DNA of 64,000 nucleotides from an uncultured Actinomycetes bacterium (GTDB taxonomy: Bacteria; Actinomycetota; Acidimicrobiia; Acidimicrobiales; RAAP-2), in contig CAIORQ010000092.1 of assembly GCA_903860745.1 (NCBI GenBank), positions 1 through 64,000 on the forward strand, given 5' to 3'. The position numbers were made by a program, and so were the translations under genes. Shown here in pieces: positions 1 to 64,000 of this stretch. Numbering within the stretch: position 1 is the first letter of the stretch; each line of letters starts with the position of its first letter. The notes below the pieces were generated by a model. The model worked only from the letters and a program-made list of their open reading frames with translations, was not told the DNA's origin and did no database searches.

Positions 1-151
1 CAAGCAACATGCCTCGTCGAAAGTGTGGCTCGACACGTGCTCGCGTCAGGCAATCACCGAAAGTGCCGTGACCGCAATGATCAGCGGTCTCACGACGACC
101 GAAATTCACCAACTACGAGAGCACGACGGTGGATTGAGGCTAAGGAGAATC
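1..151. other. No assignable gene at the window's left edge
   Basis: This stretch precedes the ArdC-like gene inside the mobile element. Frame 2 is open through it and runs into the ArdC frame, but the translated residues do not look like part of that family, and a good ribosome binding site follows at 142-148. I see no supported gene here. Confidence 0.4.
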
Positions 152-1253
152 ATGATGCGTGATCCCAATGGTCTACTCGTTGAACTGCAAACCGGCATCG
201 CCGAGCTCACGACTTCGGAGAAGTGGACGCAGTACCTCGACGTGCAGAGCCGGTTCTATTCGTACAGCCCCAACAACGTCATGTTGATCCAACTGCAGAA
301 TCCCTACGCCACCAGAGTCGCGGGATATCAGGGCGTGGCGAGCACTCGACCATCAGGTGATGGCCCAGGAGACGGCGCTACGAATCCTCGCCCCGATGAG
401 GTACAAGCGGGATGACGTGAGCGAGGGCGAAGATGCCCGCGAGATCCGCGGCTTCAAATTGGTGCCCGTGTTCGACATCAGCCAGACCGAGGGGCCAGAT
501 CTGCCCGACGTCGTGAACAAGTTGGAGGGACTGGCGCCAGAGGGCGTGTTCGACCGGCTCACCGAGTTCGCCCACAGTATTGGTTTTCGCGTCGAGCGAC
601 CCGAGTCACTCGACAGCGGCGCCAATGGTGACACGACCCACTCGTCGGGACTCATTCGCGTGGTCAGCACCAACTCCGAGGCGCAACAGGCCAAGACGCT
701 CGCCCACGAGATTGGCCACGCCCTTCTGCATGATCCGGAGTATGTGACGACCAAGGACTTGAGCCGTGGACTCAAGGAACTCGAAGCCGAGTCCACCGCT
801 TACGTCATCTGCACGGCGCTGGGCATGGACACCAGTGACTACTCCTTCGGCTATGTCCTCGGATGGACCGGTGGAACTCCTGATGCTATCGAGGGGATCA
901 AGGCATCCGCGGGGCGCATCCAGAGGGCCGCTACGGCGGTACTCAAGACCTTCGAAATGGAAGAGCCAACCGCTGAGGTCACGAACGAACTGGGCGTCGA
1001 GATGGGGCCGCCAGAAGTGGTGGCTGATATCACTGCTGAAGTGGACGGTGAAAGCGGGCACGACCGCGACGAAGTTCAGACCGATATTGACCAGCCGACT
1101 GAAGATTCAACTGAGACCGAGAACATCGAGGGGGTAACCGATCGTTCTTTCGGCGATGAACAGATGCGAAAATATCGGCCGCTGTCTGCGGCTGAGCTCG
1201 AGGCTCTCGATGCACCCACACTGACCAACCGTGAAGTTGAGATCGGAAGGTAG
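152..1253 (+). pseudogene. ArdC-like antirestriction / ImmA-IrrE-type zinc metallopeptidase, interrupted by a +1 frameshift
   Basis: ArdC-type proteins pair an N-terminal single-stranded-DNA-binding domain with a C-terminal zincin domain and protect incoming mobile DNA. The N-terminal part (WTQYLDVQSRFYSYSPNNVMLIQLQ, here abbreviated to its core YSYSPNNVMLIQLQ) lies in frame 2, and the rest (ALRILAPMRYKR, then the HExxH zinc motif in LAHEIGHALLHD) lies in frame 3. Reading GGC-TGG-CGA-GCA instead of GGC-G-TGG-CGA-GCA at about position 335 joins them into the expected sequence GWRALDHQVM, so one extra G breaks the frame. The ATG at 152 follows AAGGAGA. The acidic C-terminal tail of about 90 residues is not recognisable. 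The stop overlaps the next gene by one base. It may be a decayed gene or a sequencing/assembly error. It could encode a shortened product from the GTG at 357, but that would lack the DNA-binding half. Confidence 0.8.
335..335 (+). other. Frameshift point in the ArdC-like gene
   Basis: Frame 2 reads GYQG and then leaves the family sequence. Removing one base here continues as WRALDHQV in frame 3, which is the normal ArdC continuation. The extra base is a G after CAGGGC. Confidence 0.7.
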
Positions 1254-1540
1254 TGGCGATGGCCATCGACGACCTGACGCAGTTGCCCGCGGGTTCCGTG
1301 ACGGCGCCTCGAATTGATTTGAGTACGTGTGCCATGATGACCCTCGGCGAAGCCGCCATGGTGCTTGGTATTCACCGAACCACAGCTTGGAATCTCTACA
1401 AGCGCGGAGAGTTCACCGTACCTGTTCTCAAGATCGGCTCGAACCTTCGAATAGTCAAAGCGCACCTCGAGCTGTTCATTGAGACTGGCGTACCAATAGC
1501 GTTCCCGACATCGACAGGATCGGCGTCGATCGCTAGTTGA
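1253..1540 (+). CDS. Excisionase-type helix-turn-helix DNA-binding protein
   Basis: This is a 95-residue protein. Residues about 28-75 (MTLGEAAMVLGIHRTTAWNL then VPVLKIGSNLRIVK) form the winged-helix HTH_17 pattern of excisionases: a helix-turn-helix followed by a beta hairpin that reads the fixed-length site. The GTG start overlaps the TAG stop of the ArdC-like gene (TAGTG), so the two were probably cotranscribed. Such genes usually sit next to an integrase and set the direction of recombination, or regulate element genes. No integrase follows here before the attachment site. An alternative start is the ATG at 1259. Confidence 0.7.
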   Translation: MAMAIDDLTQLPAGSVTAPRIDLSTCAMMTLGEAAMVLGIHRTTAWNLYKRGEFTVPVLKIGSNLRIVKAHLELFIETGVPIAFPTSTGSASIAS

Positions 1541-1933
1541 TGTCGCTCCGGTGACCGAAGTCACCCGCAAGGCTCACTCGGGCCATGCGCAATGACCCGG
1601 TGAAGCGTCAGTCACTCGTAGGAGCTGCGGCATGGGCCGTATGGAGTTCCCGTCGGCGGATAGCCGCAAGGATGTCAATGCGTCTGCCGGGCGTCGTAAC
1701 CTCTCGCTATCGTCGGCGACATCTTGGTTCCATGAATCGCGAACCGTTCGAACACATACTGGGTCGACCCGAGTTCGTCGAAACGTACAGGTGGAATTCT
1801 CCAAGAAAAATCCCACACAAAATCCCACACACCAGGTCAGCTGACATCAACCAGATCGACAGGATTTTGACAAAAGCCTTGCAATCAAAGGACTGTTGCA
1901 ACGAAATCAACTGGAACAACGGGTCGAATCGCT
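1541..1933. other. Non-coding end of the mobile element
   Basis: About 390 bases lie between the HTH gene and the tRNA fragment. The short ORFs on both strands have no family resemblance and no good ribosome binding sites. The distal part (about 1790-1930) is clearly more A+T-rich than the chromosome. It holds the 2x12-bp tandem repeat listed separately. This is where an integrase would normally be expected, and none is visible. Confidence 0.5.
1807..1830 (+). repeat. Tandem 12-bp direct repeat (2 copies)
   Basis: AAAATCCCACAC occurs twice without interruption. It lies about 105 bp inside the tRNA-Gln junction. Short direct repeats at this distance from a tRNA attachment site can be arm-type sites for a tyrosine integrase, but that role is only inferred. 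Confidence 0.7.
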
Positions 1934-1975
1934 CTTTGAATCCGTAGGTTGGAGGTTCGAGCCCTCCCCCGCCAG
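1934..1975 (+). repeat. 3' half of tRNA-Gln(UUG): attachment-site copy at the element boundary
   Basis: The sequence folds as the 3' part of a tRNA. It has an anticodon loop CTTTGAA (anticodon TTG), stem TCCGT, variable loop AGGTT, T-stem GGAGG, loop TTCGAGC, CCTCC, acceptor strand CCCGCCA and discriminator G. An acceptor ending in A72 with G73 is typical of tRNA-Gln, whose first base is U. No matching 5' half lies upstream: TCGCT stands where ACGGA would be needed. This is the displaced half left by integration into tRNA-Gln. The intact gene should lie at the other end of the element, outside the window. Confidence 0.7.
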
Positions 1976-2022
1976 CGCGCGACACCACCGGCGCGGTCAG
2001 CGCGTTTCCTCCGGTCGTGGCC

Positions 2023-2907
2023 CTAGGAGCCCGTGAGCCCGTCGATGATCCGGGCCAACTCCAGGGGGTGGCTGCCCTGGATGGAGTGGCTGGCGCCGGG
2101 GACCTCGATCACCTCGTCGTGGGGTCGGCGACGCGTGAACTCCTCGACGTCCTCGTCGCTCACCACCGACGAGGGACCCATCGCGCGCACGAGGGTCACC
2201 GGGACGCGAGCCGCCTCGAGCCAGTCCCACAGGTGCAGGTCCTGGTTGGGCCGCCGGGGGGGCTCGCCGTGGCGCTGGTGACGCCAGACCCAGGTCCCGT
2301 CGGATCGCTGGACGGCGTTGTGGAGGATCCCGCGGCGCAGCGAGGCCTCGCTGCGGCCGGGGTTGAAGGCGATGGTCCGCTCGAGGATCTCGTCGAAGCT
2401 CTCGAAGGACTCGGGGCCCTGGATGAAGTCGATGATGTGGCGCGCGCTGCGCAGGCTCACCCCGGGGGTGATGTCGACCAGGATGAGGCGGCTCGCGAGG
2501 TCGGGGTGGGTGTGGGTGAGGGTGATCGCGACCATGCCGCCGTAGCTCATCCCCACCAGCGGCAGTGGGGGCGTGGCGAGTTGCCCGATGGCCCGGGCGA
2601 CGTCCTCGGCGTGCTCGAAGGGGGCGAAGGGGCCCACGGGCGAGGCGTCGGAGTGTCCGTGGTGGGGCAGGTCCAGCGCGACCAGGGGACGCGCCAGCGC
2701 CAGCGCGACCGTGTCGAAGCTGTGCGCGTTCTGGGCGCTGCCGTGCAGCAGGACCATCTCGGGGGCGCCGTCGCCCCACACGAGGGCGCTGACGTGGCGC
2801 AGCCCCTCGACCGCGACCATCGCCCGACGAACGCTCACCTCTCGCGGCTCGATGCCCCATTCGCTCATATTGTCCTGGAGGAAGCCGAACTCGTCGTAGG
2901 TACTCAC
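2023..2907 (-). CDS. Alpha/beta-hydrolase
   Basis: A 294-residue alpha/beta-hydrolase fold protein. The sequence shows the oxyanion-hole segment VLLHGSAQNAHSFD near residue 53, the nucleophile elbow GMSYGG near residue 118, and a late GASHSIQ carrying the probable catalytic histidine. The acidic member is probably in SVVSDEDVEEF. The family includes esterases, epoxide hydrolases and C-C hydrolases, and the substrate cannot be told. The protein has no signal peptide, so it is cytoplasmic. The GTG start is 7 nt after a TACGAT box and has no Shine-Dalgarno, so the transcript is probably leaderless. It diverges from prs. Confidence 0.85.
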   Translation of the reverse strand: MSTYDEFGFLQDNMSEWGIEPREVSVRRAMVAVEGLRHVSALVWGDGAPEMVLLHGSAQNAHSFDTVALALARPLVALDLPHHGHSDASPVGPFAPFEHAEDVARAIGQLATPPLPLVGMSYGGMVAITLTHTHPDLASRLILVDITPGVSLRSARHIIDFIQGPESFESFDEILERTIAFNPGRSEASLRRGILHNAVQRSDGTWVWRHQRHGEPPRRPNQDLHLWDWLEAARVPVTLVRAMGPSSVVSDEDVEEFTRRRPHDEVIEVPGASHSIQGSHPLELARIIDGLTGS

Positions 2908-2914
2908 ACCGGGA

Positions 2915-2920
2915 ATCGTA
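2915..2920 (-). promoter_or_regulatory. -10 box of a leaderless promoter (alpha/beta-hydrolase)
   Basis: On the minus strand TACGAT is followed by 7 nt and then the GTG start at 2907. Confidence 0.55.
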
Positions 2921-2947
2921 GGGCAGGTCGGGGCTGGTCAGAACCTG

Positions 2948-2953
2948 TACCAT
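2948..2953 (+). promoter_or_regulatory. -10 box of a leaderless promoter (prs)
   Basis: TACCAT is followed by 6 nt and the GTG start of prs at 2960. No Shine-Dalgarno is present. Confidence 0.55.
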
Positions 2954-2959
2954 TGCGGC

Positions 2960-3934
<975 letters not shown>

Positions 3935-3963
3935 CCCAGTGGGCCGGGGGGCTCGCCGACGGC

Positions 3964-3969
3964 TAGACT
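3964..3969 (+). promoter_or_regulatory. Probable -10 box for the rplY-pth-mfd operon
   Basis: TAGACT lies 52 nt before the rplY start. Unlike most genes here, rplY has a leader with a Shine-Dalgarno (AAGGAG, 4012-4017). Confidence 0.45.
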
Positions 3970-4021
3970 CTTCACCCTGTGCGCGGGTGCTGCGCGCGGA
4001 GAATTCGCACAAGGAGTTGTC

Positions 4022-4606
4022 ATGTCACAGACCACGTTGCACGCGTCCACGGACCGGGCCCAGGGGAGCCGCAACTCGCGGCGCCTGCGCAACGCCGGCT
4101 CCATCCCCGCCGTCGTCTACGGCGAGGGCGTGTCCCCGCTGCCGGTGGCGGTCGACGCCAAGAGCTTCCGCACCGCGGTCTCGGGCGAGCAGGGCCTCAA
4201 CACCCTCATCGAGCTCGACGCCGACGGCAAGTCCTACATCGTGATGGCCCGCGAGATCCAGCGCCACCCGGTGCGCGGGACCGTGGCGCACATCGACTTC
4301 CAGATCGTCGACCCCAACCGACCGGTGGCCGCCACGGTGCCACTGCACGTCATCGGCGACGCCGTCGAGGTCCGTCACGCGGACTGGGAGATCGACCAGC
4401 AGCTCTTCAGCCTCGACATCATGTCGCGCCCCGACCAGATCCCCACGCACATCGACGTGGACATCTCGCACCTCACGCCGGGCATGGCGATCCGCGTCGG
4501 CGACGTGACCTTGCCCGAGGGCGTGACCCCGGCGGGCGACCTGTCGATCTCGGTCGTCAACACCCACGCGGGCCGAGCGGCCAAGACGGCCGACGCGAAG
4601 CCGTAG
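4022..4606 (+). CDS. rplY: 50S ribosomal protein L25 (Ctc/TL5 type)
   Basis: L25 of the long Ctc/TL5 type (194 residues) binds 5S rRNA through its N-terminal beta-barrel (about residues 1-92: ARGSRNSRRLRNAGSIPAVVYG, shown in part as NSRRLRNAGSIPAVVYG) and has a C-terminal beta domain (about 95-185). The link HPVRGTVAHIDFQ near residue 80 is typical of the family. The ATG has AAGGAG 5 nt upstream. The next gene pth starts within a few bases, so rplY-pth-mfd form one operon, a common actinobacterial order that couples 5S RNA binding, peptidyl-tRNA recycling and transcription-coupled repair. Confidence 0.95.
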   Translation: MSQTTLHASTDRAQGSRNSRRLRNAGSIPAVVYGEGVSPLPVAVDAKSFRTAVSGEQGLNTLIELDADGKSYIVMAREIQRHPVRGTVAHIDFQIVDPNRPVAATVPLHVIGDAVEVRHADWEIDQQLFSLDIMSRPDQIPTHIDVDISHLTPGMAIRVGDVTLPEGVTPAGDLSISVVNTHAGRAAKTADAKP

Positions 4607-4612
4607 TTCGCC

Positions 4613-5236
4613 GTGGCGCTGCGGCGCTCGGTGGAGGGCGGCCGGCGCGGGAGTGCCAGCACGTTGCTCATCGTGGGCCTCGCCAATCCGGGTGAGGAGT
4701 ACGCGGGTTCGCGCCACAACATCGGCGGCGACGCCGTGCGCCTGCTCGCGCAGCGCCGCGGGGTCCGCCTCGCGCTCGAGCGCCGTCAACGCGCGGTGAG
4801 CGCCACCATCACGACTCCTCGGGGACCCGTCACCCTGGCGGTGCCCACCACCTACATGAACGAATCGGGTGCGGCGCTGCCCCCGCTGCTGACCCGGACC
4901 TCGTTGGCGGGGCTGACGCACTTGGTCGTGGCCCACGACGACCTCGACCTCGAACCGGGACGCCTGCAACTGCGTCTCGGAGGGGGCCTCGCCGGCCACA
5001 ACGGCCTGCGCTCCATCGCCCAGGTGCTCGGGAGCCAGGACTTCGCACGCCTGCGCATCGGCATCGGGCGTCCCACGCACAAGGACCAGGTCACCGACTA
5101 CGTCCTCAAGCGACCCACCGGTGCGCGCAAGGCCGCCCTGGAGCTCGACGTGGCGCGCGCCGCCGACGCCCTCGAGGTCCTGGTCGACACCGAGTTCGAG
5201 GTCGCGCAGCGTCAGATCAACGCCGCCCGTGACTGA
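4613..5236 (+). CDS. pth: Peptidyl-tRNA hydrolase
   Basis: It cleaves peptidyl-tRNA released from stalled ribosomes. The protein shows GLANPGEEYAGSRHNIG, containing the catalytic histidine and tRNA-acceptor asparagines, PTTYMNESG, and the conserved HDDLDLEPGRLQLR followed by GGLAGHNGLRSI. The listed GTG start gives 207 residues with about 16 extra N-terminal residues. A TTG at 4664, right before LIVGLANPG, would give the usual length, so the start is uncertain. The end overlaps mfd by 8 nt. Confidence 0.95.
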   Translation: MALRRSVEGGRRGSASTLLIVGLANPGEEYAGSRHNIGGDAVRLLAQRRGVRLALERRQRAVSATITTPRGPVTLAVPTTYMNESGAALPPLLTRTSLAGLTHLVVAHDDLDLEPGRLQLRLGGGLAGHNGLRSIAQVLGSQDFARLRIGIGRPTHKDQVTDYVLKRPTGARKAALELDVARAADALEVLVDTEFEVAQRQINAARD

Positions 5237-8200
5237 ATCGACGGGGCTGCGCCGGGTCCTCGAGCTGATCGCGCCGACGCTGCGCGCCGCCCACGAGGCC
5301 GGGGCCTTCGTGCCCAGTGGTTTCGCGACGCCCCCGACGGTGGCCGCCTTCGCCCTCGAGCGCCGCTACGTCGTCGTGACGGCCACCTCCACCGAGGCCC
5401 AGCAGCTCACCGACGCGCTGCGCGCCCTGCTCGGCGGCGCCGAGGTCGCGCTGTTCCCGGCCTGGGACACCCACCCCCTCGAACGCGTCAGCCCCGACGA
5501 CTCGGTGATGGCGGAGCGCTCGCTGCTGCGCTGGCGCCTGGCGAGGGGCGAACGGCCCGACGTGGTCGTGGCCCCCATCCGCGCCTTGGCCCAGATCCTG
5601 CCCGACGGTGACGCCAACGAACCGCTCGAGGTCCGTCGCGGCGCCGAGATGGACCGCGACGAGTTCCTCGAGGGACTGGTGCGTCGCGGGTACCGTCGCG
5701 AGAGCCTGGTCGAGCACCGTGCGGAGTTCGCGGTGCGCGGGGGCATCGTGGACGTCTGGCCCGCCCACGCCTCCGAACCGGTGCGCCTCGACCTCTTCGG
5801 CGACGAGGTGGAGCGTCTCACCACCTTCGACATCGCGACGCAGCGCTCGACGGCCGACCTCGAGGGCGTCACCGTGGGCGCCGCCCGCGAGTGGCTGCCC
5901 TCGGACGAGGAGCGCGCCCGTTGCGAGTCCCTGGCGCTCGCCGAACCCTGGGGGCGCGAGGTCTTCGACCGCCTCAGCCAGGGTCAGCTCTTCGACGGCA
6001 TGGAGGGCTGGATGTCCCTGGTGGTGCGCGAGCGCCGCACCCTGCTCGACGAATTGGGCGACGTGGCGGTGATGGTCGTCGAACCCGAGCGCGTGCGACA
6101 CCGCCTGGCGGACCTCTTGGACGAGGAGCGCGAACTCGCGGCGGCCGTGGCCACGACCTGGGGGGCCGGTCACGAGGTGCCCCTCCTGCACAACACCTAC
6201 GACGAGGTCCTCGAAGGTCGCCTCGACGTGGCCCTGGTCGCCAGCGCGTCGACGTCGGACGACCACGGGCTGACCTCGCCGCCAGTGGTCCAGGGGGACC
6301 CCGCGCGCATCGCGGCGCACGTGCGCCAGTGGAGCAGTCGACGCCGTGGCGTGGTGCTCACCGCGAATCCGGCGGCGGTGTCGCGAATGGCCGAGCAGCT
6401 GCGCGCCGAGGGCCTGGAGGTCTCCACCGACCCCGCGCGCGTCCTGGACGTGCGACTCAGCGTGCTCGAGAGCACGCTGCCGGCCGGCTTCTCCCTCGAC
6501 TCGCCCGAGGTGGTGGTCTGGAGCGAGGGCGACCTGACCGGACGGCGCGCGGTGCACCGCGCGGCGCGCACCCGCGCGCGCAACGTTGACGGCTTCTTCG
6601 ACGACCTGGCGATCGGCAGTTACGTGGTGCACCGCCAGCACGGCGTGGCGAAGTTCTCGGGGACGACGACGCGCGCCATCAACGGCGTCACCCGCGACTA
6701 CCTGATCCTCGAGTTCAAGGACGGGCGCAGCTACTGGCCGACCGAGCAGATCGACGTCCTCACCCCCTACTCGGGCGGTGACGCGCCGGCGCTGTCACGC
6801 ATGGGCGGCGCCGAATGGCAAAAGACCCGGGCCAAGGCGCGCGCCGCCGCCTACCTGGTCGCCCAGGACCTCGTCAACCTCTATCGCCAGCGCCACGTGG
6901 CGACGGGTCACGCCTTCGGTCCCGACACGCAGTGGCAGCGCGAGATGGAGGACCTCTTCCCCTACGTGCTCACCCCCGACCAGGCCGACGCCATCGACGC
7001 CGTGAAGGCCGATATGGAGGCGCCACGGCCCATGGACCGCCTGGTGGTGGCCGACGTCGGCTTCGGCAAGACCGAGATAGCGGTGCGGGCGATCTTCAAG
7101 GCCGTCCAGGACAACAAGCAGGCCGCGGTCCTGGTGCCCACCACCCTGCTCGCCAGTCAGCACTTCGCGACGATGAGCGAGCGCTTCGCGGGCTTCCCGG
7201 TGCGCGTGGCGCTGCTGAGCCGCTTCGTCGACGACGTCGAGACCGCCCAGACCATCGCCGGCCTGGCCGACGGCTCGGTCGACGTGGTCGTCGGGACGCA
7301 CCGCCTGCTCTCGGCGTCGGTGGCCTTCAAGGACCTGGGGCTCTTGGTGGTGGACGAGGAGCAGCGCTTCGGGGTCAACCACAAGGAGGCGATCAAGCAG
7401 CGCACGGTGGGGGTGGACGTCTTGACCTTGTCGGCCAGTCCCATCCCGCGCACCCTGGAGATGGCCTTCGCGGGCATCCGCGACCTCTCCATGGTCACCA
7501 CGCCGCCCGCCGACCGCCGGCCCATCCTCACCCACGTCGGCGAGTACGACGAGGCCGCGGTCGTCGAGGCCATCCGACGCGAGTTGCTGCGCGAGGGTCA
7601 GGTCTTCTTCGTGCACAACCGCGTCTCGGACATCGAGGAGGTCGCGCGGCGGCTCACCCAGCTGGTGCCCGACGCGCGCGTCGCCGTCGCGCACGGGCAG
7701 ATGGACGAGGGCACGCTCGAGCGCGTGATGATCGACTTCTGGGAACGGCGCTTCGACGTGCTGGTGTGCACCACCATCGTCGAATCGGGCATCGACCTGC
7801 CCTCGGTCAACACCCTCATCGTGGACCGCGCCGAACGCCTAGGCCTGGGCCAGATGCACCAGTTGCGCGGACGCGTGGGGCGCAGCGGTCAGCGGGCCTA
7901 CGCCTACCTGTTCCACGGGGCCAACCAGGTGCTGTCCGAGACCGCCTACGAGCGACTGCGCACCATCGGCGACAACACGGCGCTGGGCAGCGGCTTCAAG
8001 ATCGCCATGCGCGACCTCGAGATCCGCGGGGCCGGCAACCTACTCGGCCACGACCAGTCGGGACCGGTGGCGGCGGTCGGCTACGACCTCTACGTGCAGC
8101 TCGTCGCCGAGGCGGTGGCCGACGCCAAGGGCGTGAGCATCCCCGACGTGGTGCCCATCACCCTGGAGGTGCCCGGCGAGGCGCACCTGCCCAAGGACTA

Positions 8201-8621
8201 CGTCGAGGCCGACGACGCGCGCCTCGAGGCCTACCGTCGGCTCGCCACCGTCGCCAGCCTCGACGAGCTCGAGGACCTGCGCGCCGAGTGGGTGGACCGC
8301 TACGGCGCGCTGCCCGCGCCGGCGCGCGGCTTGCTCGACCTCGCGGCGCTGCGCCTGCGCTGCCTGGCGGCCGGGATCACCTCGCTCTCGGTCGCGCCGG
8401 CGAGGGTCGGCGTGCGCAGCCGTCCCCTGCTGCGCCTGAGCCCGCTGAGCCTGAGCCTCTCGTCCCAGATGCGCGTACGCCGTCGCTTCGGTTCGCGCGC
8501 CTACTCCGAGGAGACGCGCGAGTTCCGGTGCGAAGTGGACGGGCCAAGCGACGCCCGGGCCCTCACCGAACTCCTCGAGGAGATCCTCGGTCCGTCCGGC
8601 GCCCCCGCGGCGACTGACTAG
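5229..8621 (+). CDS. mfd: Transcription-repair coupling factor Mfd
   Basis: Mfd displaces RNA polymerase stalled at DNA lesions and recruits UvrA. The 1130-residue length fits the family. Reading from the N-terminus it has a UvrB-like module (LFPAWDTHPLERVSPDD), an RNA-polymerase-interaction domain (GSYVVHRQHGVAKFSG, about residue 463), and a RecG-type helicase with Walker A DVGFGKTEIA (about 607), DEEQ box (about 708), motif III LSASPIPRTLEM (TxT replaced by SAS) and LRGRVGRS (about 878). A C-terminal TRCF domain (ending PSGAPAATD) completes it. I place the start at GTG 5229, overlapping the pth stop, because the ORF-track start at 5121 lies inside pth and adds non-family residues. Confidence 0.97.
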   Translation: MTESTGLRRVLELIAPTLRAAHEAGAFVPSGFATPPTVAAFALERRYVVVTATSTEAQQLTDALRALLGGAEVALFPAWDTHPLERVSPDDSVMAERSLLRWRLARGERPDVVVAPIRALAQILPDGDANEPLEVRRGAEMDRDEFLEGLVRRGYRRESLVEHRAEFAVRGGIVDVWPAHASEPVRLDLFGDEVERLTTFDIATQRSTADLEGVTVGAAREWLPSDEERARCESLALAEPWGREVFDRLSQGQLFDGMEGWMSLVVRERRTLLDELGDVAVMVVEPERVRHRLADLLDEERELAAAVATTWGAGHEVPLLHNTYDEVLEGRLDVALVASASTSDDHGLTSPPVVQGDPARIAAHVRQWSSRRRGVVLTANPAAVSRMAEQLRAEGLEVSTDPARVLDVRLSVLESTLPAGFSLDSPEVVVWSEGDLTGRRAVHRAARTRARNVDGFFDDLAIGSYVVHRQHGVAKFSGTTTRAINGVTRDYLILEFKDGRSYWPTEQIDVLTPYSGGDAPALSRMGGAEWQKTRAKARAAAYLVAQDLVNLYRQRHVATGHAFGPDTQWQREMEDLFPYVLTPDQADAIDAVKADMEAPRPMDRLVVADVGFGKTEIAVRAIFKAVQDNKQAAVLVPTTLLASQHFATMSERFAGFPVRVALLSRFVDDVETAQTIAGLADGSVDVVVGTHRLLSASVAFKDLGLLVVDEEQRFGVNHKEAIKQRTVGVDVLTLSASPIPRTLEMAFAGIRDLSMVTTPPADRRPILTHVGEYDEAAVVEAIRRELLREGQVFFVHNRVSDIEEVARRLTQLVPDARVAVAHGQMDEGTLERVMIDFWERRFDVLVCTTIVESGIDLPSVNTLIVDRAERLGLGQMHQLRGRVGRSGQRAYAYLFHGANQVLSETAYERLRTIGDNTALGSGFKIAMRDLEIRGAGNLLGHDQSGPVAAVGYDLYVQLVAEAVADAKGVSIPDVVPITLEVPGEAHLPKDYVEADDARLEAYRRLATVASLDELEDLRAEWVDRYGALPAPARGLLDLAALRLRCLAAGITSLSVAPARVGVRSRPLLRLSPLSLSLSSQMRVRRRFGSRAYSEETREFRCEVDGPSDARALTELLEEILGPSGAPAATD

Positions 8622-8624
8622 CAT
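8619..8624 (+). promoter_or_regulatory. -10 box of a leaderless promoter (PpiC-like gene)
   Basis: TAGCAT overlaps the mfd stop codon. Six nt later comes GTG 8631, which decides the start in favour of 8631 over the TTG at 8625. Confidence 0.55.
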
Positions 8625-8630
8625 TTGGAC

Positions 8631-9734
8631 GTGCGTCGTGTTCTTCTCGTCCTCGTCCTGTCAGTCTTCGGAGCCGGTTGGTACGGGCTCGCGGGCTCCT
8701 CGACCGCCCTGGCGGTCAACGGCAGCTCACTGAGCAACGCCGCCCTGGCCTCGGAGTTGCACGCCCTCGCCGACAACCCGGGCCTCTTCTGCTACTACAG
8801 CTCCCTGGCCGCCGTGGCCCTGGCCGAGCCCGCCGCGGGCAACCTCAAGGACACCGTGACGGCGTCGGGCACCGCGGCGTGGGTGAACCTGCGCGTCGAG
8901 GGCCTGGCGGTGGACAACTACGTGAAGAAGACCTTCCACTACGTCGCCACGCCCAGCGAACTGGCCGCCGCGACCTCCGCGCTCGAGGGCGAGCTGACCC
9001 AGGCCGCCGCCCAGGAGTCCCAGACCTGCTCGGGCACGTCGGCCCAGGCCCTGGCGGCGATGCCCGCCGAGATGCGCAACGCCCAGATCGAGGACCAGGC
9101 CTCGTCGATGTACCTGGTGACGCGGATCAACAAGACCATCGCCCTGACGCCGGCGAACATCAAGGCCTACTACACCTCCCACCAGGGCGACTACGACACG
9201 ATCTGCGTGGCCGTGGCGATCGTCGACCCCAACAACGTCCCGGCCTTCGCCGCCTCCCAGAAGGCCGGCCTGTCGATCGCGGCGCTGGCCAAGAAGTATT
9301 CCGTCGACCCCACCACGGCGGCCAAGGGCGGCGCGGACGGCTGCTACGGACCCACGTCGTCGTCGTTCGCCAGCGTGCGCACCGACGTCGGCGCGACGCC
9401 CGTGGGGCACTTCTCGACCTCGCCCTTCCCCTACACCCCCACGACCGGTGGCACGACCTACGCCCTCTACGTCGGTGCGCTGTCCAAGACCCCCTCGAGC
9501 TTCGCCCAGGCGCAGGGCGCTGTGATCAGTGACATCCAAAAGAGCAACGCCACGGGCGCCAACCAGGTGAAGGCCAACATCCTCTACCGTGCCGCCGTCG
9601 CCGTCGACCCGCAGTACGGGCGCTGGGGTCTGAGCTCGAGCGGACCGGAGGTCTTCGTGCCCGCCCTGCCGGCCACCACCGGTCCGGCGACCTCCTCGCA
9701 GCTGACGTCGGTGTCCACGACCCCCTACCAGTGA
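8631..9734 (+). CDS. Exported PpiC/SurA-like peptidyl-prolyl isomerase family protein
   Basis: A 367-residue protein with an N-terminal hydrophobic signal or anchor (VLLVLVLSVFGAGWYGLAG). It has a SurA-like N-terminal helical region, then a parvulin-like stretch at about 170-290 (ANIKAYYTSHQGDYDTICV, then ALAKKYSVDPTTAAKGG and GCYG). The C-terminus is low in charge and rich in S/T/P. Parvulin-type foldases help secreted proteins fold outside the membrane. Catalytic residues are weakly conserved, so chaperone-only activity is possible. No lipobox cysteine is seen at the signal end. It lies between mfd and mazG, and its stop overlaps the mazG start. Confidence 0.65.
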   Translation: MRRVLLVLVLSVFGAGWYGLAGSSTALAVNGSSLSNAALASELHALADNPGLFCYYSSLAAVALAEPAAGNLKDTVTASGTAAWVNLRVEGLAVDNYVKKTFHYVATPSELAAATSALEGELTQAAAQESQTCSGTSAQALAAMPAEMRNAQIEDQASSMYLVTRINKTIALTPANIKAYYTSHQGDYDTICVAVAIVDPNNVPAFAASQKAGLSIAALAKKYSVDPTTAAKGGADGCYGPTSSSFASVRTDVGATPVGHFSTSPFPYTPTTGGTTYALYVGALSKTPSSFAQAQGAVISDIQKSNATGANQVKANILYRAAVAVDPQYGRWGLSSSGPEVFVPALPATTGPATSSQLTSVSTTPYQ

Positions 9735-11110
9735 GCCGACCGCGCCTTCGCGTCGTCGGGCTCGGTCCCGGTGACGCGCGCTACGTGACCGCGTCGGCGG
9801 CCGCGGCGCTGCGCGGCGCGCGCGTCGCGCGGCTGCGCACGACGGTCTACCCCGCCGCGGCGGACTTCGACGTCCCCAGCTACGACGAGTGGTACGAGAG
9901 CGCGGCGTCCTTCGAGGAGCTCTACGAGCGGATCGTGGACGACCTGGTCGCCCTGACCCTGGCCTCGCCCGACGCCGAGGTGGTCTACGCCGTGCCGGGG
10001 TCGCCCGTGGTGGCCGAGCGCACCGTCGAACTGCTGCGCGAGCGCTCCGAGGTCGACGTGGTCGTCGAGCCCGCCGTGTCGGTGATCGACGTGGCCTGCG
10101 GCGCACTCGGCGTGGATCCGATGACCCGAGGGCTGCGCGTGGTCGACGCGCTGGGGTCCAGCGAACCCTTCCGGGGCCCCGGGCCCCTGTTGATCCTGCA
10201 GACCTACGCCCCCGAGGTGCTCGCCACGGTCGCCGACCGCCTCGCGCCCGCGACGCCGGTGCAGGTCCTGCACCACCTGGGGCTCGACGACGAACGCATC
10301 GTGCGCATGAGCGCGCGCGAACTCCCCGGTTTCGTCGACGCCGACCACCTGACCTCGCTCTACGTCGAGGGACTGCGCACCGCCGGCGAGGCGATGGACG
10401 ACCTGGTGAGCCTGGCGCACGAGCTGCGCGCACGCTGCCCCTGGGATCAGGAGCAGACCCACGCTTCGCTCACGCGCTACCTGGTCGAGGAGAGCTACGA
10501 GGCGCTCGACGCCCTCACGAACCTCGCGGCCATGGTCGAGGCGGGCGAGGAGGACGAGGTCCTCGTGGCCCACGCGGAGGAGGAGTTGGGCGACCTGCTC
10601 TTCCAGGTGGTCTTCCACGCGGAGCTGGGCGAGGAGGAGGGACGCTTCGACCTGGCCACCATCGCCGACGCCGAACGCTCGAAGCTGATCGGTCGTCACC
10701 CGCACGTGTTCTCCGACGTCGTGGTCGCCGACGCGCAGGACGTGGAGAGCCGTTGGGAGGGATGGAAGAAGGCGGAGAAGGGGCGCGAGAGCGTGCTCGA
10801 GGGCATCGCCTGGCAGCTCCCGTCGCTCTCGTTGCACGCCAAGCTCCTGCGCAAGGCCCGCAGCCTCGGCGTCGATTCGCCGGACGCCCCGGTCGACCTC
10901 GGGGACCTGGTGGCCATCGTCGAGTCGCCCGACACACCGGAGGCGACCCGGGCGGCGGCGACGCAGGGACTGCTGGGCGCACTCAGCGAGATCGGCGCGG
11001 CGAAGGGCTTCGACCTCGAGGCGATGCTGCGCGAACGGGTGCTGATCCTGCGCGACCAGATACTGGCTATCGAGGCCCGGCGCCGGGAGTCCGCGGAGGG
11101 CGCCGAGTAG
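9731..11110 (+). CDS. mazG: MazG nucleoside triphosphate pyrophosphohydrolase with N-terminal tetrapyrrole-methylase-like domain (YabN type)
   Basis: This is a two-domain house-cleaning enzyme. Residues about 5-215 resemble the SAM-dependent tetrapyrrole methylase fold (RVVGLGPGDARYVT, then YAVPGSPVVAERTVE). Residues about 225-450 are a MazG domain with CPWDQEQTHASLTRYLVEES (about 235) and EEELGDLLFQVVFHAEL plus KLIGRHPHVFSD, which carry the Mg-binding acidic residues. MazG hydrolyses non-canonical NTPs to NMP and pyrophosphate. The fused methylase-like domain is known from Bacillus YabN and its role is unclear. The GTG start overlaps the preceding stop by 3 nt (translational coupling). Confidence 0.92.
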   Translation: MSRPRLRVVGLGPGDARYVTASAAAALRGARVARLRTTVYPAAADFDVPSYDEWYESAASFEELYERIVDDLVALTLASPDAEVVYAVPGSPVVAERTVELLRERSEVDVVVEPAVSVIDVACGALGVDPMTRGLRVVDALGSSEPFRGPGPLLILQTYAPEVLATVADRLAPATPVQVLHHLGLDDERIVRMSARELPGFVDADHLTSLYVEGLRTAGEAMDDLVSLAHELRARCPWDQEQTHASLTRYLVEESYEALDALTNLAAMVEAGEEDEVLVAHAEEELGDLLFQVVFHAELGEEEGRFDLATIADAERSKLIGRHPHVFSDVVVADAQDVESRWEGWKKAEKGRESVLEGIAWQLPSLSLHAKLLRKARSLGVDSPDAPVDLGDLVAIVESPDTPEATRAAATQGLLGALSEIGAAKGFDLEAMLRERVLILRDQILAIEARRRESAEGAE

Positions 11111-11123
11111 CCTGAGAGCGTAG

Positions 11124-12869
<1,746 letters not shown>

Positions 12870-12873
<4 letters not shown>

Positions 12874-13352
12874 GCTTCCGCGAGGCGTCCGCCGAGGAGC
12901 TCACCGTGATCGAGTCCCTGGTGGGTCGACCCCTGCAGGGGCGCTGCGCAGTGGTGGTGCGTCGGCGAGACGGACGTCCGGTGGTGATCGAGAACGAGCC
13001 GCACCTTCGCGACGGCACGCCGATGCCCACCCTGTACTGGCTCGTCGACGCCGAACTCAACGACGCCGTGAGCCGTCTCGAGAGCGAGGGCGGGGTGCAC
13101 CGCTACGAGGACCTGGTCGATCCCGAGGAGCTGGCGCGCGCGCACGAGGACTACCGCCGCCGACGAGAGGCGGCGACGCTGCGCACCGACCTGGTGCAGG
13201 CCAGCGGCGGTGTCGGCGGGACGCGCGTGGGGGTCAAGTGCCTGCACGCCCATCTGGCCAACCACCTCGCCGGTCACCGCGACCCCGTCGGGGCACTGGT
13301 CGCCGCCGAGATCGGCGTGCCCGAAGTCGAGATCGTGGACGTCGGTGACTAG
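12870..13352 (+). CDS. DUF501 family protein
   Basis: A 160-residue protein of unknown function that recurs between the FtsB-like gene and Ppx/GppA in actinobacteria. Recognisable pieces are VIESLVGRPLQGRCAVVVRR, PMPTLYWLVDAELNDAVSRL and GTRVGVKCLHAHLANHLAGH. The last has conserved Cys and His residues that suggest a catalytic or metal site. The TTG start overlaps the preceding stop (TTGA). The ORF-track start at 12459 lies inside the upstream gene and is not supported. Its stop overlaps the start of the Ppx/GppA gene. Confidence 0.85.
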
Positions 13353-14259
13353 GGTCGCCGTCCTCGACTGCGGATCGAATTCGACGCGCCTCCTCATCTC
13401 CGACGCCGACGGGCGGACCCTGCGGCGGGAGATGCGCATCACGCGGCTGTCGGCCGGGGTGGACAAGTCGGGCAACTTGGCGCCCGACGCCCTGACGCGC
13501 AGCTACGACGTGCTCGCCCAGTACCGCGAGTACATGGACGCCCTCGGCGTGGAGCGCGGGATGCTGGTGGCGACCTCGGCGGTGCGCGACGCCGCCAACG
13601 GCGCCGAGTTCCTGGCCCGCGCCGCGCAGATAACCGGCGTGCCCGCGCGCCTACTGCGCGGCGAGGAGGAGGCGGCCTACTCCTACGCGGGCGCCACTCG
13701 CGGCCTCGCGCCCGATCCGCGACCCACGATGATCGTCGACATCGGCGGCGGTTCCACGGAGTTGGCCGTGGCCCTCGACGGGGTCGTCCACGGCTACTCC
13801 ATGCAACTGGGCTGCGTGCGCGTGACCGAACGGGCCCTGGGACCGGGGGTGGTCTCCGAGGGGTCGGCCGCCGCAGCGTCGGCGATGATCGCCGAGCAGC
13901 TGGACGCGGCCTTCGCCGCCGAACCGGCCTTCGCTGCGCTGGTGGGCCGGGTGCGTCTGGTGGGACTGGCCGGCACGGTGGCGACGCTGGCCCAACTCGA
14001 CGTGGGTCTCACCCACTACGACCGCGACGCGGTGCACCACCACCGGCTCAGTCGCGACGACGTGCGCCGCTGGCGGGACCGACTCGGGGCGATGACCCCC
14101 GCGCAGCGGCTCGGCGAGCCGGGCATGGTGCCGGGCCGCGAGGACGTGCTGGTGGCCGGTTTGTTCATCCTCGACGCGGTCATGGAGCGCTTCGGCGTCG
14201 ACGAGCTCCTGAGTTCCGAGGACGACATCCTCGACGGCGTCGCGGCGACGCTGGGCTGA
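13345..14259 (+). CDS. Ppx/GppA family exopolyphosphatase / pppGpp phosphohydrolase
   Basis: A 304-residue member of the ASKHA phosphatase superfamily, with VAVLDCGSNSTRLLI (phosphate 1), TSAVRDAAN, LLRGEEEAAYSYAG, DIGGGSTELAV (about 131, phosphate 2) and VGLAGTVATLA. It has only the two N-terminal actin-like domains and no C-terminal HD or helical extension. This is the short form common in actinobacteria, where such enzymes hydrolyse polyphosphate or release phosphate from pppGpp. The GTG start overlaps the DUF501 stop by 8 nt, and the ORF-track start at 13210 is inside DUF501. Confidence 0.9.
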   Translation: MTRVAVLDCGSNSTRLLISDADGRTLRREMRITRLSAGVDKSGNLAPDALTRSYDVLAQYREYMDALGVERGMLVATSAVRDAANGAEFLARAAQITGVPARLLRGEEEAAYSYAGATRGLAPDPRPTMIVDIGGGSTELAVALDGVVHGYSMQLGCVRVTERALGPGVVSEGSAAAASAMIAEQLDAAFAAEPAFAALVGRVRLVGLAGTVATLAQLDVGLTHYDRDAVHHHRLSRDDVRRWRDRLGAMTPAQRLGEPGMVPGREDVLVAGLFILDAVMERFGVDELLSSEDDILDGVAATLG

Positions 14260-14310
14260 CGTGCGCGAGCCGGTGCGCACCTGCCACGATGGAGGGGTGA
14301 GAAAGCGTCC

Positions 14311-14940
14311 ATGGTGAGTTCCCGGGGCATCGCCGCATCGCCGATCAACCTGCACGGACGCCGGGTGGTCCTGCGGACGCTGAACGACGCCGACTACGAG
14401 GGCTGGGTCGAGGTGCGCCGCCGCTGCCACGACTGGCTGGTCAAGTGGGAGCCCCGGTCGGTGCACGCCGCTCACCTGGCCGAGGACGAGCGCAGCTTCA
14501 CGAGCCGTTGCGCGATCCGCGAGCGCGAGCGACAGATGGGCACCGGTTTCGGCTTCGGGATCTTCTTCGAAGGTCGCTTCGTGGGTGAGATCACCCTCTC
14601 GTCCATCCAGCGCGGACCGCTGCAGTCGGCCTACGTGGGCTACTGGATCGACGAGGCGGTGGCCGGGCAGGGCCTGATGCCCGAGTCGGTGGTCACGGTG
14701 CTGCAGTACGCCTTCGACTCCCTGCGCCTGCACCGGGTGGAGATCAACATCATCCCGCGGAACGCCGCCTCGCGACGGGTCGTGGAGAAGCTGGGCCTGC
14801 GCTTCGAGGGCATCGCCGAGCGGTACCTGGAGATCGACGGCGCCTGGGAGGACCACGCGCGCTACGCCATCACCTCCGAGGAGTGGGCCGATCGCGCTCC
14901 CCAGCTGGTCGCCGACTGGCTCCTGCCGCGCAACGACTGA
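14311..14940 (+). CDS. GNAT acetyltransferase, RimJ/RimL-like
   Basis: A 209-residue N-acetyltransferase similar to the ribosomal-protein alanine acetyltransferases. Typical pieces are GRRVVLRTLNDADYEGWVEV at the N-terminus, FVGEITLSSIQRGPLQSAYV, a YWIDEAVAGQGLMPESV acetyl-CoA-binding region, and HRVEINIIPRNAASRRVVEK with LGLRFEGIAERYLEIDG. The target could be a ribosomal protein N-terminus or another amine. The ATG is preceded by GGAGGGG about 18 nt away, which is not well placed. It is convergent with the minus-strand glycosyltransferase, one base after its stop. Confidence 0.88.
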   Translation: MVSSRGIAASPINLHGRRVVLRTLNDADYEGWVEVRRRCHDWLVKWEPRSVHAAHLAEDERSFTSRCAIRERERQMGTGFGFGIFFEGRFVGEITLSSIQRGPLQSAYVGYWIDEAVAGQGLMPESVVTVLQYAFDSLRLHRVEINIIPRNAASRRVVEKLGLRFEGIAERYLEIDGAWEDHARYAITSEEWADRAPQLVADWLLPRND

Positions 14941-15876
14941 TCAGACCGCTTCGAGTTCGCGACCGCGCAGCTCCTCGAGCGAGGCGGTGCGCACGGTTCC
15001 CCCGAGCGACTCGCCGATTCCGATGGCGTTGACCGCCGCGTCGCGCGCCACCACGACCAGGGCCTCGTCGCGCCCGCGCGCCACCACGAGGCCGGCCGAG
15101 CGGGTCTCGATCGCCGCGCGGCGTACCGCGGCGAGGTCGACGGCGGGGTCCACCTCGACCACGGGGCAGCGGTGCTGGGTGCGCGGGACGCTGCGCACGT
15201 CGTGGAAGAGCTGGGTCTTGGCGCTGGCGAAGTGGACCGTCGAGCCGCCGATGTCCTCCCAGGTCACCGCCACCGGTTCGACGCGCAGGCCGAGCTGTAG
15301 GGCCAGGTAGAAGAGTTCGACGTCGTAGGTGAAGCCGTTGACCAGGCCCAACAGGCCCAGCAGACGGCCCGGCGCGAGTCGAAAGCCCTTGCAGCCGCAC
15401 TGCGTGTCGCGCACGGTCGTCCTGGTGTAGTGGTGCACCAGGAGGTGGAAGGCCGAGCCCGCGAGGGTGCGCGCGAGGGAGTCGTAGCGGATGTGTCCGC
15501 TGACCGCCCGCGACCCCGGGGCCATGTCGGCGCGGCCGAGGGCCTCGAGGATGTCCGGGAAGTGGCGGGGGTCGATGGACATGTCGGCGTCGGCGACGAT
15601 CACCCGCTCGGAGCGCGCGTGCGCGAGGCCGGTGCGCACCGCGGTCCCCTTGCCCATGTTGTGGGGGTGCTGGACCAGTCGGAAGTGGGGCAGGTGACCG
15701 AAGGTCTGGTGGGCGACGCGCAGCGTGTCGTCGTGCGACCCGTCGTCGACCATCACGATCTCGGTCGTCTCGGTCCCCAGGAGCTCGAGGGTGGGCCGCA
15801 GACGTTCGAAGCCGGCCGCGAGGCGCGTCGCCTCGTTGAAGGCCGGGATCACCAGGGACTGCGCGGTCGTCACCAT
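14941..15876 (-). CDS. Family 2 glycosyltransferase, polyprenyl-phosphate glycosyltransferase-like, with C-terminal extension
   Basis: Residues about 6-235 form a GT-A domain like dolichyl/polyprenyl-phosphate glucosyltransferases: SLVIPAFNEATRLAAGFERL, VDDGSHDDTL, HNMGKGTAVRTGLAHA, the DxD-type VADADMSID, and DTQCGCKGFRLAPGRLL. It would move a sugar from a nucleotide donor to a lipid carrier on the cytoplasmic face. No membrane segments are present. The last 75 residues (from HRCPVVEVDP) lie outside the GT fold and look like a small alpha/beta module that I cannot name. The ATG is 3 nt after the NlpC/P60 stop, so the two genes form an operon. Confidence 0.85.
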   Translation of the reverse strand: MVTTAQSLVIPAFNEATRLAAGFERLRPTLELLGTETTEIVMVDDGSHDDTLRVAHQTFGHLPHFRLVQHPHNMGKGTAVRTGLAHARSERVIVADADMSIDPRHFPDILEALGRADMAPGSRAVSGHIRYDSLARTLAGSAFHLLVHHYTRTTVRDTQCGCKGFRLAPGRLLGLLGLVNGFTYDVELFYLALQLGLRVEPVAVTWEDIGGSTVHFASAKTQLFHDVRSVPRTQHRCPVVEVDPAVDLAAVRRAAIETRSAGLVVARGRDEALVVVARDAAVNAIGIGESLGGTVRTASLEELRGRELEAV

Positions 15877-15879
15877 GGC

Positions 15880-17073
15880 CTAGGGTCGAGCCGCGCCGAT
15901 GAGTCCACCCGTGAAGAGGGGTGCGAGGCTGATGTTGGTGCCGGTGTAGGCCGCGGCGATGATGGTGTTGGTGCCCCAGGGGCCCGAGCCCACGTACATC
16001 ACGACGTGATCGACCGCGCTGTCGCCGTCGAGGTTGTAGTAGTAGAGCAGGTCGCCGGGTCGCAGCTGGGTCAGGGGGACGTGGGGCAGGCTGGCCCACT
16101 GGTCCTCGGTGGTCCTCGGGATGGTGAAGCCCACCTTGCCCCAGGCCCACTGCACCAGACCCGAGCAGTCGAAGCCCACCCCGGGGGTCTCGCCGCCCCA
16201 GACGTAGGGCACGCCCTCCTGCTTCTCGGCCCAGGCGACGGCCGCCTCGCCCTGGGCGCTGCCGGCGGGCGAACCCGACACCTCGTTCGTCGGGGTCGGC
16301 GGGGGGGTGTTGGCGGCGATGGCGGCGAGCACCTCGTTGGCGGCGGGTTGTCCACCCACCTCCGATGCCGCGGCGATGGCCGAGGACTCCGCGGCGGTGT
16401 CGCGCACCCGGGCCGCGGCGGCGCCGGCGGCCACCTCGTAGGCGATGATCTCGCTGCGCAGGTTCGCGGTGACCTGGTCGAGGGTGGAGCGCGTCTGGTC
16501 GGCCGCCGCGATGTTCTGCGACAGCAGGGCCTGCAGGTCCAGGGTCTCGGCGTTGGCGGTGGCGTGCTCGCTCGAGAGCTGGGCGATCTCGGCGAAGAGC
16601 TTGGTGCGTTGGTGGTTGAGCCGGTCGCGCAGGCCGGTGAGGTTGCCCACCACCAGGCGTTCGAAGACCTGGCGCTCGTCGTTCGCGCCCACGTTCTGGT
16701 TGAACAGGGCGATGACCTGGTCGTTGGTGGTGCCGTAGACGTAGGCGCGCACGACGGCGCGCACCATGTGACGGGTGGTGCGATCGACCAGGACCTGTTC
16801 GGCCCGCTCCTCGGCCTGGAGGGTGAGGATGTTGGCGGTCAGCGTCGCCAGCTGGGCCTTCTCGGCGTCGTAGCGGTTGGCGGTGACCTCGCTGGACTTC
16901 TCCTGGCTGGCCAATTGGGCCGACAGCCGGGCGATCTCCGCCTTGGTCTGCGCGATGGTCTGGGCGCCGCTGCCGGACTGGTCGAGGGGCACCAGGGTGC
17001 CCACCACGACGAGGGCGGCGCTCGCGAGGAGCGCGGCCAAGGGAGTCGTGCCCCGACGACGCACGGATTTCAT
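15880..17073 (-). CDS. Secreted NlpC/P60 peptidoglycan endopeptidase with N-terminal coiled coil
   Basis: A 397-residue protein. It has a signal peptide or anchor (LAALLASAALVVVGTLVPL), a long coiled coil (about 45-230, QTKAEIARLSAQLASQEKSS), a linker, and a C-terminal NlpC/P60 domain (about 285-397). The domain shows the catalytic cysteine in VGFDCSGLVQWAWGKVGF, the histidine in DHVVMYVG, and RPGDLLYYY. Such RipA-like hydrolases cut stem peptides during cell division, and the coiled coil often keeps them inactive until contact with partners. The ATG at 17073 is 6 nt after TAGCAT, fitting a leaderless start better than the GTG at 17076. Confidence 0.9.
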   Translation of the reverse strand: MKSVRRRGTTPLAALLASAALVVVGTLVPLDQSGSGAQTIAQTKAEIARLSAQLASQEKSSEVTANRYDAEKAQLATLTANILTLQAEERAEQVLVDRTTRHMVRAVVRAYVYGTTNDQVIALFNQNVGANDERQVFERLVVGNLTGLRDRLNHQRTKLFAEIAQLSSEHATANAETLDLQALLSQNIAAADQTRSTLDQVTANLRSEIIAYEVAAGAAAARVRDTAAESSAIAAASEVGGQPAANEVLAAIAANTPPPTPTNEVSGSPAGSAQGEAAVAWAEKQEGVPYVWGGETPGVGFDCSGLVQWAWGKVGFTIPRTTEDQWASLPHVPLTQLRPGDLLYYYNLDGDSAVDHVVMYVGSGPWGTNTIIAAAYTGTNISLAPLFTGGLIGAARP

Positions 17074-17079
17074 CACCCA

Positions 17080-17085
17080 ATGCTA
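17080..17085 (-). promoter_or_regulatory. -10 box of a leaderless promoter (NlpC/P60 gene)
   Basis: On the minus strand TAGCAT is followed by 6 nt and the ATG at 17073. Confidence 0.55.
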
Positions 17086-17133
17086 CCGGGACCCCTCACA
17101 CGGACCGAATGATGCGGCGGCGAATCGATGGGT

Positions 17134-17139
17134 TAGCGT
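17134..17139 (+). promoter_or_regulatory. Possible -10 box for the tRNA gene
   Basis: TAGCGT lies 15 nt upstream of the mature tRNA 5' end. No clear -35 box was found. Confidence 0.35.
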
Positions 17140-17154
17140 TGTGTCGCCGCGCGT

Positions 17155-17228
17155 GGGGGCGTAGCCCAATTGGCAGAGGCAGGGCGCTTAAACCGCCTCC
17201 AGTGAGGGTTCGAATCCCTCCGCCCCTA
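17155..17228 (+). tRNA. tRNA with UAA anticodon (tRNA-Leu by codon), class I short variable loop
   Basis: A 74-nt cloverleaf can be drawn by hand. Acceptor GGGGGCG pairs with CGCCCCT (pair 1-72 is G-U). D-arm GCC pairs with GGC, with loop motif AATTGGCAGA. Anticodon stem GGGCG pairs with CGCCT around loop CTTAAAC. Variable loop is CCAGT. T-stem GAGGG pairs with CCCTC around TTCGAAT. Discriminator is A, and CCA is not encoded. The anticodon TAA decodes UUA leucine codons, yet bacterial tRNA-Leu normally has a long (class II) variable arm, and this one has five bases. The charged amino acid is therefore inferred only from the anticodon. Confidence 0.88.
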
Positions 17229-17240
17229 CGCCGCGCGGCG
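17229..17240 (+). terminator. GC hairpin after the tRNA (weak)
   Basis: CGCCGCGCGGCG is a perfect 12-nt palindrome directly after the tRNA (the run begins at the base following the discriminator). It has no T-tract, so a terminator role is only possible. Confidence 0.25.
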
Positions 17241-17375
17241 GGGACACGATTCATAGGAACTTCTTAAGCACGCGGGGTGCCGCGTGGCATGATGTCGGAC
17301 GAGACGGGCACGGGCGAATCGGTTTCGCGCGCGTCGCCGGGCGACCAAGCGTCCGGGGAGCGATGAGGGGGCAGC

Positions 17376-18149
17376 GTGAGCGAGCGAGGGGTCGTGCCCG
17401 AGGGGGCGCCGTGTTGGATCGACCTGTGGACCAGTGACGTCGAGGGGAGCCGGCGCTTCTACTGCGAACTCTTCGGCTGGCGGGCGGAGCAGCCCAGCGA
17501 GGAGTTCGGCGGATACTTCATGTTCACCCGCGACGGCGCGCCGGTGGCCGGGGGCATGGGCGACATGGGGGGCGTCCCCGCCAACGACACCTGGAAGATC
17601 TACCTGGCCACCTCCGACATCGCGGGCGTGGTGGCGCGCGGCGAGAGCCGCGGGGCGACCTTCATGTTCCCGCCGGCGCCCGTGGCCGACATGGGACTGC
17701 AGACGGTCTTCACCGACGCGACCGGGGCGGTGACGGGGGCGTGGCAGGCCGGGAGCTTTCGCGGCTTCACGACCCTGGATGAACCCGGGACGCCGTGCTG
17801 GTTCGAGCTCTTCGCTCGCGATTTCCACGCGGCGCGGGACTTCTATGAGCACACCTTCGCGCTCGAAGCCCGGATGATGGGCGACACGGACGACTTCCGC
17901 TACGCCACCTTGAGCGCCGGCGGGCATGACGTGGCCGGTGTGTTCGACGCCGCGACGCGCCTCGAGGGCGCGGAGCCGCACTGGATCGTCTACTGGCAGG
18001 TCTACGACGTCGCCGCGGCCGTCGAGCGAGTGCGCGAACTGGGCGGACGGGTCCTCGAGGGACCCTTCGACTCGCCCTACGGCGTCATCGCGACCGTGAC
18101 CGATACCGCGGGGGCGCGCTTTCGACTGCGCGGTTCGCCCGTGGCCTGA
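17376..18149 (+). CDS. VOC family protein with two glyoxalase-like domains
   Basis: A 257-residue protein made of two vicinal-oxygen-chelate modules. The first (about 5-120) starts PCWIDLWTSDVEGSRRFYCE and the second (about 130-255) starts PCWFELFARDFHAARDFYEH. Each shows the beta-alpha-beta pattern ending in a metal-ligand region (FTDATGAV; VTDTAGARF). Members include glyoxalases, dioxygenases and antibiotic-binding proteins, and this two-module layout is common in actinobacterial proteins of unknown substrate. The GTG start has AGGGGGC just upstream. The gene lies alone after the tRNA. Confidence 0.88.
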   Translation: MSERGVVPEGAPCWIDLWTSDVEGSRRFYCELFGWRAEQPSEEFGGYFMFTRDGAPVAGGMGDMGGVPANDTWKIYLATSDIAGVVARGESRGATFMFPPAPVADMGLQTVFTDATGAVTGAWQAGSFRGFTTLDEPGTPCWFELFARDFHAARDFYEHTFALEARMMGDTDDFRYATLSAGGHDVAGVFDAATRLEGAEPHWIVYWQVYDVAAAVERVRELGGRVLEGPFDSPYGVIATVTDTAGARFRLRGSPVA

Positions 18150-18947
18150 TCACAGGTCGAGGGTCAGCGACACCGGGCAGTGGTCCGAGCCCAGCAGGTC
18201 CGGGTGTATCTCGGCGGCGGTCACGCGGCCCGCCAGGTCGGCCGACACCAAGAAGTAGTCGATGCGCCATCCGACGTTGCGCTCGCGCGCGCCCGAGCGG
18301 TTCGACCACCAGGTGTAGTGGCCGCTCCCCGGGGTGAACATGCGGAAGCTGTCGACGAATCCCGCGTCGAGCAACTCGCCGAAGCGGCTGCGCTCCTCGG
18401 TGGTGTAGCCCGCCTTGCCCTCGTTGGCCTTGGGGTTGGCCAGGTCGTCGGGGGTGTGCGCGACGTTGAGGTCGCCGCAGACCGCCACGGGCTTGGTCTT
18501 GTTGAGCTTCTTGAGGTAGGCGAGGAAGGCGGGGTCCCAGTGCTGGTGTCGCAGCCCGAGGCGGCCGAGGTCGCCCTTGGCGTTGGGGGTGTACACGTTG
18601 ACCAGGAAGAAGTCCGGGTACTCCGCGGTGATGGTGCGTCCCTCGTCGTTGGGGTTGCCGAAGGCGTCGAGCGCCAGGTCGTACTTCTTCACCAGCGTCG
18701 CGGGCAGGCCGGTGGTGACGCGCAGGGGGGAGGGCTTGGTCAGCAGGGCGGTGCCCGAGTAGCCCTTCTTCGCCGCCGGGTGCCAGTACTCCTCGTAGCC
18801 GTCGACCTGGTGGGTGCTCTCGTGCTGCTCGGCCTTGACCTCCTGGAGGCAGATCACGTCGGGCGACAGACTGGCGACGAAGGGGTCGAAGAGCCCCTTA
18901 CGCTGCACGGCACGGATTCCGTTGATGTTCCACGACACGAGGCGCAT
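18150..18947 (-). CDS. xth: Exodeoxyribonuclease III
   Basis: An AP endonuclease and 3'-5' exonuclease of base-excision repair, 265 residues. It shows MRLVSWNINGIRAV at the N-terminus, DVICLQEVKAEQ (metal-binding Glu), FLVNVYTPNA, VAVCGDLNVAHTP (catalytic Asp/Asn), GWRIDYFLVS and GSDHCPVSLTLDL (Asp-His pair). The ORF-track start at 19670 is far too early. The ATG at 18947 begins the family sequence and is 5 nt after TACCAT, so it is a leaderless start. Confidence 0.96.
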   Translation of the reverse strand: MRLVSWNINGIRAVQRKGLFDPFVASLSPDVICLQEVKAEQHESTHQVDGYEEYWHPAAKKGYSGTALLTKPSPLRVTTGLPATLVKKYDLALDAFGNPNDEGRTITAEYPDFFLVNVYTPNAKGDLGRLGLRHQHWDPAFLAYLKKLNKTKPVAVCGDLNVAHTPDDLANPKANEGKAGYTTEERSRFGELLDAGFVDSFRMFTPGSGHYTWWSNRSGARERNVGWRIDYFLVSADLAGRVTAAEIHPDLLGSDHCPVSLTLDL

Positions 18948-18952
18948 ACGCC

Positions 18953-18958
18953 ATGGTA
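18953..18958 (-). promoter_or_regulatory. -10 box of a leaderless promoter (xth)
   Basis: TACCAT on the minus strand, 5 nt before the ATG at 18947. Confidence 0.5.
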
Positions 18959-19066
18959 GCGACCGCCGTCCGGACCAACGCCGCGCCCCTCGGGTCAGAA
19001 TCGGCCCGATCAGGGGGAATCGACCTTCCTGAGAGGCGGGCCGTTCGAGGGAGTGCGAATCTTTAG

Positions 19067-19072
19067 TAGCGT
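19067..19072 (+). promoter_or_regulatory. -10 box of a leaderless promoter (Thr-tailed membrane protein)
   Basis: TAGCGT is followed by 7 nt and GTG 19080. This supports 19080 over the ORF-track start at 19053. Confidence 0.5.
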
Positions 19073-19079
19073 TGCCTCC

Positions 19080-19898
19080 GTGGCTAAGAGCGCAACAGGC
19101 AAATGGGTCAGCAGGGTCGGCGCGTCCGGCGGCAGCAAGGCGTACAAGAAGGAGCGGCCGAGTAACTACTACGCGGTCTTGATCCTCATCGTCGTGTTGG
19201 GTCTGGCCTCGACGGTCCTCGCGCGCTACGACTACCAGCACCCGGCCAGCGCGGCCAGCGGCACCCCGCCCGCGGTGGGCACGACCTGGTTCGCCGCCCT
19301 GTCGGTCGACGCCTGCGGAGAGAGCCTGCCCTACATCAAGTCCGACGCCTCCTCGAGCATCTACGGCATCAAGACCCTGACCGACAACGTCATCGAGGTC
19401 AGTCCCATCTCGTCGGCCGACTCGGGTAACCACGCCACCCTGGCGCAGTACGGCGTCGAGACGCCCGGCCTGGTCCTCGGCTCCACCGAACTGGCCATCC
19501 CGACCGCGGCCGGTACCGCGAACTCGGCGACGACCTACAAGAACGGCGAGCTCTGCCCCGGCAAGGGCAAGTCGAAGTACCCCAACAAGGCGGCCCAGGT
19601 GGTCTACGCCTACTGGGACTCCTTCGCCCAGAAGAAGCCGATCCTGACGACCAACCCGGCGTCGATCCACTTCGTCCAGGACCTGCGGGTGACCATGGCC
19701 TTCGTGCCCAAGGGCGTCACCCCCGCTCCGCCCAGCACCACGACGGTCAACGCCATGGTCCAGTACCAGGCCGCCAGCGCGACCACCACGACCACCACGC
19801 CGATCTCGGTGACCACGACGACCACGGCCGGCGCGACCACTACGACGACCCCGACCACGACGACGACCCCGACCACGACGACGACCGCAACGGGCTGA
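19080..19898 (+). CDS. Membrane-anchored extracytoplasmic protein with Thr-rich tail, unknown function
   Basis: A 272-residue protein with a basic N-terminus, one membrane segment (YYAVLILIVVLGLASTVLA, about residues 31-49), a soluble outer domain of about 170 residues, and a low-complexity tail of TTTTTP units. The outer domain includes TTWFAALSVDACGESLPYIK and two cysteines that could pair. I do not recognise the domain. The gene ends 2 nt before a sugar nucleotidyltransferase start, so they are cotranscribed, which hints at a role in surface glycan or cell-wall metabolism. The tail resembles glycosylated or wall-spanning linkers. Confidence 0.75.
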   Translation: MAKSATGKWVSRVGASGGSKAYKKERPSNYYAVLILIVVLGLASTVLARYDYQHPASAASGTPPAVGTTWFAALSVDACGESLPYIKSDASSSIYGIKTLTDNVIEVSPISSADSGNHATLAQYGVETPGLVLGSTELAIPTAAGTANSATTYKNGELCPGKGKSKYPNKAAQVVYAYWDSFAQKKPILTTNPASIHFVQDLRVTMAFVPKGVTPAPPSTTTVNAMVQYQAASATTTTTTPISVTTTTTAGATTTTTPTTTTTPTTTTTATG

Positions 19899-19900
19899 GC

Positions 19901-20923
19901 TTGAAGTCGATCATCCTGGTCGGCGGGATGGGGACGCGACTGCGCCCGTTGACCTACGAGATGCCCAAGCAGATGTTGCCGCTGGTGGGCGTCCCGATGA
20001 TCGAGTGCGTCTTCGAGATGCTGGCCAAGCACGACGTGACCGAGGTGGTGCTGTCCCTGGGCTACCTGCCCGACCACTTCATCAAGGCCTACCCCGACGG
20101 GTCCATCGCGGGGGTCAAGATCTCCTACGCCGTCGAACCCGAGCCCCTCGACACCGCGGGCGCCATCAGGTTCGCCGCCGAGTTCGCCGGGATCGACGAC
20201 ACCTTCCTGGTGGTCAACGGTGACGTGCTGACCGACCTCGACGTGACCGCCCTGGTGGAGTTCCACCGCGCCGCGGGCGCCGAAGGCACCATCGCCTTGC
20301 ACCCGGTCGAGGACCCGTCGCGCTACGGCGTGGTGGTGACCGACGACCACGGGCGCGTGAGCGCCTTCATCGAGAAGCCGCCGCGCGAGGAGGCGCCCAC
20401 CAACCTGATCAACGCGGGCACCTACGTCTTGGAGCCCTCGGTGCTGGCGCGTATCGACTCGGGGCGCAAGGTCAGCGTGGAGCGCGAGACCTTCCCGGCC
20501 CTGGCCGCCGACGGCACGCTCTACGCCATGGCCGATGACGCCTACTGGCTCGACACCGGCACGCCGGCCACCTTCCTGCAGGCCAACGTCGACGTGCTCA
20601 ACGGTCGCGACTCCGAGCGCATGGTCACCGACCTGGTGGGGACCACCTGGCGCCACGCCACCAGCCGCGTGGCCGCGAGCGCCCAGTTGGACAACGCCGT
20701 GGTGGACCGCGACTGCGTGGTCGGCGAGAACGTGGTCCTCGACAAAGTCGTCTTGATGCCCGGCGCCGTGGTGCACGACAACGTGCAGATCCGGTCCTCA
20801 ATCATCGGCCCGCGGGCCGTCATCGGGGCCGCGGCGGTGCTCGGTCCCACCTGCGTGGTGGGCGCCGAGGTCAGCGTCCTGGAGGGTTCGAACTACTCCG
20901 GCGACGTGCAGCTCAGCGTCTGA
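19901..20923 (+). CDS. NDP-sugar pyrophosphorylase (mannose-1-phosphate guanylyltransferase-like)
   Basis: It makes an NDP-sugar from a sugar 1-phosphate and an NTP. The 340-residue protein has an N-terminal nucleotidyltransferase domain (SIILVGGMGTRLRPLTYEMP with the GxGxRxxP signature; VVNGDVLTDLD; YWLDTGTPATFLQAN). The C-terminus is a left-handed beta-helix of hexapeptide repeats (NAVVDRDCVVGENVVLDKVV). The closest type is GDP-mannose or UDP/dTDP-glucose pyrophosphorylase, and the exact base and sugar are not certain. The start is TTG at 19901. It would feed the glycosyltransferases and the phosphomannomutase found downstream in this window. Confidence 0.9.
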   Translation: MKSIILVGGMGTRLRPLTYEMPKQMLPLVGVPMIECVFEMLAKHDVTEVVLSLGYLPDHFIKAYPDGSIAGVKISYAVEPEPLDTAGAIRFAAEFAGIDDTFLVVNGDVLTDLDVTALVEFHRAAGAEGTIALHPVEDPSRYGVVVTDDHGRVSAFIEKPPREEAPTNLINAGTYVLEPSVLARIDSGRKVSVERETFPALAADGTLYAMADDAYWLDTGTPATFLQANVDVLNGRDSERMVTDLVGTTWRHATSRVAASAQLDNAVVDRDCVVGENVVLDKVVLMPGAVVHDNVQIRSSIIGPRAVIGAAAVLGPTCVVGAEVSVLEGSNYSGDVQLSV

Positions 20924-20924
20924 C

Positions 20925-21635
20925 TCAGCGGAACAGGTCGCCCTGGGGGGCGCGCACGACGTCGCCGACCACCGAGCCCTCCCCGAAGTGTCGTTCGGCC
21001 AGTCCGCGCACCACGCAAAAGGGCGTCCCCGCGTCCTTGGCCAGCACCAGGTTGGACGCCGCGGCGATCTCGTCGACCAGGGCGACCTCGGTGACCTCGA
21101 GCGTGCGGCCGCTCGCGTCGGGGGTGCCGCGCAGGTCGAGCACGGCCACGACTCCCGCGCAGCCCAGCGCGACGTCGGCCACGCCGTTTCGCCAGGCCCG
21201 GCCGAAGGTGTCGGTGATGACGACCCCGACCTCCACGCCCCGACGGCGGGCGATCTCGGCGCGCAGGCGCCGGGCCGACCGGTCGGGGTCCCGGGGGAGC
21301 AGCACCGCGGTGCCCTCGGGGGTGTTGGAGTGGTCGATGCCGGCGTTGGCGTTGACGAAGCCGTGCGCGGTCTCGGTGATGCGCAGCGGGCCCCGCCGGC
21401 GCAGCACGCGCACCGACTCCTGAGCGATCAGCGCCTCGCGCTGATCGTCGCTGCCGTCGAAGGGGACGACGCGACCCTCGGACTTGGACACGACCTTGGA
21501 GGTGACGACCACGACGTCGTGGTGTACGAGCGCCTGGCCTCGCGCGTCGAGGGCGTCGAGCAAGGCGCTCACCAGGTCGTCGCCGGCGGCGATCTCGCCC
21601 ACCCCCTTCACGGCGAAGAGTCGAAGCTCGCTCAC
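20925..21635 (-). CDS. cofE: Coenzyme F420-0:L-glutamate ligase
   Basis: CofE adds glutamate residues to F420-0 with GTP. This 236-residue protein shows GVGEIAAGDDLVSALLDAL, VVVTSKVVSKSEGRVV, ITETAHGFVNANAGIDHSN, VVITDTFGRAWRNGVADVAL and the later NLVLAKDAGTPFCVVRG. It has only the ligase domain. Mycobacterial FbiB has an added nitroreductase-like domain that is absent here. The ATG overlaps the cofD stop (ATGA), so the two genes are coupled. It shares its 3' side with the convergent sugar nucleotidyltransferase, 1 nt apart. Confidence 0.95.
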   Translation of the reverse strand: MSELRLFAVKGVGEIAAGDDLVSALLDALDARGQALVHHDVVVVTSKVVSKSEGRVVPFDGSDDQREALIAQESVRVLRRRGPLRITETAHGFVNANAGIDHSNTPEGTAVLLPRDPDRSARRLRAEIARRRGVEVGVVITDTFGRAWRNGVADVALGCAGVVAVLDLRGTPDASGRTLEVTEVALVDEIAAASNLVLAKDAGTPFCVVRGLAERHFGEGSVVGDVVRAPQGDLFR

Positions 21636-22546
21636 GCGCGCACCGCCTCGGCCAGGGCCCGCGCGTGCGCGGAGTCCGCCATGACCGTGGTCGTCACCCG
21701 CACGCGGCAGCCCGTCGCCGCGATGGCGTCGGCCAGCGGCGCGTCGACGACGTCGATGATCATCTGCCCGACGAGACCCCGGTAGTGCTCGGCCACGCCG
21801 AGCGCGTCGGCGCGTCCACCGAGTTCGCGCATCAGGCGGTCGGCGGGTCCCTTGAGGGCGACGCCGCCCACCAGGGGCGAGATCGCCACCACGTCGTCGT
21901 GGCGCTCCGCGAGGATCTCGCGCACGCCCGGGACGCGCAGGATCGGGTCGATGGAGATCAGCGGGTTCGAGGGCGCGATCACGATGCGCTCGGCCTCGAC
22001 GAGCGAGCGGCGCGCGGCGTCGCTGAGACGGGCCTCGTCGGCCCCGCGCACCCGCACCGCGTTGACGCGCACGTCGTGGTGGCGGCGCACGAAGTACTCC
22101 TGGAAGCTCATCTCGCCCTGCTCGGTCTCGAACTCGGTGGCGATCACGTCGTCGCTCACGGGTAGCAGGGTGACGTCGAGACCGAAGTGCGCGGCCAGCT
22201 CCGCGGTCACCTCGGTCTTGGTGGCGCCCTGGGCGAGTCGCTGCGTGCGATAGAGGTGCGTGGCCAGGTCGAGGTCACCCAGCGAGAACCAGTCCTCGCC
22301 ACCGAGCTCGCCGAGTCGCTCCATCACGCGCCAGCTCTCCCCGGCCAGGCCCCAGCCCCGTTCGTCGTCGTTGGCGCCGGCGAGGGTGTACATGATGGTG
22401 TCGAGGTCCGGGCAGATGTTCAGCCCGTGCAGGGTGAGGTCGTCGCCGACGTTGACCACGGCGGTCAGCGCCACGACGGGGTCGTGGCGGCGCAGGGCCC
22501 GCAGCAGGCGCGCGGCGCCGACGCCGCCGCTGAGAACAGTGATCAC
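21632..22546 (-). CDS. cofD: 2-phospho-L-lactate / phosphoenolpyruvate transferase of F420 biosynthesis
   Basis: CofD/FbiA joins the activated phospho-three-carbon unit to the deazaflavin Fo. The 304-residue protein shows [63 protein letters not shown] and [16 protein letters not shown]. The GTG at 22546 begins the family sequence and sits 7 nt after TAAAGT, so it is leaderless. The ORF-track start at 22717 would run into the divergent promoter. It is the first gene of the cofD-cofE operon. The organism therefore very probably makes F420. Confidence 0.96.
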
Positions 22547-22553
22547 CCCGGAG

Positions 22554-22559
22554 ACTTTA
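22554..22559 (-). promoter_or_regulatory. -10 box of a leaderless promoter (cofD-cofE)
   Basis: TAAAGT on the minus strand, 7 nt before GTG 22546. Confidence 0.5.
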
Positions 22560-22570
22560 GGTCGCCCCGG

Positions 22571-22576
22571 TAGATT
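22571..22576 (+). promoter_or_regulatory. -10 box of a leaderless promoter (serine hydrolase)
   Basis: TAGATT is followed by 7 nt and GTG 22584. It lies back to back with the cofD promoter. Confidence 0.5.
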
Positions 22577-22583
22577 GGACGAC

Positions 22584-23393
22584 GTGGACCCGTCAGTGAT
22601 CGCCGACCGGTGGCCCGGTGAGCCCGCGGTGAGCCTGTCGACGGGGCGCGGGGGCTCCTGGCGGAGTCTGGTCGAGTACGGCGACCTCGACGTTCCTCGA
22701 GCCTGGGCCTCGGTCACGAAGTTGGTGACCTCGTTGGCCGCGGCCGTCGAGGTCGAGGAGGGTCGCGCCTCCTACGACGAGCCCCTGGGACCCGAGGGCT
22801 CCACGCTGGCGCACCTCCTGGCCCACGCGAGCGGCCTGGGCCTCGAAGAGGGCGACCCCGTGAGCGCGCCCGGCGCGCGACGCGTGTACTCGAACATCGG
22901 GATCGACCTGGCCGCGCGACGGCTGGCTCGCGGCGACGTCGCCGCCTGGCTGCGCGAGCGCGTGACCGGCCCCCTGGGCCTCGAGAGCCTGGAGCTGCGC
23001 GGACGGGCCTCGGAGGGCTTGTGGGGGTCCACGAGGGACCTGGCGCGCTTCGCCACCCAGTGGGTCACGCCGACGTTGGTCTCGCCGGAACGACGCGACG
23101 CGACCCGTTCGGTCTTCCTGCCCGACCTGGCTGGTGTCGTGCCGGGCTTCGGGCGCTTCGACCCCTGCCCCTGGGGCTTGGGGGTCCAGGTCCGTGGACC
23201 GAGCCACCACTGGATGGGCGACTGGCCCGCGACCTCCTTCGGGCACTTCGGCCGCAGTGGGGCGCTGGCCCTGGTGAACGTGGAGGAGGGGCTGGTGCTG
23301 GTGGCCACCTCCAGCGTGGACTTCGGTCCCTGGGCCAAGGAGTTGTGGCCCACCTGGTCGTCGCGGCTGCGCGAAGCGGCGCTGGCCTCGTGA
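22584..23393 (+). CDS. Beta-lactamase-related serine hydrolase (class C / PBP4*-like)
   Basis: A 269-residue protein of the penicillin-binding/class C beta-lactamase fold. It shows the nucleophile SxxK ([10 protein letters not shown]), HASGLG, YSNIG (the YxN motif), and a late FGHFGRSG that takes the place of the HxG/KTG motif. It has no signal peptide, so it is probably a cytoplasmic esterase or peptidase rather than a true beta-lactamase. The GTG 22584 start fits the leaderless pattern. The next gene's GTG overlaps the stop, so it heads the glycosyltransferase operon. Confidence 0.85.
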
Positions 23394-24394
23394 GCGTTCC
23401 GCGCCTGCGCGTGGGCCTGGACCTCGACGGCTCCCTCGAATCGATGAGCAATTCCATGTCGGACCTGGCCCGGGCCCTGGGCGAGCGCGACGACCTGACG
23501 CTGACCTGTTTTCGCACCGAGAGCGCGCCCCAGTCGCCCGACGAGCGTCGACTCAGCGCCCGGGCGCTGTGGGCGCCGTGGTGGCGACACAGTCGTGGTC
23601 GCGCCCTGGACACGATGCTCGACGTCGACGTGGTGCACGTGGCCGGCCGATCGACGCCGCCGACCAAACGCGTGCCCCTGCTGATCTCGGTGGACGACCT
23701 GCGGCCGCTGCGCGAGGGCGGGACCAAGAGTCGGGTGCGTCAACTCCAGCGCGCGGTGTCCCAGGGGGCCATCTTGGTGGTATCGAGCCGGGCCGCCCGA
23801 CACGAGGCGATGGCCGCCCTGGGCCTCGACCGACCAGAGATCGTCGTGGTCCGTCCGCCGGTGGGGCGCGTGCCCCGCACCAACGGCGGCGGCGCCCTGG
23901 TGGTGAGCGTGACGGGCAACACCCAACTCTTCGAGAGCCTGGTCGAACAACTCCAGGCCTTCGCCACCCGTCACGCCACTTCGCTCGTCGTCGTGGCGAG
24001 CGCGGCGGTCATCGCCCGGTTCCGCGCGGCCGGCGTCACGGCGAGCTTCGTGGAGCGCCGCCGCGGGGCCGAGGCCCTGGCCCAGGCGCGCTGCGTCGCC
24101 CACATCACCGACGGGGCGCGCTTCCCCTCCTTCGCGATCGCGGCGCTGGCGGCCGGGGTGCCGACGCTCTCCCAGGCCACCGCGATCAATCGCGAACTGC
24201 TCTCGGGCGCGGCGGCCCTGCTGCACGAGGGGGACGACTTCATCGAGGCGCTCGAGGACCTGTGGAGCAACGAGCCGCGACGGGCCATCTTGATCGCGGC
24301 GGGACTGGTGCGCGCCGAGGACTTCTCACCCTGGAACGTGGCCTCGGTCTACGCCGGTCTCTATCACGACGTCGCGCAGCGGAGCCGCGTATGA
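23390..24394 (+). CDS. Glycosyltransferase-like protein (GT-B fold, degenerate)
   Basis: A 334-residue protein whose layout resembles GT4 enzymes: an N-terminal half with DVVHVAGRS and ISVDDLRPL, a linker with [12 protein letters not shown], and a C-terminal half with [20 protein letters not shown]. It is shorter than usual, and the typical EGFGLPxLEA catalytic Glu motif is replaced by [14 protein letters not shown], so activity is uncertain. The GTG start overlaps the preceding stop, and its own stop overlaps the next GT. Its position in a chain of GTs suggests a role in the same glycan. Confidence 0.7.
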
Positions 24395-25467
24395 CCCAGC
24401 GCATCGTCATCAGCGTCGACCAGCTCTGCCGACCCCAGCCCGGCGGCATCGGCAGTTACGTCCGCGGCCTCGTCGACGGGCTCGCGAGCGCCGGCGAGGG
24501 CGTGGAGATCATCGGGGTGGGTCCGCATTCGCGCTCGGCCGCCGTGCGCCAGCTCGGGGTCGAGGTGAGGACGACCCTGCTGGGCCTGCGCGGACTGACC
24601 ACCTTGTGGCCCCGCTACCCCTTCGGCGTCCCCGGTGACGCGGACGTGGTGCACGCGACGTCCATCGCCGGACCCTTCGGCGGCGGTCGGGCGCGCGCCG
24701 TGCACTCGGTGACCATGCACGACCTGCTCTGGCGAGATGAGCCGGAGTCCTCCACGCCCAACGGCATCCGCTTCCACGAGTCGCGGTTGCAGCTCCTGCT
24801 GCGCCGGGAGAACCTGCGGATCATCACCACCTCGCCCCGCCTGGGGGTGCGGCTCTTCCAGATCGGGATCGACCCGGACCGCATCCGCTTCGCTCGCCTG
24901 GGGGTGGACGACGGTTCCACCGACGCGGCGGAGCCGTCGCGCGTCCGCGAGGTCCTCGCCGAACACGGCGTCAGCGGGCCCTTCACCTTCTACGCGGGAA
25001 CGCGCGAGCCCCGCAAGAACGTGGAGCGCCTGGTCCGCGCCCAGCGCGCCGCGCGGGCCCAGGACCCCGCCATCGGTCCGCTGGTGATGGCCGGTCCGCC
25101 CGGTTGGGGACACGTGGACCCGGGTGACGCCGTCGTCTTGGGTCTGGTCGACCGCTCCCTGCTCCTGGGTCTCTACCGTGACGCCACGGTCTGCGCCTAC
25201 GTGCCGCGCGCCGAGGGCTGGGGCCTGCCCCCCGTGGAGGCGCTCCACGCCGGCTCGCGCGTCGTGGCGTCACGCAACTGTCCGAGCGTGGAGGGCAATC
25301 CCGAGGTGGTCATGGTCGACCCCCTCGACGAGGACTCCATCGCCGCGGGGCTGCTGAGCTCGCTGCAGCGCGGCGACGACGCGGTCAGCCGCGAACGTCG
25401 TCGGGCCTCGGTGGCGGAGATGACCTGGCGCAACTGCGCCCTCGACCACCTGAAGGCCTGGCTGTGA
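24391..25467 (+). CDS. GT4 family glycosyltransferase
   Basis: A 358-residue GT-B enzyme. The N-terminal domain has QPGGIGSYVRGLVDGLA (acceptor-side glycine loop) and DVVHATS. The C-terminal donor domain has FYAGTREPRKNVERLVRA and PRAEGWGLPPVEALHAGSRV (the E-x7-E-type motif). Such enzymes add mannose, rhamnose or glucose from nucleotide donors to lipid-linked glycans. The ATG overlaps the upstream stop by 4 nt, and the stop overlaps the next GT start. It is a cytoplasmic or membrane-associated step in the surface-glycan cluster. Confidence 0.9.
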   Translation: MTQRIVISVDQLCRPQPGGIGSYVRGLVDGLASAGEGVEIIGVGPHSRSAAVRQLGVEVRTTLLGLRGLTTLWPRYPFGVPGDADVVHATSIAGPFGGGRARAVHSVTMHDLLWRDEPESSTPNGIRFHESRLQLLLRRENLRIITTSPRLGVRLFQIGIDPDRIRFARLGVDDGSTDAAEPSRVREVLAEHGVSGPFTFYAGTREPRKNVERLVRAQRAARAQDPAIGPLVMAGPPGWGHVDPGDAVVLGLVDRSLLLGLYRDATVCAYVPRAEGWGLPPVEALHAGSRVVASRNCPSVEGNPEVVMVDPLDEDSIAAGLLSSLQRGDDAVSRERRRASVAEMTWRNCALDHLKAWL

Positions 25468-26582
25468 GGGTGGCCCTGGACACCTCGGCCGTGCCCGACC
25501 AGCCCGCGGGCGCCGGGCGCTACGTCGTGGAGATCGCCCGGCGACTGCCCGGTCGCGGCGTCGAGACGACCCTGGTGACGCGCCGCGGGGACGACGCGCG
25601 CTGGCGCGGCTACTCGCCCGAGGCCACCGTCTCGGCCCAGGTGCCGCGCGAACGCGCCCTGCGTCTGCTCTACGAGGCGTATCGCCTGGGATCCTCGCCG
25701 GTCGCGCGCGACACCGACGTCTGGCACGGGCCGCACTACACGATGCCGCGTCGCGGCACGAGGCCCACCGTCGTGACGGTCCACGACATGACCTTCTTCA
25801 CCAACCCGGAGTGGCACGAACGCTCCAAGGTCGCCTTCTTCCGCCGGGCCATCGCCTACTCGGCGCGCCACGCGCGCGCGATCATCTCGGTCAGCGAGTA
25901 CACGTCGCGACTCATCGACGAGTTGCTCGACGACCACGCGCCCGTGGTGGTGGCGCCCCTCGGGGTGGACCTGGAGCGCTTCTCCCTCGACGCCACCGGA
26001 GACGACGAGGTCCTGGCGCGCCACGGCTACCGACGCGACGTCGACTACTTCCTCTTCGTGGGGACCTTCGAACCTCGCAAGGGCATCGACGTGCTGCTCG
26101 ACGCCTTCACGCGGGTGGCGGGTGAGGACCCCCGCGTCGAGCTCTGGCTGGCGGGACAGCACGGCTGGGGCGTCGCTGAGGTCGAGGCCCGTCTCACCAG
26201 CCACCCCGTCGCCTCGCGGATCCGTCGCCTGGGCTTCGTCGCCGACGAGGCGCTCGCACCCCTGCTGCGGCGTTCCGTGGCGGCGGTCTACCCCTCGCGC
26301 GGGGAGGGATTCGGACTGCCGGTCCTCGAGGCGCTGGCCTGCGGCGTGCCGGTGGTGACGACGCGTCACACCGTGATGGAGGAGGTGGCCGGGGACGCGG
26401 CGACCTTGACCGAGGCGGGCTCGCCCGACGAGCTGGCCGACGCCATGATCGCCCTGCTGTCCCGGGACGAGGCCGCGCGCGCCGCGGCGGCCGCGCGGGG
26501 ACGCGCGCGCGCCGAGACCTTCACCTGGGCCCGGTGCGTCGATCAACATCTGGTCGCCTACCATTCAGCACGAGGAGAGTGA
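25464..26582 (+). CDS. GT4 family glycosyltransferase (mannosyltransferase-like)
   Basis: A 372-residue GT-B enzyme. Motifs are QPAGAGRYVVEIARRL, DVWHGPHYTMP, TVVTVHDMTFF, FVGTFEPRKGIDVLLDAF (donor-binding), and PSRGEGFGLPVLEALACGVP (E-x7-E). It is similar in type to the WbaZ/mannosyltransferase B group. The GTG start overlaps the preceding stop. The following epimerase/reductase gene starts 1 nt after its stop, which suggests the donor may be a GDP-deoxyhexose. Confidence 0.92.
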   Translation: MRVALDTSAVPDQPAGAGRYVVEIARRLPGRGVETTLVTRRGDDARWRGYSPEATVSAQVPRERALRLLYEAYRLGSSPVARDTDVWHGPHYTMPRRGTRPTVVTVHDMTFFTNPEWHERSKVAFFRRAIAYSARHARAIISVSEYTSRLIDELLDDHAPVVVAPLGVDLERFSLDATGDDEVLARHGYRRDVDYFLFVGTFEPRKGIDVLLDAFTRVAGEDPRVELWLAGQHGWGVAEVEARLTSHPVASRIRRLGFVADEALAPLLRRSVAAVYPSRGEGFGLPVLEALACGVPVVTTRHTVMEEVAGDAATLTEAGSPDELADAMIALLSRDEAARAAAAARGRARAETFTWARCVDQHLVAYHSARGE

Positions 26583-26583
26583 C

Positions 26584-27474
26584 GTGCGCGCAGTGATCAC
26601 CGGAGGTCGAGGCTTCGTCGGCGGACACCTGTCTCGCCACCTGGCCGACGTCGGTGACGAGGTGGTCGTCATCGACCGCGAGGTCGACGTCACTGACCGG
26701 GCCGCCCTGACGGGTGCGCTCGAGCGCTCGCGTCCCGACATCATCTTCCACCTCGCGGCGATGACGAGCGTCGCCGAGTCCTGGACGCGTCCGGCGGAGT
26801 TCACGCGGGTCAACGTGCTGGGCACGGCGCACCTGCTCGACGCCGCTCACGAGGTCGTGCCCGAGGCGCGCGTCGTGCTGGTCAGCTCCTCGGAGGTCTA
26901 CGGCGCGGTGGGCCCGGACGACCTGCCCCTCACGGAGCTGTCGGCGACCCGACCGGTCAACCCGTACTCGACCTCCAAGCTCGAAGCGGAACTGGTCGGT
27001 CGCGAGGCCGTGCGCACCCGCCACCAGAACGTGGTGGTGGCGCGTCCCTTCAACCACATCGGGCCGGGCCAGTCCACCAACTTCGTGGTCCCCGCCCTCG
27101 TGAGCCGGATGCTGGAGGCCACCGCCGAGGGCCTGCACTTCATCATGGTGGGCGACCTGTCGACGCGTCGGGACTTCTCTGACGTGCGCGACGTGGTGCG
27201 CGCCTACCGCCTCTTGGCCGAGTGGGGTCGTCCCGGCGAGGTCTACAACGTCGCCTCGGGCCACGACATCGCCCTGTCGGACGTGGCCGAGGAGATACGT
27301 CGGCGCATCAACCCCCGCCTCGAGATGCTCGTCGACCCCGACCTCCTTCGCCCGGTCGAAGTCCCGGTGAGCCGCGGCAGCTTCGCCAAGCTGCACGAGG
27401 CCACGGGCTGGGAACCGGTGTACTCCTTGGCGCGGTCCCTCGACGACGTCATCGCCGCCCAGCGCGCGCGCTGA
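26584..27474 (+). CDS. NAD(P)-dependent nucleotide-sugar epimerase/reductase (GDP-4-keto-6-deoxymannose reductase-like)
   Basis: An extended short-chain dehydrogenase of 296 residues. Residues ITGGRGFVGGHL form the dinucleotide loop. FHLAAMTSV, SSSEVYG and NPYSTSKLEAE (YxxxK) are the catalytic set, and ARPFNHIGPGQSTNFV is typical of GDP-6-deoxymannose reductases (RMD) and GDP-mannose 4,6-dehydratases. At this length RMD is more likely. It would produce GDP-rhamnose-like donors for the adjacent glycosyltransferases. The GTG start follows GAGGAGAG. Confidence 0.85.
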   Translation: MRAVITGGRGFVGGHLSRHLADVGDEVVVIDREVDVTDRAALTGALERSRPDIIFHLAAMTSVAESWTRPAEFTRVNVLGTAHLLDAAHEVVPEARVVLVSSSEVYGAVGPDDLPLTELSATRPVNPYSTSKLEAELVGREAVRTRHQNVVVARPFNHIGPGQSTNFVVPALVSRMLEATAEGLHFIMVGDLSTRRDFSDVRDVVRAYRLLAEWGRPGEVYNVASGHDIALSDVAEEIRRRINPRLEMLVDPDLLRPVEVPVSRGSFAKLHEATGWEPVYSLARSLDDVIAAQRAR

Positions 27475-27538
27475 GGGCGAAAGCCTCGTGATCGCCGCGT
27501 TGTTGCCCTCGTGGCGTGTCCGTGGAAGTGTCAAGAAC

Positions 27539-27544
27539 TAGCCT
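27539..27544 (+). promoter_or_regulatory. Possible -10 box upstream of the large GT2-membrane protein
   Basis: TAGCCT is 10 nt before ATG 27555. By the spacing rule of this window the transcript would begin about 3 nt before the ATG, so it is near-leaderless. Confidence 0.4.
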
Positions 27545-27554
27545 TGACGTACTG

Positions 27555-30500
27555 ATGGAAACACGTGCACCGGCCGTCGTGGCCGTCGTCGTCACCACTG
27601 GTCCGGGCCCCGGCCTCGAAGCCGCACTGGCCTCGATCGTCGCCCAGGACTATGAGGAACTCAGCCTGCTCGTCGTGGCGAACGGGACCGACGAGCACGT
27701 GGTCGCACGGGTGGCCGCCATCGCGCCGTCGGCCTTCGTGAGGGTGCTCGACGAGAACCTCGGCTTCGCCGCCGCCTGCAACGAGGCCTCGCTCATGGTG
27801 GACGGGGCGGCCTTCTTCCTGTTCTGCCACGACGACGTCCGCCTCGACCCCGACTGCGTGGGCCTGATGGTCGAGGCGGCCTTTCGCACCAACGCCGGCA
27901 TCGTGACGCCGAAGTTCGTGAACTACACCGACCCCCTCGTGCTCTTGCACGTCGGTCAGACCTGCGACCGTTTCGGCGTCGTGCGCGACCGTGTCGAGGT
28001 GGGCGAGATCGACCACGGACAACAAGACCTCGAGCGTGACGTCTTCGTCGCACCCGGTGGGGTCACGCTGGTGAGGACGGACCTGTTCAAGACCCTGCGC
28101 GGCTTCGACCCGCTGATCCCCTTGATCGGCGAGGACCTCGACCTGTGTTGGCGCGCCCAGGTGGCGGGCGCGCGCATCGTCGTCGCCCCCCAGGCCCGGG
28201 TGGCGCACCGCGAGACCATCGCCACCGGTGAGCGGGCCCTCGGCGCCCGCTCCACGCGACACGCCTCGCGCGCCCTGTTGCAGCGTCGCCACCAGCTGCT
28301 CGTGGTCGCGACGGGTTGGCGCTACTGGCGCGCGCGGCTCACCCTGGTGACCCTGCTGGCGATGGACCTGATGGAGATGGCCATCGCGCTGGTGGGTCGC
28401 GACAGCGAACGCGTGGGCGCCATCGTCGGGTCGTGGACCTTCCTGGCGCGCAACCGTCGACGCCTGCGCGAGCGGCGCCGCCAGCGCGACGAGACGCGGG
28501 TCCTGTCCGATCCCGAGCTGCTGCGGCTCCAGGAACCCGGAGCCAGTCGCCTCAAGCGATTCATCCTCGTGTTGATGCGCGAGGGCTACGAGAGCGCCCG
28601 CGGCATCCTGCCCGACGCGATGCCCGAGACCGAGGGGCCCAGCGGCGAGACGGCCGACGGCGTGGGCTTCGCCGCCGCCTTCGCCGAGGACGAGGTCTTC
28701 GACGAGGGCGTGGGCGTGCACGAGGGACGAGTGCGTCCCTCGGCCTTCTTGACCTCCTTTCGCTCCCAGGCCCTGGCCGTGGTCGTCCTGGCCCTGCTGT
28801 GGGCGCTGGGTTCGCGCAACCTCGTGGCGACGCGGCTGCCGCTCATCGGGCGCCTGGCGCCGCTGGACTCGTGGTGGTCGACCTGGCGGCACTTCTTCGC
28901 CTCGTGGACGCCCAACGGGGTGGGCTCGTCCGCGCCGGGCATGCCCGGCTACGGGATCGTCGCCTTCGCCGGGACCTTCGTGGCGGGGCGCATGGGCGTG
29001 CTGCCGCGACTCGCGCTGATCGGCGCCGTGCCGCTGGGCGCCTACGGCGTGGGACGCCTGTTGCGGGGACGCGTGTCCAACCGGGCGCGACTCGCGGCGG
29101 TCGTCGCCTACCTGGCCCTGCCCACCGGACTCAACATGATCGGTCAGGGTCGCGTCGACGTCCTCGCCGTGGTGGCGGGTCTGCCCTTCATCGTCCGGCG
29201 GCTCTTCGACCTGCTCGACGTGCCCGGCTTTCGGGTGACGCCCTACGGCGAGCCGGTGCCCTTCGGGCAGCGGGGCTGGCGCACCAGCGAGGCCGGCCAG
29301 CGCATGAGCGCCATCATGACCATCGCCCTGGTGAGCGCCATGGCCCCGGCCACCCTCGTCCTGGTCGCCCTGGTGGTCGTGGGCGTGAGCCTGGCGCGCC
29401 TGTTCGAACCCGACGAGGGCGTGCGCGCCCGTCCCTGGCGGCTGCTGGGCGCCATCGTGGTCAACGTGGCGATCTTCCTCCTGCCGCTCACCGTCGACAC
29501 CTTCATCGCGGGCCGACGGGCGCTGGGCGTCTTCGGCGACGTGCGCGGACCCTGGTCGATCCCGAACTTCACCGACCTGCTGCGCGGGGTGGACGGCTCC
29601 TTCGGCGCGAGCCCCTGGGGATGGCTGTGGCCCGCGGCGGCCCTGGCGGCGTTGATCCTCACGCGGGGGCCCCGCCGGGCCTTCGCCGCCAAGGCCGCGG
29701 TGGTCGCCGCGCTCACCCTGCTGGTCGCCACCCTGAGCGACCATCACTGGCTGGGCACCTTCACGCCCGACCTCGACACCCTCCTCGTGCTCTACGGCCT
29801 GATGCTGGCGGCGATGGCGGGCCTGGCGGTCGCCGCCCTCGAGAACGACGTCCGCTCGGCGCGATTCGGTTGGCGACAGCTCGGCGCGGTCCTCGTGGTG
29901 GCGGCCCTGGTGCTCGCACCCCTCGACTGGCTGGTGACCCTGAGCAGTGGGCGATTCGACCTGCCGACGACCTCGGTGGCCGAATCGCTCTCGACCCTGG
30001 CGCCGCCCACCGCGACCCAGTACCGGGTCCTGTGGCTCGGCGACCCCTCGATCCTGCCGGTGCCCGGATGGACGGTCGCCCCGGGTCTGGCGGCGGCCAC
30101 CTCGATCAACGGACTGCCCGGCGGCGACAACCTCTTCGTCTCGCCGAGTTCGGGCACCACCGACGTGGTCATCACCGCGGTCAAGGAGGCCCTCGAGGGC
30201 CGGACCGTGAACCTCGGTCAGCTGCTCAGCCCGGCCGGCATCTCGGCCATCGTGGTCATGGACGCGTCCGCGCCCCAGCTCGAAGGCGTGCAGTCCTCGC
30301 CGGTGCGCGAGGTCCCCGCGACGCTGGTGCCCTCGCTCAACGCCCAGACCGACCTCGCGCTCGAGTTGTCCACGGCCACGGTCGACGTCTACGCCAACGC
30401 CCAGTTCTCGGGACTCGTTCGTGCTCGCAGTTCCAAGGCGGCGCCCTGGACCTCGGTGCTCTCGCCGACCACCGGCACCGCGACGCTGCCCGGCGGCGAC

Positions 30501-30818
30501 CAGCTCGAGGCGGGCCTGGCGCCCGCGGACGCCTTCTCCCTCTCGGCCAACGGGCGCGGCGTCGCGCGCAGCTCCCTCGACGGCTGGGCCGGCGCCTACA
30601 GCCTGCCGGCCTCGAACACGCCCGTGACGGCCAGCCTGCGTCTCAACCGTTTCCCCCTCGACGGGATCCTGGCGGGATTCACCCTCTTCCTGTGGTGCAT
30701 CATCTGGCTGGGCTTCGGTTGGGTGCAGCGACTCGAATGGCTCTTCACCGGGCGGACCCGGGCGCGGCGACGTCGCGTCCCGCGGACCCGGCGCAGCGCG
30801 GGGGGCGACGATGCGTAG
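27555..30818 (+). CDS. Large GT2 glycosyltransferase fused to a multi-pass membrane domain
   Basis: A 1087-residue protein. Residues about 5-260 are a GT2 domain (VAVVVTTGPGPGLEAALASI, LDENLGFAAACNEASLM, FCHDDVRLDPDCVGLM with the DDxR metal motif, IGEDLDLCWRAQVAGARIVV). A linker follows, and from about residue 410 come repeated membrane segments. A large extracytoplasmic part at about 810-1040 and a last membrane segment near the basic C-terminus complete it. It looks like the long actinobacterial GT2-membrane proteins thought to build and move cell-surface glycan. I choose ATG 27555, because the track start at 27516 adds residues before a promoter-like box. It overlaps the DUF5719 gene by 8 nt. 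Confidence 0.85.
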   Translation: METRAPAVVAVVVTTGPGPGLEAALASIVAQDYEELSLLVVANGTDEHVVARVAAIAPSAFVRVLDENLGFAAACNEASLMVDGAAFFLFCHDDVRLDPDCVGLMVEAAFRTNAGIVTPKFVNYTDPLVLLHVGQTCDRFGVVRDRVEVGEIDHGQQDLERDVFVAPGGVTLVRTDLFKTLRGFDPLIPLIGEDLDLCWRAQVAGARIVVAPQARVAHRETIATGERALGARSTRHASRALLQRRHQLLVVATGWRYWRARLTLVTLLAMDLMEMAIALVGRDSERVGAIVGSWTFLARNRRRLRERRRQRDETRVLSDPELLRLQEPGASRLKRFILVLMREGYESARGILPDAMPETEGPSGETADGVGFAAAFAEDEVFDEGVGVHEGRVRPSAFLTSFRSQALAVVVLALLWALGSRNLVATRLPLIGRLAPLDSWWSTWRHFFASWTPNGVGSSAPGMPGYGIVAFAGTFVAGRMGVLPRLALIGAVPLGAYGVGRLLRGRVSNRARLAAVVAYLALPTGLNMIGQGRVDVLAVVAGLPFIVRRLFDLLDVPGFRVTPYGEPVPFGQRGWRTSEAGQRMSAIMTIALVSAMAPATLVLVALVVVGVSLARLFEPDEGVRARPWRLLGAIVVNVAIFLLPLTVDTFIAGRRALGVFGDVRGPWSIPNFTDLLRGVDGSFGASPWGWLWPAAALAALILTRGPRRAFAAKAAVVAALTLLVATLSDHHWLGTFTPDLDTLLVLYGLMLAAMAGLAVAALENDVRSARFGWRQLGAVLVVAALVLAPLDWLVTLSSGRFDLPTTSVAESLSTLAPPTATQYRVLWLGDPSILPVPGWTVAPGLAAATSINGLPGGDNLFVSPSSGTTDVVITAVKEALEGRTVNLGQLLSPAGISAIVVMDASAPQLEGVQSSPVREVPATLVPSLNAQTDLALELSTATVDVYANAQFSGLVRARSSKAAPWTSVLSPTTGTATLPGGDQLEAGLAPADAFSLSANGRGVARSSLDGWAGAYSLPASNTPVTASLRLNRFPLDGILAGFTLFLWCIIWLGFGWVQRLEWLFTGRTRARRRRVPRTRRSAGGDDA

Positions 30819-32145
30819 GTCGGGCGTGGTCCTGGTGGCCGCGGTGGCGGTGCTGATCGCCCTCGTGGGGGTGCTCAACGTCAAGGGAACGGTCAACAAC
30901 GTCGCCCCGACGTCCAACGGCGCCGCTCCCGGCGCCCAGTCGAGCGCGCTCTACTGCACCGGGCTCACCGACGCCCACGAGGGTCTTCGCGGTGTGGTGG
31001 TCTACGTCAACACCACCGACCAGACCCGTCACGTGATCGTGCACGCGGTGGCCACCGGCGCCGCGTCCGCGGTGGCGACGGCCTTCACCCTGGGTCCCTA
31101 CGCGCGCCAGACGGTGGCGCCGACCAACCTGGTCGTGGGCGGCACCTACGCCCTCTCAGCCGAGATCGACGGCGGAGGGGTGGTCGCCGAACAGGTGGTC
31201 ACTCGCGACCGCGCCCAGGCACCCTGCGTGAGCGAGGGACTCACCAACTGGTACGGCTCGGGCTTCGACTCCACCGTGGGTTCGGCGGCGGTGCTGAGCA
31301 TCTACAACCCGACCGCCACCGCGGCGGTGTTCAACGTGACCACGTTCTCCAAGACGGGCTTCCTCTCGCCGGCCGCGCTCCAGGGCGTGAGCGTCGGCGC
31401 CCACGCCGAACTGACGCTCAACCTGGGCGACGAGGTCGTGGCGACCCAGAACTTCGGCGCGCAGGTCAGCGTGCTGCGCGGTTCGCTCGTCGTCGTGGAG
31501 GACCAGGTCGCGCGCAACAGCGCCTCGATCAACTCCGGGGTCACCCAGCTGAGCGACCACGGCGTCTTCCCGCTCGTGACCACGGCCAACGGGGCCGTGG
31601 CCCAGATCCGGGTGGCCGACCCGGGTCCGGCCCAGTCGACGGTGACCTTCCGCGTCCACCTCGGCAAGTTCGTCATCGCGCCCCAGACGACCACGGTGGC
31701 GCCCTATCACAGCACGGTCGTGACGATCACGCCCAATACCGCCATCCCCGCCGCGGGCGAGGCCCTGGTGACCATGTCGGCCACCGAGCCGGTGGACGCG
31801 ACCCTGGCCACCGGCGTCGTCCAGGGTCTGAACCTGAGCCCCCTGGGTACGGCGTCGTCGCGTCCGGTGCTCGCCGACGTGACCGGTGGCGGCTACGCGC
31901 AAGCCACCCTCACCAACGCGAGCGCGGTGACGGCGACGGCGACCTGGACGCTCATCAGCCACGGGGCGGTGCTGGCCACCAACTCGACGCAGGTCACGCC
32001 GGGGACCACTGTGTCCCTCGGCGAACTGGTGGGCGGGCGTCAGCGTCTCGCGGGAGCGACGCTGGTCGTCACCGGCAGTACCTCGGCCTGGGTGGTCAAC
32101 GCGGCGCTCGTCACCTCGCCCCCGGGGACGATGCTGGCGACCGCG

Positions 32146-32160
<15 letters not shown>
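30811..32160 (+). CDS. DUF5719 family exported/membrane-anchored protein
   Basis: A 449-residue protein. The N-terminal hydrophobic segment VVLVAAVAVLIALVGVLNV (about 6-24) acts as a signal or anchor. The rest is a beta-rich outer domain with few charges (for example SAAVLSIYNPTATAAVFNVT). DUF5719 proteins commonly follow large GT2-membrane proteins in actinobacteria, as here (8-nt overlap), so it is probably an accessory to glycan assembly at the cell surface. Its function is otherwise unknown. Its 3' end overlaps the convergent ftsH by 15 nt. Confidence 0.75.
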
Positions 32161-34176
<2,016 letters not shown>

Positions 34177-34182
34177 TTCCCC

Positions 34183-34188
34183 AGACTA
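34183..34188 (-). promoter_or_regulatory. -10 box of a leaderless promoter (ftsH)
   Basis: TAGTCT on the minus strand, 6 nt before GTG 34176. Confidence 0.55.
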
Positions 34189-34241
34189 GAGGTGAGCCAC
34201 GACACGCCGGGACGGCCACCTGTGCAAAACCCCAGAGTTGT

Positions 34242-34247
34242 TAGCGT
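34242..34247 (+). promoter_or_regulatory. -10 box of a leaderless promoter (CPBP protease)
   Basis: TAGCGT, 5 nt before GTG 34253. It is divergent from the ftsH promoter. Confidence 0.5.
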
Positions 34248-34252
34248 GAAGG

Positions 34253-34996
34253 GTGGTGAGCGAGACGAATCTTAAGAATCGACCGCGGGTCGTGGCCATC
34301 GTCGTGATGGCCCTCGCCGGGTACCTGGTCGGCCAGGTGCTCGCCACCCTGCTCGACGCACTCGTCGTGTCGCTCACGCACTTCTCCGGCGGGCTCAGCG
34401 CGCTCGCCGCGATGGCCGACCCGCCGTGGTGGTCGAACGCCGTTGGATTGGCGGGTCTCTGGGTCGGTTTCGGGCTGGCGATCTACCTCGCCCATCACCG
34501 CGGCGGGCTGGCTCCGCTGGCTCACGGGTGGCGCGTGCGACCCAGCGACGGGGGCTACCTGGGCCTCGGCGTCGCCTGCCAGCTGGCGGTCGGCGTCGCC
34601 TACGCACCCTTCCATCCTAAGAATATGGACAAACCCGTCCATCACCTCTTCGGCGCCGCCCACGGAGCCGAGTTCGCCCTGTTGGCCCTGATGACCGTGG
34701 TGGGCGCCCCCCTCGTGGAGGAGTGGCTGTTCCGCGGGGTCCTGTTCCGCAGCTTCGACCTGGCGTGGCGCCCGCGCTGGGGTCGCGCCGGGGCGGTGGG
34801 CGCGGTCGTGGCCAGCGCACTGGTCTTCGCGCTGGCGCACGGCGAGTGGCTGCAGCTGCCGGGACTCTTCCTCCTCGGCGTCGTGCTCGCACTCGTCCTG
34901 CGGCGCACGCAGCGACTCACGAGTTCGGTGGCCACGCACGTGGGTTTCAACGCCCTGACCATGGTGTCGCTCATCGCCCAGCGGCTGGGTCACTGA
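34253..34996 (+). CDS. CPBP family intramembrane metalloprotease (CAAX/Abi)
   Basis: A 247-residue multi-pass membrane protein. Its motif 1 is VEEWLFRGVLFRSFDLAWR (EExxxR), motif 2 is LVFALAHGEWLQL (FxxxH), and motif 3 is VATHVGFNALTM (HxxxN). These are the expected metal and catalytic residues of Rce1-like proteases. Bacterial members are linked to peptide maturation, immunity to bacteriocins or membrane-protein processing, and no substrate is suggested here. The GTG start fits the leaderless pattern, and the stop overlaps the next gene (TGATG). Confidence 0.9.
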   Translation: MVSETNLKNRPRVVAIVVMALAGYLVGQVLATLLDALVVSLTHFSGGLSALAAMADPPWWSNAVGLAGLWVGFGLAIYLAHHRGGLAPLAHGWRVRPSDGGYLGLGVACQLAVGVAYAPFHPKNMDKPVHHLFGAAHGAEFALLALMTVVGAPLVEEWLFRGVLFRSFDLAWRPRWGRAGAVGAVVASALVFALAHGEWLQLPGLFLLGVVLALVLRRTQRLTSSVATHVGFNALTMVSLIAQRLGH

Positions 34997-37335
34997 TGCG
35001 CTGGTGGCGCCGTCTCGACGCGTTGTCGGCCATGGACGCCGTGGCCGTGGTGTCCGTCATCGTCGTCACCGTCTGGTCGATGCACCCGAGCCTCATCTTG
35101 TCGGGCTCGCTCATCACCGGCGGCGACACCGGTTCGCACCTGGCGTTGCCGGCCTTCTTGCGCAGCCAGGGCGACCTCTTGCACCTGACGCCGTGGTACC
35201 CCGGCTGGTTCGACGGGATGCCGGCCTACACCTACTACTTCGTCCTGCCCGACTTCCTCGCGGTGCTGGCCAGCTACGTCGTGGGTTTCGCCGTGGCCTT
35301 CAAGCTGGCCACCGTGGTCGGCTCGGTGCTGATGCCCCTCGCGGCCTACCTCATGGCCCGCCTGTTCAGAGCGCCGCGACCGGTGCCCGCGGCGCTGGCG
35401 ATGGCGACCCTGCCCTTCCTCTTCGACGCCTCCTTCACCATCGACGGCGGGAACCTCTTCTCCACCATGGCCGGCGAGTACGCCTTCTCGCTGTCGCTGG
35501 CGCTGAGCATGATCACCATCGGACTCTTCGCGCGCGGCGTGCGCAGCGGGCGCGGCTACTGGATGGCGGCGGTCGCCCTGAGCCTCACGCTCGCCGCGCA
35601 CCTGCTGCCCTGGATGTTCTCCCTGGTCGCCATCGGCGTCCTGGTCCTGCTCGAACTCGCCCAGCGCCGCGGCTGGGGTGACCCGCGCGAACAGCGCGTG
35701 CCCGGCGACTACGCGCGGCCGATGCGCTTCGCCGTCGGCGCGGTCCTGTTGTCCCTGGGCCTCTCGGCGTGGTGGCTCGTGAGCTTCGCCACCTCCCAGA
35801 ACCTCACCAACTCGATGGGCTACACCAACGATCCGACGAGTAGCCTGCACCAGATCTTCTCGATCCTGGGCTGGTGGACCGCCAAGGGCGGACCGGCGGG
35901 GGACCGCTGGGTCATCGTGCTGGCGGCGGTGGCCCTGGTCGTGGCGATGGGCGTGCGCGACCGGCTGGGGACGGTGCTGTCCCTGTTGACCGCCGGATCG
36001 CTGGTGGCCTTCATCGTCGACCCCCAGAGCGCGATCTGGAACGAACGGCTCATCCCCTTTTGGTACCTCGGCATCCACCTGCTGGCCGGGTGGCTGGTCG
36101 GGTACGTGGCCTGGCGAATGATCGAGAGTCGGCGTCGGCGCGACCTGGCGACGGAGTTCTCGGCGAGCGAGGAGGAGGGCGAGCCGCACGGGTGGCGACA
36201 GGAGTGGAACGAACGCGCGCACCGCAACCGCGTCATGAACGCCACCTCCGCGGTGATCCTGCTCGGTCTGATGTCGACGATGCCCGGACTCATCCCGGGC
36301 CTGGCCTCCACGCTGCACCTCGACACCCAGGGCAACGAGGTCACCAACTGGGCCCAGTACAACTACGAGGGCTACCAGGGCCAGGCCGCGTGGCCCGAGT
36401 ACCACGACCTGATGACGACGATGGGGCGCGTCGGCCAGCGTTACGGCTGCGGGCGCGCGATGTGGGAGTACAACTCCTCCGAGGGCCGCTTCGGCACGCC
36501 GATGGCCCTCATGCTCCTGCCCTACTGGACCGACAACTGCGTGGACTCGATGGAGGGCCTCTTCTTCGAGTCCTCGGCCACCACGCCGTACCACTTCCTC
36601 GACCAGGCCGAGCTGAGCCTGAGCCCGAGCAACCCGCAGGTGGGACTCGACTACGGACCGCCCGACGTGGCCCTGGGCGTCGAGCACCTCCAGGAGCTCG
36701 GCGTGAAGTACTACATCGCCTTCTCGCCCAGCATCGTCGAACAGGCCAACGCCGACCCCTGGCTGCGTCTGGTGGCCACCACCAAGGCCTGGCCCGCCCC
36801 GGGGGTGAAGTGGTACGTCTACCGCATCCTCGACAGTCCCCTGGTGGTCGGGCTGAGCCACGACCCCGTAGTCGTGTCGGGTCTCACGAGCCGCGTGGCC
36901 TGGCTCGCCGCGAACCAGAGCTGGTGGCTCAACCCCTACGACTGGTCGACGCCCCTCGCGATGACCGGTCCGGCGTCGTGGCCCCACGCCACTTCGCCCG
37001 CCAAGGTCACCACGACCGCGACCACCCTGCCGGCGGTCAGGGTCAGCGACGTGACCCAGGGCACGCAGTCGATCAGCTTCCACGTGTCGCGCGTGGGTGT
37101 GCCGGTGCTGGTGAAGATCTCCTACTACCCCCGCTGGCAGGCGCGCGGCGCGACCGGCCCCTATCGCGTGAGCCCGAACCTGATGGTGGTGGTGCCCACG
37201 TCGACCACCGTCTCCTTGGTCTACGGCGCGAGCCCGGCGGTGGGTCTGGGCAACGCCGTCACCGACCTCACGGTGGTGGCGGGACTGGTCGTGGCGTTCT
37301 TCGCGCTCAGGAGGCGCCGCCAGGGCCGACGGTAG
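34996..37335 (+). CDS. Large multi-pass membrane protein, YfhO/glycosyltransferase-C-like
   Basis: A 779-residue protein with about a dozen membrane segments in the first 440 residues and an outer C-terminal domain (about 450-750). A last membrane segment (VVAGLVVAFFALRRRRQGRR) ends in a basic tail. The early outer loop (ITGGDTGSHLALPAFLRSQG) with its acidic residues resembles the catalytic loop of GT-C enzymes, and the overall layout is like the 6-pyruvoyl-tetrahydropterin synthase-related or YfhO membrane proteins. A role as a polyprenyl-sugar-using glycosyltransferase is likely but not shown. The ATG start overlaps the CPBP stop, and a phosphomannomutase follows. Confidence 0.65.
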   Translation: MRWWRRLDALSAMDAVAVVSVIVVTVWSMHPSLILSGSLITGGDTGSHLALPAFLRSQGDLLHLTPWYPGWFDGMPAYTYYFVLPDFLAVLASYVVGFAVAFKLATVVGSVLMPLAAYLMARLFRAPRPVPAALAMATLPFLFDASFTIDGGNLFSTMAGEYAFSLSLALSMITIGLFARGVRSGRGYWMAAVALSLTLAAHLLPWMFSLVAIGVLVLLELAQRRGWGDPREQRVPGDYARPMRFAVGAVLLSLGLSAWWLVSFATSQNLTNSMGYTNDPTSSLHQIFSILGWWTAKGGPAGDRWVIVLAAVALVVAMGVRDRLGTVLSLLTAGSLVAFIVDPQSAIWNERLIPFWYLGIHLLAGWLVGYVAWRMIESRRRRDLATEFSASEEEGEPHGWRQEWNERAHRNRVMNATSAVILLGLMSTMPGLIPGLASTLHLDTQGNEVTNWAQYNYEGYQGQAAWPEYHDLMTTMGRVGQRYGCGRAMWEYNSSEGRFGTPMALMLLPYWTDNCVDSMEGLFFESSATTPYHFLDQAELSLSPSNPQVGLDYGPPDVALGVEHLQELGVKYYIAFSPSIVEQANADPWLRLVATTKAWPAPGVKWYVYRILDSPLVVGLSHDPVVVSGLTSRVAWLAANQSWWLNPYDWSTPLAMTGPASWPHATSPAKVTTTATTLPAVRVSDVTQGTQSISFHVSRVGVPVLVKISYYPRWQARGATGPYRVSPNLMVVVPTSTTVSLVYGASPAVGLGNAVTDLTVVAGLVVAFFALRRRRQGRR

Positions 37336-37338
37336 GAT
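37333..37338 (+). promoter_or_regulatory. -10 box of a leaderless promoter (phosphomannomutase)
   Basis: TAGGAT overlaps the upstream stop codon and is 7 nt before ATG 37346. Confidence 0.5.
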
Positions 37339-37345
37339 TGGCGCC

Positions 37346-38692
37346 ATGGACACATCGGTCATCTTCAAGGCGTACGACGTTCGCGGCACCTACCCCGACC
37401 AGCTCGACGAGGGCATCGCCCGCGCCATCGGCTCGGCCTTCGCCAGCTTCGTGGGCGGCCCGGCGATCGTGGTCGCGCGCGACATGCGTCCTTCGGGCCC
37501 CGGACTGGTGGCCGCCTTCGCCGAGGGCGTGCGACGTTGCGGCGTCGAGGTGATCGACATCGGACTGGCCTCGACCGACCTGCTCTACTTCGCCTCGGGT
37601 CACCTCAACGCGCCCGGCGCGATGTTCACCGCCTCGCACAACCCCGCCCAGTACAACGGCATCAAGATGTGCCTGGCCGAGGCCAAGCCCATCGGCCTCG
37701 AGACCGGCCTGGCCGACATCGAGCGCATGACCAACGAGTTCCACGCGTCCCCGGCCACCGGCGAGCTGGCCGCGCTGAGCGAGCGTGACGTCCTGAGCGC
37801 CTGGGTCGCGCACGTGCACTCCTTCGTCGACGTCGCCAAGCTGCGTCCGCTCAAGATCGTCGCCGACACCGCCAACGGCATGGGTGGCTACGTCGCGCCG
37901 AAGATCTTCGACGGCCTGCCCTTCGAGGTCGAGATCATGTACCCCGAACTCGACGGCACCTTCCCCAACCACCCGGCGGACCCGATCAACCCGGCCAACA
38001 TCGTCGACCTGCAGCGGCGCATCCTCGAGACGGGTGCGGACATCGGCCTGGCCTTCGACGGCGACGCCGACCGGGTCTTCTTGATCGACGAGAGGGCCCA
38101 GGGCATCAGCGGCTCGACGACCACGGCGATGGTGGCGGCAAGCCTGCTCGACAAGAACCCCGGCGCGACCATCCTCTACAACGTGATCTGCTCGAAGTCG
38201 GTGGCCGAGGTGATCGCCGAGCACGGCGGCACCGGCGTGCGGACCCGCGTGGGCCACAGCTTCATCAAGCAGACCATGGCCGAGACCAACGCGGTCTTCG
38301 GGGGCGAGCACTCGGGCCACTACTACTACCGCGACAACTTCCGCGCGGACTCGGGCATCATCACGGCCCTCGTCGTGCTCGAACTGCTGAGCAGCTTCGA
38401 CGGACCGCTGTCGGAGCTCGTGCGTCCCTTCAACCGCTACGCGGTGTCGGGCGAGATCAACACCGAGGTCGCCGACCCCCAGGCCACCGTGGCGGCGGTC
38501 ACCCGGTACGTGGCCGGGGAGGGCGCCCAGGTCGACGAGCTCGACGGGCTCACCGCGGACTACGGCGACTGGTGGTTCAACCTGCGCGCCTCCAACACCG
38601 AGCCGCTGTTGCGTCTCAACGTCGAGGCCTCCACCGAGGAGGACTGCGCGCGCCACACCGCCGCGATGATCGCCCTCATCAAAGCCAACTGA
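37346..38692 (+). CDS. Phosphomannomutase / phosphoglucomutase
   Basis: It interconverts hexose 6- and 1-phosphates, supplying mannose or glucose 1-phosphate to nucleotide-sugar synthesis. The 448-residue alpha-D-phosphohexomutase has four domains: FTASHNPAQYNGIKMC (catalytic phosphoserine, about residue 96), AFDGDADRVFLID (Mg binding), GGEHSGHYYY (sugar binding) and RASNTEPLLRLNVEA (phosphate binding). GEHSGHYYYRDNF suggests the bacterial ManB/AlgC group, but PMM and PGM activity often occur together. The ATG is leaderless by the spacing rule. It complements the sugar nucleotidyltransferase at 19.9 kb. Confidence 0.95.
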   Translation: MDTSVIFKAYDVRGTYPDQLDEGIARAIGSAFASFVGGPAIVVARDMRPSGPGLVAAFAEGVRRCGVEVIDIGLASTDLLYFASGHLNAPGAMFTASHNPAQYNGIKMCLAEAKPIGLETGLADIERMTNEFHASPATGELAALSERDVLSAWVAHVHSFVDVAKLRPLKIVADTANGMGGYVAPKIFDGLPFEVEIMYPELDGTFPNHPADPINPANIVDLQRRILETGADIGLAFDGDADRVFLIDERAQGISGSTTTAMVAASLLDKNPGATILYNVICSKSVAEVIAEHGGTGVRTRVGHSFIKQTMAETNAVFGGEHSGHYYYRDNFRADSGIITALVVLELLSSFDGPLSELVRPFNRYAVSGEINTEVADPQATVAAVTRYVAGEGAQVDELDGLTADYGDWWFNLRASNTEPLLRLNVEASTEEDCARHTAAMIALIKAN

Positions 38693-38694
38693 CC

Positions 38695-38928
38695 GTGGCC
38701 CTCGACCCCTTCCTGCTGGACCTCCTGGAGGACCCCGGCGACCACGGACCGCTGCGCTACGTGGCGTCGCGCGACGTGCTCTACAACCCGCGCACGCGCC
38801 AGGCCTACGAGGTGCGCGACGACATCCCCGTGCTGCTCGCCACCGAGGCGCGAGTGGTCGACGACGCCGAGCACGAGGAGATCATGGCCGACCCCCAGGG
38901 CCGCGACACGGGACGGGCCACGCCCTAG
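38695..38928 (+). CDS. Trm112-like small protein lacking the zinc cysteines
   Basis: A 77-residue protein whose middle matches the Trm112/UPF0434 pattern: FLLDLLEDPGDHGPLRYVAS (in place of ..LLACPxCxGPL..), then VLYNPRTRQAYEVRDDIPVL (in place of ..L.C...RLAYPIRDGIPVM). All four usual Zn-binding cysteines are absent. The family comprises small partner proteins of methyltransferases and other enzymes. The GTG comes 2 nt after the phosphomannomutase stop, so the genes are cotranscribed. The ORF-track start at 38572 is inside the mutase. Confidence 0.75.
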   Translation: MALDPFLLDLLEDPGDHGPLRYVASRDVLYNPRTRQAYEVRDDIPVLLATEARVVDDAEHEEIMADPQGRDTGRATP

Positions 38929-38931
38929 CCG

Positions 38932-39666
38932 TCAAAAGCCGTGGGGGGCCAGACTCCCCGCGAGCGGCGTGGTGAAGTTCTCGACTCCGATACCGACGTT
39001 GGACGCCCCCTTGGCGGTTCGCCAACTCAGCACCGCGCTAAAGTCCGCCCGGGGCGCGGAGTAGGCCACCACCATGGCGGCGGCGAAGTAGCGGCCGGAG
39101 ATCGTCGCGGCTGAGCGACCGGCCTCGTAGAGGGGCCCCGGACACGTCGGGTCGTTCTTGCACGGGACGCTGTAGGCCACCTGCAGGGTGATCGCGGTGA
39201 CCCCGGCCGCGAGTTCTCCCGCCACCCACACCGTCAGCGTGTCGAGGTCGCGATTGGCGCTGTAGCCGCCCTTCATCACTCCCGCCAGACCGGAGAAGGG
39301 CTGGGTGCTGCGCAGGCGCGGCGTCGTCGCCGCGACGAGGCTGGCGCCGCCCTCGGCGCGCAGGTGGGTGAACACGGCGACGCAGGCGTCGAGTGAGCGA
39401 CCCCGCGAGAAGACGCCGAGGTCGCTGGACGCGCCGTGGCCGACGGGGTAGTGGCCGAGGTTCACGAGGGCCAGGCGAAACGTCGCACCGGCCCCGAGGT
39501 GGGGCGAGCCGCGCAGCATCGGGTGCTCGCAGGCCTGGACGACGGAGGTCTCGGTCGAGGTGAGCACGCGCGTCGTCGAGGCGGCGGCCGACGTCAGGCC
39601 CAGCGACGTCACCAGGACCGCGCTCGCCGCCGTGACCAGTACCCGACGCGTCAGAGACGACCCCAC
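38932..39666 (-). CDS. Exported protein of unknown function
   Basis: A 244-residue protein with a clear signal peptide (LVTAASAVLVTSLGLTSAAAS, here within residues 10-30, AXA-type cleavage). The mature part has four cysteines (QACEHP, DACVAV, VPCKNDPTCPG), which could form disulfides. No family is recognised. The beta-rich character and VAYSVPCKNDPTCPGPLYEA may point to a carbohydrate- or wall-binding role, but this is a guess. The GTG is 7 nt after TACTCT (leaderless). It is convergent with the Trm112-like gene. Confidence 0.75.
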   Translation of the reverse strand: MGSSLTRRVLVTAASAVLVTSLGLTSAAASTTRVLTSTETSVVQACEHPMLRGSPHLGAGATFRLALVNLGHYPVGHGASSDLGVFSRGRSLDACVAVFTHLRAEGGASLVAATTPRLRSTQPFSGLAGVMKGGYSANRDLDTLTVWVAGELAAGVTAITLQVAYSVPCKNDPTCPGPLYEAGRSAATISGRYFAAAMVVAYSAPRADFSAVLSWRTAKGASNVGIGVENFTTPLAGSLAPHGF

Positions 39667-39673
39667 GTCTCGA

Positions 39674-39679
39674 AGAGTA
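39674..39679 (-). promoter_or_regulatory. -10 box of a leaderless promoter (exported protein)
   Basis: TACTCT on the minus strand, 7 nt before GTG 39666. Confidence 0.5.
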
Positions 39680-39697
39680 CTCCCGTCGTCCCGGGGC

Positions 39698-40630
39698 CTA
39701 GCGGGGAGTGCCCCGGGGTCGAGCGCGCCGTCGCAGCCGTCCCTGGGCCAGCGCCGCGCCCAGCAGTATCAAGACGGCCCCCAGGGGCTCGTTCCAACTC
39801 AGGGACTCGCCGAGGAAGGTGACACCCACGACGGCCGCGAACACCGGTGTGAGGTAGGTGACGCTCGAGACCACGCTGGCCGGGGCGTGGCGGACGATGT
39901 GGAAGTTCATGATGTAGGCCACCCCGGTGCCCAGGACGCCCAGGGCCCCCAGCGCCAGCACCGAGGTGGCCGGGCGGTCGTGGTGCAGGTGCCCGAAGAG
40001 CAGGGCGAAGGGCGCGAGCTGGGCCGTGCCGCAGAGCACCTGTCCCGCGGCGAGCGAGACCGGCGAGGTGCCCTGGGCACTCAGGTGGGCGCGGGCGTAG
40101 GGGAAGCCGAAGCCGTAGCAGACCACCGCGGACAGGCAGGCGCCGATGCCCAGCCACTGGTGGGCGCCGAAGCCGTTCCAGACGCCGATCAGGACCACGA
40201 CACCGACCAGCCCGACGCCCAGTCCCGAGAGAATGGCCACGCTGGGCGTCTCCTGGCGCAGCACGAAGAGGACGACGATGAGGGTCGCCAAGGGCGTGAA
40301 GGCGTTGAGCAGACCCGCGAGCACCGAGCTGACGTGCGTCTCGCCGTAGGAGAAGAGCGAGAAGGGGACGCTGTTGAGCAGGATCGCGGTCACGAAGAGG
40401 TGGCCCCAGGTGACCAGCCGTCGCGGCAGGGCCGAGCGCGTCGCCGCGGCGATGGCCAACAGGGTCACCGCCCCCAGGGCCAGACGCGAGAAGGCCACGT
40501 CGACCGGGGACATCGCCACGAGGCTCAGCTTGATCCACCAGAACGAGCAGCCCCAGACGGCGCCCAGGACCACGAACCAGAGCTGCCAGGAGCCGGCGAG
40601 GACCCGGGGAGGGGCCGACGACCCCCTCAT
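39698..40630 (-). CDS. EamA/DMT family transporter
   Basis: A 310-residue membrane protein of the drug/metabolite transporter superfamily with ten predicted membrane segments in two EamA repeats (about 15-145 and 160-300). The second repeat ends in the typical TYLTPVFAAVVGVTFLGESL. The substrate is unknown: such proteins export amino acids, metabolites or drugs. The ATG overlaps the ada stop (ATGA), so ada and this gene are one operon. This may link export to alkylation stress, or may just be a chance pairing. Confidence 0.9.
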   Translation of the reverse strand: MRGSSAPPRVLAGSWQLWFVVLGAVWGCSFWWIKLSLVAMSPVDVAFSRLALGAVTLLAIAAATRSALPRRLVTWGHLFVTAILLNSVPFSLFSYGETHVSSVLAGLLNAFTPLATLIVVLFVLRQETPSVAILSGLGVGLVGVVVLIGVWNGFGAHQWLGIGACLSAVVCYGFGFPYARAHLSAQGTSPVSLAAGQVLCGTAQLAPFALLFGHLHHDRPATSVLALGALGVLGTGVAYIMNFHIVRHAPASVVSSVTYLTPVFAAVVGVTFLGESLSWNEPLGAVLILLGAALAQGRLRRRARPRGTPR

Positions 40631-41676
40631 CGGGCCGCGTCGCCCTCGGCCGCGAGCAGGGACCGCTTGACCTCGAGACCCCAGCGGTAGCCGCCCAGGC
40701 TTCCGTCGGAGCGCAGCACGCGGTGGCAGGGCACGACCAGCGCCACCGGGTTGGCGCCGCAGGCCGACCCCACCGCGCGCACCGCCCGGGGCGAGCCGAT
40801 CCTCTCGGCGAGTTCGGCGTAGCTCAGCGTCGAACCGCGCGCCACGCCGCGCAGGGCCTCCCAGACCCTGACCTGGAAGGCGGTTCCGCGCAGGTCGAGG
40901 GGGAGCGCGACGGCCTCGCCCTCTCCGCGGGCCAACTCGGTCACCACCGCGGCGACGTCGGCCAGGGACGCGTCGTCGCGCGTGATCTCGGCGTGGACGA
41001 ACTCGGCCGCGAGCTCGGTCTCGAGTCGCGCCACGTCGTCGCCGATGCGCACGGCGCAGACTCCACGGGTCGTGGTCGCGGCCAGTACCGTGCCCAGCGG
41101 GGTCGAGAAGGTGGTGAAGGTGATGGTCTCGCCACGGCCCCCCGCGCGATACGTCCGCGGGGCCATGGCGAGTCGGGGCGCGCCGTGCTCGTAGAAGCCG
41201 CGACTCGAACCGTAGCCGGCGTCGTAGAGCGCCTCACTCACCGCGCCCGACTTCGTCAAGGTCTCGCGCACCCGTCGGGCCCGCTGGTCGCGCGCGTAGA
41301 CGGCGACGCTCACGCCCACCACGTCGCGGAACCGACGGCGGAGATGACGTTCGCTGTAGCCCAGGGCCGACGCCGTGGCCGCCACGTCACAACCCGGGTC
41401 CTCCTCGAGACGCCGACACAGCGAGACGACCGCGTCGAGGGAGGGGTCCCGGCGCCTCGCCTCGTCGGGTCGGCAGCGGCGGCAGGCGCGAAACCCCGCG
41501 TCGCGCGCCTCCAGGGGCGTGACGAAGAAGGCGACGTTCTCTCGCCGCGGCGTGCGCGAGGAGCAGCCCGGACGGCAGTAGATGCCGGTGCTGGAGACGG
41601 CGTAGACGAAGAGGCCGTCCGCGGTCGCGTCGCGGCCGCTGACCGCGGTCCATCGTTGTTCGTCGAGTTCGCTCAT
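40627..41676 (-). CDS. ada: Bifunctional Ada: transcriptional activator and O6-methylguanine-DNA methyltransferase
   Basis: A 349-residue protein with three modules. An N-terminal Ada zinc domain has GIYCRPGCSSRT and ACRRCRPDE (cysteines 34, 38, 65, 68; one becomes methylated by phosphotriesters). An AraC-type HTH follows (DVAATASALGYSERHLRRRF, and ALYDAGYGSSRGFYE). The C-terminal methyltransferase has VPCHRVLRSDG with the acceptor cysteine near residue 317. It senses and repairs DNA alkylation and activates its own regulon. I place the start at ATG 41676, 7 nt after TAGTGT. The track start at 42789 lies in the thiolase region. Its operon partner is the EamA gene. Confidence 0.96.
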   Translation of the reverse strand: MSELDEQRWTAVSGRDATADGLFVYAVSSTGIYCRPGCSSRTPRRENVAFFVTPLEARDAGFRACRRCRPDEARRRDPSLDAVVSLCRRLEEDPGCDVAATASALGYSERHLRRRFRDVVGVSVAVYARDQRARRVRETLTKSGAVSEALYDAGYGSSRGFYEHGAPRLAMAPRTYRAGGRGETITFTTFSTPLGTVLAATTTRGVCAVRIGDDVARLETELAAEFVHAEITRDDASLADVAAVVTELARGEGEAVALPLDLRGTAFQVRVWEALRGVARGSTLSYAELAERIGSPRAVRAVGSACGANPVALVVPCHRVLRSDGSLGGYRWGLEVKRSLLAAEGDAAR

Positions 41677-41683
41677 GGGCAGC

Positions 41684-41689
41684 ACACTA
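41684..41689 (-). promoter_or_regulatory. -10 box of a leaderless promoter (ada-EamA)
   Basis: TAGTGT on the minus strand, 7 nt before ATG 41676. Confidence 0.5.
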
Positions 41690-41747
41690 GGGAGGTGACC
41701 GTCCGGGTTCGCTCCGCTGACGGACATCCAATTGCCGCCGTCGCGGT

Positions 41748-42956
41748 TCAGTCGAGCCGTTCGATGATCATGGCCATGCCCTGGCCACCACCGACGCACA
41801 TGGTCTCGAGGCCGAAACGCTTGCCCGACTCCTCGAGGGAGTGCAACAGCGTCGTCATGATGCGCGCGCCGGTCATGCCGAAGGGGTGACCCAGGGCGAT
41901 GGCGCCCCCCCGCACGTTGAGCTTCTCGAGGGGGATGGCGAGGTGCTTCGCGCTGGGCAGGACCTGGGCGGCGAAGGCCTCGTTGATCTCCACCAGGTCG
42001 ATGTCCGCCATGGTCAAGCCGGCCCGCGACAGTGCCTGGCGACTGGCCTCGATGGGGCCGAGCCCCATGATCTCGGGGTTGAGTCCGCTGAGTCCGGAGG
42101 ACACGATGCGGGCCCGGGCGCGGATGCCCAGTTCGCGGGCCCGGACGTCGCTCATCACCACGACCGCCGCCGCCCCGTCGTTGAGTGGGCAGGCGTTGCC
42201 GGCGGTGATGGTCCCGTCGGGGCGAAAGACCGGGGAGAGCGAGGCCAGCCGCTCGAGGGAGGTGTCCGCGCGCGGCCCGTCGTCGGCGTCGACGAGCGTG
42301 CCGTCGGGCCTCGTCACCGGGATGATCTCGCGCGCGAAGAAGCCGTTGCGCTGGTGGGCGACGGCGAGCTCCTGGGAGCGCAGGGCGAACTCGTCCATCT
42401 CGGCGCGGCCGACCCTCTCGAGCTGGGCCACGTTCTCCGCGGTCTGACCCATGGCCAGGTAGATGTCGGGCAGGCCGTGGGGAGGGGCCCACGCCGGCGC
42501 GCCCTCTCCCGAGCGCTGGGCGGAGCGCGCGCGGGCCTCGGCGAAGAGTGGGTTGGCGGCCGCGTCGATGTCGGCCATGCCCGACGCGAAGCGCGAGATC
42601 GTCTCGACGCCGGCGGCGACGAAGACGTCGCCCTCCCCGGCGCGGATCGCGTGAGCGGCCATGCGAATGGTCTGCAGGGACGAGGAGCAGTAGCGGTTCA
42701 CGGTGACGCCGGGCACGTCGTCCAGCCCTGACAGGACGGCCACCACGCGCGCCAGGTTGAAGCCACCCTCGCCCGCGGGATTGCCGCACCCGACCAGCAG
42801 GTCCTCCACCATGTGGGGGTCGAGCTCGGGCACCTGTTCGAGGACGTTGCGCACCACGTGGGCGGTCAGGTCGTCGGGTCGCTGTTCGACGAGGGAGCCC
42901 TTGAAGGCCCGACCGATCGGCGAACGACCGGCGGCGACGATAACGGCTTCGGGCAT
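41748..42956 (-). CDS. Acetyl-CoA acyltransferase (thiolase)
   Basis: A 402-residue thiolase that either condenses two acetyl-CoA or cleaves 3-ketoacyl-CoA. It has the nucleophile C90 in NRYCSSSLQTI, GNACPLNDGAAAVVV, NEAFAAQ, GGAIALGHPFGMTGAR (histidine) and CVGGGQGMAMI (second cysteine). It resembles the FadA/FadI or general AtoB types equally. The ATG at 42956 begins the family sequence, while the track start at 43211 lies inside the riboflavin synthase gene. It is 5 nt downstream of that gene and thus cotranscribed with it. Confidence 0.94.
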   Translation of the reverse strand: MPEAVIVAAGRSPIGRAFKGSLVEQRPDDLTAHVVRNVLEQVPELDPHMVEDLLVGCGNPAGEGGFNLARVVAVLSGLDDVPGVTVNRYCSSSLQTIRMAAHAIRAGEGDVFVAAGVETISRFASGMADIDAAANPLFAEARARSAQRSGEGAPAWAPPHGLPDIYLAMGQTAENVAQLERVGRAEMDEFALRSQELAVAHQRNGFFAREIIPVTRPDGTLVDADDGPRADTSLERLASLSPVFRPDGTITAGNACPLNDGAAAVVVMSDVRARELGIRARARIVSSGLSGLNPEIMGLGPIEASRQALSRAGLTMADIDLVEINEAFAAQVLPSAKHLAIPLEKLNVRGGAIALGHPFGMTGARIMTTLLHSLEESGKRFGLETMCVGGGQGMAMIIERLD

Positions 42957-42961
42957 CTCGA

Positions 42962-43498
42962 CTACTTCAGCTGCAGCGGGCCGGCGTCGTCGAAGCCCTG
43001 GCGGATGCCCTGGCCGGCGCGCCGACGCAGCTGCTCGGGCTCGAAGAGCATCCAGTAGGCGTTGCGCGCGTGCTTGCGCGAGCGGTTCTCGAAGACGCTG
43101 GCGAGCACCTTGGGGTCGCTGGCCTCGTCCTCGTGGACGAAGACCTCCAGGATGGGCGTGCCGGTGAAGAGCTGGGCCTGCATGATCCCCTGGGCCGCTT
43201 CGTGGGCGCACTGCTTGTCGATGGGGGCCGAGCCGGGCATGCCCAGGGCGATGACGATGGAGCAGCCGTCCTCCTCGATGAGGTTGAGCGCTGCCACCGC
43301 GAGGTCCTTGAAACCGGGCACGGTCTTGGAGATGACCTTGAAGGTCGTGCCGTATCCCGGGCAGATGGCGAGCTCGTCACAGGCCGCCTGACCCATGTCG
43401 TAGCGGGCGAACATCGTGTCGACCACGCCGATGCGGACCTTGGGCGTCTTCTTCGAGCCCTTCTTAGCGTCCTTCTTCTTCGAGTCCTTCTTGGCCAT
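42962..43498 (-). CDS. Archaeal-type riboflavin synthase (lumazine-synthase fold)
   Basis: This 178-residue protein matches the archaeal RibC-type riboflavin synthase (EC 2.5.1.9, typified by Methanocaldococcus). That enzyme dismutates two 6,7-dimethyl-8-ribityllumazines and is unrelated to the usual bacterial RibE. Family pieces are IGVVDTMFARYDMGQAACDE, TVPGFKDLAVAALNLIEEDG, CSIVIALGMPG, KQCAHEAAQGIMQAQLFTGT, ILEVFVHEDEASD and AGQGIRQGFDDAGP. The N-terminal 20 residues are an extra Lys-rich extension. The ATG follows GAGGGGAG. Other rib genes are not nearby. An alternative is a functionally drifted paralogue, but the motif set is nearly complete. Confidence 0.88.
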   Translation of the reverse strand: MAKKDSKKKDAKKGSKKTPKVRIGVVDTMFARYDMGQAACDELAICPGYGTTFKVISKTVPGFKDLAVAALNLIEEDGCSIVIALGMPGSAPIDKQCAHEAAQGIMQAQLFTGTPILEVFVHEDEASDPKVLASVFENRSRKHARNAYWMLFEPEQLRRRAGQGIRQGFDDAGPLQLK

Positions 43499-43519
43499 GG
43501 TGCTCCCCTCGTCGGACCA

Positions 43520-43525
43520 AGTCTA
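43520..43525 (-). promoter_or_regulatory. Possible -10 box upstream of the riboflavin synthase gene
   Basis: TAGACT on the minus strand, 21 nt before the ATG. A Shine-Dalgarno (GAGGGGAG) lies between, so this would be a short-leader transcript inside the PPK2-riboflavin synthase gap. Confidence 0.4.
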
Positions 43526-43537
43526 GAGAGACGCGGC

Positions 43538-44320
43538 TCACGCGAGGTAATTGATGCCGCGAGATTCGGGCACGCTGAACCCGCGTCGCTCCAGGTCGCG
43601 TTCGAAGCGCTTGATCACCGTTTCGAGCACGAAGACCCTCGCGAAGCGCTTGTCCTCGGCCGCCACGAGGTCCCAGTGGGCGTGGGAGTGATCGGTCGAC
43701 GCGACCATGTCCTTGACCGCGCTCAGGTACTGGGGGCGCAGCGAACGGTTTCGCCAGTCCTCGGCGGTGAGCTTCCACTGCTTGGAGGGCGTGCTCGCAC
43801 GGTCGTTGAAACGCTTGAGCTGCTCCTCCTCGGAGATGTGCAGCCAGAACTTCACGAGCGTCACGCCGTCGTTCACGAGGGAGTCCTCGAAGTCGACGAT
43901 CTCGGTGGCGGAGCGTTTGGCGGTCTCGTCGTCGATGAGCTTCTCGACGCGTTCGACGAGCAGGCGTCCGTACCACGAGCGGTCGTAGACCGTCATGCCA
44001 CCGCGTCCGGGCAGCGAGGGCGAGAAGCGCCAGAGGAAGTGGTGTCGCAGCTCCTCGGGCGTGGGAACGCCGATGGGCACCACGCGCACGTGGCGCGGGT
44101 CGAGCCCCGAGGTCAGGCGCCGTATCGCCCCACCCTTGCCGGCGGCGTCGAAGCCCTCGAAGAGGACCAGCAGTCCCGGCGCGCCGGCGGCCGGGCCGAG
44201 CAGGCCCGCGCTGAACAGTCTCAGGTGCAGCAGCCGCTTCTGGGCGGCGGCGACGCGCTTCTCGGACTCGGCCGAGGAGAGTTGCTGGGAGAGGTCGAGG
44301 TCGTCGAGAGGGTTGCCCAC
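43538..44320 (-). CDS. Polyphosphate kinase 2 family protein (PPK2)
   Basis: A 260-residue P-loop kinase that phosphorylates NDP or NMP with polyphosphate (or the reverse). It shows Walker A FEGFDAAGKGGAIRR (about 55-69), Walker B VYDRSWYGRLLVERV (about 116), the lid-region KFWLHISEEEQLKRF and KQWKLTAEDWRNRSL. The length and the single domain fit class I or III enzymes. The GTG start is 4 nt after the upstream GT2 stop, so they are in one operon. Together with Ppx/GppA at 13.3 kb it points to active polyphosphate turnover. Confidence 0.93.
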   Translation of the reverse strand: MGNPLDDLDLSQQLSSAESEKRVAAAQKRLLHLRLFSAGLLGPAAGAPGLLVLFEGFDAAGKGGAIRRLTSGLDPRHVRVVPIGVPTPEELRHHFLWRFSPSLPGRGGMTVYDRSWYGRLLVERVEKLIDDETAKRSATEIVDFEDSLVNDGVTLVKFWLHISEEEQLKRFNDRASTPSKQWKLTAEDWRNRSLRPQYLSAVKDMVASTDHSHAHWDLVAAEDKRFARVFVLETVIKRFERDLERRGFSVPESRGINYLA

Positions 44321-44324
44321 GTCG

Positions 44325-45956
44325 TCAGTCTGCCACCGAACGGTACTGCATCGTGTCGCCGATCAGGCGCAGGGCCTCGGGGAAGTAGGGATCGACGAGT
44401 TCGCCGAAGACGTCCCAGCGACGCACGAAGTAGTTGCGGTCGCTCAAGGGGTCCAAACGGCCCCGAGTGGATCCGGCGAAGTGCGAGACCTCGACGTCGG
44501 GCAGCATCACCACGTGGCGACCGCCGGTCTGGCTGCGCAGGCACAGGTCCACGTCGTTCATCACGACGGCGAGCCTCTCGTCCATCCCCGCGAGCTCGAG
44601 GTAGCGCTCGCGGGCGATCATCTGGACCGCGCCGGTGACCGCGGCGACGTCGCGGCGCGCCAGCACCATCTCGTCCTCCACCAGGTAGTTGATACCTCGT
44701 CGCAGGTGCTGGGGATAGGGCGCGATGACGATGCCGTCGTGTTCGTGGACGTCGTGACGGTCGAGCAGGGTCACGCCCACCATGGCGACGTCGTCGAGCT
44801 TCGCTACGCCGACCATCTGCTCGAGCCAGTCCGGGGTGCGCACGATGGTGTCGTTGTTCAAGGTGACGACGTAGTCCCCGTGGCAGTGGTTGACGCCACG
44901 GTTGACGATGGCGGCGTAGTTGAAAGGCCCGGCGCAGTCGACGACGTGGTGAGGGGTCGCGGCGAGGTAGTCGCGGGTCGCGGGCTCCACGGAACCGTTG
45001 TCCAAGATGGTGATCGTGACCTTCGGGTAGGTGCTGGCCTCCACCGAGGTGATGCACTGGGCGAGCAGGTCCACGCGGTCACGCGTGGGGATCACGACGT
45101 CGACGCTGGGCCAGTGGTCGGGTATCGGCGACCATCGCACCACTGAGGGCCGATCGGTCAGGGACACGTGGGCCGTGACGTTGCGACGCAGCAGCGCCTC
45201 GGCGACGACGCGCTGGGTGTCGGTGGCGAGGTCGAGGTGGTGGCGTTGGGCCCTCGAGCGACCGGCGAGGACGACCGGCACGTGGCGAAAGGGTGCCCCG
45301 GCCTCATGGAGACGCAGATACAGGTCGTGCTCGGCCGCTCGCCCGGCCTCGACGCGCAGGCCGCCCTCGCGCGCCACCGTCTCGCGGCGCAGCAGCGCTG
45401 GACGTCCGACGACGTCGTAGCTCAGCAGCGTGTGGGGGCCGACGACGCGGGGCTTCAGGAGCGGGATCGTTGCGGTGTCGCCGACCTCGTCGGCGAAGAC
45501 GACATCGGCGTCGGCGGCGCGTGCCAGGAGTGTGGCGGCGACCTCGAGGGCGGGTTGGTCGCCACCGTCGAGCGCCACGAGGAGCCATTCCTTGGTCGAG
45601 GCCAGGGCGATGCGGAAGGCCTCGAGGAGTTCACCGGGGTCGTCGCCGCGCAGTCGAACGATCTCCACGTGGTCGCTGACGTCGTGGGTGCCGGGCGACG
45701 AGGGCGTGGGCACGTAGTTGGCGGGGAAGCGTTCAACACTGGCGGGCGCGACGGGCACGGCCTCGGAACCCTCGGGTCGCCAGCGTTCGACCAGGCGTCG
45801 ACGCAGGGTGTCGTCGCCCAGCAGGGGACCGACGACCCGAGCCAGGGGAGTGGACGAGAGGCGACGGACCTCGCGGTGGAAGGCGTGCCAGCGTCGCGCG
45901 ATCTCACGGGGACTCGCCGCCCGCCCGTTGAGGTCGAATCGTTCGAAAGCTGGCAC
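44325..45956 (-). CDS. Family 2 glycosyltransferase (rhamnosyltransferase-like)
   Basis: A 543-residue protein. The first 250 residues are poorly recognised (a possible degenerate GT-like or regulatory domain). Residues about 265-520 are a GT2 domain: VDVVIPTRDRVDLLAQCITS, TILDNGSVEP, NRGVNHCHGDYVVTLNNDTI (DxD-like), and MNDVDLCLRSQTGGRHVVML. This is the type of WsaF/rhamnosyltransferases acting on O-antigen- or capsule-like glycans. The start is uncertain: I use GTG 45956 after GAAAGG, rather than 46202, which would overlap the divergent transporter's leader. Confidence 0.75.
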   Translation of the reverse strand: MPAFERFDLNGRAASPREIARRWHAFHREVRRLSSTPLARVVGPLLGDDTLRRRLVERWRPEGSEAVPVAPASVERFPANYVPTPSSPGTHDVSDHVEIVRLRGDDPGELLEAFRIALASTKEWLLVALDGGDQPALEVAATLLARAADADVVFADEVGDTATIPLLKPRVVGPHTLLSYDVVGRPALLRRETVAREGGLRVEAGRAAEHDLYLRLHEAGAPFRHVPVVLAGRSRAQRHHLDLATDTQRVVAEALLRRNVTAHVSLTDRPSVVRWSPIPDHWPSVDVVIPTRDRVDLLAQCITSVEASTYPKVTITILDNGSVEPATRDYLAATPHHVVDCAGPFNYAAIVNRGVNHCHGDYVVTLNNDTIVRTPDWLEQMVGVAKLDDVAMVGVTLLDRHDVHEHDGIVIAPYPQHLRRGINYLVEDEMVLARRDVAAVTGAVQMIARERYLELAGMDERLAVVMNDVDLCLRSQTGGRHVVMLPDVEVSHFAGSTRGRLDPLSDRNYFVRRWDVFGELVDPYFPEALRLIGDTMQYRSVAD

Positions 45957-46000
45957 GACGACCTTTCGCTCGATGTCCGGCCGAGGTCCGACCCAGCGCG

Positions 46001-46006
46001 ATTTTA
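46001..46006 (-). promoter_or_regulatory. Possible -10 box upstream of the GT2-PPK2 operon
   Basis: TAAAAT on the minus strand, 45 nt before the chosen GTG 45956, with GAAAGG between. No -35 box is clear. Confidence 0.35.
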
Positions 46007-46090
46007 CCTGAGCGTCGGGCCTTCGACCGGCCTGGTCGCGGGGATTGGCGATGTTTGCGTCGCCGTCGCACGTGGGCGTCCGGCGAGGAC

Positions 46091-46096
46091 TATGTT
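46091..46096 (+). promoter_or_regulatory. Possible -10 box upstream of the APC permease
   Basis: TATGTT in an A+T-rich dip, 61 nt before the GTG start. No -35 box is clear. Confidence 0.35.
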
Positions 46097-46157
46097 GAAT
46101 TCCACATTTGCGAAGTCCAGAAACATTGAAGGTGATACTCACAAGAAAGAGGTAGGC

Positions 46158-47651
46158 GTGTCTGACACGGTCGCTACGGATCCATCGGGCACGCCCGAGC
46201 ACTCACTGAAATCGGGGGTTCTCGGACTCTTCGACTCGGCCATCATGGGGATCGCGGGTTCCGCCCCGGCGTACTCCATCTCGGCCACCACCCTGTACCT
46301 GTTCGGTGCGGTCGGTGTCGGCGGCGCCGCCTCCCTGCTCTACTGCGGCTTCTTCATGTTCGGCATCGTCTTCGCCTTTAACTACCTCTCGAAGTCGGAC
46401 TCGACCGCCGGTGCCACGTACTCGTGGGTGCGTCGAGCCCTTCACCCGTATCTGGGCTACATGGCTGGTTGGGCGCTGATCGTCTCGGCGCTGATCTTCA
46501 TGGTGATCGCGACCTTCCCCGCCGGCTCGAACGTCCTCGACATCGTGCGGCCATCCTTGGCGGCGAACAAGACCCTGATCACCGCGCTGGGCGCCCTCTT
46601 CTTCCTGTTGATGGTCTGGGCGGTGGCCGCCGGGGTGACGGTGACGGTGACGGTGCAGATCATCATGTCCTGCGTCGAGATCGCGCTGCTGCTGCTCTTC
46701 GCCGGACTGGCCTTCCTTCACTCCCACAAGCTGGGCGCACCCTTCCACTGGAGCTGGTTCTCACCCAACGTCTTCAAGACCCCTTCGGGGAACACCTTCT
46801 TCGCCGGCGCATTACTCTCGGCCTTCTACTACTGGGGCTGGGACGTCACGGCCAACTTGAACGAGGAGACCAAGGTCGGACAAGCGGCCACGGCCACCAA
46901 GGCGGAGACCTCGACCTCGGGTCTGGGCGGCATCCTGGGCACCATCGTGGTGTTCTTGCTCTTCGAGGTCTTCACCATCAGTTCGGACATGGTGATCCCG
47001 GCGAAGGATTTGGGCTCGAACTCCCCCTACGCGGCCGACATCCTCGCGCGCCTCGGCCAGATCGTCGCGCCGGGCTGGTTCGGCAAGGCCATCGTCCTCG
47101 CCGTGCTCTTGTCGACGGTCGCCACCTTGGAGACGACGTTGATCCAGGTGACGCGCACGATGTTCTCCATGGGTCGTGACAAGACCCTGCCGTCGGCCCT
47201 CGGACACGTCCACTCGACCCGTCGCACGCCCCTGGTGTCGACGATGGTGGTGACGGTGATCTCGTTGGCGCTCTTCGTGGCGTCGCAGTACATCGGGTCG
47301 GTCTACAACATCCTCCAGGACGGCTATAGCGCCATCGGCATCCAGATCTGCATCTACTACGCCTTGGCCGGCTACTCCGTCATCGTCCTCTACCGTCGAC
47401 AGCTGTTCAAGTCGGTGAAGAACTTCGTCTTCATGGGGCTGTGGCCCCTGGTCGGCGCGGTCTTCATGAGCGTCGTCTTCGTCAAGGTGATACCGGGTCT
47501 CAACTCCACCACCAAAGTCGTGGGCCTGGGCTCCATGGCGCTCGGACTCATCCCGATGGCCTGGTACGCCTACCAGAAGGCGCCGTACTTCAAGGTGTCG
47601 GCCATGGAGGACCGTCACGCGATCCTCATGGAGATCGAGCAGAACCTCTAG
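46158..47651 (+). CDS. APC superfamily amino acid permease
   Basis: A 497-residue transporter with about twelve membrane segments. Family features are SGVLGLFDSAIMGIAGSAPA in the first helix, FNYLSKSDSTAGATYSWVRR, and the G/S-rich helix 1 and helix 6 (FFAGALLSAFYYWGWDVTAN) expected of the LeuT-fold core. It probably imports an amino acid or a related amine. The GTG start follows AAAGAGGT, unlike the leaderless genes around it. The track start at 45168 overlaps the divergent GT2 and is not supported. A hairpin follows at 47661-47680. Confidence 0.9.
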   Translation: MSDTVATDPSGTPEHSLKSGVLGLFDSAIMGIAGSAPAYSISATTLYLFGAVGVGGAASLLYCGFFMFGIVFAFNYLSKSDSTAGATYSWVRRALHPYLGYMAGWALIVSALIFMVIATFPAGSNVLDIVRPSLAANKTLITALGALFFLLMVWAVAAGVTVTVTVQIIMSCVEIALLLLFAGLAFLHSHKLGAPFHWSWFSPNVFKTPSGNTFFAGALLSAFYYWGWDVTANLNEETKVGQAATATKAETSTSGLGGILGTIVVFLLFEVFTISSDMVIPAKDLGSNSPYAADILARLGQIVAPGWFGKAIVLAVLLSTVATLETTLIQVTRTMFSMGRDKTLPSALGHVHSTRRTPLVSTMVVTVISLALFVASQYIGSVYNILQDGYSAIGIQICIYYALAGYSVIVLYRRQLFKSVKNFVFMGLWPLVGAVFMSVVFVKVIPGLNSTTKVVGLGSMALGLIPMAWYAYQKAPYFKVSAMEDRHAILMEIEQNL

Positions 47652-47660
47652 GAGGAGTCC

Positions 47661-47680
47661 GGTCCGCCCAGCGGCGGGCC
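47661..47680. terminator. Bidirectional hairpin between convergent genes
   Basis: GGTCCGCC-CAGC-GGCGGGCC forms an 8-bp stem (one G-T pair) with a 4-nt loop. It lies between the APC permease stop (47651) and the MFS stop (47684). There is no strong T-tract on either side, so a terminator role is plausible but not proven. Confidence 0.5.
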
Positions 47681-47683
47681 GGG

Positions 47684-48862
47684 TCAGTCCACCACGACGG
47701 GAGAGAAGCGACGCACGCTCGTGAAGATCGCCAGGTCGATCGCGGCGAAGCCCGCGAAGGCGTAGGGGATGGCGTGCACGCCGAAGTGCGAGACCAGGAG
47801 GCTCACTGAGCCGGGTCCGATGACGCCCCCCGCCATCATGGCGAAGATGATGAGGGTGATGCCGTCGCTGTCGTGGGGCAGGAGGCGCGTGTACCAGATG
47901 AGGCCCATCGGGAAGATCGACGCGAGGATCAGGCCGAGCAGGGGGTAGGCCACCAGGGCCAGGTGGTTCGACGTGGCCGCCAGGTCCAAGAGGATCGCCG
48001 CCACGAGGCCGCCCAGGATCAGGCGGCGTTCGTTGAGGATGCGGTGCAGCGGTCCGCCCAGGCTGCGACCGATGGTCATCCCGGCCCAGAAGGCCGCGGT
48101 GACGAAGCTGCCCACGGCGGTGGAGAACCCGCCTCGCTGCAGTTGCGAGGAGATCCAGCCCGAGGCGCTGGTCTCGACCGCCACGTAGAAGACGTAGGCC
48201 GCCAGGAAGGTGAGCAAGATGGGTCGGCGCTGGGCCTTGAGCGCACTGATGCGGCTCTGCAGCACCTCGGCCTGGAGGGCGGGGGCGTGGACGCCGCGGT
48301 TGAAGGTGGTCAGGGCCAGCGCCACCAGCGAGATGCCCACGAAGATGCTCGGGAAGTTGCGGGGGTGCGCCAGGACGATGATCAGCGGGCAGATCACCGC
48401 ACCGAGACCGTACCCGGCGTTGACGATGCTGAGTCGGTGCGCCCGGCCCTCCTCGCGGGTTCGCGAGAGCAGGACGTTGAGGCCCATGTCGAGCGAGCCG
48501 AAGCCCAGTCCGAGCACGAAGATGCTGGCGAGGAACACGAACCAGGAGTGCACCAACCCCGACGCCATGGTGCCGACGGCGACCGTCAGCAGCGCCACGC
48601 TCAGCACCCGGCGGCCCGTCGTGCGCTTGAGTCCCCACCAACCCGGCAGCACGCCGAGCAGCGCGCCGACGAAGTAGACGCTCAACACCTCGCCGGCTCG
48701 GGGAAGCGAGATGTTGAAGTGGTGGGAGAACGTGACCAGGAGGGGACCGAAGAGCGACGACGTCGCACCGATGAGGATGAAGATCCCCGACAGGTTGGCG
48801 AGGGCCGGACCCGTGAGTTCGACTTGCGTGCTCGCTTCTGGTGACGCGGTCTGGTGGGACAC
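47684..48862 (-). CDS. MFS transporter
   Basis: A 392-residue major-facilitator protein with twelve predicted membrane segments. It shows GWWGLKRTTGRRVLSVALLT (the loop 2-3 motif) and LGFGSLDMGLNVLLSRTREE. The layout resembles the FucP/GalP-like sugar/H+ symporter group, where a DMGLN-type motif in helix 4 is frequent. The substrate may be a sugar, which fits its position beside the kinase and the importer locus. The GTG start at 48862 follows GAGGAGAG, and the track start at 48937 would overlap the ROK kinase promoter. Confidence 0.85.
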   Translation of the reverse strand: MSHQTASPEASTQVELTGPALANLSGIFILIGATSSLFGPLLVTFSHHFNISLPRAGEVLSVYFVGALLGVLPGWWGLKRTTGRRVLSVALLTVAVGTMASGLVHSWFVFLASIFVLGLGFGSLDMGLNVLLSRTREEGRAHRLSIVNAGYGLGAVICPLIIVLAHPRNFPSIFVGISLVALALTTFNRGVHAPALQAEVLQSRISALKAQRRPILLTFLAAYVFYVAVETSASGWISSQLQRGGFSTAVGSFVTAAFWAGMTIGRSLGGPLHRILNERRLILGGLVAAILLDLAATSNHLALVAYPLLGLILASIFPMGLIWYTRLLPHDSDGITLIIFAMMAGGVIGPGSVSLLVSHFGVHAIPYAFAGFAAIDLAIFTSVRRFSPVVVD

Positions 48863-48912
48863 GGACTCTCCTCGTTGGCGGCGGTTCGCCGGGCGGTGGT
48901 CGTGGGCCTCAC

Positions 48913-48918
48913 TACACT
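48913..48918 (+). promoter_or_regulatory. -10 box of a leaderless promoter (ROK-like kinase)
   Basis: TACACT, 6 nt before ATG 48925. This decides the start against 48841. Confidence 0.5.
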
Positions 48919-48924
48919 TCGCCC

Positions 48925-49686
48925 ATGGCCGATTCACCGACCACGTTAGAGGGACCGACCCTGGCCGTCGACATCGGGGCGACCTCGATCAAGTTCTGCC
49001 CGGTCGACGTCGACGGCCGTCTCCTGGCCGAGGTGACCCGAATCGACACCCCGTACCCCTGCTTGCCCGACGTCCTCGTCGGCGTGATCGCCGACGTCGT
49101 GAACGCGAGCGGCTGCGCCCGCGCGGGGGTCGGCTTCCCCGGCGACATGCTCGAGGGACGCATCATCGAACCGGGAAACCTCTCGCGGGCGGGAGGGATC
49201 TCGACCCCGATCGATCCCACCATCCACGAGCTCTGGGTGGGCTGCGACATCGAGCGCCTCCTGCAGTCGCGATGCCGAGTGCCCGTGCGAGTGGTGAACG
49301 ACGCCACACTGGCCGCGCACGGCTACGCGACGGGCGAGGGTCGCGAACTCGTGATCACCCTGGGGACCGCCTTCGGCATCTCGCTGATGGTGGACGGGAC
49401 GTGGCAGAAGATCCGCGACGTGGGCGCCGCCACGTTCCACGACCTGGGCACCTACGACGAGGTCTTCGGTGAGCCCGCCCGCGCACGCGACATGGACGAG
49501 TGGCGACGGCGCCTGGTCGTGGCCCTGACCGAGTTCGTCGCGGAGTTCTCCGCCGACAGCGTGCACGTCGGAGGGGGCAACGCGCGCCACCTCAGTGCCG
49601 AGGACCTCGTCGACGTGGGTTGTCCGGTCCACTTCAACGACAACGAAGGGACTTTGCGCGGCGCGGTCCGCCTCTTCGTCGACTGA
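48925..49686 (+). CDS. ROK/polyphosphate-glucokinase-like sugar kinase
   Basis: A 253-residue ASKHA kinase. Motifs are LAVDIGATSIKFCPVD (phosphate 1), VGFPGDMLEGRIIEP, VVNDATLAAHGYAT (catalytic Asp), and LVITLGTAFGISLMVDG in place of the ROK GTGIGGG loop. The CxCGxxGC zinc motif of ROK kinases is absent, as in polyphosphate/ATP glucokinases of actinobacteria. The substrate is probably a hexose or hexosamine, and the SIS gene downstream favours an amino sugar. The ATG is leaderless. It diverges from the MFS transporter. Confidence 0.75.
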   Translation: MADSPTTLEGPTLAVDIGATSIKFCPVDVDGRLLAEVTRIDTPYPCLPDVLVGVIADVVNASGCARAGVGFPGDMLEGRIIEPGNLSRAGGISTPIDPTIHELWVGCDIERLLQSRCRVPVRVVNDATLAAHGYATGEGRELVITLGTAFGISLMVDGTWQKIRDVGAATFHDLGTYDEVFGEPARARDMDEWRRRLVVALTEFVAEFSADSVHVGGGNARHLSAEDLVDVGCPVHFNDNEGTLRGAVRLFVD

Positions 49687-49713
49687 GCCCACGGAGGGTC
49701 TCACGGTGCCCAC

Positions 49714-49719
49714 TACGCT
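49714..49719 (+). promoter_or_regulatory. Possible -10 box upstream of the SIS gene
   Basis: TACGCT, 42 nt before the ATG. The gene has a Shine-Dalgarno-like GAGAGGT. Confidence 0.35.
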
Positions 49720-49761
49720 ACGGACCGTGGCGAGGCTCCACGACATCAGAGAGGTACGGCC

Positions 49762-50781
49762 ATGACTGCTTTCGAAGACGAGATCCGCATCCAGGGAGAG
49801 CTGCTGCGCGCGAGGGCCGACGTCGGAGCCAGCGAGGCCCGACTGGCGGCGAAGTCCCTCGAGGGGACCACCCACCTCCTCGTCGCCGCGCGGGGTTCTT
49901 CGGACAACGCCGCACTCTTCTTCCAGTACCTCGCCGGTCAGACGACGGGGACCCTGGTGGCGCTCGCCGCACCCTCGCTCTACGAGGGGGACCGTCGGAT
50001 CGGTCTCGCGGGAGCGGGAGTCCTGGCCATCTCCCAGTCGGGTCGCTCCCCGGGAATCCTCGACGTGGTCGAACAGGCTCGCGCCCAGGGCGCGCCCACC
50101 GTCGCGGTGACCAATGACGACGCCTCGCCCCTGGCCGGCGCCAGCGACACCGTGCTCGGTCTGCGGGTGGGTCCCGAAAGGGCCGTGGCGTCGAGCAAGA
50201 CCTTCTCGGCGACCTGGCACGCGCTGGCCCAGTTGGTGGAGGCGATGAGCGGTGGTGAGCTCGACGGCGTGAGCGAACTGCCCGAGGTCATCGGGCGCAC
50301 CGCGGCCTGGGCGCTGGAGACGGCACTGCCCCTGGAGTTGCTCGACGTCACGGGACTGACCATGCTCGGTCGCGGCGTGGGCTACGCGGTGGCCGCCGAG
50401 ATCGCGCTGAAGGTGCGCGAGGTGACCGGGGTGCGAGCGGAGTCCTACGCGGCGCCCGACTACCTGCACGGCCCCATCGGCGCCGACGGTGAGGGCTGCA
50501 CGGCGGTGGTGGCGCTCACCGACGAGCTGAGCGACGCGGTGCTCGACGAGTTGCTCCGGGGATGTCGCGAGTCGGGGATGTCGGTGGTGGTGATCCGACC
50601 GGCGCATCGCGCCGAGGTGGCCTGTGACGCGCAGATCGTCCTGCCGGAGGCCAGCGCGAACTGGGTGGTGGGACTCTGCGAGGTCGTCGTGGGTCAGGTG
50701 ATGGCCCTGCGTCTGGGTGAGGCCCGCGGACGATCCATCGACTCCTCGCCGCGTCTGAAGAAGGTGACGCTCTCGGCCTGA
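49762..50781 (+). CDS. SIS-domain sugar isomerase/deaminase (AgaS/NagB-II-like)
   Basis: A 339-residue protein with two SIS domains. The first has LLVAARGSSDNAALFFQYL and AISQSGRSPGILDVVEQ. The second has LTMLGRGVGYAVAAEIALKV and APDYLHGPIG. This is the isomerase half of GlmS without the glutaminase. Such stand-alone forms include glucosamine-6-phosphate deaminases (NagB-II) and AgaS. It probably turns an amino sugar phosphate into a ketose phosphate plus ammonia, feeding glycolysis. It lies just upstream of the importer operon, after the kinase gene, and has GAGAGGT before the ATG. Confidence 0.85.
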   Translation: MTAFEDEIRIQGELLRARADVGASEARLAAKSLEGTTHLLVAARGSSDNAALFFQYLAGQTTGTLVALAAPSLYEGDRRIGLAGAGVLAISQSGRSPGILDVVEQARAQGAPTVAVTNDDASPLAGASDTVLGLRVGPERAVASSKTFSATWHALAQLVEAMSGGELDGVSELPEVIGRTAAWALETALPLELLDVTGLTMLGRGVGYAVAAEIALKVREVTGVRAESYAAPDYLHGPIGADGEGCTAVVALTDELSDAVLDELLRGCRESGMSVVVIRPAHRAEVACDAQIVLPEASANWVVGLCEVVVGQVMALRLGEARGRSIDSSPRLKKVTLSA

Positions 50782-50815
50782 GGCCCGCGCGTCTGAAGGC
50801 CCCACACCCCGGGCC
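50782..50815 (+). terminator. Weak hairpin after the SIS gene
   Basis: GGCCCG (50782-50787) can pair with CGGGCC (50810-50815) over a 22-nt loop. There is no T-tract directly after it, so it is a low-confidence terminator. Confidence 0.2.
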
Positions 50816-50858
50816 CTCAACCTTCCCGAATGTTTCATGTTGGTAAATTTCGTCAAAA

Positions 50859-50875
50859 TGTGAGAATTTCTCACA
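50859..50875 (+). promoter_or_regulatory. Operator-like inverted repeat (distal site, importer operon)
   Basis: TGTGAGAA-T-TTCTCACA is a perfect 17-nt inverted repeat. It lies upstream of the -35 box. A related but imperfect sequence (TGTGAATATTTCTCATG) lies at 59117-59133 before deoR. Confidence 0.7.
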
Positions 50876-50882
50876 AATGTGT

Positions 50883-50911
50883 TTGATAGATGTTAAAAAT
50901 TCACATAATGT
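50883..50911 (+). promoter_or_regulatory. Sigma-70-type promoter of the importer operon
   Basis: TTGATA (50883-50888), a 17-nt spacer and TAATGT (50906-50911). The operator at 50890-50906 fills the spacer. Transcription would start near 50918, giving a leader of about 109 nt. Confidence 0.65.
50890..50906 (+). promoter_or_regulatory. Operator in the -35/-10 spacer (importer operon)
   Basis: ATGTTAAAAATTCACAT matches the deoR operator ATGTGAAAAATTCACAT (59147-59163) at 16 of 17 positions. It also overlaps the inverted repeat TCACAT-A-ATGTGA (50901-50913). This is the likely binding site of the DeoR-family protein. Confidence 0.7.
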
Positions 50912-51026
50912 GACGTCGTGAGTCCGATGTTGGACGGCGAGGCGCCGTGGCGCCACGTCGTTGCCCTCGTCGGTGGCACAGTGAAGCGGGGGACTCTGGG
51001 GGTTCCCCCTGGGAGGAGTATTTGAG

Positions 51027-52694
51027 ATGAAAAAGTTCAAGGTAGGTCTCGCGACCTCCGCACTCGTGCTCGTGGCATCCACGATCACCTTGGTGGGGTC
51101 GTCGACCGTCGGTGTGGTCGCCGCGGGTGCGTCGCCGTCGCAGGCGCCGCTCAATCTCGCTAACGAACAGGGGACGCTGTGGTCGTGCGCGTTCAACCCC
51201 TTCGTGCCCTCGTCGTTGCCGTACTCGTTCGGTCTGACCTACGAGTCGCTCGACTTCGTCAACGCTCTCGAGAGCGGCAAGGTCACTCCGTGGCTGGCGT
51301 CGTCCTACGCGTGGAGCAACGCCAACAAGACCGTCACCTTCACCATCCGTTCGGGTGTCAAGTGGTCCGACGGTACGCCCTTCACCGCGGCCGACGTGGT
51401 CTACACCTTCGACCTGTTGAAGAAGAACCCGGCGCTCGACCTCAACGCGGTGTGGTCGGTGCTCTCGAGCGTCAGCCAATCCGGCGACAAGGTCATCATG
51501 AACTTCAAGTCGGCGGCCGTGCCCTACTTCTACTACGTGGCCGACCAGGTGCCGATCGTCCCGCAGCACCTCTGGAGCAAGATCGCCAACCCGGTGACCG
51601 CGACGGTCACCAACCCGGTGGGCACCGGTGGCTACGTCATGTCCAAGTGCTCGGGTGAGAACATCCAGTGGAAGGCCAACCCGAACTACTGGCAGAAGAG
51701 CGACGCCCAGATCAAGGTCGTCAACATGCCGGCGTTCTTGTCGAACAACACCTGCAACGAGTACCTGGCGCAGGGCCAGTCGGCGTGGGGTTCGCAGTTC
51801 ATCCCGAGCATCCAGAGCTTCTACGTGGCCAAGAAGGCGGGCAACACCTACTGGTTCCCGCCGGTCGCCAACGTGGCCCTGTTCCCGAACCTCACGGTGC
51901 CCGGACTCAACGACGCCAAGGTCCGCCTCGCCATCAGCGACGTGCTCAACCGCAGCCTGATCTCTCAGAACGGTGAGTACGGCTACGAGCCGGCGGCCAG
52001 CCAGACCGGCATCGTGAGTCCGACCTTCAAGTCGTGGGTCTCGCCCGCGGCCGCCGCCGGTCTCTCGACGAGCTCGAACACCTCCAAGGCGGCCTCGTTG
52101 CTGGCGGCGGACGGTTACAAGAAGGTCAACGGCGTCTACACCAAGGGTTCGACCAAGTTGGCCTTCACGCTGAGCACCAACGGTGGCTACTCCGACTGGA
52201 TCGCCTCGATGCAGGTGGCGAGCCAGGAGCTGACCAGCTTCGGCATCAAGATCACCCTGCAGACCCCGGCCGCGAACACCTTCTACTCGAACCTGTACGC
52301 GGGCAAGTACCAGTTGGCCTACAACGCCGAAGCGGGTGGCCCGACGCCGTTCTACGAGATGCGCCAGTGGCTCTACTCCAAGAACTCCGCGCCCATCGGC
52401 ACGGCGGCCTCGTCGAACTGGGAGCGCTACTCGAGCGCCTCGACCGACGCGCTGCTCAACCAGTACGGCACGACGACGAGTGCGGCCACGCAGAAGTCCA
52501 TCGTCGCCAAGCTGGAGAACGTGATGGTCACCCAGGCCCCGGTCATCCCGGTGCTGGAGGAGGTCGACTGGTTCGAGTACAACGCGACGAACATCAGCGG
52601 CTTCCCGACCTCGGCGAACCCCTACGCGCAGCCCGGCCTGTACAACCAGCCGGACTGGGGCTACGTGCTCGACGCGTTGAAGCCCAAGGCGTGA
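51027..52694 (+). CDS. ABC importer substrate-binding protein, family 5 (oligosaccharide/peptide type)
   Basis: A 555-residue extracytoplasmic binding protein with a signal peptide (LATSALVLVASTITLVGSST) and no lipobox cysteine. It shows VTFTIRSGVKWSDGTPFTAA and ADQVPIVPQHLW, the core of SBP family 5 (DppA/OppA and chitobiose-binding types). The pocket is large enough for di- to oligosaccharides. The ATG follows GGGAGGAG. It is first in an operon of two permeases, two ATPases and a GH20 enzyme, a layout like the Vibrio chitobiose operon, which points to an N-acetylhexosamine oligosaccharide as substrate. Confidence 0.9.
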   Translation: MKKFKVGLATSALVLVASTITLVGSSTVGVVAAGASPSQAPLNLANEQGTLWSCAFNPFVPSSLPYSFGLTYESLDFVNALESGKVTPWLASSYAWSNANKTVTFTIRSGVKWSDGTPFTAADVVYTFDLLKKNPALDLNAVWSVLSSVSQSGDKVIMNFKSAAVPYFYYVADQVPIVPQHLWSKIANPVTATVTNPVGTGGYVMSKCSGENIQWKANPNYWQKSDAQIKVVNMPAFLSNNTCNEYLAQGQSAWGSQFIPSIQSFYVAKKAGNTYWFPPVANVALFPNLTVPGLNDAKVRLAISDVLNRSLISQNGEYGYEPAASQTGIVSPTFKSWVSPAAAAGLSTSSNTSKAASLLAADGYKKVNGVYTKGSTKLAFTLSTNGGYSDWIASMQVASQELTSFGIKITLQTPAANTFYSNLYAGKYQLAYNAEAGGPTPFYEMRQWLYSKNSAPIGTAASSNWERYSSASTDALLNQYGTTTSAATQKSIVAKLENVMVTQAPVIPVLEEVDWFEYNATNISGFPTSANPYAQPGLYNQPDWGYVLDALKPKA

Positions 52695-52720
52695 TTAGGT
52701 AGTAGAGGCAGAGTCGGGGA

Positions 52721-53686
52721 ATGAGGTATTTGGTTCGGCGATTTGGATTCCTCCTCATCGCATTGTGGGGAGCCCTCACGTTGAACTTCTTCATTCCCCG
52801 ACTCATGCCGGGCAACCCGGCCGAGGCCATCCTCGGCCAGTTCCACGGACACATCAACCCGAACTCCCTCAAGGCCATCGAGGTGGCCCTGGGGATCGGG
52901 AAGCATCAGAACCTCTTCGTCTCCTACCTCGAGTACCTGCGCAACACGATGACCGGCAACTTCGGCGTCTCGTTCTCGCAGAGGATCGCCGTGAGCACGG
53001 TGATCTCGCGCGCCCTGCCCTGGACGCTGGGTCTCGTCGGCGTCAGCACCGTGCTGGGCTTCGTCTTCGGGACGGTGCTGGGCGCGGTGGCCGCGTGGCG
53101 GCGCGGCGGCTGGCTCGACAACGTGCTGCCCCCCTCCTTCATCGTCATCTCGGCCTTCCCCTACTTCTGGGTCGGCCTCCTGGCCGTCTGGCTGTTCTCG
53201 TTCACCCTGAACTGGCTTCCCTACGAGAACGGCTTCAACCAGATCGGGTCGCCGCAGCTGGGCGACATCTTGATCCACGCCATCTTGCCGTCCTTCACCA
53301 TCGTGATCACCTCGATCGGCGGGTGGATCTTGACGATGCGCAACAACATGATCACCGTCGTGGCCGAGGACTACGTGAAGATGGCCCGGGCCAAGGGCCT
53401 CAAGCCCCGGCGCATCCTGTGGCAGTACGCGGGGCGCAACGCCCTCTTGCCCAACCTGACCGGCTTCGCCATGTCGCTGGGCTTCGTCATCTCCGGCGCC
53501 ATCCTCGTCGAGGACGTCTTCAACTATCCCGGCGTGGGCAACCTGCTCCTTCAGGCGGTCAACGCGGAGGACTACCCGTTGATGCAGACGCTGTTCCTGC
53601 TCATCACCGTCGCGGTGCTGATCGCGATCTTCCTCTCGGACATCGCCACCGCCATCCTCGACCCCCGGACCCGGGGAGGCAACTGA
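52721..53686 (+). CDS. ABC importer permease, DppB/OppB type
   Basis: A 321-residue membrane protein with six predicted segments. The typical N-terminus is MRYLVRRFGFLLIALWGALT, and the coupling EAA motif lies in EDYVKMARAKGLKPRRILWQ (about 218). It forms half of the transport channel, and its stop overlaps the start of the second permease. It lies 26 nt after the binding-protein gene. Confidence 0.95.
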   Translation: MRYLVRRFGFLLIALWGALTLNFFIPRLMPGNPAEAILGQFHGHINPNSLKAIEVALGIGKHQNLFVSYLEYLRNTMTGNFGVSFSQRIAVSTVISRALPWTLGLVGVSTVLGFVFGTVLGAVAAWRRGGWLDNVLPPSFIVISAFPYFWVGLLAVWLFSFTLNWLPYENGFNQIGSPQLGDILIHAILPSFTIVITSIGGWILTMRNNMITVVAEDYVKMARAKGLKPRRILWQYAGRNALLPNLTGFAMSLGFVISGAILVEDVFNYPGVGNLLLQAVNAEDYPLMQTLFLLITVAVLIAIFLSDIATAILDPRTRGGN

Positions 53687-54579
53687 TGCTCGCGCGCGTC
53701 ACCGGTTCGCTGGCGGCCTCGTGGCGCTTCGTGCGCCGCGACAAGAAGGCCTTCGCCGGTTCGCTGATCCTGTTCGTCCTGCTCCTCATCACCGCCTTCC
53801 CCAACTGGTTCACGCCGGACGACCCGGCCGCCGAGATCTACCCCCGTGGCGTCGGGCTGTCCTGGGCGCACCCGCTGGGGACCACCGGATTCGGTCAGGA
53901 CGTCTTCTCGCAGTTGATGGCGGGCACCCGCCAGTCGGTCATGATCGCTCTGGTGGTGGGCTTCTTCTGCACCATCTTGTCGGTGGTGATCGGCATCACC
54001 GCGGCCTACATGGGCGGCATCGTCGACGACACCCTCTCGCTGATGACCGACGTGATCCTCGTCATCCCGACCTTCCCGTTGGTCATCGTCATCGCGGCCT
54101 ACGCCAAGAGCGCCTCCTTCTGGACCATCGTGACCGTCCTGGTCATCACCGGCTGGAGCTACGGCGCGCGCCAATTGAGGGTGCAGGCGCTCTCGTTGCG
54201 CAACCGTGACTACCTGCTCGCGGCCCGGGCGAGGGGCGAGTCCCCCTGGTACATCATCACGGTGGAGTTGATCCCGCCGATGACCTCGTTGATCGTGGCG
54301 AACTTCCTCGGCGCCGCGCTCTACGCCGTCTTGACGGCCGCCGGACTCCAGTTCATCGGCCTGGGCAACGTCAACACCGAGTCGTGGGGCACGATGCTGT
54401 ACTGGGCGCAGAACAACGACGCCCTGCAGGTCGGTCTGCCGCTGTGGGCGCTGACGCCGGGCATCATGATCGCCCTGCTGGGCAGCGCGCTGGCCCTGCT
54501 GAACTACGCCTTCGACGAGGTCTCGAACCCGGCGCTGCGGCCCGTGGCCAAGCCGCGCCGCGTGAAGGCGGTGGCATGA
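53686..54579 (+). CDS. ABC importer permease, DppC/OppC type
   Basis: A 297-residue membrane protein. It has the N-terminal RRDKKAFAGSLILFVLLL segment, GTTGFGQDVFSQLMAGTRQS typical of DppC, and the EAA motif in NRDYLLAARARGESPWYIIT. The ATG overlaps the DppB-type stop (TGATG), so both permeases are made together. The track start at 52765 is in another frame of dppB and is not real. Confidence 0.95.
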   Translation: MLARVTGSLAASWRFVRRDKKAFAGSLILFVLLLITAFPNWFTPDDPAAEIYPRGVGLSWAHPLGTTGFGQDVFSQLMAGTRQSVMIALVVGFFCTILSVVIGITAAYMGGIVDDTLSLMTDVILVIPTFPLVIVIAAYAKSASFWTIVTVLVITGWSYGARQLRVQALSLRNRDYLLAARARGESPWYIITVELIPPMTSLIVANFLGAALYAVLTAAGLQFIGLGNVNTESWGTMLYWAQNNDALQVGLPLWALTPGIMIALLGSALALLNYAFDEVSNPALRPVAKPRRVKAVA

Positions 54580-55547
54580 GCACGCCGATCCTCCAGGTCC
54601 GTGACCTCAAGGTGGAGTACACCACTTCCGCGGGGGCCGCCCAGGCGGTCGCCGGCGTCAGCTTCGACCTCGCTCCCGGCGAGTTCCTGGCCATCGTGGG
54701 CGAGTCGGGCTGCGGCAAGTCCACCATGCTGTTCTCGATCGCCCAGCTCCTGACCTACCCGGCCGAGACCGTCGGCGGCAGCGTCCTCTTCGACGGTGAG
54801 GACCTCACGACGCTGAGTCCCGAGGACCTGCGCCAGCGGCGCTGGCGCGACATCTCGGTCGTCATGCAGAGCGCGATGAACGCGCTGAACCCGACCCTGT
54901 CGATCGGTGCGCAACTGGCCGACGCCTGCCGAGCCCACACCGACTGGGACGACAAGAAGATCGCCGCGCGCTCGGCCGAGGTCCTCTCGATGGTCTCGAT
55001 CGACGTCACGCACCTCAAGAGCTTCCCCTTCCAGCTCTCGGGCGGCATGCGCCAGCGCGCGATGATCGCGATGGCCCTGCTGCTGGAGCCCAAGTTGATC
55101 ATCATGGACGAGCCGACCTCGGCGCTCGACGTGGTGGCCCAGCGATCCTTGATGCGCCAGGTCGAGAACCTGCGTCGCGAGTTGGGCTTCGCGGTCCTGT
55201 TCGTCACCCACGACATGAGCGTGGTCTCGCACTTCTCGGACCGCCTGGCCGTGATGTACGCCGGCGAGTTCGTCGAGCTCGGGGCCACGCGCGAGGTCTT
55301 CGACCGGCCGCGCCACCCCTACTCGGTGGGCCTGATGGACGCCTTCCCGTCCATCGTCGGCGAAGCGCGCGAGCTCACCGGCATCGCCGGGAACCCGCCC
55401 TCGCTGATCGATCCGCCGGCCGGCTGCCTCTTCGCGCCACGCTGCCAGCACGCCACCGACGAATGCCGTGAGTTCCGCCCGGAACTCGTGACCACCGACG
55501 GCCACGCGGTCAGCTGCCACCTGGTGAACCCGAGGAGGCGCTCGTGA
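54576..55547 (+). CDS. ABC importer ATPase, DppD/OppD type
   Basis: A 323-residue ATPase: Walker A GESGCGKST (about 43), signature SGGMRQRAMIAMAL, Walker B LIIMDEPTSALDV, H-loop VTHDMSV, and the C-terminal Cys-rich stretch CLFAPRCQHATDEC (four cysteines of the oligopeptide-type ATPases, an Fe-S or metal site). The ATG overlaps the DppC-type stop by 4 nt. It pairs with the next ATPase. Confidence 0.95.
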   Translation: MSTPILQVRDLKVEYTTSAGAAQAVAGVSFDLAPGEFLAIVGESGCGKSTMLFSIAQLLTYPAETVGGSVLFDGEDLTTLSPEDLRQRRWRDISVVMQSAMNALNPTLSIGAQLADACRAHTDWDDKKIAARSAEVLSMVSIDVTHLKSFPFQLSGGMRQRAMIAMALLLEPKLIIMDEPTSALDVVAQRSLMRQVENLRRELGFAVLFVTHDMSVVSHFSDRLAVMYAGEFVELGATREVFDRPRHPYSVGLMDAFPSIVGEARELTGIAGNPPSLIDPPAGCLFAPRCQHATDECREFRPELVTTDGHAVSCHLVNPRRRS

Positions 55548-56512
55548 CTGACGCGATCTTGAGCGTCGACCAGCTGTGCCGCTACTTCCGCGTGGGCGGC
55601 TTCCGCTCCGCGGGCGTCCTGCACGCCACCGACGACGTCACCTTCGAGGTGGCTCCGAGCGAGATCGTGGCCCTGGTCGGCGAATCGGGGTCCGGCAAGT
55701 CGACCATCGCGCGCGTCCTGGCCGGTCTGTATCCCCCCACGTCGGGGACCATCGTCTTCGAGGGTGAGAAGCAGGGCAGGACCGCCAGCCGCCGGGTCCG
55801 TGGTCGCATGCCGATGGTCTTCCAGGACCCCTTCGGCTCCATCAACCCCGTCTTGCGGGTCGGGCACAGCCTGCACCGCTCGCTCAAGTTGCACCGGCCC
55901 GAGCTCAACCGGGCCCAGCGAGAGGCCGAGGCCGTCGCCCTGGTCGAGAAGGTCGGTCTGCTGCCCGGCGCCGAGGTGCTGCGGCGCTATCCCCACGAAC
56001 TCTCGGGCGGCCAGCGCCAGCGCTTCGGTTTCGCGCAGGCCCTGGCGTCGCGGCCCTCGCTCATCCTGGCCGACGAGCCCGTCTCGATGCTCGACGTGTC
56101 CATCCGCATCGGACTGCTCAACGTCATGCGCTCGCTGCGCGACGACGAGCACGTGTCGCTGCTCTACATCACCCACGACCTGGCCAGCGCACGCTACGTG
56201 GCCGACCGCATGATCGTGCTCTACGCGGGACGCATCGTCGAAGAGGGCACCACCGACGAGGTCATCTCCAACCCGTCGCACCCCTACACGCGGCTGTTGA
56301 TGGCGACGGCTCCCGACCCGCGCCTGCCGCTCTCCCAGGAGACCGACGTGGAGGACCTGGGCGAGCCGCCCAAGGTCATCAACCCGGGACCGGGGTGCCG
56401 CTTCGCGCCGCGCTGTCCCCTGGCGATGGACCAATGCCGGACCTCGACCCCGGCGACGGTGCAGCTCTCAGCGACCAAGCGCGTCGCCTGTTACGCGGTC
56501 CAAGCCCCGTGA
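55544..56512 (+). CDS. ABC importer ATPase, DppF/OppF type
   Basis: A 322-residue ATPase: GESGSGKSTIARVLAGLYPP (Walker A, about 49), VFQDPFGSINP (Q-loop), LSGGQRQRFGFAQALASRPS (signature), LILADEPVSMLDV (Walker B), YITHDLASARY, and the Cys-containing CRFAPRCPLAMDQCR near the end. The GTG start overlaps the DppD-type stop, and its own stop overlaps the GH20 start by 4 nt. Confidence 0.95.
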   Translation: MTDAILSVDQLCRYFRVGGFRSAGVLHATDDVTFEVAPSEIVALVGESGSGKSTIARVLAGLYPPTSGTIVFEGEKQGRTASRRVRGRMPMVFQDPFGSINPVLRVGHSLHRSLKLHRPELNRAQREAEAVALVEKVGLLPGAEVLRRYPHELSGGQRQRFGFAQALASRPSLILADEPVSMLDVSIRIGLLNVMRSLRDDEHVSLLYITHDLASARYVADRMIVLYAGRIVEEGTTDEVISNPSHPYTRLLMATAPDPRLPLSQETDVEDLGEPPKVINPGPGCRFAPRCPLAMDQCRTSTPATVQLSATKRVACYAVQAP

Positions 56513-58047
56513 CGCTCTCGGTCGTGCCCCGGCCCCGGGTGGTCGAAGGGCACGACGGGGCCCTGGTGCTGCGCTCGCCGCTGCGGGTGGCCTGCGCGGA
56601 GGAGTCCCGCGAGGTGGTCGCGGTCTTCGCCGACGACCTCGCCGGCGCCGTCGGATGGGACGTGCGCCTCGTGGCGCCCACCGAGGCCTGCGACCTTCGA
56701 CTGCGTCACGACGCGACGCTCGCCGACGAGCACTTCGCCCTCCACGTGGGCGACGAGGTGGACGTCACGGCCGCTGGTCCTCGGGGGTTCGCCCACGCGC
56801 TGACGCTGCTGCGACAGTTGGGACCGGCGGCGCTGTGGTCCAGGGGCGCGCAGCTCGAGAGCTGGACGCTGCCGGCGGTGACCGTGGTGGACGGCCCGCG
56901 CTTCGCCTGGCGCGGCACCCACCTCGACGTCGCCCGGCACTTCTTCGGCGTCGACGTCGTGAAGCGGATGATCGACCTGCTGGCGGCGCACCGGATGAAC
57001 ACCCTGCACCTGCACCTCAACGACGACCAGGGGTGGCGAGTGGAGGTGCCCGCGTGGCCGCGCCTGACCAGCGTCGGGGCCTGGCGACGGCGGTCGCCCC
57101 TCGGTCACGAGAGCGAGGGGCGGGTCGACGACGTCCCCCACGGCGGCTTCTACAGCGTCGCCGACGTCGCCGAGATCGTGGAGTACGCGCGCCGCCGTCG
57201 GGTCACGCTCGTCCCCGAGATCGACCTGCCGGGCCACGCCCAGGCGGTCCTCGCCGCCTACCCCCAGTTCGCGAACACCGACGAGCCCCTGGAGGTCTGG
57301 GACCATTGGGGGATCTCCACCCACGTGCTCAACGTGGAGGAGGCGACGCTGGACTTCGCCGAGGAGGTCGTGCGCCACGTCGCCAGCCTGTTCCCCGGAT
57401 CGCCGGTGCACATCGGCGGCGACGAGTGCCCGAGCGAGGAGTGGGCCGACAGCGAGGCGGCCCGCCACGTGATGGCGGTCCACGGCTTCGACGAGGCGGG
57501 TCAGCTCCAGGGCCTCTACACGCGACGACTGGCCGAGGCGCTGCGCGGCGACGGGCACGCGGTGCTGGCCTGGGATGAGGTGCTCGACGCCGACGTGTCG
57601 CCCGGGACCACCATCTGCGCGTGGCGCAGCGTGGACAAGGGCGTCGAGGCGGCCCGACGCGGCTTCGACGTGGTCATGGCGCCGATGCAGTACCTCTACC
57701 TCGACTGGCTCAGCTCCGAGAGTCCCGACGAGCCCGTGGCCGTCGCACCGCGACCCTTCGTCACCACCTGGGAGAAGGTCTACGGCTTCGAGGTGGTGCC
57801 CGAGGGGCTGGACGCGTCACTCGCCGGTCACGTGATCGGTGCCCAGGTCCAGCTGTGGACCGAGTACATCGACTCGGTCGCGCGTCTGGACTACATGGCC
57901 TTCCCGCGCCTGTGCGCCTTCGCCGAGGTGGCCTGGGGCACGGCGGGCGAGCTCGGTGAGTTCCGCGGCCGACTCGTCGAGCACCTCGCGCGCCTCGACG
58001 CCATGGGGGTGGCCTACCGACCGCTCGACCCCGAAGGCACGAGTTGA
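56509..58047 (+). CDS. Beta-N-acetylhexosaminidase, glycoside hydrolase family 20
   Basis: A 512-residue enzyme without a signal peptide, so it acts on sugars after import. It has the GH20b N-terminal domain (about 5-130), then the TIM barrel with FAWRGTHLDVARHFF, HRMNTLHLHLNDDQGWRVEV, LVPEIDLPGHAQAVLAAYP, and the catalytic Asp-Glu pair in VHIGGDECPSEEW (about 305-306). Substrate-assisted cleavage releases terminal GlcNAc or GalNAc. The GTG start overlaps the ATPase stop. The ORF-track start at 56395 lies inside that gene. It is the clearest clue to the locus's substrate. Confidence 0.95.
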   Translation: MTLSVVPRPRVVEGHDGALVLRSPLRVACAEESREVVAVFADDLAGAVGWDVRLVAPTEACDLRLRHDATLADEHFALHVGDEVDVTAAGPRGFAHALTLLRQLGPAALWSRGAQLESWTLPAVTVVDGPRFAWRGTHLDVARHFFGVDVVKRMIDLLAAHRMNTLHLHLNDDQGWRVEVPAWPRLTSVGAWRRRSPLGHESEGRVDDVPHGGFYSVADVAEIVEYARRRRVTLVPEIDLPGHAQAVLAAYPQFANTDEPLEVWDHWGISTHVLNVEEATLDFAEEVVRHVASLFPGSPVHIGGDECPSEEWADSEAARHVMAVHGFDEAGQLQGLYTRRLAEALRGDGHAVLAWDEVLDADVSPGTTICAWRSVDKGVEAARRGFDVVMAPMQYLYLDWLSSESPDEPVAVAPRPFVTTWEKVYGFEVVPEGLDASLAGHVIGAQVQLWTEYIDSVARLDYMAFPRLCAFAEVAWGTAGELGEFRGRLVEHLARLDAMGVAYRPLDPEGTS

Positions 58048-59033
58048 GCGACACGCTGGCGTTGATGGACCTCTTCCTCGGTCCGGCCACGCCCGCGGCG
58101 CTGGAGAGGGTGTCGGGCGTCGATCGCGCCCAGATGCGCGGCCTCCTGGACGAACTCAGACTGGCCCCGGAGGTCGTCGCCGAACTCGAGGCCCACTGGG
58201 AATCGACGCGCGACACGCCGCGATGGGCCTCGCTGCTGGCCGCCCTGAGCGAGCGCGTCCGTCGCGACCGCGGCACCGTCGACGCCCATATCGCGATCTG
58301 GGCGGACCTGGACGACTACGGACCCGAGGGTCGGCTCCTCTACTACTACCTCTTCGCCCTCGAGGCCCCGGGCCTGGTCGAGCTCTACGAGAGCTGGGGC
58401 CTGCCCGAGGACGTGCGTCGCGCGACCCTCGGCGCCCTGGCTCGCCACGGGGAGACCCACCGGCTCAAGCACGGCACGGTGGGCGTGGACGCCGGGTGGT
58501 GGACGCTGCCCCTGCTGTGGGGGAACATCCTCGAGGTGGGCAGCCTCAAGTTCGAGTACCTGCACCTCGGGGTGGGGACCCTCTCGCCGCACCCCTGGCT
58601 CGACGAGGACGTCGCGAGGCGCAGGGGCGAGGGCTTCCGGCGCGGGGACCCGGCGCTCAACGTGCACATCCCGGCGCGCATCGATCTCTCCGACGAGGCC
58701 CTCGACGCGACCTTCGCGCGGGCCCGAGAGGTGCTCCCTCGCGTCTGGCCCGTCGCGACGAGGCGCATCGCCGTGTGCCAGTCGTGGATGATGGACGACC
58801 GCCTCGTGGCGGCCCTGGGCGAGGGGAGCCGGATCGTGCGCTTCCAACGGCGCTTCGAGCTCATCGAGCCCTACGCCGACGACGTCGACAACGTCATGTA
58901 CTTCGTCTTCGGCGTCGAGGGGGTCGACCCGTCGACCCTCCAGCCCAACTCGCGACTGCAGCGCTACATCAAGGAGGTCCTGGTCGCGGGGGGCTCGTGG
59001 CACAGCCGTACGGGCTGGCTGGCTTTCGACTGA
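58044..59033 (+). CDS. Acyltransferase-like protein (N-acyltransferase N-term / GNAT-like C-term), uncertain
   Basis: A 329-residue protein with an N-terminal helical part (LALMDLFLGPATPAALERV...; about 1-130) and an alpha/beta C-terminal part (about 140-325: GTVGVDAGWWTLPLLWGNIL, LNVHIPARIDLSDEALDATF, WMMDDRLVAALGEGSRIVRF). From the pattern I think it is the two-part acyltransferase family (NAT_N plus GNAT_C), but I am not sure. The TTG start overlaps the GH20 stop, so it is coupled to hexosamine release. It may acylate or bind the freed amino sugar. No catalytic residues are assigned. Confidence 0.5.
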   Translation: MSDTLALMDLFLGPATPAALERVSGVDRAQMRGLLDELRLAPEVVAELEAHWESTRDTPRWASLLAALSERVRRDRGTVDAHIAIWADLDDYGPEGRLLYYYLFALEAPGLVELYESWGLPEDVRRATLGALARHGETHRLKHGTVGVDAGWWTLPLLWGNILEVGSLKFEYLHLGVGTLSPHPWLDEDVARRRGEGFRRGDPALNVHIPARIDLSDEALDATFARAREVLPRVWPVATRRIAVCQSWMMDDRLVAALGEGSRIVRFQRRFELIEPYADDVDNVMYFVFGVEGVDPSTLQPNSRLQRYIKEVLVAGGSWHSRTGWLAFD

Positions 59034-59035
59034 CC

Positions 59036-59047
59036 CCACCGCGGTGG
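59036..59047 (+). terminator. Possible hairpin after the importer operon
   Basis: CCACCGCGGTGG is a perfect palindrome right after the stop at 59033. No T-tract follows directly, so it is a weak terminator candidate. Confidence 0.3.
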
Positions 59048-59116
59048 CGCGACGGGTGACCCGGTGTTGAAATCCTTCCTGTTTCTCTCATTTGGTGTGA
59101 TTTCGGTGGCAAACTT

Positions 59117-59133
59117 TGTGAATATTTCTCATG
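59117..59133 (+). promoter_or_regulatory. Operator-like distal site upstream of deoR
   Basis: TGTGAATATTTCTCATG is close to the perfect repeat TGTGAGAATTTCTCACA at 50859 (13 of 17 positions). It is a candidate second binding site. Confidence 0.5.
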
Positions 59134-59139
59134 AATTCA

Positions 59140-59168
59140 TTGAAACATGTGAAAAATTCACATATTAT
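59140..59168 (+). promoter_or_regulatory. Sigma-70-type promoter of the DeoR-family gene (leaderless)
   Basis: TTGAAA (59140-59145), a 17-nt spacer and TATTAT (59163-59168). GTG 59176 follows 7 nt after the -10 box, so the mRNA is probably leaderless. Confidence 0.65.
59147..59163 (+). promoter_or_regulatory. Operator in the -35/-10 spacer of the DeoR-family gene
   Basis: ATGTGAA-AAA-TTCACAT is a perfect 17-nt inverted repeat. It has the same position relative to the promoter as the 16/17 match before the importer operon. This indicates negative autoregulation. Confidence 0.75.
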
Positions 59169-59175
59169 GGCGCAC

Positions 59176-59955
59176 GTGGATTCCAAGACCCGTCGCATGA
59201 CGATCGCCGAACGCCTGCGCGTGCAGGGTGAGGCCTCGATCGTCGGACTCGCGGCGCTCTTTGGCACCTCGGAGATGACCATCCGTCGCGACCTCGACCA
59301 GCTCGAGGTCGAGGGACTCGCCAGACGCGCCCGCGGTGGGGCCATCTCGGTGCAGAGCCGCTCCTTCGAACCCCCCATCTTGCAGCGCTCCGCGCAGTCC
59401 TCCGAGGCCAAGCGGGCCATCGGGGCCGCCGCCGCGGCGATGCTGCGCGTCAACGAGACCGTCTTCCTCGACGTGGGCAGCACCACCCACGAGATGGCCA
59501 AGGCCATCGACGCGGACCTGCCGATCACCGCGATCACCAGCTCACTGCTCATCGCCATGGAACTCTCGGCCAAGCCCGCGGTCAAGACCATCGTCACCGG
59601 CGGGGTGATCCGCCAGGGCGAGTTGAGCCTGATCGGTCCCCGGGCCCAGGCCTCCTTCGCCGACCTCAACTTCGACGCGGTCTTCATGGGCGTCGCGGGC
59701 ATCTCCGACACCCGCGGGCTCACCGAGTACAACCTCGACGACGCCGACGTCAAGCGCGCCGCCATGGTGCAGGGGCGCCGCGTGATCGTGCTGGCCGACG
59801 AATCCAAGATCGGCCGGGTCGCGCTGTGCACCTTCGCCCCCATCCACGCGGTGGACGTGCTCATCACCGACGCCGCGCCTTCGCACCCCGGCGTGCGCCA
59901 CATCCGAGAGCAGGACGTCGAAGTCCTGCACGTCACCTCGCCAGAGAAGGAGTAA
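59176..59955 (+). CDS. DeoR-family transcriptional repressor
   Basis: A 259-residue regulator. The N-terminal winged helix-turn-helix is MTIAERLRVQGEASIVGLAA then SEMTIRRDLDQLEVEGLARR (the DeoR signature). The C-terminal DeoRC effector domain of the sugar-phosphate-isomerase fold includes FLDVGSTTHEMAKAI and FMGVAGISDTRGLTEYN. Such proteins are usually released from DNA by a phosphorylated sugar. I place the start at GTG 59176. The track start ATG 59131 and ATG 59167 lie upstream of, or inside, the -10 box and cannot be translated from this promoter. It starts an operon with BtpA, FGGY and SDR genes. Confidence 0.92.
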   Translation: MDSKTRRMTIAERLRVQGEASIVGLAALFGTSEMTIRRDLDQLEVEGLARRARGGAISVQSRSFEPPILQRSAQSSEAKRAIGAAAAAMLRVNETVFLDVGSTTHEMAKAIDADLPITAITSSLLIAMELSAKPAVKTIVTGGVIRQGELSLIGPRAQASFADLNFDAVFMGVAGISDTRGLTEYNLDDADVKRAAMVQGRRVIVLADESKIGRVALCTFAPIHAVDVLITDAAPSHPGVRHIREQDVEVLHVTSPEKE

Positions 59956-59961
59956 GTAACC

Positions 59962-60765
59962 ATGTCGCGTTTTCGCACGATCTTCCCGGGAGTCGCCAAG
60001 CCCCTGATCGCCATGGCCCACGTGCCACCGCTGCCCGGGACGCCGCTCTACGACGCCGCAGCCGGCGTGCAGGGGCTCATCGACCACGTCAAGCGTGACA
60101 CCGCGCTGCTGCTCGAGGGCGGCTTCGACGCCGTGCTCTTCTGCAACGAGGGCGACCGCCCCTACCAGCTGCACGCGGGTCTCGAGGCGTCGGCCGTGAT
60201 GACCCGGGTGGCCACCGAGTGCCGGCCCGACGACCGACCCTTCGGCGTGGACTACCTCTGGGACGCCCAGGCGGCCCTGGCCATCGCCGTGGGCTCGGGC
60301 GCCGCGTTCATGCGCGAGGTTATCGACGGCGCCTGGGAGTCCGACATGGGGCCCTGGAGCCCCGACGCGGCCAAGCTCCTGCGCGACCGACGCAACTTCG
60401 GTCGCGACGACCTGGCCATCTTCGCCAACATCACCCCGGAGTTCGCCTCGCCCATCGGCCGGCGCAGCCCCGCGCAGATGGCCCGCTCGACCGTGGTGTC
60501 GAGCCTGGCCGACGTCATCTTGGTGTCGGGTCCGATGGCGGGCTCCGAGCCCGACGTCGCCACCGTCGCCGAGGTGCGCGAGGCCGTCGACCCCTCCGTG
60601 CCGGTCCTGCTCAACACCGGCGCCAAGGCCGCGACCATCGCGCAGTACCTCAAGTACGCCGACGGCTGCATCGTCGGTTCGGACCTGAAGCGCGACGGCT
60701 ACACCTGGAACGAGGTCGAGCCCGAACGCGTCAAGCGCTTCATCGACGCCGCTCGCAGTGCCTGA
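59962..60765 (+). CDS. BtpA/SgcQ family TIM-barrel protein
   Basis: A 267-residue protein of the BtpA family (named for photosystem I biogenesis in cyanobacteria; the enteric member is SgcQ of a sugar operon). It shows KPLIAMAHVPPLPGTPLYDA, LLEGGFDAVLFCNEGDRPYQ, FMREVIDGAWESDMGPW, IFANITPEFASPIG and the phosphate-binding-like VLLNTGAKAATIAQYLKYAD with GCIVGSDLKRDG. The fold is a phosphate-binding (beta/alpha)8 barrel. In this setting it is probably an enzyme on a sugar or sugar phosphate, and the reaction is unknown. GAAGGAG precedes the ATG. Confidence 0.85.
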   Translation: MSRFRTIFPGVAKPLIAMAHVPPLPGTPLYDAAAGVQGLIDHVKRDTALLLEGGFDAVLFCNEGDRPYQLHAGLEASAVMTRVATECRPDDRPFGVDYLWDAQAALAIAVGSGAAFMREVIDGAWESDMGPWSPDAAKLLRDRRNFGRDDLAIFANITPEFASPIGRRSPAQMARSTVVSSLADVILVSGPMAGSEPDVATVAEVREAVDPSVPVLLNTGAKAATIAQYLKYADGCIVGSDLKRDGYTWNEVEPERVKRFIDAARSA

Positions 60766-62248
60766 GCTCGGCCCACTGCTGCTGGGCATCGACCTGGGCT
60801 CCTCGGGGGTCAAGGCGACCCTGGTGAGCCCCGAGCGCGGCATCGTGGCCAGCACGAGCCGCCCCGTCGCTCTCTTCAGCGACCACGCCGGCTGGGCCGA
60901 GGCCGACCCGGCCGAGTGGTGGGGGGCGGCCTGCGAGGTGATCGGCGAACTGTTGGCGACGAGCGGCGCGGACAAGTCCGACGTCGGGGCCCTGGCGGTG
61001 TCGGGCATGGTCCCGGCCGTGGTGCTCTGCGACGACCGGGGCGTGCCGCTGCGCCGGGCGATCCTCCAGAACGACGCGCGCGCGACCGCCGAGATCCGTG
61101 AACTCCAGGGCGCCCTCGCGCACCTGGACCTCCTGCGACTGACCGGTTCGGTCCTGTCGCAACAATCCGTCTCCCCGACGGTGCTGTGGCTGGCGCGCCG
61201 CGAGCCCGAGTCGTGGTCCCGCACCGCCAGCGTGCAGGGGTCCTACGACTGGCTCGCCCGCCAGTTCGGCGCCGAGGCGCACGTGGAGCAGAACTGGGCC
61301 CTCGAGAGCGGGCTCTACGACCTCGAACTGCGACCCCTCGACGACGTCGTGGCCGCCACCGGCGTTGTCTGGCCCGCCCTCTTGCCGGTGCGGCGGCCGG
61401 GCAGCGTGGTCGGCGAGGTCAGCGTCGCCGCGGCCGAGGCCAGTGGACTGGCCGCCGGGACGACCATCGTGGTGGGCGGCGCCGACCACGTGCTCTCGGC
61501 CTACGGCGCGGGACTGGTCAAGTCGGGCGACGCGCTGATCAAGCTCGGGGGGGCTGGCGACATCCTGGCGGTGTCCAAGCAGGTCTTCCTCGACCGCCGG
61601 CTCTACCTCGACGCGCACCCGGTGCCGGGTTCGTGGCTACCCAACGGCTGCATGGCCACCAGCGGCTCGGTCCTGCGCTGGGAGCAGCACCTCCTGGCCG
61701 ACGCCTCCCTGGAGGAGCTCGACGCCGCGGCGCGCGAGGCGACCCCCGGCGCGCTGCTGTCGCTGCCGTACTTCCTGGGCGAGAAGACCCCCCTGCACGA
61801 CCCGGACCTTCGCGGGATCATCGCCGGACTTCACCTGGGCACCACCAAGGGCGACCTGCACCGCTCCTTCCTCGAGGGCATCGCCTACGGCTTCAAGGCG
61901 CACGTCGACGTCTTCGCCGAGGGCGGCCTGGTGCTCGGCGACGTGCGCGTCACCAACGGCGGATCGCGCTCGCGTCTGTGGCGAGAGATCCTCGCCGACG
62001 TCCTCCAGCGCGACCTCATCTCGATCATCAACCACCCCGGGGCCTCCTACGGCGCCGCGGTCATCGCCGGCATCGGCACCGGACTGGTGGACGACTGGAG
62101 CTACGTGACGGGGGCCCTCGAGAGGGGCGAGGTCATCTCGCCCAACCCCGAGAACGTCTCGCTCTACGAGGAGCGCTACCAGCAGTTCCTCCAACTGGGC
62201 CAGGTCACCGCCGTCATCTCGCACTCACTAGCAAGGAGCACCTCATGA
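60758..62248 (+). CDS. FGGY-family carbohydrate kinase
   Basis: A 496-residue kinase: LLLGIDLGSSGVKATLVSPE (N-terminal phosphate loop), GWAEADPAEWW, LQNDARATAEI (substrate site), VGGADHVLSAYGAGLVKSGD and RVTNGGSRSRLWREILADVL (C-terminal ATP-binding). The best match is the xylulokinase/ribulokinase-like branch, and the sugar could be a ketose or polyol. It overlaps the BtpA gene by 8 nt, and the SDR gene overlaps its stop. Its product could be the effector of the DeoR repressor. Confidence 0.92.
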   Translation: MPELGPLLLGIDLGSSGVKATLVSPERGIVASTSRPVALFSDHAGWAEADPAEWWGAACEVIGELLATSGADKSDVGALAVSGMVPAVVLCDDRGVPLRRAILQNDARATAEIRELQGALAHLDLLRLTGSVLSQQSVSPTVLWLARREPESWSRTASVQGSYDWLARQFGAEAHVEQNWALESGLYDLELRPLDDVVAATGVVWPALLPVRRPGSVVGEVSVAAAEASGLAAGTTIVVGGADHVLSAYGAGLVKSGDALIKLGGAGDILAVSKQVFLDRRLYLDAHPVPGSWLPNGCMATSGSVLRWEQHLLADASLEELDAAAREATPGALLSLPYFLGEKTPLHDPDLRGIIAGLHLGTTKGDLHRSFLEGIAYGFKAHVDVFAEGGLVLGDVRVTNGGSRSRLWREILADVLQRDLISIINHPGASYGAAVIAGIGTGLVDDWSYVTGALERGEVISPNPENVSLYEERYQQFLQLGQVTAVISHSLARSTS

Positions 62249-63009
62249 GTCAACCCGTCGCCGCCGTCACCGGAGCCGGATCGGGCATCGGGGCGGCCAT
62301 CGCGCGCGAGCTCGGTTCGCGCGGCTACCACGTGGTCGTCTCGGACATCGACGCGGAGGCGGCGGCCACCGTGGCGCGCGGCATAGCCAGCGCGGAGTCG
62401 CATCGCCTCGACGTCACGAGCCCGGCGGACTGCGACGCCCTGGTCAACAACATCGTCACGGCCCACGGTCGACTGGACGTGTGGGTCTCCAACGCGGGTA
62501 TCTCCAAGATGCAGCGCTTCGTCGACATCTCGCCGGCCGACCTCGTGCGCAACTTCGAGGTCAACACCTACGGCGTCTTCTACTGCGGCCAGTCCGCCGC
62601 GCGCGCCATGATCGCCCTGGGCACGCCCGGGCGAATCATCAACACCGCCTCCATGGCCGCCAAGCAGGGCGGCGTCCCCTTCCTCGCGGACTACGTGGCC
62701 TCGAAGTTCGCGGTGCTGGGCCTCACCCAGGCCATGGCCTTCGAGCTCGCCCCCCACGGCATCCGGGTCAACTCGGTGTGCCCGGGCTTCGTGGCCACTC
62801 CCATGCAGACGCGCGAGTTGGCCTGGGAGGCGCAGCTGCGCGGCGCCGACCCCGAGACGGTCAAGCAGATGTGGATCAACGACACGCCGCTCGGACGACT
62901 CGAGGTCCCCGAGGACGTCGCCAAGGTCGTGGCCTTCCTCGCCTCCGACGACGCCGAGTTCTTGACCGGCGAGTCCATCTCGGTCAACGGCGGGGCCTTC
63001 ATGGACTGA
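62245..63009 (+). CDS. Short-chain dehydrogenase/reductase
   Basis: A 254-residue classical SDR: VTGAGSGIGAAIARELGSRG (NAD(P) loop), a D at the end of strand 2 (VVVSDIDAEAA) favouring NAD(H), NAGISKMQRF, INTASMAAKQ (catalytic Ser) and YVASKFAVLGL (YxxxK), ending in the usual SVNGGAFMD. It probably oxidises a polyol or reduces a ketose to supply the FGGY kinase with its substrate. The ATG follows AAGGAG and overlaps the kinase stop (ATGA). The track start at 61186 is inside the kinase. Confidence 0.93.
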   Translation: MSQPVAAVTGAGSGIGAAIARELGSRGYHVVVSDIDAEAAATVARGIASAESHRLDVTSPADCDALVNNIVTAHGRLDVWVSNAGISKMQRFVDISPADLVRNFEVNTYGVFYCGQSAARAMIALGTPGRIINTASMAAKQGGVPFLADYVASKFAVLGLTQAMAFELAPHGIRVNSVCPGFVATPMQTRELAWEAQLRGADPETVKQMWINDTPLGRLEVPEDVAKVVAFLASDDAEFLTGESISVNGGAFMD

Positions 63010-63055
63010 AGGGTCCGCTCGCGGTCATCGCTGCGAAGCGCCGGCGACCAGGTCG

Positions 63056-63061
63056 TAGACT
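63056..63061 (+). promoter_or_regulatory. Possible -10 box upstream of the last gene
   Basis: TAGACT, 40 nt before ATG 63102. A Shine-Dalgarno (GGGAGG) precedes the ATG. Confidence 0.4.
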
Positions 63062-63101
63062 GAGTCGGTCTGGCGCGCCCCGCGCGGGCGGGGAGGTCGC
63101 G

Positions 63102-64000
63102 ATGTCGTTTCGAGACGCCCTCCGGGGACGACGCCACTGGCCGACTCGCTGGTCGGCGAGCGCCGTCGCCGCAGCGGTCCTCGCCCTCAGCGCCGGACCG
63201 ATCGCCGCGGGCGCTGCGCCCGCCGCGGCCACCCCCTCGATCACCTCGACGATCCCCCTCGTGCCGGCCGTCCTCTACCCGGGCGACGAGACGGTCTCGG
63301 CGCTGTCGTGCCCGTCGGCGGGCAACTGCGTGGCGATCGGCGTCGGCATGGTCACCTCGGGAGTGGATCAGCTCTTCGCCATCGACGAGACCAATGGGGT
63401 CTGGGGTCCGGGTCAGGTGATCGCCGACCCCCTGGCGACCCTCTCGCTGATCTCGCTCAACTCGATGGCGTGCTCCTCGGCGGGCAACTGCGTCGCGGTG
63501 GGGGCCGCGGTCCCGAGCGGGCAGAACCCGGTCTCCCAGGCGATCACGGTGCAGGAGACCGCGGGGGTCTGGGGCGGCGTGCAGTACGTCAGCGTGCCGG
63601 GCACTGCGCCCCAGTACCCCGAGCTCGACGCTGTCTCGTGCCCCTCCGACGGGGACTGCACCGCGGTGGGCGACGTCGCCTCCGGCGCGGCGATCTTCGT
63701 CAGCGAAACCGCCGGCCAATGGGGTGAGGCGACCATCGACGGGCCCTACCTCGCACCGTCCGCCTCTGACCCCTTGGTGGTCACCCATCCGGCCGGCATC
63801 GTCTGCGCCTCCGCGGGCAATTGCACGGCGGTGAGCAACTACCCCTACGCCGCGACCGAGACGAACGGCGTGTGGAGCGCCTTCGAGGCCCTGCCCACGC
63901 CCGCGGGGAGCACCGTGGCCGACTCGCCCCTGCTCACTTCACTGAGCTGTCCCACCCAGGCGAGTTGCGTCGCCGTCGGCAACGTGGCTGTCGGGCCCGA
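63102..64000 (+). CDS. Exported protein with Cys-containing SC.SAGNC.AVG repeats (partial, runs off the window)
   Basis: The frame is open from ATG 63102 (after GGGAGG) to the window end, about 299 codons. It is not in the ORF track because it has no stop. A signal peptide (SASAVAAAVLALSAGPIAAGA) is followed by repeats of about 40-60 residues, each with a pair of cysteines: SCPSAGNCVAIG, ACSSAGNCVAVG, SCPSDGDCTAVG, VCASAGNCTAVS, SCPTQASCVAVG. This pattern recurs in large secreted actinobacterial proteins and suggests beta-propeller blades held by disulfides. Its function is unknown. Confidence 0.8.
   Translation, partial: MSFRDALRGRRHWPTRWSASAVAAAVLALSAGPIAAGAAPAAATPSITSTIPLVPAVLYPGDETVSALSCPSAGNCVAIGVGMVTSGVDQLFAIDETNGVWGPGQVIADPLATLSLISLNSMACSSAGNCVAVGAAVPSGQNPVSQAITVQETAGVWGGVQYVSVPGTAPQYPELDAVSCPSDGDCTAVGDVASGAAIFVSETAGQWGEATIDGPYLAPSASDPLVVTHPAGIVCASAGNCTAVSNYPYAATETNGVWSAFEALPTPAGSTVADSPLLTSLSCPTQASCVAVGNVAVGP

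Follow-up and report, generated by a model that had tools for sequence, protein, structure and literature searches.

Textbook and review accounts count bacterial tRNA-Leu among the long-armed (class II) tRNAs, and the bldA tRNA-Leu(UAA) of Streptomyces is also of that class. Charging by Escherichia coli LeuRS requires A73, the A15-U48 pair, G18G19 and A20a, whereas the sequence and folding of the variable arm are uncorrelated with charging; tRNA-Leu variants without the anticodon arm and long arm stay active, and arm-less tRNA-Leu is charged by human mitochondrial LeuRS too (PMC9976931). Mitochondrial tRNA-Leu(UUR) has no long arm, and its recognition by LeuRS relies mainly on A73 and A14 (PMC9976931). 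Among Actinomycetota, a short-loop tRNA-Leu(TAG) lies in an accessory tRNA cluster of mycobacteria (PMC6582537), and only Leu-2, -3 and -5 of M. tuberculosis are listed as long-looped, which makes Leu-1 and Leu-4 short by implication (PMC11541572). Short-loop tRNA-Leu has thus been mentioned before without emphasis, and tRNA databases probably hold such genes, but we found no paper in the open-access literature on the family described here, its breadth or its exclusion with the class II form.

We analyzed a 64-kb stretch of a draft Acidimicrobiales genome (64,000 nucleotides; hereafter, the window), in which ARAGORN placed a single tRNA (17155-17229(+), anticodon taa). An earlier note, made from the letters alone, had folded this gene by hand into a four-arm cloverleaf with a UAA anticodon, a short variable loop, a G-U pair at 1-72 and a discriminator A compatible with leucine, and had proposed a covariance-model search as a check. 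That search matched Rfam RF00005 at full length over 17155-17228 (model 1-71; 55.7 bits; E = 2.9e-10; gathering score, 29), and each of these structural claims held up, with the coordinates and fold supported by the Rfam model and by family covariation (Table 1). The gene encodes an acceptor stem GGGGGCG/CGCCCCU that includes G1-U72, a leucine-type D arm (3-bp stem, 11-nt loop), an anticodon stem GGGCG/CGCCU closing CUUAAAC, a T arm GAGGG UUCGAAU CCCUC and the discriminator A73, which is invariant in 148 relatives; the 3' CCA is absent from the gene. Folding of the single sequence by energy formed the acceptor and T arms and slipped the D and anticodon arms (z = -2.14), so we base the cloverleaf on the covariance model and on covarying positions in the 148 relatives.

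Table 1 Features at the tRNA locus, in window coordinates
Feature	Position	Strand	Basis
tRNA-Leu(UAA) gene, class I (short variable loop), CCA not encoded	17155..17228	+	ARAGORN; Rfam RF00005, 55.7 bits; genus conservation; family covariation
Anticodon TAA within loop CTTAAAC	17189..17191	+	ARAGORN, anticodon at gene position 35
Variable loop CCAGT, 5 bases (positions 44-48), U48 opposite A15	17199..17203	+	Rfam alignment; U48 in 148/148 relatives
Divergent NlpC/P60-family gene, marks the conserved position, outside the tRNA system	15880..17076	-	Pfam PF00877; a homologue adjoins the tRNA at 36 relative loci
TTAGCGT, conserved -10-like element, probable tRNA promoter	17133..17139	+	TTASSGT conservation in the genus

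The tRNA shares with canonical class II tRNA-Leu a leucine anticodon, A73, A14, A15-U48, G18G19, A20a, the 3-bp D stem with 11-base loop, and its codon, and differs in having a five-base variable loop instead of the long arm, for which class II requires at least 10 bases. Two smaller differences lie in the D arm: C13 replaces the usual purine before A14 of host class II tRNAs, and the loop reads caattggcaga compared with gaattggcaga in the host class II Leu(UAG). Mitochondrial tRNA-Leu(UUR) shares the missing arm, but the window tRNA is bacterial with a complete GC-rich cloverleaf, and we claim no common descent. We also considered and rejected the allo-tRNAs, unusual bacterial tRNAs with 8/4 or 9/3 branches and in some cases leucine anticodons (PMC7609411); pairs 1-72 to 7-66 and 49-65 to 53-61 of the window tRNA form a normal 7/5 branch.

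The earlier note had raised the possibility of a second, atypical leucine tRNA and had suggested looking for a normal class II tRNA-Leu(UAA) in the genome. The host assembly is a 2.13-Mb draft in 110 contigs (96.6% complete) with 40 tRNAs detected by Rfam, and ARAGORN assigned its leucine tRNAs as CAA, GAG and UAG, all class II, together with the class I UAA. We found no class II Leu(UAA) in this draft, and the corresponding pattern had no match in any of the 12 genomes sampled from the genus and family, the host genome among them. The window gene is therefore the only UUA decoder found, and it is not a second leucine tRNA for UUA, although a class II gene could in principle lie in an assembly gap. 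The host ARAGORN list also lacks Lys(UUU), Leu(CAG), Ala(UGC) and Ile(GAU), among others, for which gaps in the 110-contig draft are the likely reason.

Screening 298 genomes of the order revealed class I UAA tRNAs in 48, class II UAA tRNAs in 136 and both in none (Fisher P = 5e-15, with shared ancestry ignored). Class I UAA thus substitutes for class II UAA and is not a supplement to it. Among genomes with neither pattern, a looser class I pattern recovered four more, and one closed genome (G042) carries an intact class II Leu(UAA) slightly off the class II pattern, so these cases reflect, at least in part, the limits of that pattern. Intron-split tRNA-Leu(UAA) was considered as a reason, and a group I intron match over the Rfam cut-off was found in just 2 of 43 genomes; both matches lie at contig starts (G160:C28:129-356 and G050:C25:129-379), in genomes of the order for which the pattern found no UAA tRNA. 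The same closed genome is a mosaic, with class II leucine tRNAs for GAG, CAG and UAA and only class I for CAA and UAG. It also has an ARAGORN call of Arg(tct) near 2687910-2687981 of C1 (L370), the body of which matches the host Gln(ctg), probably owing to a mis-registered anticodon loop. The complete genome of Actinobacteria bacterium IMCC26103 has class I genes for Leu(UAA), in two copies, and for Leu(CAA), and it lacks any class II UUR tRNA, so UUA and UUG are read there by short-armed tRNAs alone.

To define the wider family we used a search pattern specifying the D-arm motif, U33, class I spacing and the T loop, with the anticodon left free. This pattern matched 86 of the 298 genomes, while a reversed control matched none, and a scan of the GTDB genome collection gave at least 118 matching stretches. 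The 80 GTDB matches listed were mostly from Actinomycetota (for example, Mycobacterium, Corynebacterium, Nocardia, Rhodococcus, Bifidobacterium, Nocardioides and Microbacterium), with readable anticodons of UAA (52), CAA (21) and UAG (7). Also among the matches listed, a short-armed Leu(UAA) adjoins a short-armed Leu(CAA) in a Chloroflexaceae-labelled MAG (L252), and three further MAGs, assigned to Planctomycetota, Rokuibacteriota and Deltaproteobacteria (L220, L224 and L253), each have one Leu(UAA) copy; these cases may reflect transfer, independent origin or a binning error. We gathered 148 distinct family sequences, all with leucine anticodons (94 UAA, 29 CAA, 23 UAG, 1 CAG and 1 GAG). U48 and A73 lay outside the pattern's requirements and are invariant in all 148; the D-arm signature (A14, A15, G18G19 and A20a) was built into the pattern, and its conservation is not independent evidence. 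The acceptor, anticodon and T stems are paired in nearly all members with many two-sided changes, such as CG (108) or GC (37) at 2-71 and CG, GC, AT or TA at 28-42. The window tRNA is thus a member of a large short-armed tRNA-Leu family that replaces the long-armed form in many actinobacteria.

Comparison with homologues, another check that the earlier note had proposed, bore out the gene's persistence: a DNA search of 60 relatives found the tRNA across the genus, mostly at 95-100% identity, with the anticodon TAA in every copy of complete sequence (the exceptions, in G005, G012 and G014, lie at contig edges or N runs). Upstream, the element TTASSGT occurs 23-30 bases before the tRNA in 30 of 35 distinct genus sequences (shuffled mean, 0.5) and is retained although the flanks diverge; its resemblance to a -10 element suggests that the gene is transcribed. 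A scan for a strict sigma-70 consensus and a terminator at the tRNA returned no match. On the 3' side, many genus loci (within L041-L074) share a recurring T-rich element ending TTTAGTAG, ~20-35 bases from the tRNA. This element may represent a terminator-like tail or else belong to the following gene as its -10 element; no clear match to it follows the window tRNA. One genome, G057, carries a second, degenerate short-armed tRNA (L077, ~4885-4960, contig 20) ~2.7 kb from its intact copy, with the anticodon loop changed to CCTAAAC and mismatched stems.

This degenerate copy, together with the accessory setting of the mycobacterial short-loop tRNA-Leu(TAG) (PMC6582537), would fit a pseudogene, mobile-element or accessory copy without a decoding role. 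We regard that reading as extremely improbable, as the window gene is the only UAA tRNA found, keeps one position across the genus beside the NlpC/P60 gene and a conserved upstream element, and belongs to a family with compensatory stem changes; the conserved position, upstream element and stem changes likewise led us to reject a mobile-array origin. The mycobacterial tRNA resembles the window tRNA in its phylum and short variable loop, and Mycobacterium is also among the family matches, but it is accessory beside a normal class II isoacceptor, whereas the window tRNA is core and the only one found for UAA.

We also asked what UUA means in these genomes. In sampled stretches of four genus genomes, 22 of 28 UUA cells in conserved context (79%) align with leucine, a share within the 69-83% seen for other leucine codons; these are only 28 cells, some of them one codon compared with two genomes. 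The genus alignments include an invariant UUA leucine position in RTKNNPVLIGEPGVG. In IMCC26103, leucine is aligned with 55 of 85 UUA codons, a share similar to that for the other leucine codons of this genome. Judged by alignments in both the genus and IMCC26103, UUA stands for leucine in proteins, and we read it as leucine in these genomes.

These results bear on the earlier note's other suggestion, a different charging identity or use. In its strongest form, a tRNA of another identity (derived, for example, from Lys, Ile or Met) acquired a UAA anticodon by mutation, leaving UUA reassigned or ambiguous. The short variable loop would fit such an origin, the body is in places like those of host class I tRNAs (pairwise scores of 28 for Ile2, 26 for Trp and 21 for Lys) and an arm-less human tRNA-Leu-CAA gene is a tRNA-Met relative (PMC8450103). 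However, the closest host body is that of Leu(UAG), with a score of 31, all five anticodons in the family are those of leucine and UUA aligns with leucine in the genus and in IMCC26103, making this origin very unlikely. On the leucine-only anticodons and UUA alignments we reject reassignment of UUA, and with the LeuRS determinants present the suggestion finds no support.

Of the leucine codons, UUA is used least in the window genome (27 of 139,086 codons; 0.19 per thousand) and in a second genome, G032 (0.22 per thousand), and bldA, an actinobacterial reader of rare UUA like the window tRNA, is a known switch (PMC4932002). By analogy, the window tRNA could be a leucine tRNA whose chief role is to switch the rare genes that contain UUA. 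We consider this improbable: the rarity is explained by the 69-72% GC content, and the same tRNA class serves lower-GC relatives with 1.2-4.6 UUA per thousand (the highest value, in G019, coming from less reliable ORF calls) and IMCC26103, where UUA reaches 26 per thousand and outnumbers every other leucine codon in an 80-kb sample. bldA is a proven developmental switch, and tRNAs of its type would be recognised by growth-phase-gated translation of UUA genes; the parallel measured for the window tRNA is UUA rarity.

The host genome encodes one bacterial LeuRS, an 823-aa frame that covers the profile including its C-terminal part; weaker matches to the LeuRS profile are of a size that would fit the related Ile, Val and Met enzymes. 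All of the LeuRS determinants (A73, A14, A15-U48, G18G19 and A20a) are present in the window tRNA, as is a leucine anticodon, UAA, with leucine anticodons also in 148 of 148 relatives. Because every listed E. coli determinant is present, we infer charging by LeuRS through the usual core determinants, along with expression and use on the ribosome. In the proposed mechanism, the host's single LeuRS would charge the tRNA via A73, A14, the A15-U48 Levitt pair, G18-G19 and A20a, contacts none of which should need the long variable arm, and the charged tRNA would decode UUA and probably help to read UUG. Loss of the arm would remove the main handle of SerRS, a possible advantage. Taken together, the evidence makes it highly probable that the window gene encodes a working, housekeeping tRNA-Leu(UAA), charged by the single LeuRS and the only UUA reader found. 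Its actinobacterial family either lost the long arm of a class II tRNA-Leu or, if derived from a class I tRNA, never had it.

A broader reading, which we offer tentatively and hold as plausible rather than probable, is that short-armed tRNA-Leu is an old, phylum-wide alternative that took the place of class II in many lineages, one codon at a time, and that LeuRS recognition and SerRS discrimination in Actinomycetota have adapted to it. If true, the class II rule for bacterial tRNA-Leu would not hold in much of a major phylum. A core arm-less tRNA-Leu that is the sole decoder of its codon would be a natural counterpart of the finding that E. coli LeuRS does not need the arm. For annotation, a missing arm is no ground to call such genes mis-assigned or pseudogenes. 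Widespread in Actinomycetota, including Mycobacterium and Corynebacterium, the family would offer a comparative system for how LeuRS and SerRS discriminate between tRNAs.
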